Positions 1 through 33,475 of a DNA stretch of 33,475 bases are shown piece by piece. A model generated the notes under the pieces. The model ran no database searches and was not told the origin of the DNA. It worked only from the letters and a program-made list of their open reading frames with translations. Each line of letters begins with the position of its first letter. Position 1 is the stretch's first letter. The DNA is from Oceanospirillales bacterium. Lineage in GTDB: Bacteria; Pseudomonadota; Gammaproteobacteria; Xanthomonadales; SZUA-36. The position numbers and the translations under genes were made by a program. Location of the stretch: positions 1-33,475 of the forward strand of contig QIKV01000165.1 in assembly GCA_003233115.1 (NCBI GenBank), given 5' to 3'.

Positions 1-313
1 CCGGATCGATCAGTACCGGTATGGCACCTGCTTTGAACAGGGCAAAAAACATCACAAAAAACTCCAGCCCCGGTGTCAGCATCAACGCGCTGCGTGTGCC
101 GCGGCCGATACCGTATTCGATCAACCCGTGTGCGTATGCATCTGATAGCTCGTTAAGCGCCGAATAAGTGATCGAATCGTATTGCACCCGGCCGCCGTGT
201 TTCCCTACAGGATAGTGGAGCGCCACGCTGCTACCTTGCCGGGCGGCCTGCTTGACCAGCGCCGCTGCGATGTTACAAGTTTCGGGCCCGCTTGATGCCT
301 GATTAATCGGCAT
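1..313 (-). CDS. oleC: OleC, beta-lactone synthetase (AMP-dependent), N-terminal fragment
   Basis: The left edge cuts this gene; 104 N-terminal residues are visible (MPINQASSG to AIPVLIDP). The text resembles the N-terminal part of AMP-binding acyl-activating enzymes: ITYSALNELSDAYAHGLIEYGI followed by ALMLTPGLEFFVMFFALFKAGAIP, the usual region ahead of the ATP-binding core. Its ATG lies inside the last codons of oleB (11-base overlap), which suggests translational coupling. In the known pathway OleC uses ATP to convert a 2-alkyl-3-hydroxy acid into a cis-beta-lactone, which OleB decarboxylates. Identity depends mainly on the oleA-oleB context, since the catalytic part lies outside the window. 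A generic acyl-CoA synthetase is the alternative. Confidence 0.8.
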   Translation of the reverse strand, partial: MPINQASSGPETCNIAAALVKQAARQGSSVALHYPVGKHGGRVQYDSITYSALNELSDAYAHGLIEYGIGRGTRSALMLTPGLEFFVMFFALFKAGAIPVLIDP

Positions 314-1190
314 CAAGAAAGTCGCAGATGGCTCGGGTCGCTGCCGGTCCGGCGTCCTCCAGGACGTAATGACCGCAATCCGGATAACTGAGTACCTGTG
401 CTTGTGGGAAGATCTGTCGCCACCTGGCCAGAAAATGCAGGTCGAATACGAAATCTTTCTCTCCCCAGACCAGCAGGCAGGGTTTGCCGGAAAATTCTGT
501 TAGCCGGGCTTCAGTGGATGCCACAATTTCCCAGGCGGGATCCTTCGGTGCCAGCGGAATATCCTGCACGAAGCGTAAGGTTGCAATGCGGTTGGCCCAC
601 GAGTCGTACGGGCCGGTAAACGCCTTGCGTACCTCCTTACTGACGGGTTTTTCGAGTGCAACACGTGCAGCCAGCAGTGAAAATGCATTCAGCCCACGGA
701 CCAGCAGCGCACCCAGCGCAGTGTTGCGCACCAGCCACAGAGCTGCAGGGAATCTTTTTTCTTCGGGCATGGGAAATGCCGCTGTGTTGGTCACAACCAG
801 GCTGGCAATCTGCTCAGGCCGCTCGGCGGCCCAGCCAAATCCAATCATACCTCCCCAGTCATGCACGATCATGTGGATGGGTGTTGTGGGCTGCAAGTGC
901 GCCATCAAGGTGCCCAGATCAGAAATCCGTTGTGCCAGGGTGTATCGGTAGTGGGTATCACCGGGTTTGTCCGATAGACCGCAGCCGATATGATCCGGCA
1001 CGATACAGCGGTAACGGTCTCGCAGTGCCATGACCTGGTTGCGGTAGTAAAATGACCAGGTTGGGTTACCGTGTACCATCAACACCATGGGTGCATCCCG
1101 TGGACCCTCATCCAGGAAGTGCATGCGGTTACCGGCTATCTCGAGCCAGTGGGATTCGAATGGATAGAGTTTTTCAGGTGGCCGGAACAT
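303..1190 (-). CDS. oleB: OleB, alpha/beta hydrolase (beta-lactone decarboxylase)
   Basis: This 295-residue protein belongs to the haloalkane-dehalogenase-like branch of the alpha/beta hydrolases. HGNPTW (residues 40-45) forms the oxyanion region, VHDWGG carries the nucleophile Asp111, and DCGHYVLED carries the catalytic His274. An Asp nucleophile rather than Ser is typical of dehalogenases and of OleB. Placed between oleA and oleC on the same strand, it is best read as OleB, which removes CO2 from the beta-lactone made by OleC to give a cis-alkene. It starts 26 bases after the oleA stop and overlaps the oleC start. On sequence alone it could be called a haloalkane dehalogenase; the neighbours decide. 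Confidence 0.88.
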   Translation of the reverse strand: MFRPPEKLYPFESHWLEIAGNRMHFLDEGPRDAPMVLMVHGNPTWSFYYRNQVMALRDRYRCIVPDHIGCGLSDKPGDTHYRYTLAQRISDLGTLMAHLQPTTPIHMIVHDWGGMIGFGWAAERPEQIASLVVTNTAAFPMPEEKRFPAALWLVRNTALGALLVRGLNAFSLLAARVALEKPVSKEVRKAFTGPYDSWANRIATLRFVQDIPLAPKDPAWEIVASTEARLTEFSGKPCLLVWGEKDFVFDLHFLARWRQIFPQAQVLSYPDCGHYVLEDAGPAATRAICDFLDAD

Positions 1191-1216
1191 GTTACGTTCG
1201 ACAGGTTACTATGGTT

Positions 1217-2233
1217 TTACCAGACGACTTCTGCCATTGAGCAATTCAGTCCGGATCCGATACCCAGCAGCGCCACGCGATCACCGCGCACGATGTTGCC
1301 CATTTCAACGGCCTTGGCCAACGCGATGGGCACCGCAGCCGGCCCTATATTGCCAAGCTCAGGATAGATACGGAAGATTTTTTGCGGGTCCAGTCGCAGT
1401 CGCCGCATCAGGGAATCGATATGTGTTTTACCAATCTGGTGAATAATGAACTGATCCAGTTCATCGACCATCCAGCCGAGGACCTCACGGGCAGCCCCGA
1501 AAGTCCTGGTAGCCAGTTTCAGGCCTTCTGACATCAACACCCGGGTGTCGGTTACCATGCGGTCCATCTGGCCACAACAGAGATTGTTGAACTCCGTGGC
1601 TGAACGGGTCACGCTGCCCAGGTAACGATGGCCATCAGGCGCGAGGTCACGTCGCGTCATGACCATCGCAGCGGAACCTGAGCCCAGTGTCAAAGAGGCG
1701 AATTCCGCGCGGAACTGCGCCGCTCCCACATCGGGTTGCAGCAGGCGTTCAATGGTCGCTTCGGTTATGGGGCCGCTTGATTCACCATCTACCACCAGCG
1801 CATAGTTCACATCTTCACGTTCAAGCATTCGCGCAGCAATGTCCATGCCGTTCAAAAAAGCCAGGCAGGCATTGCCGACGTCAAAATTGATACAATTTTC
1901 ACTCAAACCGAGATTGCCGTGTACCAGGCATGCAGTTGAAGGCTCCAGGTAGTCCCGGCAGACCGATGTATTGATCAGCACGCCTATTTCGTTGCGGTCA
2001 ATTCCGGCTTCATCAATGGCCTTTTGTGCTGCCATGGTGGCGGCTTCGGAAGGCCGGGTGCCACTGTTCCAGAAGCGGCGGGCACTGATTCCGGAAATTT
2101 CTTCTAACAAACTGGCCCGGATGCGCAGACGTTTCATGGTTGGTTGCAAGCGTTCGCTAATTTGGGCAGTGGTGATTCTTACAGGCGCTTCAATTGCGGT
2201 AAGTGACTGTATAACAACGTTATCAAAAGGCAT
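1217..2233 (-). CDS. oleA: OleA, acyl-CoA head-to-head condensing thiolase-fold enzyme
   Basis: The protein (338 residues from the chosen start) is a KAS-III-like thiolase-fold enzyme. Visible OleA hallmarks are LINTSVCRDYLEPSTA with the conserved Glu, the catalytic Cys in GNACLAFLNGMDIAARML (Cys123 from this start), the His in FIIHQIG, the Asn in GNIGPAAVPI and the C-terminal GIGSGLNCSMAEVVW. It resembles the Xanthomonas OleA sequence as I recall it. OleA condenses two long-chain acyl-CoAs without decarboxylation to a 2-alkyl-3-keto acid in the cytoplasm. An in-frame ATG at 2278 would add 15 residues. I prefer 2233 because homologues begin near MPFDNV and because a TATAAT box ends only about 18 bases upstream of 2278. 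Neither start has a strong ribosome site. oleD is not in view and may follow oleC. Confidence 0.9.
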   Translation of the reverse strand: MPFDNVVIQSLTAIEAPVRITTAQISERLQPTMKRLRIRASLLEEISGISARRFWNSGTRPSEAATMAAQKAIDEAGIDRNEIGVLINTSVCRDYLEPSTACLVHGNLGLSENCINFDVGNACLAFLNGMDIAARMLEREDVNYALVVDGESSGPITEATIERLLQPDVGAAQFRAEFASLTLGSGSAAMVMTRRDLAPDGHRYLGSVTRSATEFNNLCCGQMDRMVTDTRVLMSEGLKLATRTFGAAREVLGWMVDELDQFIIHQIGKTHIDSLMRRLRLDPQKIFRIYPELGNIGPAAVPIALAKAVEMGNIVRGDRVALLGIGSGLNCSMAEVVW

Positions 2234-2295
2234 AGGTGTCCGGATGGGATAGGGGGTGATGGCTCGGAATTCAGGCATAAAAAGTTCAGTCCGCC

Positions 2296-2301
2296 ATTAT
2301 A
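2296..2301 (-). promoter_or_regulatory. Possible -10 box of the oleABC operon
   Basis: The minus strand reads GGGCTATAATGG, giving a perfect TATAAT ahead of oleA. No convincing TTGACA-like hexamer lies 16-18 bases upstream, so any promoter would be weak or need an activator. Initiation near 2289 would leave a leader of about 56 bases to the preferred ATG at 2233. The rest of the 234-base gap between oleA and the divergent gene at 2468 shows no clear feature to me. Confidence 0.4.
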
Positions 2302-2467
2302 GCCCAAGCGGGGTTGTGAGGCTATGAGGCCGGGTAATGGCGCGACATGGTACCTGTCAGGACAACTATGGTTTAGACTGATTCCATCGTTGAGTCAGGG
2401 AGAAAGTGAGCGGGGCCGGTTTATGCTTGCCGGGTCCGGGGACAGCAGCGGCGAGCAGGATTGAGCA

Positions 2468-3208
2468 GTGACTAAAGCAGATCAAATTATCGGGCCGGAT
2501 TCGTTCAGCCCGCGTCAGCTACCGATGCGCCAGCTTGCCAAGCCACAGGGCGATGTTGTGCATTTGTGGCACCTGGATTTTAACCGTTTGTCAAATCCGT
2601 TGAATCCCGCTGAAGCAGCCCAGGCCAGCGATCTGTCGGTCGTACAGTTACGCGCGATCAGGCGGTTCTACCTGCGTTTATTGCTCGGTGCCTATCTTGG
2701 GCTGCCGGGCAAAGACGTTCATATCAACCGCAGGATAAAGGGCAGGCCCGAACTGGCTATTTCCCAGGCGCAAGGTGAGCTGGATTTCAGCGTGGCCCGC
2801 AGCAGTGGCTGCTACCTGATCGGCATCAGCAGCGGGGCTGCTATCGGTGTTGACCTGGAAGTCGCAACACGTCGTGCCGGTAAACCCCTGGCGCTGGCAA
2901 GACGGTATTTCAGCAAGCAGGAGACCGCCGCCCTGTCTGCGCTTGGAGCGGAAGAACTACACCGGGCGTTTGTGCATACCTGGGCATGCAAGGAAGCCAT
3001 CGTGAAGGCAAGCGGCATGGGTATAGCCAACCAACTGTGCCGTTTTAGCGTCAATACCAACCCCGCCAGCCGTCCGGGTGTGCTGGACATGCTTGATGAT
3101 GACCATGCTGCCTGGCGTTTGGCCATGGCCAGGCCGGCCGACGACGCAATTGCCGCTGTGGCTGTTCGCCAGGGTGGAATTAAATTGCAGGGCTTCAGCC
3201 TTTCATAA
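2468..3208 (+). CDS. 4'-phosphopantetheinyl transferase, Sfp/AcpT type
   Basis: This 246-residue protein has the Sfp-superfamily signatures: IGVDLE with metal-binding Asp129 and Glu131, and WACKEAIVKASG (residues 172-183) with the Trp, Lys175, Glu176 and Lys180 pattern. Such enzymes move phosphopantetheine from CoA onto a Ser of carrier proteins. The region that normally reads FNLSHS, where the His contacts CoA, is FSVARS here, an unusual substitution. The start is GTG at 2468 with AGGA seven bases upstream; no ATG fits better. The gene stands alone, divergent from oleA, and its last 14 bases overlap the convergent metallopeptidase gene. Its carrier-protein partner is not in the window. OleA uses acyl-CoA, so it does not obviously need this enzyme. 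Confidence 0.85.
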   Translation: MTKADQIIGPDSFSPRQLPMRQLAKPQGDVVHLWHLDFNRLSNPLNPAEAAQASDLSVVQLRAIRRFYLRLLLGAYLGLPGKDVHINRRIKGRPELAISQAQGELDFSVARSSGCYLIGISSGAAIGVDLEVATRRAGKPLALARRYFSKQETAALSALGAEELHRAFVHTWACKEAIVKASGMGIANQLCRFSVNTNPASRPGVLDMLDDDHAAWRLAMARPADDAIAAVAVRQGGIKLQGFSLS

Positions 3209-4613
3209 TCGAAGTACGCACCGTCGCCAGCGGTGCAGTATCGATCAAACTGACCCGGTTGTGTCCGGTATCGACCCCGAGATACTCCCAGGTAGAGCGC
3301 ATATCCGGGAAACTCTCAGCATGCACATGCTGGTCGTACAGGGAGGAGAATATGTGCGTCCCCGTCAGCTCATCAAGTTGTGCGAACATTTCTGTTGCAC
3401 GCCAGGTTTTTCCGTTTTCCATGCAGCAGTGCGACAGGGACTTCAGTGCCGTGTCCAGTGATTGCCGACCACCGCTGGTTTTGCGCAATTGCATATCGGC
3501 CTGCAACATCAAGGCAGCACCGGACCAGTAAACCCGCATGGTCGAGCGCCACCCTTGCTGGGTCGCCTGTTCCAGAGACCCGCCATGGGTGCCTTTTTTG
3601 CCCCGCTGGAAACCTTCATAAAGTTTCTGCCAGGCTTGTGTTTCGGTCAGGCGTCCATTGCGCGCCCGCAGCACGTTCTGGTAATACGATGCCAGGCCCT
3701 CGGATAGCCAGCGGTCGTGGCTGGATATGTAGGGAAACAGCATATGGCTGAACTCATGCGTTGCGGTCCAGTCGCTGGTGAGCTCTTCCAGTGGCCGATT
3801 TTCGTCAACCAGCAACACGGCTGCGAGTCCACCGCCGCGGATGACCTGGGCCCCGAGGATAGCTTGTCGCCTTTGACCAACCGGTATGACCAGGACTTGC
3901 GGCTGTGGTTGTGGAAAACTGCCAAACACCGAGGTTACGGCAAGTACGGATTCCTTTATCCAGAGCCTGAATTTTTCAAGCTGGTCATCAGACAGGTCTC
4001 CCGGAGCGGCCAGTCTGATGCGGGCCCCCGGAACCTCAATGGTCTGCACTTCAAACCGGCCTATCGCAATTCTCGATTCCCACGTTGCCGGCGTGTTATC
4101 AGGCCGGTAGCTCGTATAGGCAGCGGTGCTGTCAAGCATCGCCCACGGGGTGGAAAACGACCTGTCTGCGGGCAGCGTGACCCTGACGAGTAAATCCCTG
4201 TCCCGTGGGCCTCTCCAGAACCACAGGTCGGCACTCATCACCAGATCTGAGCCCCTTTGCAGAATAAGCTGGTGATCCTTCCTGTTCAGTGCGGAGCGAA
4301 AATCACTTTGCCAGCGGATGCAGGCATTGTCCGGCAGTGCTGGCAAACGGATCTCCCCGTGGCGCCCGGATATTTTGAGTCTGCTGTGGGCAAGGTAAAT
4401 TCCATCAGACCAGTCGTCTGCCTGGGGGTTTCTATACAGGTACCGGGGGGCCTCACCGTCGAAACACAGGTTGACACTGACCTCGCTGAGATCATCGGCA
4501 AATTCAGCGGTTAACAGATCGGCCGCTTCTGCCTGCTGCATGCCTGGCAGAAAAAGCCAGGCAACTGAGAGTCCTTGTATGATGCCTTTATGCTTTATTA
4601 ATGCCCTTATCAT
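3195..4613 (-). CDS. Exported HExxH metallopeptidase-like protein
   Basis: I do not recognise a named family for this 472-residue protein. The N-terminus has a basic stretch, a hydrophobic core (GLSVAWLFLPGM) and a plausible signal-peptidase site after QQAEA near residue 30, so it is probably exported. Residues 286-290 are HEFSH, a zinc-binding HExxH, followed after 14 residues by Glu305 in WLSEGLASYYQ. This is the gluzincin arrangement of M1-like peptidases, with a shorter spacing than the 18 residues usual in M1. The first 230 residues look like a beta-rich module ahead of the catalytic domain. It follows the PlsC-like gene on the same strand after 86 bases and ends convergently with the phosphopantetheinyl transferase gene. 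Peptidase activity is inferred; the substrate is unknown. Confidence 0.72.
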   Translation of the reverse strand: MIRALIKHKGIIQGLSVAWLFLPGMQQAEAADLLTAEFADDLSEVSVNLCFDGEAPRYLYRNPQADDWSDGIYLAHSRLKISGRHGEIRLPALPDNACIRWQSDFRSALNRKDHQLILQRGSDLVMSADLWFWRGPRDRDLLVRVTLPADRSFSTPWAMLDSTAAYTSYRPDNTPATWESRIAIGRFEVQTIEVPGARIRLAAPGDLSDDQLEKFRLWIKESVLAVTSVFGSFPQPQPQVLVIPVGQRRQAILGAQVIRGGGLAAVLLVDENRPLEELTSDWTATHEFSHMLFPYISSHDRWLSEGLASYYQNVLRARNGRLTETQAWQKLYEGFQRGKKGTHGGSLEQATQQGWRSTMRVYWSGAALMLQADMQLRKTSGGRQSLDTALKSLSHCCMENGKTWRATEMFAQLDELTGTHIFSSLYDQHVHAESFPDMRSTWEYLGVDTGHNRVSLIDTAPLATVRTSIMKG

Positions 4614-4699
4614 GCCTCGCCCGGAAGTGGAAATTACACGCTGGTCGAAAACATGACCTGAAAACCACCCGAATAATCACAGGCGATTCAGCGGTGGGG

Positions 4700-5266
4700 T
4701 CACACGCGCTTGTGCTGCAATTGGATCAGGCTCTCGTTTTCCGGGTTCTTGCCGTGTTTGTTTTTGTAGTACTCACGGATCACTTTGAAGTCTGCTTCAA
4801 TATCATCGCCGGGATAAAAAGTGCTGTGGACACCCACCTGCTTTTTGCCGAAATCCAGATAGCCCAGCGCGATGGGCACGTTAGCCGTCCTGGCGATGTG
4901 GTAAAAGCCGGTCTTCCAGTGGTCGGTCTTGCTGCGGGTGCCTTCGGGAGCCAGCGCGAAGACCAGATGTTCGGAATTTTCAAACAAGTCTGCGATCTGC
5001 TGGATAAGATGCAGGCTGTGCTCCCGATCCACAGGTATACCGCCAAGCGTGCGAAAAAACCAGCCAAAGGGCCAATGAAAAATGGTGTGCTTGCCGATCC
5101 AGTGAACATCCAGCTTGACAGCCTTTACTGCCATGATACCGAGCGGGAAATCCCAGTTACTGGTATGTGGGGCGGCAATGATGACGTACTTTTTTACGTC
5201 CGGAAAATTTGCATGGATTTCCCAGCCGAGGGCAGTGAGTAGCCACTTGGACAGGTGGGCAAGCAT
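4700..5266 (-). CDS. Small PlsC-like glycerolphosphate acyltransferase family protein
   Basis: This 188-residue protein has the acyltransferase blocks in order: HTSNWD (residues 34-39), matching H(X4)D, GGIPVDRE near residue 75, and LAPEGTRSK near residue 106. These match the 1-acylglycerol-3-phosphate acyltransferase superfamily, but the protein is shorter than PlsC (about 245 residues) and lacks a strong N-terminal membrane helix, so it may be peripheral. The HTSNWD variant is common in a poorly characterised subgroup that is often annotated simply as acyltransferase. It begins seven bases after the ubiB stop and probably shares the ubi transcript. The acyl acceptor is unknown. It is distinct from the longer acyltransferase at 22903-23667. 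Confidence 0.82.
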   Translation of the reverse strand: MLAHLSKWLLTALGWEIHANFPDVKKYVIIAAPHTSNWDFPLGIMAVKAVKLDVHWIGKHTIFHWPFGWFFRTLGGIPVDREHSLHLIQQIADLFENSEHLVFALAPEGTRSKTDHWKTGFYHIARTANVPIALGYLDFGKKQVGVHSTFYPGDDIEADFKVIREYYKNKHGKNPENESLIQLQHKRV

Positions 5267-5273
5267 AAACGCG

Positions 5274-6938
5274 TCATCTAAGTGATTTAATGATCAACCA
5301 GCCACCAATGGCCAGCAAGATGATACCGGGAACAGAGTACCCCCACAGAAACCATGGGCCGGTTTCCAGGGCGGTCAGAATGGCGCCGGAAATGCTCAAT
5401 GAACCCCCAGCCAGGGCCTGCGAGGTTTTATGGCGTGAGGCGATCTGTTCGCGCTCCAGGTCGGCAGTATCCCTGGGCATGTTACCTGGTGGCTGCCCGC
5501 TGTTGGCTCTGACCAGGATGTTGTGTGCCAGGCCGCGAATTTCCGGGGCCTGTGCCAGCCAGCGGGGCAGATTTTCACGCATCTCCCGGAAAAATTTATC
5601 CGGGCTGTTTTTCTTTTTGATGATAGCCTCAAGCTCGGGTCTGGAAACTGCCCAGATATCCAGTTCGGGGTCGAGTTGGCGGCCCAGACCTTCAATGTTC
5701 AACAGGGTTTTCTGCAGCATTAGTAATTGCGGTTGAATGGTCAGTTCAAATTGGCGGGCCACCGAGAACAGGTCAAACAATAATTTTCCGAAGGACACTT
5801 CGTTCATTGGCCGGGTAAAATTGGGCTCGCCCACAGTCCGTACCGCGGCTTCCAGCTCGTCGACGCGAGTATTTGCGGGCACCCAGCCGGCTTCGATGTG
5901 TAGCGTGGCCACCCGCCGGTAGTCCTTATTGAACAAGGCCATGAAATTCTCGGAAATGTAGTACAGATCCTTGGGTGGCAGGCTGGCAACAATGCCAAAA
6001 TCCATGGCGATAAACGTAGGGTCATCCGGATTGGAAGCATCCACCAGGATATTGCCGGGGTGCATATCGGCGTGGAACAGGTTGTCGCGGAAAACCTGGG
6101 TATAAAAGACATGCACACCCAGTCGCGCAAGCTTTTTCAGGTTGACGCCGTGCTCACGCAAACCTTCGATATCACCGATAGGAAGCCCCGACACGCGTTC
6201 CATGACCATCACCCGCTGCTTGCACCACTGCCAGTACACTTCCGGTATATACAAGTCGTGTGAACCTTCAAAATTACGCCGTAAAATGGAGGCGTTTGCT
6301 GCTTCGCGCTGCATATCGAGCTCGTTGAATACCACCGTTTCAAACTCGCGCACCACCTCAAGTGGGCGCACATTGGCACCACCTTGAACGAAATTCTGCA
6401 TGAGCTTGCCTGCCAGTCGTGCGATGGTCTTGAGCAGGTCAATATCCTTGCGTAGTTGCTTGTCAATGCCGGGACGCACGACCTTGACCACTGCTTCACG
6501 GCCATCGTGCAGCGTGGCCGGGTGAACCTGGGCAATGGATGCTGAAGCCAAAGGCGTGGTGTCAAAAGATGCAAATACTTCATCGACTGGTTTACCCAGC
6601 GCCTTTTCAATAATTTCCCGCGCTTCCTCGCCCGGGAAGGGGGGCACCTGATCCTGCAGCAGGGCCAGTTCGTCAGCAATATCTGTGGGTAACAAATCCC
6701 GGCGGGTAGACAGTATCTGTCCGAACTTAACGTATACCGGGCCAAGGTCCTGCAGCGCCAGGCGTAGCCGTTCACCCCGTGGCAAGTTGGATAAATCTTT
6801 ACCTGCCGGTATGAATACACGTAACCAGCGGATTGGAGCGGGCAGTTGGGCCGTATTGAACAGATTGTCCAGACGGTAACGTTTCAGGATGACACCGATG
6901 TGCCAGACCCGCAAAAACTGGCGTGAACTGCTGCTCAT
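5274..6938 (-). CDS. ubiB: UbiB, atypical kinase/ATPase for ubiquinone biosynthesis
   Basis: The 554 residues match the length of UbiB. The ABC1/UbiB signatures are present: the KxGQ motif as KFGQILSTRRDLLP (residues 71-84), the alanine-rich loop ASASIAQVH (about 131-139) that replaces the P-loop, the VVKVVRPGI lysine strand, and DMHPGNILVD with AMDFGIV for the catalytic and metal-binding segments. Two hydrophobic segments at the C-terminus (after about residue 505) anchor it in the inner membrane. UbiB is an ATPase that helps extract or handle ubiquinone precursors for the Ubi complex. Its ATG overlaps the ubiJ stop as ATGA, so translation is probably coupled in an ubiE-ubiJ-ubiB operon. Confidence 0.97.
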   Translation of the reverse strand: MSSSSRQFLRVWHIGVILKRYRLDNLFNTAQLPAPIRWLRVFIPAGKDLSNLPRGERLRLALQDLGPVYVKFGQILSTRRDLLPTDIADELALLQDQVPPFPGEEAREIIEKALGKPVDEVFASFDTTPLASASIAQVHPATLHDGREAVVKVVRPGIDKQLRKDIDLLKTIARLAGKLMQNFVQGGANVRPLEVVREFETVVFNELDMQREAANASILRRNFEGSHDLYIPEVYWQWCKQRVMVMERVSGLPIGDIEGLREHGVNLKKLARLGVHVFYTQVFRDNLFHADMHPGNILVDASNPDDPTFIAMDFGIVASLPPKDLYYISENFMALFNKDYRRVATLHIEAGWVPANTRVDELEAAVRTVGEPNFTRPMNEVSFGKLLFDLFSVARQFELTIQPQLLMLQKTLLNIEGLGRQLDPELDIWAVSRPELEAIIKKKNSPDKFFREMRENLPRWLAQAPEIRGLAHNILVRANSGQPPGNMPRDTADLEREQIASRHKTSQALAGGSLSISGAILTALETGPWFLWGYSVPGIILLAIGGWLIIKSLR

Positions 6939-7450
6939 GGGTTGTTGTCTTTCATGAAGTCAGTCAGCATTTTGCCGGCCGTTCGTGCTGTCTCCCGGGC
7001 TGTCTCGACACCCTGGCGGATGCCCTGCGCGGCCTGGTACCCGGCTGTATCGCCAAGCATACCGGTGAGCGGTCCCTCCCAGTCCGGTTCCAGCTTGCTG
7101 AATATTCGCTCCAGGTCGCGGGCCAGGTTGGCGTCTCCATTGATTTGCACCTTCGCGTCCGCTAAGCCCCAATCAACGTCTTCCGGTTCTGCCATGGAAA
7201 ACAAGGCCACTGGCGTACCACTGATAACGGTATCCGGAGTCGCGTCTGCGTCCAGGCCTACGTGCACCACACCATATTTGAAGGTAAAAAACAGCGTGAT
7301 GTTCAGCCCTTCAAGATCCAGTTGCAACAAACGGCCTTCCAGTTTTTTGACCCTTGCTGGAGATTCTTTATCCAACTGTAAAACCTGGTTGATGGCGGTT
7401 TCAAGCGCCAGCGCCAGCATACCGGGCAAGGGGGTTTTATAGTCAGCCAT
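6935..7450 (-). CDS. ubiJ: UbiJ, SCP2-domain ubiquinone biosynthesis accessory factor
   Basis: The 171-residue product ([12 protein letters not shown]...) sits between ubiE and ubiB, where ubiJ lies in other gammaproteobacteria. The N-terminal half has SCP2-like sequence ([14 protein letters not shown], then [25 protein letters not shown]), a fold that binds hydrophobic ligands. The C-terminal half is amphipathic and helical, which fits a role in organising the Ubi metabolon. I chose the ATG at 7450, which overlaps the ubiE stop by eight bases. A start at 7471 would add MRFTVVI inside the ubiE coding end and looks spurious. UbiJ has no known enzymatic activity; it supports O2-dependent ubiquinone synthesis together with UbiK. 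Confidence 0.9.
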
Positions 7451-8213
7451 GATAACCACTGTGAATCGCAACGATGCCGCCGGTCATGTTGTGGTAGGTG
7501 ACATTGCTGAAACCGGCATCTTCCAGCATGCCGGCAAGTTCATCCTGGCCAGGGTGTTTGCGGATGCTTTCGGCCAGGTAGCGATAACTATCTTCATCAT
7601 CGGCAATGAGCTTGCCCAGCCGGGGCAAAATACCAAATGAGTAGGTATCATATATTTTCTTCAGACCGGCGAATTCTACTTTTGAGAATTCCAGGATCAG
7701 TGCTCTTCCGCCGGGCTTGAGAACACGAAACATTTCTTTCAGAGCAGCGGGTTGGTCGGTAACGTTACGCAGCCCGAAGGCAATGGTTACGGCATCAAAG
7801 CCGGCGTCTGCAAAGGGCAGTTGCTCTGCATTGGCCAGGGAATACTTGATGTTGCCCACCAACCCACGATCTTCCATGCGCTGGCGGCCGATGGCCAGCA
7901 TGGCTTCATTGATGTCACTCAGCACGACGCTGCCGTGTACGCCAACCTGTTTGCTCATCAAGGCTGCAATATCGCCGGTGCCACCGGCAAGATCCAGTAC
8001 CCGCTGGCCTGGCTGGATGCCGCTGATGGCGATGAAATGGCGCTTCCATAAGCGATGTACGCCCAATGACATCAGGTCATTCATCAGGTCGTACTTACCG
8101 GCCACGGATTCAAATACGTCGTGTACCAGCCGGGTTTTTTCTGCGACTGCCACATCCTGGTAGCCAAAATGCGTGGTACTGCTTTTTTTGGTTTTGTGGT
8201 CTACGTTGTGCAT
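7443..8213 (-). CDS. ubiE: UbiE, demethylmenaquinone / 2-methoxy-benzoquinol C-methyltransferase
   Basis: This 256-residue class I SAM methyltransferase contains HFGYQDV near the start, [17 protein letters not shown], the SAM-binding [12 protein letters not shown] and AFGLRNVTD. All are UbiE/MenG signatures. It performs the C-methylation step of ubiquinone (and, where present, menaquinone) synthesis. The ATG at 8213 ([10 protein letters not shown]) gives the family length. An upstream ATG at 8282 is open, but its extra 23 residues are encoded by the REP doublet, so I reject it. The gene is the first of ubiE-ubiJ-ubiB and overlaps ubiJ. Confidence 0.96.
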
Positions 8214-8227
8214 CGGCCTATTGTACC

Positions 8228-8320
8228 CGTAGGGTGGACATTCATGTCCACCATTTGCCATGTCCACCATTTGCCGGTTCAATCAGGCTTGACCCGGTGG
8301 ACATGAATGTCCACCCTACG
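8228..8320. repeat. REP doublet (REPIN/BIME-like) between hslU and ubiE
   Basis: Two copies of a 25-base element lie in opposite orientation at 8228-8252 and 8296-8320 and are perfect reverse complements. Each has the tetranucleotide GTAG at its outer end, then a 20-base palindrome made of GGTGGACAT, two loop bases and ATGTCCACC. This matches REP elements mobilised by RAYT transposases: a GTAG head, a hairpin and inverted pairing. The inner copy edge ends directly before the hslU stop codon (8321-8323). No transposase gene is in the window, so copies elsewhere in the genome are expected. As RNA the pair could fold into a long stem separating hslU from ubiE. Confidence 0.88.
8243..8274. repeat. 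16-base tandem duplication inside the REP doublet
   Basis: The unit CATGTCCACCATTTGC occurs twice with no gap at 8243-8258 and 8259-8274. It copies the distal half of the left REP hairpin plus six spacer bases, giving a third partial REP arm. It looks like slippage or an aborted REP duplication. Confidence 0.9.
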
Positions 8321-9670
8321 TCACAGGATATACCGACTCAGGTCTTCATCACCGGCCAGCGCATCGAGGTGCTCGTTGACATAGTCGGCATCCAGTGTAA
8401 TGACCTCACCGCTGCGATCGGGTGCTTCGAATGAAATAATATCGAGCAAACGCTCCATGATGGTATGCAAGCGGCGGGCGCCGATGTTCTCGGTGTTCTC
8501 ATTGACCTGCCAGGCAATCTCGGCTATCCGCTCCACGGCATCGGTGCCAAATTTCAGGTCCACGCCTTCGGTCGCCATCAACGCCGTGTATTGCTCGGTC
8601 AGAGATGCCTTGGGCTCGGTCAGGATGCGGATGAAATCCTTGGCGTCCAGGGCACGCAATTCAACCCGGATGGGCAGGCGGCCCTGCAATTCCGGAATCA
8701 GGTCGGATGGCTTGCAGAGATGAAATGCGCCGGATGCGATGAACAACATGTGATCGGTTTTGACCATGCCATAGCGAGTGGATACCGTGCAGCCTTCTAC
8801 CAGCGGCAACAGGTCGCGCTGCACACCCTCGCGTGATACATCAGCACCGGCAAATTCAGAGCGCTTGGCAACTTTGTCAAGTTCGTCGATAAATACGATA
8901 CCGTTTTGTTCAGCGACTTCCAGCCCCTGTTGCTTGATTTCCTCGTCATTGATCAGTCTTGCGGATTCTTCTTCAATCAGCAACGGCATGGCATCTTTGA
9001 TGCGCATCTTGCGTTTCTGGGTTTTGTTGCCGCCGATGTTCTGGAACATGCCCTGCAACTGGCTGGCCATCTCTTCCATGCCAGGTGGTGTCATTATTTC
9101 TATGCCGAGTTGGGCGGTAATATCGAATTCGATCTCACGCTCATCCAGTTCACCGGCCAGTAATTTACGCAACATTTTCTGCCGGGTCGAAGCCTGGCTG
9201 CCACCAGCCGTACCGGCCTCAGGGGCCGGCTCGTTGGCAAAGCCAATCGGATTGGGTTGTGGCAGCAGGATATCCAGGATGCGGTCGCGGGCAGCATCTT
9301 CAGCGCGGGCGCCCACCTTTGCAACGGCTTGCTCGCGCAGCATGTTGACGGACATGTCGACCAGGTCGCGAATGATGGATTCAACATCTTTGCCCACGTA
9401 GCCTACTTCGGTGAACTTGGTAGCCTCAACTTTAATGAACGGCGCATTGGCGAGCCGGGCAAGGCGCCGGGCAATTTCGGTCTTGCCGACACCGGTCGGC
9501 CCGATCATCAGGATGTTCTTGGGTGTGATCTCGTTGCGTAGTTCTTCGTCGACCTGCATACGCCGCCAGCGGTTACGCAAAGCAATGGCAACCGCGCGTT
9601 TGGCGTCTGACTGGCTGATAATGTGTCCATCCAGTTCCTGGACGATTTCACGTGGGGTCATTTGAGACAT
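8321..9670 (-). CDS. hslU: HslU, ATPase subunit of the HslVU protease
   Basis: The 449-residue product starts [14 protein letters not shown], the usual HslU N-terminus. Walker A is GPTGVGKT (residues 57-64), Walker B is IVFIDELDK, sensor and arginine-finger regions follow ([21 protein letters not shown]), and the C-terminus DLSRYIL inserts into HslV. HslU unfolds substrates and feeds them to HslV in the cytoplasm. The ATG at 9670 begins one base after the hslV stop. An upstream ATG at 9685 would overlap hslV and add MDPNN, which the family lacks. The stop codon abuts the REP doublet. Confidence 0.97.
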
Positions 9671-9671
9671 A

Positions 9672-10223
9672 TTATTGGGATCCATCTATTTCCAGTGTTT
9701 CTATAACGATATTTTCGTTGGTATAAATACAGATATCCGCTGCAATTCCGAGTGACTTTTTGACGATGGATGTTGCATCAAGTTCTGTGCCATCCAGATA
9801 AGCCATCGCGGCAGCCTGTGCAAAAGGGCCGCCGGAGCCGATGGCGATCAGCCCATTTTCTGGTTCAATGACATCGCCATTGCCTGAAATTAGCAGTGAG
9901 TTTCTCGTATCGGCAATGGCCAGCAACGCCTCAAGGCGTCGCAGCATCCTGTCAGTGCGCCAGTCTTTAGCCATTTCCACTGCTGCCCGTACCAGGTTGC
10001 CGGAATGTCTTTCGAGCTTGCCTTCGAAGCGTTCGAACAATGTAAATGCATCGGCGGTTGCACCGGCAAATCCGGCAATTACCTGGTCCTTGTATAGACG
10101 ACGCACCTTGCGCGCGTTGGATTTCATAATGGTATTACCAAGCGTTACCTGGCCATCTCCGCCCATGACCACCTGGCTGCCCCTGCGGACTGAGCAGATG
10201 GTCGTGCCCCGATATTGTTCCAC
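9672..10223 (-). CDS. hslV: HslV, threonine peptidase subunit of HslVU
   Basis: The product has 183 residues from GTG at 10223. It begins [15 protein letters not shown] and continues [24 protein letters not shown] and [15 protein letters not shown], all HslV signatures. The catalytic Thr of the TTI motif must be freed at the N-terminus, so a short propeptide (MEQYRG) is removed, as in beta-proteobacterial and other HslV proteins with an extension. The GTG is supported by AAGGAG at 10230-10235, six bases away. An ATG at 10277 would add 18 residues but lies at the -35 end of a sigma32-like promoter. Codegradation with HslU gives a heat-shock protease. Confidence 0.96.
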
Positions 10224-10229
10224 GCGCTT

Positions 10230-10235
10230 CTCCTT
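10230..10235 (-). promoter_or_regulatory. Strong ribosome binding site that fixes the hslV GTG start
   Basis: The minus strand reads AAGGAG, then six bases, then GTG at 10223. This is near-ideal Shine-Dalgarno spacing and argues against the upstream ATG at 10277. Confidence 0.85.
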
Positions 10236-10249
10236 CTGGTGTGCTGCAA

Positions 10250-10278
10250 ACGTGGGGATGTCAACAAACGATTGCAAG
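10250..10278 (-). promoter_or_regulatory. Candidate sigma32 (RpoH) heat-shock promoter for hslVU
   Basis: On the minus strand, CTTGCAA (10278-10272) is followed after 14 bases by CCCCACGT (10257-10250). The RpoH consensus is CTTGAAA, a spacer of about 11-16, then CCCCATNT, so each element has one mismatch. Transcription would start near 10243, leaving a leader of about 20 bases before the GTG. hslVU is a classic RpoH target. A sigma70 reading (TTGACA at 10264-10259) has no suitable -10 box. Confidence 0.62.
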
Positions 10279-10328
10279 CATGGCGTAAACTGGTTCTCAG
10301 ACCTTCGCAGGGAGCCAGTCTCCTTGCG

Positions 10329-11216
10329 TCACTTTTTCCTGGCTCGCGGATGTGCCTTGTCGTAAACCTTGGCGAGGTGCTGGAAGTCGAGGTGAGTGTA
10401 TATCTGCGTCGTCGAGATATCAGCATGGCCGAGTAATTCCTGCACACCACGCAGATCGCCGGACGATTCAAGCATGTGGCTGGCAAAACTGTGCCTCAAC
10501 AGGTGGGGGTATACATTTTGCGGCATGCCCTGGCGTCTGGCCCAATAGCGGACGCGTGCCTGGATGGTACGCGGTGAAATCGGACCACCGCGCTGGCTGA
10601 CAAATACGTGCGGTTCTTCGAAGGCGGCATATTGTCCGCGCACCTTGCGCCATTCCAGCAATGCGTCGGTGGCGAAGCGGCCGACGGGTATCATGCGACT
10701 GCGATTGCCCTTGCCGGTAACGGTTACCATGCCGGATGGCAGGTCGATCTGTTCCCAGTGCAAGCCCGCCAATTCCGATAAACGTAAACCGGATGAATAG
10801 AACAACTCCATGATGGCTTTGTCACGTATGGCCAATGGCGTATCAGTGGGAATATCGAGCAATTGGCCGATCGTGTCAGCATCCAGGGTGGCCGGCAGGT
10901 GCCGCGGGCTCTTCGGTGCCCTGACCGCTTTGGCGGGATTATGCTGTGCTATGCCTTCGCGCAGCATCCAGCGGAAAAAACTGCGCAAAGCCGACAATAG
11001 GCGCTGCAGAGATTTGCCGCCGAGTCCCTGGCGGTGCTTTTGCGCAATCAAGGCACGAATATGATGTTGCGTAACCTGGTCGGGCCGGTCTATTGCTTCG
11101 CTCTCAAGAAACTGCAGCAACTGGTCGACATCGCGCCGGTAGGCCGTGAGCGTACGCGCTGACAAACCCCGTTCATTTTCAAGATAGGTAAAGAAGTTTT
11201 TGGCGTGTGTATCCAT
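10329..11216 (-). CDS. xerC: XerC, tyrosine recombinase for chromosome dimer resolution
   Basis: This is a 295-residue tyrosine recombinase. The catalytic set is visible: Arg145 in SGLRLSEL, Lys169 in TGKGNRSR, His238 and Arg241 in HLLRHSFASH, His264 in GHADISTTQIYTH and the nucleophile Tyr273. The end THLDFQHLAKVYDKAHPRA is more like XerC than XerD. With XerD it resolves chromosome dimers at dif under FtsK control. It is followed by hslV after 105 bases and preceded by the DUF484 gene across a 93-base gap with a hairpin. The dapF-DUF484-xerC order is conserved in gammaproteobacteria and supports the XerC call. Confidence 0.95.
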   Translation of the reverse strand: MDTHAKNFFTYLENERGLSARTLTAYRRDVDQLLQFLESEAIDRPDQVTQHHIRALIAQKHRQGLGGKSLQRLLSALRSFFRWMLREGIAQHNPAKAVRAPKSPRHLPATLDADTIGQLLDIPTDTPLAIRDKAIMELFYSSGLRLSELAGLHWEQIDLPSGMVTVTGKGNRSRMIPVGRFATDALLEWRKVRGQYAAFEEPHVFVSQRGGPISPRTIQARVRYWARRQGMPQNVYPHLLRHSFASHMLESSGDLRGVQELLGHADISTTQIYTHLDFQHLAKVYDKAHPRARKK

Positions 11217-11253
11217 GAGCGTTCAGCATACACCAGATCTCCAGGAGCTGGCG

Positions 11254-11291
11254 GCCCACAGACTACACAGATCGCACACTGGTCTGTGGGC
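11254..11291. other. Inverted repeat between the DUF484 gene and xerC
   Basis: GCCCACAGAC (11254-11263) and GTCTGTGGGC (11282-11291) are perfect reverse complements separated by 18 bases. The RNA hairpin would lie in the gap before xerC. No T-run follows on the minus strand, so it does not look like an intrinsic terminator. It could affect mRNA stability or xerC expression. Confidence 0.6.
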
Positions 11292-11309
11292 GAACCCGAC
11301 CCTTCCCGG

Positions 11310-12002
11310 TCAGGCTGATTTGCGTTGTTCTGCCGGTACTTCCAGGGCCAGGCGGCTGGTTACCACCCGGGCGAGAAGGTCCAGGAACAGGGTTCCCATG
11401 CCGGGATAAAAACGCGCCGGGTCACTGCTGCCGATGGCCAGCATTCCGTCTTCGCCCAGTGGCACCAGGGCGGTCGACTGAACCCATTGCGCACGGGAGG
11501 CAAACAGGTGGTCGCGCTTGTTGCGGTTTAAGCGGCCACAGACGCTTTCACCTTTTTCCAGGTGGTCCTGGAACTGCTGCAGTTCAGGGTCGTCGCGCCG
11601 CGTGTGGAATATCGGTGTCTTTGGACCTGCTTCGACCTCTAAATTGAACAGGGTAATGTTGATGATGTCGGCATGGAACTCGCTCAGCAGAGCTTCGCTG
11701 AGGCGGTCGAAAAATGATGGCAGGTCGCGCATGGCCATCAACTCCAGGGTCAACTGGTGTAAGCGTGACATCAATTTCTCATTATCCGAGGCGACTTGCA
11801 CCAGTTGATGAAGACGTTGTTCCAGGGTCTCGTTCTGGCCACGCAGGTATTGCACCTGCTTTTCGATCAATGAAACCGCCGGCCCACTGGCATGGCATAA
11901 TTCCAGATCCTTCAGCAGCGCGGGTTCGCGCTCGAGAAAATCAGGGTTCTGGCGCAGAAATTTTGCCACCATTTCTTCCATCGGCCTGGCTGCGTCGCTC
12001 AT
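11310..12002 (-). CDS. DUF484 family protein
   Basis: This 230-residue protein starts MSDAARPMEEMVAKFLRQNPDFLEREPALLKDLEL, the N-terminus typical of DUF484 proteins encoded between dapF and xerC (E. coli yigA is the short counterpart). A predicted coiled coil lies near residues 50-80 (SLIEKQVQYLRGQNETLEQRL), followed by a GAF-like domain ending AIGSSDPARFYPGMGTLFLDLLARVV. The start is the ATG that overlaps the dapF stop as ATGA. An ATG at 12071 lies within dapF and would add 23 low-complexity residues. The function is unknown. Co-translation with dapF is likely. Confidence 0.9.
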   Translation of the reverse strand: MSDAARPMEEMVAKFLRQNPDFLEREPALLKDLELCHASGPAVSLIEKQVQYLRGQNETLEQRLHQLVQVASDNEKLMSRLHQLTLELMAMRDLPSFFDRLSEALLSEFHADIINITLFNLEVEAGPKTPIFHTRRDDPELQQFQDHLEKGESVCGRLNRNKRDHLFASRAQWVQSTALVPLGEDGMLAIGSSDPARFYPGMGTLFLDLLARVVTSRLALEVPAEQRKSA

Positions 12003-12826
12003 ATCAAAATCCCTTCGAATACGTGTGTTGCAGGCCCCGTCATCATGACGGGGTTGTCCCCCCCCAACCACTCTATTATAAGGTTTCCACCTGCCTGGGT
12101 CACGTGAACTGTTTTAGCGACCAATCCAGCCTTGTGCAGTATGCTCATTGCAGCACAGGCACCTGAACCACAGGCACGGGTCTCAGCAGCCCCGCGTTCA
12201 AAGACCCGCAAGCGTATATTGTTGCGGTCTGTGATCTCTGCAAAACCGGCGTTACAGCCCTGGGGAAAGGCGGGATGGCGGCTGATAGCGGCGCCTAAAT
12301 AGTCAAATGCTGTCTCTTCAACATCATCCACAACCACTAAAGCATGTGGGTTGCCCATCGATACCGCACCTACCTGGTATGCGTGCCGGTCAAGTGCCAG
12401 CGAGTACCAACCGTCAACTGGCTCCAGAGTCAGGGGTATGCACTGGGCCCTGAACACGGGCTTGCCCATGTCCACCTGTACTTGTCCCCCGTCCAGGCAC
12501 GTTATCTTTACTTCGCCGGCGGGACCGCTGAGCAAAAACTGTCCGCTGGGTGTTTCCGAACGCATTTGCAGGTAGAGGCCAATACAACGTACCCCGTTGC
12601 CACATTGCTCTGCGCGGCTACCGTCTGAATTCCAGACTTCAAATGATGCCAGATGGCGTGTTGTTACAGGTTTGCGCAAGACCAAAACCTGGTCGCAGCC
12701 GATTCCGGTATGGCGTTCAGCCAGTTGAATCATGATTTCAGCATTAACTTGAAAGTTCTGGTTGCGCAGGTCCAGCAGTATGAAATCGTTGCCCAGACCG
12801 TGCATTTTGTGGAAAGTGACTGCCAT
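11999..12826 (-). CDS. dapF: DapF, diaminopimelate epimerase
   Basis: The product has 275 residues, the usual length. The two active-site cysteines are Cys75 in NSDGSRAEQCGNGVRC and Cys219 in ETRACGSGACAA. The N-terminal FHKMHGLGNDFILLD is diagnostic. DapF converts LL- to meso-diaminopimelate for lysine and peptidoglycan synthesis. It follows the lptM gene after 20 bases, an arrangement shared with E. coli. Two oddities lie near the 3' end: an eight-C tract at 12058-12065 (poly-G in the coding strand) and a 19-base inverted repeat at 12035-12053. Confidence 0.97.
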   Translation of the reverse strand: MAVTFHKMHGLGNDFILLDLRNQNFQVNAEIMIQLAERHTGIGCDQVLVLRKPVTTRHLASFEVWNSDGSRAEQCGNGVRCIGLYLQMRSETPSGQFLLSGPAGEVKITCLDGGQVQVDMGKPVFRAQCIPLTLEPVDGWYSLALDRHAYQVGAVSMGNPHALVVVDDVEETAFDYLGAAISRHPAFPQGCNAGFAEITDRNNIRLRVFERGAAETRACGSGACAAMSILHKAGLVAKTVHVTQAGGNLIIEWLGGDNPVMMTGPATHVFEGILI

Positions 12827-12846
12827 TCACTATTCAGCAGGGCAAG

Positions 12847-13050
12847 TCAGCCCCCACTGTCGTCCTCTTTGTCTGCCTGCTTATCTGCCTGCTTGTCTGC
12901 CTGTTGGTCTTGTGCGCCTGTGCTGCTCTGTGCGGCCTCAGGCTTGGCAACCGCCCCGTTTTCGGGAAGATAAAGTGGGCCTTTGAGGCCGCAGGCAGCC
13001 AACAGGCTGCCAAACAACAGTACCAGAAGTGTGGATTTGACAGTTTGCAT
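12847..13050 (-). CDS. lptM: LptM-like (YifL) small lipoprotein
   Basis: The 67-residue product begins MQTVKSTLLVLLFGSLLAACGLKGPLYLP. The lipobox LAAC with Cys20 and the adjoining GLKGPLYLP are the LptM/YifL signature. LptM is an outer-membrane lipoprotein that helps LptD maturation in E. coli, and yifL lies directly upstream of dapF there too. The tail after about residue 28 is disordered, with three ADKQ-type repeats ending in DDSGG. I chose the ATG at 13050 because it puts the signal peptide at the start; an upstream ATG at 13104 overlaps the divergent esterase gene. A TATAGT on the minus strand at 13081-13086 could be its -10 box. Confidence 0.88.
   Translation of the reverse strand: MQTVKSTLLVLLFGSLLAACGLKGPLYLPENGAVAKPEAAQSSTGAQDQQADKQADKQADKEDDSGG
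12870..12905. repeat. Three 12-base tandem repeats in the lptM tail
   Basis: Units at 12870-12881, 12882-12893 and 12894-12905 differ by one or two bases and encode QADK three times on the minus strand. The period is a multiple of three, so copy-number change would keep the frame. Confidence 0.85.
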
Positions 13051-13090
13051 AGGTGTTAACAGGCCTCGATTGACTGCTACACTATACGCC

Positions 13091-13807
13091 ATGAATAGCA
13101 GCAAATCAGCACACGACCAGGAACACCATCAGGGCAGGGGTGAACTGCTTGAAAGCGTGGAGGTCACAACGGCCGATAAGCCGGAGTTTGCCGTGATATG
13201 GATGCACGGACTGGGTGCCGACGGGCATGATTTTGAACCGGTCATTCCTTTGCTTGGCCTGCCGTCGGGTACCGCCGTACGCTTTGTTTTCCCGCATGCG
13301 CTGATGCGGCCGATTACGATCAATGGTGGTGCGGTCATGCGGGCGTGGTACGACATTATCGAGATCAGCACCAGTAAGGGCCAGGATGAGGCCGGCATCC
13401 GCCATAGTGCAGCGAAGATTCGTGACCTGATCGGGAACGAAATCAGGCGTGGCATTCCGCCGGCAAATATTGTGCTGGCCGGCTTTTCCCAGGGCGGCGC
13501 GATGGCCTTGCACGTTGGGCTTCGTTACCCGGAAAAACTGGCAGGCATTATGGCTTTATCTGCTTATCTCATGTTTCCCCAACGGCTGCGTGCTGAGTGT
13601 TCGCAGGTAAATTCTGCAACGCCGGTTTTTATCGGCCATGGAACACATGACCCGATGCTGCCATTTACCCTGGGGCAGGCCGCACGGGCAGAACTCGAGC
13701 AAGGGGGCTGGCCGGTTGAATGGCACAGCTACCCGATTCCGCACTCGGTTTCACAGCCGGAGATCGCAGATATCGGGCGCTGGTTACAGGCTCGCTTTAA
13801 CCGGTAG
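13091..13807 (+). CDS. Carboxylesterase / lysophospholipase, PF02230 type
   Basis: The 238-residue product belongs to the phospholipase/carboxylesterase family of alpha/beta hydrolases. MHGLGADGHDF (residues 38-48) is the oxyanion region, GFSQGGAMAL carries nucleophile Ser133, and GHGTHDPMLP and PIPHSVS supply Asp187 and His218. No signal peptide is present, so it is cytoplasmic. It hydrolyses short-chain esters or lysophospholipids, but the physiological substrate is unknown. I chose the ATG at 13091 (MNSSKSAHDQ) because an upstream ATG at 12983 lies in the divergent lptM gene. It is divergent from lptM with a 40-base gap, and algZ begins two bases after its stop. Confidence 0.92.
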   Translation: MNSSKSAHDQEHHQGRGELLESVEVTTADKPEFAVIWMHGLGADGHDFEPVIPLLGLPSGTAVRFVFPHALMRPITINGGAVMRAWYDIIEISTSKGQDEAGIRHSAAKIRDLIGNEIRRGIPPANIVLAGFSQGGAMALHVGLRYPEKLAGIMALSAYLMFPQRLRAECSQVNSATPVFIGHGTHDPMLPFTLGQAARAELEQGGWPVEWHSYPIPHSVSQPEIADIGRWLQARFNR

Positions 13808-13809
13808 CG

Positions 13810-14850
13810 ATGGCGATCAGCATGACAATGCGGGGTGTCTACCCACCATCGTTTTGCCGCTGGCGGCTGTTGCTGGCCGTCATGGTCGTTGCGCAGATAT
13901 CGGTATTGTTGATCGCCTTCGGGAGATTGCAGGGGTTCGATCTGGCCTGGCTTGCCATTGCCTCCCTGTATGCACAGGCGCTGGCACTGGTGACAGCCAT
14001 GGGGGTCTGTATCTCCAGGGCATGGCTGGGCCGGCTTTCCCCGCGCGGGGCGTGGCTGGGCAGTTGGATTGTGGCTGTTTTGCTGGCGGTCGCGTTCAGC
14101 TATTCGGCCGGCATCGTCGGTACTGTACTCGGAGTAGGGCCTGGCAGGGATGGTTTCCGGGTGTTTGTGCTGCAAAGCATTCTGTCTGTGGCCCTGGTCA
14201 CCGTAGTTTTGTTCCGCTACCTGTTTATTCGTAGCCAGTGGCAGGCACAATTGCTGGCCCAGGCAGAGGCACGGGTGCAGGCGCTGCAGGCCAGGATTCG
14301 ACCGCACTTCCTGTTTAACAGCCTCAATACCATTGCCAGCCTGATCCCGGAAGATCCGGTCGGCGCAGAGCGTGCAACCGAGGACCTGGCCGATCTGTTC
14401 CGTGGCAGTATGCGCCGTGCCGATCGCCTGATAAGCCTGTCTGAAGAGTTGGACCTGGCGGCGAAGTACCTGGATATGGAGCGCCGCAGGCTGGGTGACC
14501 GGATACGTGTTGACTGGCAGGTCAGCGAGCTTCCCAAGGGTGCCTCGGTGCTGCCGCTGACACTTCAGCCGTTGCTGGAAAATGCAGTCGCCCACGGCAT
14601 CCAGCCACGCACTGAAGGTGGTGAGATACGGGTTTACGGGCGCAGTGAAAAAGACAATATTGTTATCACAATATGCAATCCGCTGGCCCCGGACCCCCAC
14701 GACAGCCAGGGTCATGGCATGGCTCTGGCAAATATTCGGGAGCGGCTGGAACTGGCTTTCGGGCCGGCTGCCAGCTTGATTACGCACCAGGACAAAGAAC
14801 AGTTTTTTGCGGTACTAAGTCTGCCATATGTTGAGAATACTGATAATTGA
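13810..14850 (+). CDS. algZ: Sensor histidine kinase, LytS/AlgZ family
   Basis: The protein (346 residues) has four or so hydrophobic segments in its first 140 residues, then a His_kinase module with ARIRPHFLFNSLNTIASLIPEDP, where His166 is the likely phosphoacceptor. PLTLQPLLENAVAHGI (N-box) and GHGMALANIRERL (G-box) complete the ATPase domain. This class lacks a periplasmic sensor domain and pairs with LytTR regulators. The downstream algR overlaps by 23 bases and hemC follows, exactly the algZ-algR-hemC order known in Pseudomonas, where the pair controls alginate, motility and virulence. The stimulus here is unknown. Confidence 0.92.
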   Translation: MAISMTMRGVYPPSFCRWRLLLAVMVVAQISVLLIAFGRLQGFDLAWLAIASLYAQALALVTAMGVCISRAWLGRLSPRGAWLGSWIVAVLLAVAFSYSAGIVGTVLGVGPGRDGFRVFVLQSILSVALVTVVLFRYLFIRSQWQAQLLAQAEARVQALQARIRPHFLFNSLNTIASLIPEDPVGAERATEDLADLFRGSMRRADRLISLSEELDLAAKYLDMERRRLGDRIRVDWQVSELPKGASVLPLTLQPLLENAVAHGIQPRTEGGEIRVYGRSEKDNIVITICNPLAPDPHDSQGHGMALANIRERLELAFGPAASLITHQDKEQFFAVLSLPYVENTDN

Positions 14851-15547
14851 TGACGAAATGCCAGCCCGCCACCGCTTGCGGCGAATGCTGGCGGAAATGC
14901 CGGCTGTGCATGTTGCAGGCGAGGCTGCTACCGGGCACGAAGCCTTGCGCATGATCCTGGTTAAAGCGCCGGATGTACTGTTACTGGATATCTCCATGCC
15001 GGGATTGGATGGCATGACATTGGCACAGATGTTACAGGAACAGGCATCGCCGCCAGCGGTCATCTTCTGCACTGCATGGTCGGACCAGGCAGTGGAAGCA
15101 TTTGAGTGTGACGCAGTTGATTACCTGGTCAAGCCGGTTCGCCCCGGGCGCCTTGAGGCTGCCCTGGATAAAGCCAGGTATTTTATCGCCAGAGGCAGTG
15201 GTGATGTCAGCGGGACATTTCTTCGTTCCACACTCGGGGGGCGGGTCACGCTGTTGCCACTGGCAGAGGTGGTCTGCCTGTATGCAGAAGATAAGTACAC
15301 AACCGTGGTCCATGAAAAAGGTGAGTTGGTGATCAATCAGTCCTTGCTGGAACTGGAAAAAGAGCACGCGGACATCCTGCTACGGATCCATCGCGGGACC
15401 CTGGTGGTGAGGAACCGCATACGGGGCCTGGAGAAATCCTCCGGTGGCCGCCACTACCTGGTGCTGGAAGGTAGTGATGAACGTCCGCAGGTAAGCCGGC
15501 GCCGATTACCGGCGGCCAGAAAACTCATCAGGCTCCTGGGCGGCTGA
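14828..15547 (+). CDS. algR: LytTR response regulator, AlgR family
   Basis: This 239-residue protein has a receiver domain (ILIIDDEMPARHRLRRML, phosphoacceptor Asp54 in LLLDISMPG, YLVKPVR with the conserved Lys) and a C-terminal LytTR DNA-binding domain (EVVCLYAEDKYTTVV, SLLELEKEH, IHRGTLVVRNRIRGL). It overlaps algZ by 23 bases and is separated from hemC by ten, so it is likely cotranscribed with both. In Pseudomonas AlgR acts on promoters of alginate and type IV pilus genes. The targets here cannot be inferred from the window. Confidence 0.95.
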   Translation: MLRILIIDDEMPARHRLRRMLAEMPAVHVAGEAATGHEALRMILVKAPDVLLLDISMPGLDGMTLAQMLQEQASPPAVIFCTAWSDQAVEAFECDAVDYLVKPVRPGRLEAALDKARYFIARGSGDVSGTFLRSTLGGRVTLLPLAEVVCLYAEDKYTTVVHEKGELVINQSLLELEKEHADILLRIHRGTLVVRNRIRGLEKSSGGRHYLVLEGSDERPQVSRRRLPAARKLIRLLGG

Positions 15548-15557
15548 CGGATTTAAC

Positions 15558-16466
15558 ATGTTTACCATTGCAACACGTAAGAGCGCGTTAGCCCTGTGGC
15601 AGGCAAAGCATGTGCGCTCATTGCTGCGCGAAGCCCACCCCGGCCTTGAGATTGAACTGCTGAAGATCGTAACTGAAGGCGACCGCATTACCGACCGCCC
15701 ACTTGCTAAAATTGGTGGCAAGGGGCTGTTTTTAAAGGAGCTCGAGCGTGCTTTGCTCAACGGTGATGCTGATTTGGCGGTGCACTCAATGAAGGACGTG
15801 CCGGCGGACATGACCGCCGGTCTGGTACTTGATGCGGTACTGCCCAGGGCCAACCCATACGACGCACTGGTCAGCCGTGATGGCCGGCGACTGGCAGCGT
15901 TGCCGCCCGGAAGCCGCATCGGTACCTCCAGCCTGCGCCGCCAGTCGCTGTTGCTGGCATTGCGGCCTGATCTGGTGGTGGCAGACCTGCGCGGCAATGT
16001 GGATACCCGCCTGAGAAAACTGGACGAAGGGCAATACGACGCCATAATCCTGGCTTGTGCAGGCTTGCAGCGCCTGGGCCTCGGCGAGCGGATCACCGAA
16101 ATACTGGATTCACCAGGCTGGCTGCCGGCATCGACACAGGGGATTATCGGCTTGCAATGCCGTGAGGCTGATGTTGCAACGAAGGCCCTGATAGAACCCC
16201 TGGCGGATCCGGATACAGCGGTTGTCGCCGCTGCTGAGCGGGTCGTGGCGCGGGTTTTGGGGGCGACCTGCCAGGTGCCATTGGCTGTCCATGGCACTCT
16301 GGTCGGGGGAGTGGTCAAACTGGAAGCTGTAGTTGGCACCCCGGATGGCAGGGAAATCATCAAGGCCTCGGGTGAAGCTTCTGCAGTTGAAGCCGTCGCC
16401 GTCGGCGAACGGGTAGCCGCAGATCTTTTGCACCATGGCGCCGGACGGATTATTGCTGCATTGTGA
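15558..16466 (+). CDS. hemC: HemC, hydroxymethylbilane synthase (porphobilinogen deaminase)
   Basis: The 302 residues carry the family motifs ATRKSALALWQA, GGKGLFLKELE, AVHSMKDVPA, IGTSSLRRQ, LRGNVDTRLRKL and AERVVARVLGATCQVP. Cys238 in the last motif binds the dipyrromethane cofactor. The enzyme joins four porphobilinogen units into hydroxymethylbilane. It is the first of the hem genes behind algR. Its stop overlaps the GTG start of hemD. Confidence 0.98.
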   Translation: MFTIATRKSALALWQAKHVRSLLREAHPGLEIELLKIVTEGDRITDRPLAKIGGKGLFLKELERALLNGDADLAVHSMKDVPADMTAGLVLDAVLPRANPYDALVSRDGRRLAALPPGSRIGTSSLRRQSLLLALRPDLVVADLRGNVDTRLRKLDEGQYDAIILACAGLQRLGLGERITEILDSPGWLPASTQGIIGLQCREADVATKALIEPLADPDTAVVAAAERVVARVLGATCQVPLAVHGTLVGGVVKLEAVVGTPDGREIIKASGEASAVEAVAVGERVAADLLHHGAGRIIAAL

Positions 16467-17209
16467 CCACGGTATTGATAACACGTCCACTGGAGGCATC
16501 CCTGCAACTGGCCAGGATGCTTGATAAAACCGGTATACGCGCGATAGTCATGCCGTTGTACGAATTCTCCGCGCAGCAACCCGGGCTGAATGTGCGTAAG
16601 GCTTTTAGCGCATACAAGGGCCGAAAACTTGCTGTTTTTACCAGTCCAAGGGCTGTGCAGTTTGGGCTTGAACATGTCCCGCCGGATTTATTGAAGCGGC
16701 TGGAAATTGCCGCTGTCGGTGCAGCGACCCGTGCGCAACTTGAAGCTGCCGGTCACCAGGTTCATCTGCAGGCTCGTTCCGGATTTACTTCCGAGGCCCT
16801 GCTGCAAGTGCCGGAACTGGCTACGGATCAGGGCAAGGCTGTTATCTTCTGTGCGCCGGGTGGGCGCGAAAAGCTGGCCACGGGTTTGCGTAGCCTGGGT
16901 TGGACAGTATCCATGGCGATGGTCTACCAGCGACAACCCGTGAGGCCTGCACAGAAGCTGATTGACGAACTGGCCGGTGCTGAAGATTTGCTGAGTGTAT
17001 GGACGAGCGTTTCAGCGCTTGACCTGGCCAGCGAGTATTTGCCAGCGGCGGCCTGGAACAAAATTTTGCATGCACCGGCACTGGTGATTTCCGGCCGTAT
17101 AAAGCATCATTTGCTACAGGCGGGCGCATCGCACGTTGCAGTAGCGGAAGGACCGGGCAATACCCACCTGGTTCAGTTCATACAGGCGGGGTCGGGCAAA
17201 AGAGGATAG
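16463..17209 (+). CDS. hemD: HemD, uroporphyrinogen-III synthase
   Basis: The 248-residue protein starts with GTG overlapping the hemC stop codon and begins MTTVLITRPLEAS, the HemD N-terminus. Later segments such as LAVFTSPRAVQFGLE, IAAVGAATRAQLEAAGH, VIFCAPGGREKLATGL and LLSVWTSVSALD follow the loosely conserved two-domain HemD pattern. It cyclises hydroxymethylbilane to uroporphyrinogen III. The family is divergent in sequence, so position after hemC strengthens the call. Confidence 0.95.
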   Translation: MTTVLITRPLEASLQLARMLDKTGIRAIVMPLYEFSAQQPGLNVRKAFSAYKGRKLAVFTSPRAVQFGLEHVPPDLLKRLEIAAVGAATRAQLEAAGHQVHLQARSGFTSEALLQVPELATDQGKAVIFCAPGGREKLATGLRSLGWTVSMAMVYQRQPVRPAQKLIDELAGAEDLLSVWTSVSALDLASEYLPAAAWNKILHAPALVISGRIKHHLLQAGASHVAVAEGPGNTHLVQFIQAGSGKRG

Positions 17210-17216
17210 CAAGCAA

Positions 17217-18401
17217 TTGAATGAAGAAATCGAAAATGCTGTGACAGCTCCGGTAGACAGATTGTTGCAGGAGAAAAAGCCTGCCTCATCCGGCAAGGGG
17301 ATTGCGCTGCTGGCGTTGTTGCTGGCTTTGGCAGCAATCGCTGCCTCCGGTTGGCAGTGGTGGCAAACCAATTCCACAGATGACAATGGTGCCTCACAAA
17401 AGGAGATACTGGCCCGATTACAGGTGAAGCAGGACCGACTGGCAGATTTGGTGGAGTCATTCCAGGCGCAACTGGATACGGCGGAGTCGCGAGTGGATCC
17501 GGCTGAGGTTGCAAGGCTCGGTCAAGAGATAAATGTGGCCGCGCGTGAAATTGACAGTTTGCAGGGGCAGTCCGGTGAGGGTACAGCTTCAATTGCCGCG
17601 CTGCAGGGCAGCGTCAGGTCCCTCGGGCAGCGCCTGTCTACGGTGGAAACCGGTCTTACCAGTGTGGCCGCAAAAAGCCAGAACAGCAGTGTTGAGCTGG
17701 AAATTGCGGAAATTGATTTTCTGTTGCGTACTGCAAATGAACGGCTACAGTTATTTTCTGATCCAACGGCGGCCGACCTGGCGTTACAGGCAGCAGATGT
17801 TCAGATAGAAGCGTTGAATGATCCGCTGTTCCTGAGTGTTCGTCAGCGTATTGCCACCTCCCGGCGGGCGCTGGCAACGGTGCCGCGGGTTGATCGTGTG
17901 CAGCTTGCAGCCAAATTAACAGCGCTGCAAGCCGGTGTGTCGAAGTTGCCTTTACGGGGCGAAACCACCGCCGTGCCTGCTGCTGAATTGCCGGCGGACG
18001 CGGGTTGGTGGGAGAGTCTGAAAAGCACCCTGTCTTCACTGGTAACGGTGCGGCGGCGGGTTGTCGAAGAAGAACCTTTGCTAAGCCTTGCAGACAAGGA
18101 CTATCTCCGCCAGGGCGTGTGGTTGCAACTGGAATCTGCACGTCTCGCGCTGATGCGCAGCGATGTTGGAGTTTATACCTCGTCCCTGCGCCGGGTCGAG
18201 AGTACGTTCGAACAGTTTTTCAACACCGCATCATCGGCTGTGCAGGCTGAGCTGCGTGAAGTGGCGGCCATGCAAAAGGTTGATATTGCCCCGGAAATGC
18301 CGGATATCAGTGCTCCCTGGACACAGCTACGGCAATTGCGGGACAGCCGCAGATTGCTGCAATCCGCCCCCGCGGTTGAAACCGGGGATTCCGGCGAATG
18401 A
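17217..18401 (+). CDS. hemX: HemX, membrane-anchored protein of the hem operon
   Basis: This 394-residue protein has a short cytoplasmic N-terminus, one membrane segment (about residues 28-45, GIALLALLLALAAIAASGW) and a long helical, coiled-coil-prone region followed by a mostly helical PF04375 domain. It is often annotated as uroporphyrin-III C-methyltransferase, but it lacks a SAM-binding fold, so that activity is doubtful. The start is TTG at 17217, with AGAGGA about ten bases upstream; the nearby ATG at 17221 is in another frame and stops quickly. It lies between hemD and hemY, overlapping hemY as ATGA. Its role in haem synthesis is unclear. Confidence 0.9.
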   Translation: MNEEIENAVTAPVDRLLQEKKPASSGKGIALLALLLALAAIAASGWQWWQTNSTDDNGASQKEILARLQVKQDRLADLVESFQAQLDTAESRVDPAEVARLGQEINVAAREIDSLQGQSGEGTASIAALQGSVRSLGQRLSTVETGLTSVAAKSQNSSVELEIAEIDFLLRTANERLQLFSDPTAADLALQAADVQIEALNDPLFLSVRQRIATSRRALATVPRVDRVQLAAKLTALQAGVSKLPLRGETTAVPAAELPADAGWWESLKSTLSSLVTVRRRVVEEEPLLSLADKDYLRQGVWLQLESARLALMRSDVGVYTSSLRRVESTFEQFFNTASSAVQAELREVAAMQKVDIAPEMPDISAPWTQLRQLRDSRRLLQSAPAVETGDSGE

Positions 18402-19606
18402 AGCGGGGTTTGCTCGTATTGGTGGTTTTGCTGCTGCTGCTGGCGGCGGGTGCGCTGGCGCCCATGTTTAAATCTGACCCTGGCCGCGTGCTGATTAATT
18501 TTGGTGACTGGACGGTAGAGACCAGCGTGTTGGTACTGATAACAGCCCTGGTTATTTTGTGGTTTACGGTACAACTCATCGTCTGGCTTTGGCGTATGCC
18601 GGTTGAGACGGCCAGAAGAATGCGCGAACAACGTGCTTTCAAGCAGTTGGAAAAAGGTTTGCTGGCACTGACCGAAGGTGATTGGAGCGCAGCCGAAAAG
18701 GCGCTGGAGAAATCTGCCAGTGTGCAGGGCAAGACCACCGCGCATTACCTCGCCGCAGCGCAGGCTGCAGATGGCCAGGATGCCCATGACCGGCGTGAAT
18801 ACTACCTTGAGCAGGCCGGCAGCGGTAGTTCCAAAAAGCGCTTCCTGGTAGAGCTGACCCGGGCTCGAATGTTGCTGGACAACGGTAATCATGCTGCTGC
18901 ACAGCCGGTATTAAAAGATTTGTATAAACGCCGGCGCAAGCACCCCCAGGTACTTGATCTGTTACTGCGTTGCTACCGTGAGTTGGGTGAATGGGATGAA
19001 TTACAGGGCATGTTGCCAGCGCTGCGCAAGGCCGGCGTGCTGGACGATGAACAGGCACTGGCGTTGCAGGAAGAAGTTGCGGTTAACAGCTTGCGAATTG
19101 CAGAGAATGTGGATGCACTGCAAGCGGCCTGGAAGCATATCTCGCGACCCATGCATCATCATGTAGCCGTTGTCGAGGCATTTGCCGCCACTGCAAGCCG
19201 CCTGGAACGGGCCGACCTGGCTGAACCAGTGATCACCTCAAGCCTGAAGAATGAATGGAATCCATCACTGGTTTTGCGTTACGGCGAAGCGGGTGCGGGT
19301 GACAGGTCAAAACGTATGAAGCAATGTGAGAAATGGTTGAAGCAGCACCCTGAAGATGCAGGCCTGCATCTGGCGCTGGGGCGTTTGTGTGCGGGCGAAT
19401 CCCTGTGGGGCAAGGCCCGTGAGCACATGGTCAAAAGCCTTGAACTGGAACCCAGTAGCGTGGGCTACGATGCCCTCGGCCAATTGCTGGAGCGCCAGGG
19501 TGAACTGGAACCTGCAATGACCTGCTTCCGCAACGCGTTGCGTATGAATCAGGGCCAGCCACCGCAACCGTTGCCGGCAGGCACGGCACGTCTTTCTGCC
19601 CCCTGA
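18398..19606 (+). CDS. hemY: HemY, TPR-containing inner-membrane protein
   Basis: The 402 residues begin MKRGLLVLVVLLLLL, with two membrane helices (about 2-22 and 42-65), then the HemY_N feature GDWTVETSVLV, and cytoplasmic TPR-like helical repeats (AFKQLEKGLLALTEGDWSAAEKAL, then LHLALGRLC and GYDALGQLLERQGELEPAMTCFRNALRM). HemY of gammaproteobacteria is unrelated to the Bacillus oxidase of that name and is thought to be a scaffold for haem enzymes. Its ATG overlaps the hemX stop. The stop codon lies in a hairpin with the start of the MFS gene. Confidence 0.93.
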   Translation: MKRGLLVLVVLLLLLAAGALAPMFKSDPGRVLINFGDWTVETSVLVLITALVILWFTVQLIVWLWRMPVETARRMREQRAFKQLEKGLLALTEGDWSAAEKALEKSASVQGKTTAHYLAAAQAADGQDAHDRREYYLEQAGSGSSKKRFLVELTRARMLLDNGNHAAAQPVLKDLYKRRRKHPQVLDLLLRCYRELGEWDELQGMLPALRKAGVLDDEQALALQEEVAVNSLRIAENVDALQAAWKHISRPMHHHVAVVEAFAATASRLERADLAEPVITSSLKNEWNPSLVLRYGEAGAGDRSKRMKQCEKWLKQHPEDAGLHLALGRLCAGESLWGKAREHMVKSLELEPSSVGYDALGQLLERQGELEPAMTCFRNALRMNQGQPPQPLPAGTARLSAP

Positions 19607-19623
19607 GTGAGTCGATTCAGGGG
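19600..19623 (+). other. Hairpin over the hemY stop and MFS start codons
   Basis: CCCCTGA (19600-19606) pairs with TCAGGGG (19617-19623). The ten-base loop begins with the GTG start codon. No T-run follows, so it is not a standard terminator. It could modulate translation of the MFS gene or mark the junction where that gene joined the hem operon. Confidence 0.55.
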
Positions 19624-20827
19624 AATCATCGGGAGGGTCACCAAAGGTGTCCCCAGGACCGTAGTAGCGCTTGGGCTGGTCAGTATGTTTACCGACCTGT
19701 CCAGCGAGATGATCTATCCACTCATCCCTGTGTTCCTTGTCACAACGCTCGGAGCGGGGGCTCTCGCCCTCGGTGTTATCGAAGGAGTCGCAGAGTCGAC
19801 AGCCGCCATTTTGAAGGTTGTTTCAGGTTGGTGGACGGACAGCGCCAGGCAACGCAAGCCGTTCATCTATGCCGGCTACGGACTCGCTGGAGCAGTCAGG
19901 CCCCTCATCGGCTTCGCTGCGACATGGCCGTTTGTGGTTGCCATACGCTTTTTTGACCGCATTGGTAAAGGCATACGGACCGCTCCGCGTGACGCTCTCA
20001 TAGCGGATGTGACACCTGTAGAGAGTCGTGGCGCGGCGTTTGGTGTCCATCGCAGTCTTGACCACTTCGGGGCCGTTCTGGGGCCGCTGGTTGCAGCAGC
20101 TTTGCTGTGGGCAGGATTCGGACTACGGTCGGTGTTTTTTCTGGCCGTGATTCCAGCCGCTATCGTGATATTCATCATTGCACATCTCGTCAAGGAGCCA
20201 GAGCAGACAGAGACCATCACAACTACGGGCCGTTCAGTATTCCTGAGAGGCCGGGAGTTGGGGTCGGGCTACTGGATGCTCATGGCCGCAGTCGCCGTGT
20301 TTGCCCTCGGTAACAGCGCAGACGCTTTCCTGCTGCTACGTCTGAGCGACGCGGGTGTTCCCGTGCTCTGGATCGCAGTGTTGTGGTCGCTGTTCAGTCT
20401 TGTCAAGATGGTATCAAACCTCATAGGCGGGCGGTTGTCGGATCGGACCGGGCGCAGGTCGCTGGTGCTCTTTGGATGGGTCTTCTACGCTGCCATCTAT
20501 GTGGGCATGGCGATCGCATCGTCCACGCTGGCTCTCATCGGCCTGTTCCTTGCCTACGGCCTCTACTTTGGCGCCACCGAACCGGTAGAGCGTGCATGGG
20601 TTGCCAGCCTGGCACCGGCAGATCTCAAAGGCTCAGCCTTTGGGTACTACAACGGTGCCATCGGGATCGGTGCCCTGCCGGCGAGCATCATCTTCGGCGG
20701 AACATGGGCTGCCTTCGGTCCCGCTGCCGCGTTCATATTTGGAGCGAGCATGGCTGCCATTGCCGCACTCATGCTCATGCGGGTCCCCGACAACCGTCCG
20801 GCAGGTAGCATGAACGGCAGCGTGTAG
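19607..20827 (+). CDS. MFS transporter
   Basis: The 406-residue protein has about twelve hydrophobic segments. MFTDLSSEMIYPLIPVFL in helix 1, RKPFIYAGYGLAG and RIGKGIRTAPRDALIADV in the loop after helix 4, and GGRLSDRTGRRSL in the second half are major facilitator features; the DLSSEM and GKGIRTAPRDAL text is typical of a drug-efflux-like bacterial subfamily. The substrate is unknown. The start is GTG at 19607, immediately after the hemY TGA; no strong ribosome site is visible, as expected if it is coupled. Codon choice (many CTC and ATC) looks different from the hem genes, hinting at acquisition by transfer. Confidence 0.88.
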   Translation: MSRFRGIIGRVTKGVPRTVVALGLVSMFTDLSSEMIYPLIPVFLVTTLGAGALALGVIEGVAESTAAILKVVSGWWTDSARQRKPFIYAGYGLAGAVRPLIGFAATWPFVVAIRFFDRIGKGIRTAPRDALIADVTPVESRGAAFGVHRSLDHFGAVLGPLVAAALLWAGFGLRSVFFLAVIPAAIVIFIIAHLVKEPEQTETITTTGRSVFLRGRELGSGYWMLMAAVAVFALGNSADAFLLLRLSDAGVPVLWIAVLWSLFSLVKMVSNLIGGRLSDRTGRRSLVLFGWVFYAAIYVGMAIASSTLALIGLFLAYGLYFGATEPVERAWVASLAPADLKGSAFGYYNGAIGIGALPASIIFGGTWAAFGPAAAFIFGASMAAIAALMLMRVPDNRPAGSMNGSV

Positions 20828-21014
20828 GCCCGTCACGGACCCCGATCCATCTCAAATACCGTTTTTCAATAGCTATTGATTTCTGGCAAAATAGTGTTTG
20901 TCCTGGCTCGACCCTTATATACGCTTTATGCGTATGCGCTTTTGTATTTTTTCATGTCTCGATGCCGACGTTGATTTCAACCGGATAGTGGCATTTTTTC
21001 ACCGGAGAATGGAT
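20828..21014. other. Intergenic region before the PEBP gene
   Basis: This 187-base AT-richer gap contains a perfect 12-base palindrome, CAATAGCTATTG, at 20867-20878 and a small hairpin, ACGC-TTTAT-GCGT, around 20920-20932. An ORF from 20898 runs in frame into the PEBP gene, but its 39 extra residues are unlike the family. No clear promoter hexamers are visible. Confidence 0.4.
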
Positions 21015-21638
21015 ATGAACCTGACCAGCACGAGTTTTGGCGATAATCAAGCGATTCCGACCGCGTGCGCATTTTGCGCGCCGGACCCGGCGAATCATGT
21101 AACGATGTCGGACAACCGCAATCCAGCTTTCGACTGGAATGAGGTTCCCGATGGCACTAAATCCCTGGTTCTTATCTGCTGTGATTCCGATGTGCCGGGC
21201 AGGCCGGATGACGTTAACCAGGAAGGCCGTGAAATCCCTGCCGACCTGCCGCGCGTGGATTTTTATCATTGGGTGCTGGTCGACTTGCCGGCAACGGCAA
21301 GGTCCATCGCTGCAGGCGAGTATTCAAGCGCCGTGACAGCGCGGGGCAAAGACGGACCGGCTGGGCCCGGTGGCACCCGGCAGGGTTTGAATAATTACAC
21401 GGACTGGTTTGCCGGCGATGCCGACATGGAAGGGAAATACTTTGGCTATGACGGACCCTGCCCGCCCTGGAATGACAGCATCGTGCACCATTATGTGTTC
21501 ACGCTGCATGCGCTCGACATCGATCGCTGTCCCCTGGAAGGAGAATTCAATGGTGCCGGGGTTCTCAGCGCGATCGCCCCGCATACGCTCGCCCGGGCAA
21601 GCATTACCGGAACCTACAGCCTGAATCCGAAGATTTGA
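21015..21638 (+). CDS. PEBP family protein (YbhB/YbcL, Raf-kinase-inhibitor-like)
   Basis: The 207-residue product (MNLTSTSFGDNQAIP...) shows the PEBP pattern: NRNPAFDWNEVPDGTKSLVLICCDSDVPG, DFYHWVLVDLPA and YFGYDGPCPPWNDSIVHHYVFTLHALD. PEBPs bind phosphate or phospholipid headgroups in a conserved pocket; the bacterial members have no settled function. I chose the ATG at 21015, which has GGAG ending seven bases upstream; an ATG at 21009 is only one base from that site. No signal peptide is seen from this start. It ends convergently with the reductase gene. The stop codon lies in a 14-base tandem duplication. Confidence 0.9.
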   Translation: MNLTSTSFGDNQAIPTACAFCAPDPANHVTMSDNRNPAFDWNEVPDGTKSLVLICCDSDVPGRPDDVNQEGREIPADLPRVDFYHWVLVDLPATARSIAAGEYSSAVTARGKDGPAGPGGTRQGLNNYTDWFAGDADMEGKYFGYDGPCPPWNDSIVHHYVFTLHALDIDRCPLEGEFNGAGVLSAIAPHTLARASITGTYSLNPKI

Positions 21639-21649
21639 ATCCGAAGATT
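21622..21649. repeat. 14-base tandem duplication across the PEBP stop codon
   Basis: TGAATCCGAAGATT occurs twice in a row (21622-21635 and 21636-21649). The TGA that begins the second copy is the stop codon of the PEBP gene, while the first copy encodes the LNPKI end in another frame. Confidence 0.9.
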
Positions 21650-21702
21650 AGACACGCATAAACCCGAGGTCTCGGCAAGGAATCGTTGCTGGTGGCTACC
21701 CC

Positions 21703-22752
21703 TTAGTGCGGTTTTGCCAAAATCCTGACGGGTACATCCAGGCCGAATTCAAATGAATCAAAAAATATCCGTTGCCGATCAGCGCCATTTTCAAGGAAGG
21801 CCGTACGACCGGCGTCTATCATGGCAGGCGGGCCACTCATGTAAATATCGAAACCGGACAGGTCCGCGTACTGCTGTAGTACCGCTGCATGTACAAAACC
21901 GTGGAAACTGCCCGGCTCATCATCACCACGGGGCTCTGAAAGGGCGGTAGAGAACCGGATGTGATCGTTTTGCTCTGCCCAGTGGAGGGCTTGTTCGTAA
22001 AGGTACAGTTCAGCCCGGCTTCGCACGCCCCAGAACAGGTGGAGCGGGCGCCGGTCATGGTGTGACAGCAGGTCTTCAAGCATTGATTTCAATGGTGCAA
22101 ATCCGGTACCGCCACCCATCAGAATCATTGGCCGGTCGGTCTGGTCATGGCGGATAAAGAAATTCCCCAGTGGCCCTTCTATGCGCAGAATGTCCCGTTC
22201 TTTTAACTCATTAAAAACCCAGCCGGTGAAGTCACCGCCTTCGACATGGCGGATATGCAATTCAATTTCGTCTTCCAGTTGTGGTGGGCTGGCGATAGAG
22301 AACGCCCGCCTTTTACCCCCGGGCAAAAGTATCTCCAGGTACTGCCCGGCGAGGAACTGCAGTCGCTGTGCAGTGGGCAGTTTGATCTTCAATCGCATCA
22401 CATCCGTGGCCAGCAGGGTCTTGCGGGTCACCCGTACCGGCATTTTACGTACCTGGATATCCCGCACCGCTTCAATTTCACGGGCGTGGATAACAAGGTC
22501 TTCGGTTGGCTCTGCCTGGCACAGCAATGCTGCGCCTGCGGCAATCTCGGCGCGGGTCAACGCCAATGGGGGATGAAACGGATAGTGTACGTCACCGGAT
22601 TCCAGGCGGCCCTTACAACTGCCACAGGTACCGTTCTTGCAGCTATATGGCAGCATCACACCCTGGCGCAGTGCGGCAGTCAGGATGGACTCGCCTGCGT
22701 TGACTGTGAAGGTAGCGCCACTGCCGATGATCTTGACTTCAAATTGCTTCAT
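21703..22752 (-). CDS. 2Fe-2S ferredoxin / FAD reductase (AscD-like, CDP-6-deoxy-delta-3,4-glucoseen reductase type)
   Basis: The protein (349 residues) has an N-terminal plant-type ferredoxin domain with cluster ligands Cys38, Cys43, Cys46 and Cys78 (PYSCKNGTCGSCKG, ALLCQAEP), then an FNR-type FAD domain (RRAFSIASPP) and an NAD(P)H domain (MGGGTGFAPLKSML, FDSFEFG near the end). This order matches AscD-like reductases and aromatic oxygenase reductase components. It passes electrons from NAD(P)H through FAD to the cluster and on to a partner. No CDP-sugar or oxygenase gene is near, so the partner is unknown. It is divergent from the acyltransferase at 22903. Confidence 0.88.
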   Translation of the reverse strand: MKQFEVKIIGSGATFTVNAGESILTAALRQGVMLPYSCKNGTCGSCKGRLESGDVHYPFHPPLALTRAEIAAGAALLCQAEPTEDLVIHAREIEAVRDIQVRKMPVRVTRKTLLATDVMRLKIKLPTAQRLQFLAGQYLEILLPGGKRRAFSIASPPQLEDEIELHIRHVEGGDFTGWVFNELKERDILRIEGPLGNFFIRHDQTDRPMILMGGGTGFAPLKSMLEDLLSHHDRRPLHLFWGVRSRAELYLYEQALHWAEQNDHIRFSTALSEPRGDDEPGSFHGFVHAAVLQQYADLSGFDIYMSGPPAMIDAGRTAFLENGADRQRIFFDSFEFGLDVPVRILAKPH

Positions 22753-22775
22753 AAGGCAACGGATCGCTAAATCCG

Positions 22776-22787
22776 GCAGGTTCCTGC
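22776..22787. promoter_or_regulatory. 12-base palindrome upstream of the reductase gene
   Basis: GCAGGTTCCTGC is a perfect palindrome 24 bases upstream of the reductase ATG. Its position would suit a repressor operator, but no regulator family is indicated. Confidence 0.25.
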
Positions 22788-22812
22788 AAATAAACGGGTG
22801 CGTATTGTGGCC

Positions 22813-22860
22813 TAAAAAGGGGCCGGATACATTTTTTTAAATGTATCCGGCCCCTTTTTA
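22813..22860. repeat. 48-base perfect palindrome (bidirectional-terminator-like or REP/MITE-like)
   Basis: The 22-base arms at 22813-22834 and 22839-22860 are perfect reverse complements around a TTTT loop. Each arm reads TAAAAAGGGG, then CCGGATACATTT. The GC-rich stem with A/T-runs on both sides has the form of a bidirectional intrinsic terminator. However, it lies between divergent genes, upstream of both, where a terminator of either gene is not expected. It may insulate the two promoters, or be a dispersed palindromic element. Confidence 0.85.
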
Positions 22861-22861
22861 C

Positions 22862-22867
22862 TATAAT
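22862..22867 (+). promoter_or_regulatory. Possible -10 box of the acyltransferase operon
   Basis: A perfect TATAAT lies two bases after the palindrome. Transcription would start near 22874, about 29 bases before the ATG at 22903. The -35 position falls inside the palindrome arm (around 22839-22844) and is not a good TTGACA match. Confidence 0.4.
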
Positions 22868-22902
22868 CTTTGCGCCACTTTGCGCAAGGCCAGAACCGGA
22901 TA

Positions 22903-23667
22903 ATGATTTCAATACTTGCTTCAATTCTGAGATTTACCTTCCGTACTGTGCTGCTTGTTGGTTACCTGTTGTTGGTTCTTTTTCCAGCGTTAATGCTGAT
23001 CAATCATTTCAACGGCCTGGGCACTGAAGAAGGAAGCCTGAAAGCTGAAGCGACAGCGGTCCGGGTTGCATCCAGGCTACTCTGGATTTTTGGCGTAAAC
23101 ACCCGTGTCAGGGGGGCGCCGGCAGATGGGCCGGTATTGATAGCGGCGAATCACCTTTCCTGGCTGGATATACTGGTCATGCAGAGCGTTCGCTCCATGT
23201 GCTTTGTAGGCAAAGCCGAAATCGACCGCTGGCCCCTGTTCGGCTACATGGCACGTGCCGGCAATACCATTTTCCATCAGCGTGGCAGCCGCGATTCGGC
23301 CAGTGGTGCTGCCACGCTGATGATACAAAGGTTGAAGCAGGGACAGCGCGTCGCCATCTTCCCTGAAGGCGGTATCCTGCCGGGAAATTCGGTGCGTCGC
23401 TTTCATGCCCGCCTGTTTCGCGCGGCAGTGGACGCACAATGCCCGGTTCAGCCGGTCATGGTTCGTTATATGCGTGATGGCCACAGGGATGACGATATTT
23501 CTTTTCGGGAGGGTGAGAATATGATGGTGAATATTGGCAGGGTACTGGCCCGGCCGGGCGCGCAGGCAGATATTCGTTTTTTGCCGTTGATTGATGCTGC
23601 CGGAAGACCCCGGCGAGCGGTGGCGGATGCGGCGCGGGCTGCAGTTCTTGAAAATTACGCTGGCTGA
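22903..23667 (+). CDS. 1-acyl-sn-glycerol-3-phosphate acyltransferase (PlsC family)
   Basis: The 254-residue product has an N-terminal membrane segment (about residues 12-33, FRTVLLVGYLLLVLFPALML) and the acyltransferase motifs NHLSWLD (His84, Asp89), GKAEIDRWPLFGY, NTIFHQRG and FPEGG (153-157). It likely acylates lysophosphatidate or a related lysolipid at the inner membrane. The ATG at 22903 gives the family's usual start; an ATG at 22870 would add 11 residues and overlap the TATAAT region. It heads a tight four-gene run with three bases before the hydrolase gene. A second, shorter acyltransferase lies at 4700-5266. Confidence 0.9.
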   Translation: MISILASILRFTFRTVLLVGYLLLVLFPALMLINHFNGLGTEEGSLKAEATAVRVASRLLWIFGVNTRVRGAPADGPVLIAANHLSWLDILVMQSVRSMCFVGKAEIDRWPLFGYMARAGNTIFHQRGSRDSASGAATLMIQRLKQGQRVAIFPEGGILPGNSVRRFHARLFRAAVDAQCPVQPVMVRYMRDGHRDDDISFREGENMMVNIGRVLARPGAQADIRFLPLIDAAGRPRRAVADAARAAVLENYAG

Positions 23668-23670
23668 CGC

Positions 23671-24714
23671 ATGAAGCGAACCACGATCACTGCTGCAACA
23701 TTTCGCCCAGCGTACGGCTTGCGCAATACACATGCACAGTCACTGATCAACAGTAGTGGCTACCGTCGACAGATTGTCGGCAGGCGGGCAAGATCACTAT
23801 TGGCTGCCGAGCGGGAGTGGGTTGTAGACGGCGGTAACGGTGTGCGTTTGCTGGGGCATTATTCTAAGCAGGCAGGTGACAGCAGGGGCCTTGTTATCCT
23901 GTTTCACGGCTGGGAAGGCAGCAGTCGCTCCAATTATGTGGTCGGTGTTGGCGGCGCATTGTTTGAGCAGGGCTTTGACATATTTCGCCTGAACTTTCGC
24001 GACCATGGTGATACGCACCACCTGAACCCGGGAATTTTTCACTCTTGTCTGCTGGACGAAGTTGTCAATGCCTGCAAGGATGTACAGCAGCGCACGGGCG
24101 TACAAAGCTGGGCGCTCTCGGGTTATTCACTGGGTGGGAATTTTGCTCTCAGGGTTGCTTTAAAGGCGCCGGAAGCCGGCTTGCTGCTTGACCAGGTCAT
24201 TGCCGTGTGCCCGGTGGTTTCGCCGGCCAATGTGCTTAAAGCCATGGAAGACGGGCCCTCGATTTATGAAAACTACTTCATCCGCAAATGGTCGAAATCG
24301 CTTAAGCACAAACAATCGATCTTCCCGGATGCCTATGCGTATGAAGAATGGCATGCGTTGCAGGGCTTGCGGGCCAGAACCGGCTTTTTCGCCACGCGTT
24401 ATTACGAGTTTGAGTCGTTGGATCACTATTTTGAGGGCTACTCGATTGCAGGTGACCGCCTGGCGGCCATACAGATTCCGACCACCATTCTGACTTCAGA
24501 AGATGATCCGGTGGTGCCGGTTGCTGACTTCAAGAATCTGCCGGAAAATGACAATATTGAACTATTGGTGGCACACTTTGGTGGCCATTGTGCGTTTTTA
24601 AAAAATTGGAAAATGGAAAGTTGGGCAGATGACCTGATTGTTGAGCGTGTGATGCAGAGCACACGCAGGGCCGTCCCGCCACAAAACTGGCCACAGAAAA
24701 GGCAGACAGCATGA
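23671..24714 (+). CDS. Alpha/beta hydrolase, YheT-like
   Basis: This 347-residue protein follows the YheT pattern: PAYGLRNTHAQSL near the start, HGWEGSSRSNYVVG (residue 79 onward), LNFRDHGDTHHLNPG, the nucleophile Ser153 in SGYSLGGNFALRVAL, an acid in SEDDPVVP and His306 in HFGGHCAFL. YheT-family members are esterases related to eukaryotic ABHD1/ABHD3 lipid hydrolases. No signal peptide is visible. Placed between an acyltransferase and a TPR-sulfotransferase gene, it may act on the same lipid. It overlaps the next gene as ATGA. Confidence 0.88.
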   Translation: MKRTTITAATFRPAYGLRNTHAQSLINSSGYRRQIVGRRARSLLAAEREWVVDGGNGVRLLGHYSKQAGDSRGLVILFHGWEGSSRSNYVVGVGGALFEQGFDIFRLNFRDHGDTHHLNPGIFHSCLLDEVVNACKDVQQRTGVQSWALSGYSLGGNFALRVALKAPEAGLLLDQVIAVCPVVSPANVLKAMEDGPSIYENYFIRKWSKSLKHKQSIFPDAYAYEEWHALQGLRARTGFFATRYYEFESLDHYFEGYSIAGDRLAAIQIPTTILTSEDDPVVPVADFKNLPENDNIELLVAHFGGHCAFLKNWKMESWADDLIVERVMQSTRRAVPPQNWPQKRQTA

Positions 24715-26861
24715 TCAAGAAAGCCATCAAATTGCTGGAAGAAGGCAAGTTCAAAGAGGTGGAGGAGATTTTACGCCCTGTCATCGAGAAATCGCCGATG
24801 CACACCGAGGCATTGTTTCACCTTGCGCTGGCGCGCCGCGATCAGGGTGACATTTGGGAGGCAATCGAACTACTGAACCAGGCCATCAAGTCACAACCGA
24901 GAAATGCGACCCTGTTTTTTGCCCTGGGCAATATGCAATTGGCCATTCCGGACTACGATGAAGCAGAGAAAAACTTCCTCAAGTCTGTCGGTCTGGACCC
25001 CAATAATGTGGATGCCCGCAACGGCATTGCTTTCCTGGAGATTCGCCAGTCACGGTTTAAAGCTGCCGAGCATTCATTGATGATCGCATTGAATATTGAT
25101 CCGGACAATGTGCAGGCCCTGACATTTATTGGCATTGCATTGCTCGAGCAGGATCAACACGACAGCGCTATCAATTACTTGCAAAAAGCTGTGAAACTGG
25201 CCCCGGACAACGTCCAGAGCCAGTTTTGCCTGGGCCGTGCTTTACTCGCTGCAGGTCAATCCGGGTTTGCGATCCGGTGTTTCGAGAACGCGGCAAAGGC
25301 CGAGCCACAAACAGCAGAATTCAGGGACTGGCTGGCTTGCGCCCAGTTGAACAGTGGCCAGATCAGGGAAGCAAAAGAAAACTTCTACAAAACGCTGCAG
25401 ATGGGCAGAGTCAATATTGAAGTACTGATGGGGTTGGTCAAAGTAGAAACGCTGCTGGGCAATACTGCTGATGCACTGGGCGTAATGGCGCAAGCAGTGC
25501 AGTTGGCGCCGGAGCGTCCTGATCTGGGCATGCAATATGCGGATATGCTGATGGAAAGCAGTCGTTTTGATGAGGCGACAGATCAACTGCGGGGTTTGCT
25601 TGCGACAGGATTTGAACCGGAGAAGGTCGGTGTGCGCCTGGCTACAGTGCTGACGCAAAATGGCGCTCCTGACCAGGCGCTCGAAGTACTGGAATCATTG
25701 CAGAACAATGCAACCCGGAAGGATAAAACCATTGCACCCGAGACCCGCCTGATGCTGACCTGGGTTTTGCAGGAGTGCGGAGACGCAAAGGCCGCAGCGG
25801 AACAACTGGATATGCTGCTGGCCATGGAGCAGCCATTATTTGATGCAGTACTGTTTCGGGCGCGGCAAATGTATGACGCGGGTGACGATCAGGGCATCGA
25901 ATTGTTGCAGCAGATGCTCAAGCGCGACGATATCGATTCAGCGCATGCCCGGCAGGCACAAATACTGCTTGCGGCAGCATTGGATCAGGCCGGGGATTAT
26001 ACAGCGGCAGTAATGGAATACCGTGGCCTGGCAGACCGGCCGGCGGCCGTGGCACAACTCGCAGACCAGTTTTACCAGGGCGAATCGATTGGTGAACTGC
26101 CGGCGTCAGCCATGGATACAGCAGTCACTGCAGACTGGCCGCTACAACCGCCCGGGGATAATCGCCGCCAGGCAATATTCGTTTTTGCCTGGCCCGGTTC
26201 CGGGCGCAAACGGTTGTTGGCCGCGCTGGGACAGCACCCCGGGCTGTTCTACCTGCCGGAGGACCCCGTCCAGCAGCAGGCCCGCCTGGTGCGGTTGGCA
26301 GACCGGCAGGGCGCAAACGCATTGGGCAGTCTTGATGAAAGCAACATCAGGATGAGCCGTCGCCACTATTGGAAAGCGACGGGCCTGGACAGCCAGTTAC
26401 CGGCCAGCTTGAAGGTCATCGACACACAGTGGCTCAACGCTGAGATGTTACCGGCAATTGCAAGGTATTTTCCGGGAACTTCCATCGTTGTGCTGACTCG
26501 TGAGCCACGCGACATGGCAGTTGCGTGGATGCAGACGGGGTACCAGGGCCTGGAATCACTGGCAGCCCAATATCAGTCACAGGTGGAATTACTGCAGAAA
26601 TGCCGGGCTTCGTTGCCGTTGAATTTCATCGAAATGGAGTATGATGAGTTGTGTGATGACCCTGAAAAAGCGCTGCAGGCAATCCAGCAGTCGCTTGGGC
26701 TTGAGCCGATTGCAGCCGTGGTGGATCATTTCAATTCGGCAACGGCCCGTTTGCCGGCCAAATCCGGTGACTGGAAACATTACCAGGGTGAGTTGACTGC
26801 AGTGTTTGATAAATTTGCTCAATTACCTGCTCCGGGGGCAGGCGGTGCAAGCGGGATATAA
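24711..26861 (+). CDS. TPR-repeat protein with C-terminal sulfotransferase domain
   Basis: The protein has 716 residues. Residues about 1-480 are TPR-type helical repeats (AIELLNQAIKSQPRNATLFFALGNMQLA, SAINYLQKAVKLAPDNVQSQFCLGRALL and others). From about 486 to 705 the text is sulfotransferase-like: FAWPGSGRKRLLAALGQHPG in the 5'-phosphosulfate loop position, VVLTREPRDMAVAWM in the 3'-phosphate position, then YDELCDDPEKALQAI and SGDWKHY. Usual loops read PRSGTT and RxxxDxxxS, so the loop is degenerate and the Ser is Ala. The domain may bind PAPS weakly or not at all. Similar TPR-sulfotransferases are common in proteobacteria with unknown substrates. It is cytoplasmic as far as I can see. Confidence 0.85.
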   Translation: MIKKAIKLLEEGKFKEVEEILRPVIEKSPMHTEALFHLALARRDQGDIWEAIELLNQAIKSQPRNATLFFALGNMQLAIPDYDEAEKNFLKSVGLDPNNVDARNGIAFLEIRQSRFKAAEHSLMIALNIDPDNVQALTFIGIALLEQDQHDSAINYLQKAVKLAPDNVQSQFCLGRALLAAGQSGFAIRCFENAAKAEPQTAEFRDWLACAQLNSGQIREAKENFYKTLQMGRVNIEVLMGLVKVETLLGNTADALGVMAQAVQLAPERPDLGMQYADMLMESSRFDEATDQLRGLLATGFEPEKVGVRLATVLTQNGAPDQALEVLESLQNNATRKDKTIAPETRLMLTWVLQECGDAKAAAEQLDMLLAMEQPLFDAVLFRARQMYDAGDDQGIELLQQMLKRDDIDSAHARQAQILLAAALDQAGDYTAAVMEYRGLADRPAAVAQLADQFYQGESIGELPASAMDTAVTADWPLQPPGDNRRQAIFVFAWPGSGRKRLLAALGQHPGLFYLPEDPVQQQARLVRLADRQGANALGSLDESNIRMSRRHYWKATGLDSQLPASLKVIDTQWLNAEMLPAIARYFPGTSIVVLTREPRDMAVAWMQTGYQGLESLAAQYQSQVELLQKCRASLPLNFIEMEYDELCDDPEKALQAIQQSLGLEPIAAVVDHFNSATARLPAKSGDWKHYQGELTAVFDKFAQLPAPGAGGASGI

Positions 26862-26876
26862 CAGGATGGCAAGGCC

Positions 26877-27602
26877 ATGAAGAAAAAAGTATTGATTGGT
26901 ATAGGCGGAATTTTACTTGTTTTGGTAATTTTTACCTGGCAGGTCGTGGTTAATCTCGACAGCATTGTAGCGGGCGTGATCGAAGATGTTGGCTCGGATG
27001 TGTTGAAAACGAAGGTCAGCGTTTCAGATGTGTCCATCAGTCTGAAAGAAGGCAAGGCAAGCATCGGCGGTTTAACCGTTGCAAATCCCAAGGGGTATTC
27101 ACGTGCCAATCTCTTTGCAATGGAAGGCATCAAGGTTGACCTTGACTTGCAGTCGCTGGGCAAGGATGTGCTGGTGATCCAGTCCATTCGCATTCGCAAC
27201 CCGCAGATTGTTTTTGAAGGTGATGATGCCGGTGGCAGCAATATGCAGACCCTGCTGAATAACATTCAGGGCGCCTCAGGCGGGGATAGCGAAGCTGTGG
27301 GGGGTGAGGTCACAAAGGTGATCATCGAGCAGTTCGAACTCAGCGGGGCCCAGGTCAGGGCCACCTCGGCTTTGTTGCCTGACAAGGTCACGGAATTTAT
27401 ACTGCCGTCCATAAAGATGTCAGGTATTGGCCGGGCCCAGGGTGGTGTGACAACGGATGTTGCTGCGAAACAAATTGCCAGTAAACTGGCAAATAGTGTT
27501 GCTGAAGCCGCCCTGAAGGCCGGGATAAACAAAGTGCTTAAAGAGAAGGCAAAAGGTATCGAAGATGTACTTGGTGCCGTGTTGAGAGGCAAGAAAAAAT
27601 AA
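26877..27602 (+). CDS. Membrane-anchored AsmA-like hypothetical protein
   Basis: This 241-residue protein has an N-terminal membrane anchor (KKKVLIGIGGILLVLVIFTW) followed by the pattern seen at the start of AsmA/DUF748-type proteins: VSVSDVSISLKEGKASIGGLTVANPKGYSRANLFAMEGIKVDLDLQSL. The central part is beta-rich, and the C-terminus (NKVLKEKAKGIEDVLGAVLRGKKK) is a basic helix. It is much shorter than AsmA (about 600 residues), so it would be a small periplasm-facing relative. It lies 15 bases after the TPR-sulfotransferase gene and ends the run before the tRNA. A role at the envelope is inferred from the anchor and the family resemblance only. Confidence 0.75.
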   Translation: MKKKVLIGIGGILLVLVIFTWQVVVNLDSIVAGVIEDVGSDVLKTKVSVSDVSISLKEGKASIGGLTVANPKGYSRANLFAMEGIKVDLDLQSLGKDVLVIQSIRIRNPQIVFEGDDAGGSNMQTLLNNIQGASGGDSEAVGGEVTKVIIEQFELSGAQVRATSALLPDKVTEFILPSIKMSGIGRAQGGVTTDVAAKQIASKLANSVAEAALKAGINKVLKEKAKGIEDVLGAVLRGKKK

Positions 27603-27625
27603 TTTAGTGTTGTGATGATCACGCT

Positions 27626-27699
27626 GCGGGTGTAGTTCAATGGTAGAACTTCAGCTTCCCAAGCTGACTACGTGGGTTCGATTCCCATCACCCGCTCCA
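27626..27699 (+). tRNA. tRNA-Gly (anticodon CCC)
   Basis: The 74-base gene folds as a cloverleaf: acceptor GCGGGTG/CACCCGC, D-arm GTTC/GAAC, anticodon stem TCAGC/GCTGA with loop TTCCCAA and anticodon CCC at 27658-27660, and T-arm GTGGG/CCCAT with the loop TTCGATT. The CCA end is encoded. It reads GGG codons. The 3' end lies two bases from the stop codon of the convergent HDAC-type gene; I see no integrated element at it. Confidence 0.97.
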
Positions 27700-27701
27700 T
27701 C

Positions 27702-28616
27702 CTACATCAGACCCTGCACGTGGGCGCGGCTGGCGGTGGCCAGTGCCTGCAGGTCGTAGCCGCCTTCGAGTATGGACACGACGCGTCCCTGGCTGGCGTC
27801 AGCAGCCAGGTCGCAGATTTCCTCGGTGATCCAGCGGTAGTCTTCATCCTCTAGTTCCAGTTGCGCCAGCGGGTCACGCTGGTGCGCGTCGAAACCAGCC
27901 GAGACCAGGATCAGGTCAGGTGCAAAACTGTGGATGGCCGGCAACCCCAATCTGCTCCAGGCGCTGCGAAAAATGTTGCCACCGTCACCTGCCGCCAGCG
28001 GCAGGTTGAGGATGTTGCCGCACCCGGTTTCTTCAATATGGCCGCTACCCGGATACAGCGGTAGCTGGTGGCTGGATACGTACATCACGTCCGGGTTTTG
28101 TTCAAATACTGCCTGTGTGCCGTTGCCGTGGTGAACATCAAAATCAACGATGGCAACGCGTTTGACGCTGGGGTTGGCGAGTGCTTGCATGGCGCCGATG
28201 GCAATGTGGTTGATCAGGCAGAAGCCCATGGCCTTTTCCGGTTCACTGTGGTGGCCGGGTGGACGCACAACACAAAAAGCCCGCAGTGCCTTGCCGGCCA
28301 GCACCTGGTCAATGGCAAAACAGATACCACCACTGGCCCGCAGTACCGCATTGATTGAGCCATTGCTCAGGTGCGTATCCGGGTCGATGGAAAAGTATCC
28401 CTCGGCAGGCTCATCGGCTTGTAATCCAGCCCAGAACTCTGCCGGGTGGACACGTGTGATCTGATCGGTGCTTGCACGCGGCGCAGGTAATTTCTGCAGT
28501 CCCCTGAGGCCGTCCAGACCACTCATGACGGCCTTTACCCGTTGCGCGGATTCCGGGTGCCTGGGCCCGGGGTCGTGGCGCAGGCAGTCGTCATGCTGGA
28601 TGATAATCGTGCTCAT
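27702..28616 (-). CDS. Histone-deacetylase-superfamily amidohydrolase
   Basis: The 304-residue protein has the zinc amidohydrolase features of the HDAC/AcuC/acetylpolyamine amidohydrolase superfamily: RPPGHHSEPEKAMGFCLIN with His122 and His123, zinc ligands Asp160 and His162 in DFDVHHGNGT and Asp243 in SAGFDAHQRDP, and Tyr287 in EGGYD. It removes acetyl groups from an N-acetylated amine or lysine. It is ten bases downstream of lrp on the same strand and divergent from the beta-alanine catabolic genes, so a small acetylated amine is a plausible substrate. Acetylpolyamine or acetyl-lysine protein substrates are the alternatives. Confidence 0.93.
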   Translation of the reverse strand: MSTIIIQHDDCLRHDPGPRHPESAQRVKAVMSGLDGLRGLQKLPAPRASTDQITRVHPAEFWAGLQADEPAEGYFSIDPDTHLSNGSINAVLRASGGICFAIDQVLAGKALRAFCVVRPPGHHSEPEKAMGFCLINHIAIGAMQALANPSVKRVAIVDFDVHHGNGTQAVFEQNPDVMYVSSHQLPLYPGSGHIEETGCGNILNLPLAAGDGGNIFRSAWSRLGLPAIHSFAPDLILVSAGFDAHQRDPLAQLELEDEDYRWITEEICDLAADASQGRVVSILEGGYDLQALATASRAHVQGLM

Positions 28617-28626
28617 ATCATTCCTG

Positions 28627-29112
28627 TCAAAATAACGGCAGATTCAAGGTTTCTTTGACCTCTTCCATCACCACATAGCTGCGTGAACCGTTGACCCCCG
28701 GGAGTGAGAGTATCTTCTCACCCAACAGTTCGCGATAGGCTTTCATGTCGCTGACGCGGGCTTTGATCAGGTAATCAAAGTTGCCGGATACCAGGTGGCA
28801 ATCCATGATTTCCGGTAGCCGGCGTGCCTCGTCACGAAACTTCCGGAACGCGTCGGGCGAATTGTGTGACAGGTCAATTTCGACAAATACCAGCAAGCTG
28901 GCATTGACAAGTTCCGGGTCCAGGATCGCGGTATATCCGCGGATGTAGCCGTGTCGCTCAAGGCGCTTGACCCGCTCAATGCAGGGTGTAGGTGTCAGGT
29001 TGACTTTCCGTGCGAGTTGCACATTTGAAATCCGGCCATCGGCCTGCAGGCATTCAAGTATGCGCCGGTCGGTACGATCCAGCACTTTGGGGGTTTTTCG
29101 TTGCTTGCTCAT
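28627..29112 (-). CDS. lrp: Lrp/AsnC family transcriptional regulator
   Basis: This 161-residue protein closely follows E. coli Lrp: LDRTDRRILECLQADGRISNVQLARKVNLTPTPCIERVKRLERHGYIRGYTA for the winged helix-turn-helix (about residues 12-60), then LLVFVEIDL, CHLVSGNFDYLIKARVSDM and LPGVNGSRSYVVMEEVKET in the ligand-binding RAM domain. It probably senses an amino acid (leucine or alanine family). It is divergent from ald and likely controls the intervening 120-base region, as Lrp-type regulators do for alanine dehydrogenase in several bacteria. It is upstream of the HDAC-type gene in the same transcript. Confidence 0.95.
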   Translation of the reverse strand: MSKQRKTPKVLDRTDRRILECLQADGRISNVQLARKVNLTPTPCIERVKRLERHGYIRGYTAILDPELVNASLLVFVEIDLSHNSPDAFRKFRDEARRLPEIMDCHLVSGNFDYLIKARVSDMKAYRELLGEKILSLPGVNGSRSYVVMEEVKETLNLPLF

Positions 29113-29137
29113 TTAATATGTTGAAAAAATCCTCAAA

Positions 29138-29156
29138 ACCAGATGAATAGTCTGGT
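29138..29156. promoter_or_regulatory. Candidate Lrp operator between lrp and ald
   Basis: ACCAGATGAATAGTCTGGT is an inverted repeat (ACCAGA, seven bases, TCTGGT). Its core CAGATGAATAGTCTG fits 11 of 15 positions of the Lrp consensus YAGHAWATTWTDCTR, including both conserved CAG/CTG ends. The 120-base gap is strongly AT-rich compared with the surroundings, as expected of a region bent by Lrp. The remaining AT tract (29160-29220) contains no promoter hexamers that I can fix with confidence. ald has AAAGG at 29221-29225, seven bases before its ATG. Confidence 0.6.
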
Positions 29157-29232
29157 TGCCTAATATAAATAGCATAAAAAACTACATTAATATAGATAAG
29201 ATAGTTTATTAGCACATTTTAAAGGTATTCTC

Positions 29233-30354
29233 ATGAGAATTGGTGCCCCAAAAGAAATTAAAAACAATGAATTTCGTGTCGGCCTGGTGCCCGCGTCGGT
29301 GCGTGAACTGACCGATCACGGGCATGAAGTATATGTTGAAACCAATGCAGGTATCGGTATTGGTATGGCAGATGAGGACTACATAACCGCCGGCGCCCAT
29401 ATTCTCCCTGATGCGCCGAGGGTATTCGAAAAAGCAGAGATGATCGTCAAGGTCAAGGAGCCGCAGGCGGTTGAGCGCGCCATGCTGCGTGCCGATCACA
29501 CGCTGTTTACCTATCTTCACCTGGCACCGGATGCAGCGCAGACTGAAGACCTGGTCAGCAGCGGAGCGACCTGTATCGCCTATGAAACCGTTACCGACCG
29601 GCACGGTCGCTTGCCGTTGCTGGCGCCGATGTCGGAAGTGGCAGGCCGGCTTTCCATTCAGGCGGGTGCCTGGTGTCTGGAAAAGGCGCACGGCGGGTCC
29701 GGCGTATTGCTGGGTGGTGTGCCGGGTGTCGAACCCGCCAAGGTGGTTGTTATTGGTGGTGGCACAGTGGGCTTTAACGCAACCCAGATGGCGGTTGGCA
29801 TGGGTGCCCGGGTGGTCGTCCTGGACCGCAGTGCGGAAGTGCTGCAGCATTTTGATGCCATTTTTCATGGCCGCGTACAAACGGTTTACTCGAGTGCCGG
29901 TGCCATCGAGCGCCACCTGCACCACGCAGACCTGGTCATTGGCGGCGTGTTGATCCCGGGTGCGTCTGCGCCCAAACTGGTTACCCGGAACCACCTGGCT
30001 GCAATGCGCAAAGGTTCTGTTCTGGTCGATGTTGCGATTGACCAGGGTGGTTGCTTTGAGACGTCCCATGCGACCACGCACGAAGAACCCATTTACATGG
30101 TTGACGATATCGTGCACTACTGCGTTGCCAACATGCCCGGCGCGGTGCCACGTACCTCTACTTTTGCCTTGAACAATGTGACGCTGCCTTTCGTTCTGGC
30201 CCTGGCCAATAAAGGTGCGAAACAGGCGATGCTGGATAATCCGCATTTGCTGGCGGGTCTGAACGTACATCGCGGCAAGGTGACCTATAAAGACGTCGCG
30301 CGTGACCTTGGCTATGATTATGTGGCGGCAGCGAAAGCCCTGGAAATTGCCTGA
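29233..30354 (+). CDS. ald: Alanine dehydrogenase
   Basis: The 373-residue enzyme starts [23 protein letters not shown], the diagnostic alanine dehydrogenase N-terminus. [10 protein letters not shown] contains the substrate-binding Lys, YLHLAPD the active-site His, [19 protein letters not shown] follows, and [17 protein letters not shown] is the NAD-binding turn. It interconverts L-alanine with pyruvate and ammonia using NAD. It is divergent from lrp. Behind it lies a beta-alanine:pyruvate transaminase, whose product L-alanine it would recycle to pyruvate. The 51-base gap to bauA suggests one transcript. Confidence 0.97.
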
Positions 30355-30405
30355 GCGTCAAGTTGATAATAATTCTGGATTAGGAAGGTTGTAAGGAGTA
30401 CTGGA

Positions 30406-31722
30406 ATGAAAGCACATAATCTCTCGATGGAATCGTTCTGGCTGCCGTTCACCAGCAACCGGGCGTTCAAGAAACACCCGCGCCTGGTTGAGCGTGCTCA
30501 AGGCATGTTTTACTTCACCCCGGATGGCCGCCAGGTCCTCGACATGGTCGCGGGCTTGTGGTGCTGCAATGCAGGCCATGGCCATGCACGGATCGTCGAG
30601 GCCATCCAGGCCCAGGCTGCAGAAATGGATTATGCGCCGCATTTTAATTTCGGGCATCCGGCGGCATTTGAAGTTGCCGATATGCTCGCTGAGATCGCGC
30701 CGGCAGGCATGAACCACGTATTTTTCACCAACTCCGGTTCGGAGTCAGTGGACACGGCGCTGAAAATCGCGCTGGCCTACCAGAAAGAGCGCGGCCAGGC
30801 TTCCCGTACCCGGTTGATTGGCCGTGAACGTGGCTACCACGGCGTTGGATTCGGCGGGATATCCGTTGGCGGCATACCTTATAACCGGATGCAGTTCTCC
30901 AATTCCATGATTCCCGGTGTGGATCATTTACCGCATACGCATTTAATCGATAAAAATGCCTTCTCGCGTGGCTTGCCTGAACATGGCATTGAACTGGCCG
31001 ACGAATTGGAAAACATCGTGAACCTGCATCATCCGTCCAATATTGCGGCGGTGATCGTGGAGCCTGTGGCGGGCTCTGCGGGTGTCTTGATGCCACCAAA
31101 GGGGTATTTAAAGCGTTTGCGTGAAATCTGCGACCGGCATGACATCCTGCTGATCTTTGATGAAGTGATTACCGGCTTCGGACGGCTGGGAGACAATTTT
31201 GCCTCCCAGGCGTTTGCTGTAACCCCGGATATTATTACGACTGCCAAAGGCCTGACCAGCGGAACGGTACCCATGGGTGCGGTTCTGGTAAAAGATGAAA
31301 TCTACAATGAGTTCATGTCCAAACCCGGCAATGCTATTGAGCTTTTCCACGGCTATACTTACTCCGCCCACCCATTGGCCGTGGCTGCCTGTAAAGCGGC
31401 CCAGGAAGTGTACGCAGATGAAGGCTTGTTCCAGCGTGCCGCTGAAATGGCACCGGTATTTGAAGATGCTCTGCACTCACTGAAAGATGAGCCGTACGTG
31501 ATCGACGTTCGTAACTACGGTTTGATGGGTGCGGTCGAGCTGGCGGCGATTGAAGGCCAGCCAGGTGCGCGTGGAGCGGAACTGGTGCAAAAAACCTTTG
31601 ATGCCGGCCTGATGATCCGTGTGACCGGTGATACGATCGCTTTCAGTCCGCCGCTGATTATGGAACAAAGCCATCTTCAGCAGGCGGTTGAAACACTCAG
31701 AACGATTTTGAGAGCACTCTAA
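30406..31722 (+). CDS. bauA: Beta-alanine (omega-amino acid):pyruvate aminotransferase
   Basis: The 438-residue class III aminotransferase shows FWLPFTSNRAFKKHPRLV near the start, VAGLWCCNAGHGH, VFFTNSGSESVDTALKIA, GYHGVGFGG, FDEVITGFGRLG and TTAKGLTSGTVPMGAV with PLP Lys281. The N-terminal text and GLWCCNAGH match the omega-amino acid:pyruvate transaminases. It moves the amino group of beta-alanine (or another omega-amine) to pyruvate, giving malonate semialdehyde and L-alanine. The start is the ATG at 30406, with AAGGAG seven bases upstream. The next gene, mmsA, begins four bases after the stop. Confidence 0.92.
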   Translation: MKAHNLSMESFWLPFTSNRAFKKHPRLVERAQGMFYFTPDGRQVLDMVAGLWCCNAGHGHARIVEAIQAQAAEMDYAPHFNFGHPAAFEVADMLAEIAPAGMNHVFFTNSGSESVDTALKIALAYQKERGQASRTRLIGRERGYHGVGFGGISVGGIPYNRMQFSNSMIPGVDHLPHTHLIDKNAFSRGLPEHGIELADELENIVNLHHPSNIAAVIVEPVAGSAGVLMPPKGYLKRLREICDRHDILLIFDEVITGFGRLGDNFASQAFAVTPDIITTAKGLTSGTVPMGAVLVKDEIYNEFMSKPGNAIELFHGYTYSAHPLAVAACKAAQEVYADEGLFQRAAEMAPVFEDALHSLKDEPYVIDVRNYGLMGAVELAAIEGQPGARGAELVQKTFDAGLMIRVTGDTIAFSPPLIMEQSHLQQAVETLRTILRAL

Positions 31723-31725
31723 GCA

Positions 31726-33222
31726 ATGGAAAAACTGACCCATTTCATCGGCGGCAAAAAATATGCAGGTGCCAGCGGGCGTTACGGTGATGTTTATGAC
31801 CCGGCAACCGGCCAGGTGCAGAAACAGGTACCATTGGCAACAGCCGGGGAACTGGATTTTGCGGTCAAAATGGCCGCTGCAGCTTTTCCGGCCTGGGCCG
31901 CAATGCCGGCACTGCGCCGGGCGCGTTGCATGTCGCGTCTTAAAAACCTGCTTGAGGAACACAAAGAAGAACTGGCCGGGTTGCTGACCTCCGAGCACGG
32001 CAAAGTACGGGACGACGCCCTGGGTGAGGTGACCCGTGGTCTGGAAGTGGTCGAATTTGCCTGTGGCGCGCCGCAACTGCTCAAAGGTGAGTTTTCTGAC
32101 AATGTCGGTACCGGTGTGGATGCGTATTCGTTCCGGCAGCCACTGGGTGTTGTTGCCGGTATTACACCGTTTAACTTCCCGGCCATGGTGCCGTTGTGGA
32201 TGATCCCGATGGCATTGGTATGCGGTAATACTTTTGTGCTGAAACCATCGGAGCGTGACCCGGGTGCCTCCATGCTGATGGCCGATCTGGTCCGGCGTGC
32301 CGGTGTTCCCGATGGGGTGTTCAATGTTGTTCACGGTGATCGTGAGGTGGTTGATGCCATCCTTGCACACGAGGATATCAAGGCTATCAGTTTTGTCGGC
32401 TCAACCCCGATCGCGAAAAAAATATTTGCAGTTGGCTGTGCCAATGGCAAGCGTGTACAGGCATTGGGCGGCGCCAAAAACCACATGCTGGTGATGCCGG
32501 ATGCGCCGCTGGAAGCCACGCTTGATGCGCTGATGGGCTCCGCCTACGGATCGGCCGGTGAGCGCTGTATGGCCATCTCGGTGGCCGTGGTCGTGGGTGA
32601 TGAAACGGCGGACGCTCTAATCGCCGGGCTCAAACCACGTGTACAGGCATTATCTATTCAGCCGGGTAACGTCGAAGGTGCTGAAATGGGGCCGCTGATC
32701 ACCGCGGAACACCACGCCAGGGTTTCGGGTTATGTCGACTTGGGTGTCGAAGAAGGTGCTGACCTGGTCGTGGACGGGCGTGCTTTCAAGCACGTGGACG
32801 AGCCGGCTGGTTTCTTTATCGGCGGCTGCCTGTTTGATAACGTAACGACCAGGATGCGTATCTACCAGGAGGAGATCTTTGGCCCGGTTTTGTGTGTAGT
32901 CAGGGTCAATACCTACGACGAGGCGGTAGATTTGATCAACGCGCATGTCTACGGCAACGGGGTTTCCATCTTCACCCGTGACGGTGATGCAGCACGCAAC
33001 TTTGTACAGCAAATACAGGTTGGCATGGTCGGCGTGAATATCCCGATCCCGGTGCCAATGGCGTTCCACAGTTTCGGCGGCTGGAAACAATCACTGTTCG
33101 GTGATCACCACATTTACGGCCCGGAAGGTATTCGCTTTTATACCCGCGTCAAAGCGGTCACGCAGCGCTGGCATACCGGCATCCGCAAAGGTGCGGATTT
33201 CCATTTTCCGCAATTGGGCTGA
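31726..33222 (+). CDS. mmsA: CoA-acylating (methyl)malonate-semialdehyde dehydrogenase
   Basis: This 498-residue aldehyde dehydrogenase superfamily enzyme contains [56 protein letters not shown] and catalytic Cys281 in [11 protein letters not shown], all specific to MmsA. The end [22 protein letters not shown] is also typical. It converts malonate semialdehyde or methylmalonate semialdehyde to acetyl-CoA or propionyl-CoA with CoA and NAD. Directly after bauA (three-base gap), the natural substrate is the malonate semialdehyde BauA makes, so BauC is an equally good name. Valine catabolism is the other possible role. Confidence 0.96.
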
Positions 33223-33262
33223 CAGTACTTGTGGTCCTGGACTGACTGATGAAATATTCGGG

Positions 33263-33475
33263 TCAGAACATTTTTATCAACAGACTGCCCAACGCGCCCA
33301 GCACCAGCGTCGCATTGGCAGCCAGGGTAAGAAACATGCCCGGTGCGCGTGTCTTGGGATCTTTGAGGTATTCGGCGGAATACAAGAAGCGCGCGATGAT
33401 GAATATGCCCCCTATTGACAGGACCCACATGCTACTAAAGTAATGGGCAAACGCAAAAGTTGCCGGGATCATGAT
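33263..33475 (-). CDS. MAPEG-family membrane protein, C-terminal fragment
   Basis: About 70 residues are visible; the frame stays open through the right edge, so the 5' part is missing. The ATG at 33472 is probably internal. Three hydrophobic segments and SMWVLSIGGIFIIARFLYSAEYLKDPKTRAPG, ending GALGSLLIKMF, resemble the last helices of MAPEG proteins (microsomal glutathione transferase relatives). It ends convergently with mmsA after 40 bases. The call rests on a short stretch. Confidence 0.7.
   Translation of the reverse strand: MMIPATFAFAHYFSSMWVLSIGGIFIIARFLYSAEYLKDPKTRAPGMFLTLAANATLVLGALGSLLIKMF

Follow-up and report, generated by a model that had tools for sequence, protein, structure and literature searches.

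Four closely spaced genes on a gammaproteobacterial contig raise the question of whether they act as one lipid-modifying unit and, if so, what each product would contribute. The genes lie in a window of 33,475 nucleotides (contig QIKV01000165.1 of assembly GCA_003233115.1, from an Oceanospirillales bacterium placed by GTDB in the Xanthomonadales, SZUA-36), and an earlier note had proposed that their products, labelled as an acyltransferase, a YheT-like hydrolase, a TPR-sulfotransferase and an AsmA-like protein, could together make and move a modified lipid. The four open reading frames are all on the plus strand, at positions 22903-23667 (gene 1, with TTG at 22870 as an alternative start), 23671-24714 (gene 2), 24711-26861 (gene 3) and 26877-27602 (gene 4), and the single direction and the gaps of 3, -4 and 15 bases claimed for them were verified from the coordinates. 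Likewise, the family labels agree with profile matches, with reservations as to YheT and AsmA. Upstream of gene 1, a perfect 22-nt inverted repeat with a 4-nt loop and a T-run on each strand (22813-22860, without strand assignment) has the sequence of a bidirectional terminator-like element and separates gene 1 from a divergent reductase gene. This repeat was rejected as a multi-copy element, its core being single in the genome when up to three mismatches are allowed. A consensus scan, in which the number of sites was not above that of shuffled sequence, found no plus-strand terminator-like or promoter-like sites at the three junctions and one weak terminator-like site on the minus strand (26866-26878). 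A tRNA-Gly gene (27626-27699) is located 3' of gene 4.

The arrangement was followed in 61 near-relative genomes and 121 genomes from across the order, which amount to 139 different genomes and in which the window's own family (f1) is over-represented. The gene 2 hydrolase was found at E 1e-30 or better in 57/61 and 116/121 of these genomes, respectively (132/139 overall), and the surroundings of 131 hydrolase loci were read with neighbour profiles built in this analysis. Too little sequence was available upstream in two of these loci and downstream in 14, and both a second, N-terminally broken hydrolase copy of G006 and a fragment at a contig edge in G052 were left out of the counts. Directly upstream of the hydrolase gene, and in the same orientation, an acyltransferase gene is located at 128 of the 129 judgeable loci, which belong to 12 families of one gammaproteobacterial order, with a median gap of 24 bases between profile edges; the sole exception is G247, in which a PEBP gene follows the hydrolase. 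In the families of the order that were sampled, the pairing of genes 1 and 2 is nearly invariant. That they occur together in 12 families, and genes 2 and 3 together in eight, indicates a linkage beyond chance. Other neighbours are less constant: a hotdog thioesterase gene occurs upstream of the pair at 44/131 loci (assigned to PF03061 for the one representative scanned), an APH-type kinase gene, presumably SrkA-like, upstream of it at 12/131, and a PEBP gene no more than 4.5 kb downstream of gene 2 at 30/131. The window also carries a PEBP gene of the YbhB type (20928-21638, plus strand; PF01161, 113.8 bits), which does not adjoin the unit.

The first member of the pair encodes a PlsC-type acyltransferase of 254 aa (PF01553, 89 bits against a cut-off of 23) that has the HX4D and FPE motifs in common with the PlsC/LPAAT acyltransferases, including the OlsA subgroup. 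The His and Asp of the HX4D motif are kept in 128/128 orthologues, and the F, P and E of block III in 127, 124 and 128 of 128, respectively. Gene 1 remains below every curated NCBIfam cut-off tested, among them those of the housekeeping LPAAT models TIGR00530 (85 bits, cut-off 102.95), PRK15018 (30.4, cut-off 501) and YihG (19.3, cut-off 260). The genome itself encodes PlsB, a YihG-type LPAAT, both distinct from gene 1, and other PF01553 proteins. Gene 1 is therefore an extra enzyme, and its role as sole LPAAT can be discarded because other LPAAT-like enzymes are present.

Gene 2 encodes an alpha/beta hydrolase of 347 aa (Abhydrolase_1, 55.3 bits, cut-off 25.8) from a YheT-related subfamily. 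Its best NCBIfam match is PRK10985 (named 'hydrolase'), which we take to be E. coli YheT, and with which it shares its length, a match from start to end (residues 9-312) and the alpha/beta hydrolase residues; however, the score of 84.6 bits is far under the equivalog cut-off of 267, which is the first of the two reservations. The Ser of the GYSLGGN motif is present in 131/131 proteins, and two neighbouring Asp candidates and the His in 130/131. Comparison with PDB sequences gave no match at E 0.001. Since the expected acyl-enzyme residues are kept, the proposal that genes 1 and 2 encode acyl-lipid enzymes by family finds support at the level of sequence. A class sample of 185 genomes extended the comparison beyond the order, and by far most of the YheT-like matches listed there are about 22-31% identical to gene 2. 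Closer hydrolases (32-44% identical by one count, 30-47% by another) were inspected at 11 loci outside the order, none of which has an acyltransferase gene beside the hydrolase, so that gene 2 is able to function independently of gene 1. One of these genomes, G065, has gene 3 downstream of the hydrolase and a kinase gene upstream. To our knowledge, E. coli yheT does not have such an acyltransferase neighbour either.

The third gene encodes a TPR protein of 716 aa with a C-terminal pseudo-sulfotransferase domain, and its distribution is patchier than that of the pair. Gene 3 is located directly downstream of gene 2 at 54 of the 117 judgeable loci, in eight families, and is missing at 63. By family, it was found at 5/25 loci in f1, 15/18 in f2, 0/3 in f3, 0/7 in f4, 3/4 in f5, 1/1 in f6, 14/16 in f8, 14/18 in f9, 1/1 in f10, 0/6 in f11 and 1/18 in f12, f7 not being judgeable for this position. 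An independent coordinate join of two whole-genome searches placed genes 2 and 3 next to each other at 52/116 loci. A downstream match in G021 was dropped from the count (from 55 to 54), since it is an intact sulfotransferase that lies two genes beyond, and G010 and G011, which carry the beginning of gene 3 at a contig end, do not count towards the 54. One gene 3 profile was built from 16 locus members, which match it by construction. Degenerate gene 3-type proteins are also encoded at a distance from the hydrolase, in f3, f4 and f11 as well as in part of the f7, f9 and f12 genomes; in G312 such a protein is encoded about 4 kb downstream of the hydrolase on the same strand. The 20 apparently unlinked pieces include the other end of the G010 gene, and two of them (G316 and G056) are ordinary sulfotransferases in which the Arg and Lys are retained. 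Gene 3 is a long-standing partner of the pair that has often been lost or moved, and its absence from 63 loci implies that the pair does not need it.

Gene 4 has a much narrower range. It encodes a small DUF748/AsmA-like protein of 241 aa with an N-terminal hydrophobic stretch, which matches the first ~170 positions of the 1037-position DUF748 profile (PF05359, 54.1 bits, cut-off 50) and stays under the cut-off of the AsmA model (PF05170, 20.9 bits against 29.8). DUF748 is described as similar to AsmA and TamB domains (PMC4494059). The claimed relationship of gene 4 to AsmA thus holds through DUF748 and not through the AsmA profile itself, which is the second reservation, and it is this resemblance from which the movement of a modified lipid had been proposed; such a function may exist. 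The structural model of gene 4, in which an AsmA-like transfer protein would have a lipid-holding beta groove, is a weak one, with a mean pLDDT of 60.0 and a pTM of 0.47. Among the 61 near relatives, 17 have a match at E 0.001 and six, the window's genome included, at E 1e-25 or better. Five of these six close homologues are found at this locus or adjacent to part of it. In the window and in G035 all four genes are present in the same order; in G008 genes 1 and 2 are followed by gene 4, with one opposite-strand gene between them that by eye is Sel1-like; in G006 gene 4 lies beside the broken second hydrolase copy, again with an opposite-strand gene between; and in G010 genes 1-3 run up to one contig end while the end of gene 3 and gene 4 are on another contig. 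The sixth, in G002, is elsewhere in the genome. Gene 4 is a genuine member of the unit, though one restricted to its lineage, and it was rejected as a constant one since it is at the locus in few genomes.

Co-occurrence across genomes, by which the earlier note had proposed to check the operon, accordingly gives a divided answer. Genes 1-3 form a real conserved unit and are not scattered independently among relatives, with the pair kept almost without exception; on the other hand, a fixed four-gene pathway is contradicted by the 63 of 117 judgeable loci that lack gene 3 and by the restriction of gene 4 to one lineage, with close homologues in 6/61 relatives.

An important aspect of this unit is the state of the sulfotransferase-like domain of gene 3. 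Besides its TPR repeats, gene 3 matches Sulfotransfer_3 (PF13469) with 44.8 bits, above the cut-off of 27, whereas 30 control sulfotransferases, each being the best-scoring PF13469 locus of its genome (a choice that favours intact enzymes), score at least 172 bits. The C-terminal domain (26019-26858, plus strand), modelled from 16 orthologues with a mean pLDDT of 85.6 and a pTM of 0.86, has tyrosylprotein sulfotransferases (TPSTs) as its top structural matches (Foldseek, VIA-align), with a Z of 15.3 and an rmsd of 3.7 over 220 residues for TPST1 (5wrj_A). By sequence, the gene 3 family profile finds TPST1 weakly (E 2.4e-4). The sulfotransferase fold that had been assigned to gene 3 is thus supported on a predicted model. 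Its chemistry is another matter. Residues R79, E100, K159 and S286 are reported as catalytic in TPST1 (PMC5562738). When a profile of nine controls was aligned to TPST1, the Arg of PRSG, a Glu 21 positions further along and the Lys in (D/N)K fell on R79, E100 and K159, respectively, by counting along the TPST1 line, while the alignment gave no position for S286, which was left out of the residue counts. All three equivalents are present in 30/30 controls. In contrast, those of R79 and K159 are absent from 54/54 locus proteins and that of E100 from 51/54, the window's gene 3 being one of the three with a Glu at this column. In 16 gene 3 proteins examined for these motifs, the second Thr of the loop is lost in 16/16 and the T-S-x-x-Q-V-R stretch almost wholly, and the Arg of the 3'-phosphate loop is kept in 14/16, the window included, so some ligand binding may remain. 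Judged from these aligned residues, which are lost across the locus family, the claimed sulfotransferase chemistry is not supported and gene 3 is unlikely to work as a known sulfotransferase.

The domain nevertheless does not look like decaying junk, which is an unlikely description of it. Simple Nei-Gojobori counts on five close species gave a dN/dS of 0.10-0.19 for the domain in all ten pairings (dS of the domain 0.14-0.46), while gene 1 and gene 2 of the same species gave 0.04-0.22 and 0.03-0.08, respectively. Among close species, the domain is by these counts under selection. In pairs with three more distant species dN/dS rises to 0.36-0.60, possibly because of relaxed constraint.

From gene order and conservation, the active-site residues retained in both enzymes of the pair, the fold and residue losses of gene 3 and the low dN/dS among close species, we propose that the locus is an order-wide unit that remodels an acyl-ester lipid, probably a membrane phospholipid, with gene 3 most likely as a scaffold, binding or sensing partner, a reading to which we give a probability of about 0.45. 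Remodelling would take place at the inner membrane, with genes 1 and 2 as the core. Where PlsB and other LPAAT-like enzymes are already encoded in the genome, the pairing of an acyltransferase with an acyl hydrolase suggests from family knowledge a deacylation-reacylation pair, in which one enzyme would remove acyl chains and the other would add them, altering the chain make-up of the lipid or replacing damaged chains. The gene 3 product would serve as a scaffold for both enzymes, or as their binding or sensing partner, which is the simplest use of TPR repeats joined to a kept but catalytically empty fold. In its own lineage only, the gene 4 product could be a small envelope protein that may hold or pass the lipid. 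A more specific version of the gene 3 role is rather doubtful: that the TPR pseudo-sulfotransferases, found in at least eight families, have become the regulatory or binding subunit of an undescribed, membrane-lipid-remodelling acyltransferase/hydrolase complex, with another ligand, perhaps a lipid head group or a nucleotide, bound or sensed in their former sulfate-donor pocket.

Of the other explanations, the one that survives best, although we still consider it unlikely, is that the genes are co-transcribed and act apart, gene 1 as an extra LPAAT, gene 2 as a general esterase and genes 3 and 4 as unrelated proteins. The occurrence of gene 2 alone in other orders, the relocation of gene 3 in several families and the rarity of gene 4 all fit this explanation; however, unless the two enzymes share a process, their 128/129 pairing in 12 families, at short gaps, is difficult to account for. 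Quite improbable is a second one, in which the chemistry of gene 3 has changed and not been lost, so that a remodelled loop and a new Asp, or Asp-Arg, use another donor or ligand on the lipid. An Asp does occupy the E100 column in 40/54 locus proteins, often as Asp-Arg, most proteins retain the Pro-Gly of the loop, and the selection seen among close species fits such a change. However, Asp is not found there in the window, nor is Asp-Arg in the window (LPED) or its nearest relatives (LSGQ in G006), and a gap beside this column makes the alignment soft at that point.

Somewhat poorer still are the chances that gene 1 is an OlsA-like second acyltransferase of an aminolipid pathway and that gene 2 turns the aminolipid over. 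This idea arises from the best NCBIfam matches of gene 1, two OlsA models with 106.1 and 105.5 bits, which are nonetheless far under their cut-off of 300. Moreover, no OlsB-type PF13444 protein was found at E 0.001 in the genome, a draft that is 94.7% complete, and PF13444 exceeds its cut-off in only 18/61 relatives, although the pair is present in nearly all. These results make an ornithine-lipid operon unlikely, even if an N-acyltransferase of another type could take the place of OlsB. Finally, a pathway in which a modified lipid is made, sulfated from PAPS by the gene 3 product and exported, for which the Sulfotransfer_3 match, the TPST-like fold, the 3'-loop Arg and the window's Glu at the E100 column can be cited, is very improbable and was rejected as the main reading because of the losses of catalytic and loop residues in gene 3, set against the presence of all three catalytic residues in 30/30 controls.

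Among the titles listed from the openly licensed literature, no description of the four-gene set was found, and the remark that no named pathway has this set agrees with that search. The glcABC glucoselipid operon of Rouxiella badensis also places a gene of the PlsC/lysophospholipid-acyltransferase type in a lipid operon, but combines it with genes for a GNAT N-acyltransferase and a HAD phosphatase, and the excerpt of that source mentions no gene for an alpha/beta hydrolase, a TPR protein or a sulfotransferase (PMC12299268). The parts of the unit are known families, and it is the near-invariant pair with its attached TPR pseudo-sulfotransferase that appears to be undescribed. Gene 3 is in addition a warning for annotation, since a family search calls it a sulfotransferase while the locus family has lost the aligned catalytic residues, and it would be a tractable example of how a sulfotransferase fold can be reused for a different function. 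In all, the near-invariant pairing of an acyltransferase with a hydrolase in the families sampled points to an undescribed and widely kept step in the upkeep of membrane lipids.

The acyltransferase gene at the head of the unit is flanked by a divergent gene for a Fer2/FAD/NAD reductase (21703-22752, - strand), which many relatives within the window's own family retain at the same place, adjoining the HemX and HemY genes. A perfect bidirectional terminator-like hairpin separates the two divergent genes and is directly followed on its 3' side by a TATAAT on the + strand (22862-22867; hairpin and TATAAT together span 22813-22867). This box was spotted by eye and is absent from the sites reported by the consensus scan. 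At the other end of the unit, the region 27702-31722 contains a histone-deacetylase-like gene and an Lrp/AsnC regulator gene and, opposite to these, an aminotransferase-like gene and a 373-aa gene that is presumably alanine-dehydrogenase-like; this block comes after the unit in several genomes of the family.

The window contains a second acyltransferase gene (4700-5266, - strand), which matches PF01553 with 55 bits over the core and scores 49.9 bits against TIGR00530, below the cut-off. Among the loci with enough upstream sequence to be judged, the only one devoid of the unit's own acyltransferase gene is L233, from the relative G247, where a PEBP gene lies directly 3' of the hydrolase gene.

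Sulfotransfer_3 genes are plentiful in these genomes (9 in the window's own genome and up to 27 in the relative G006), many of them within long open frames of 500-860 codons. At locus L096 (5070-8891, - strand; also locus L040), G006 carries an additional, N-terminally broken hydrolase copy, downstream of which lie an opposite-strand gene and then a homologue of the DUF748/AsmA-like gene. The arrangement would be explained by a duplicate of the locus that has since decayed, or by the bin containing DNA from two strains.
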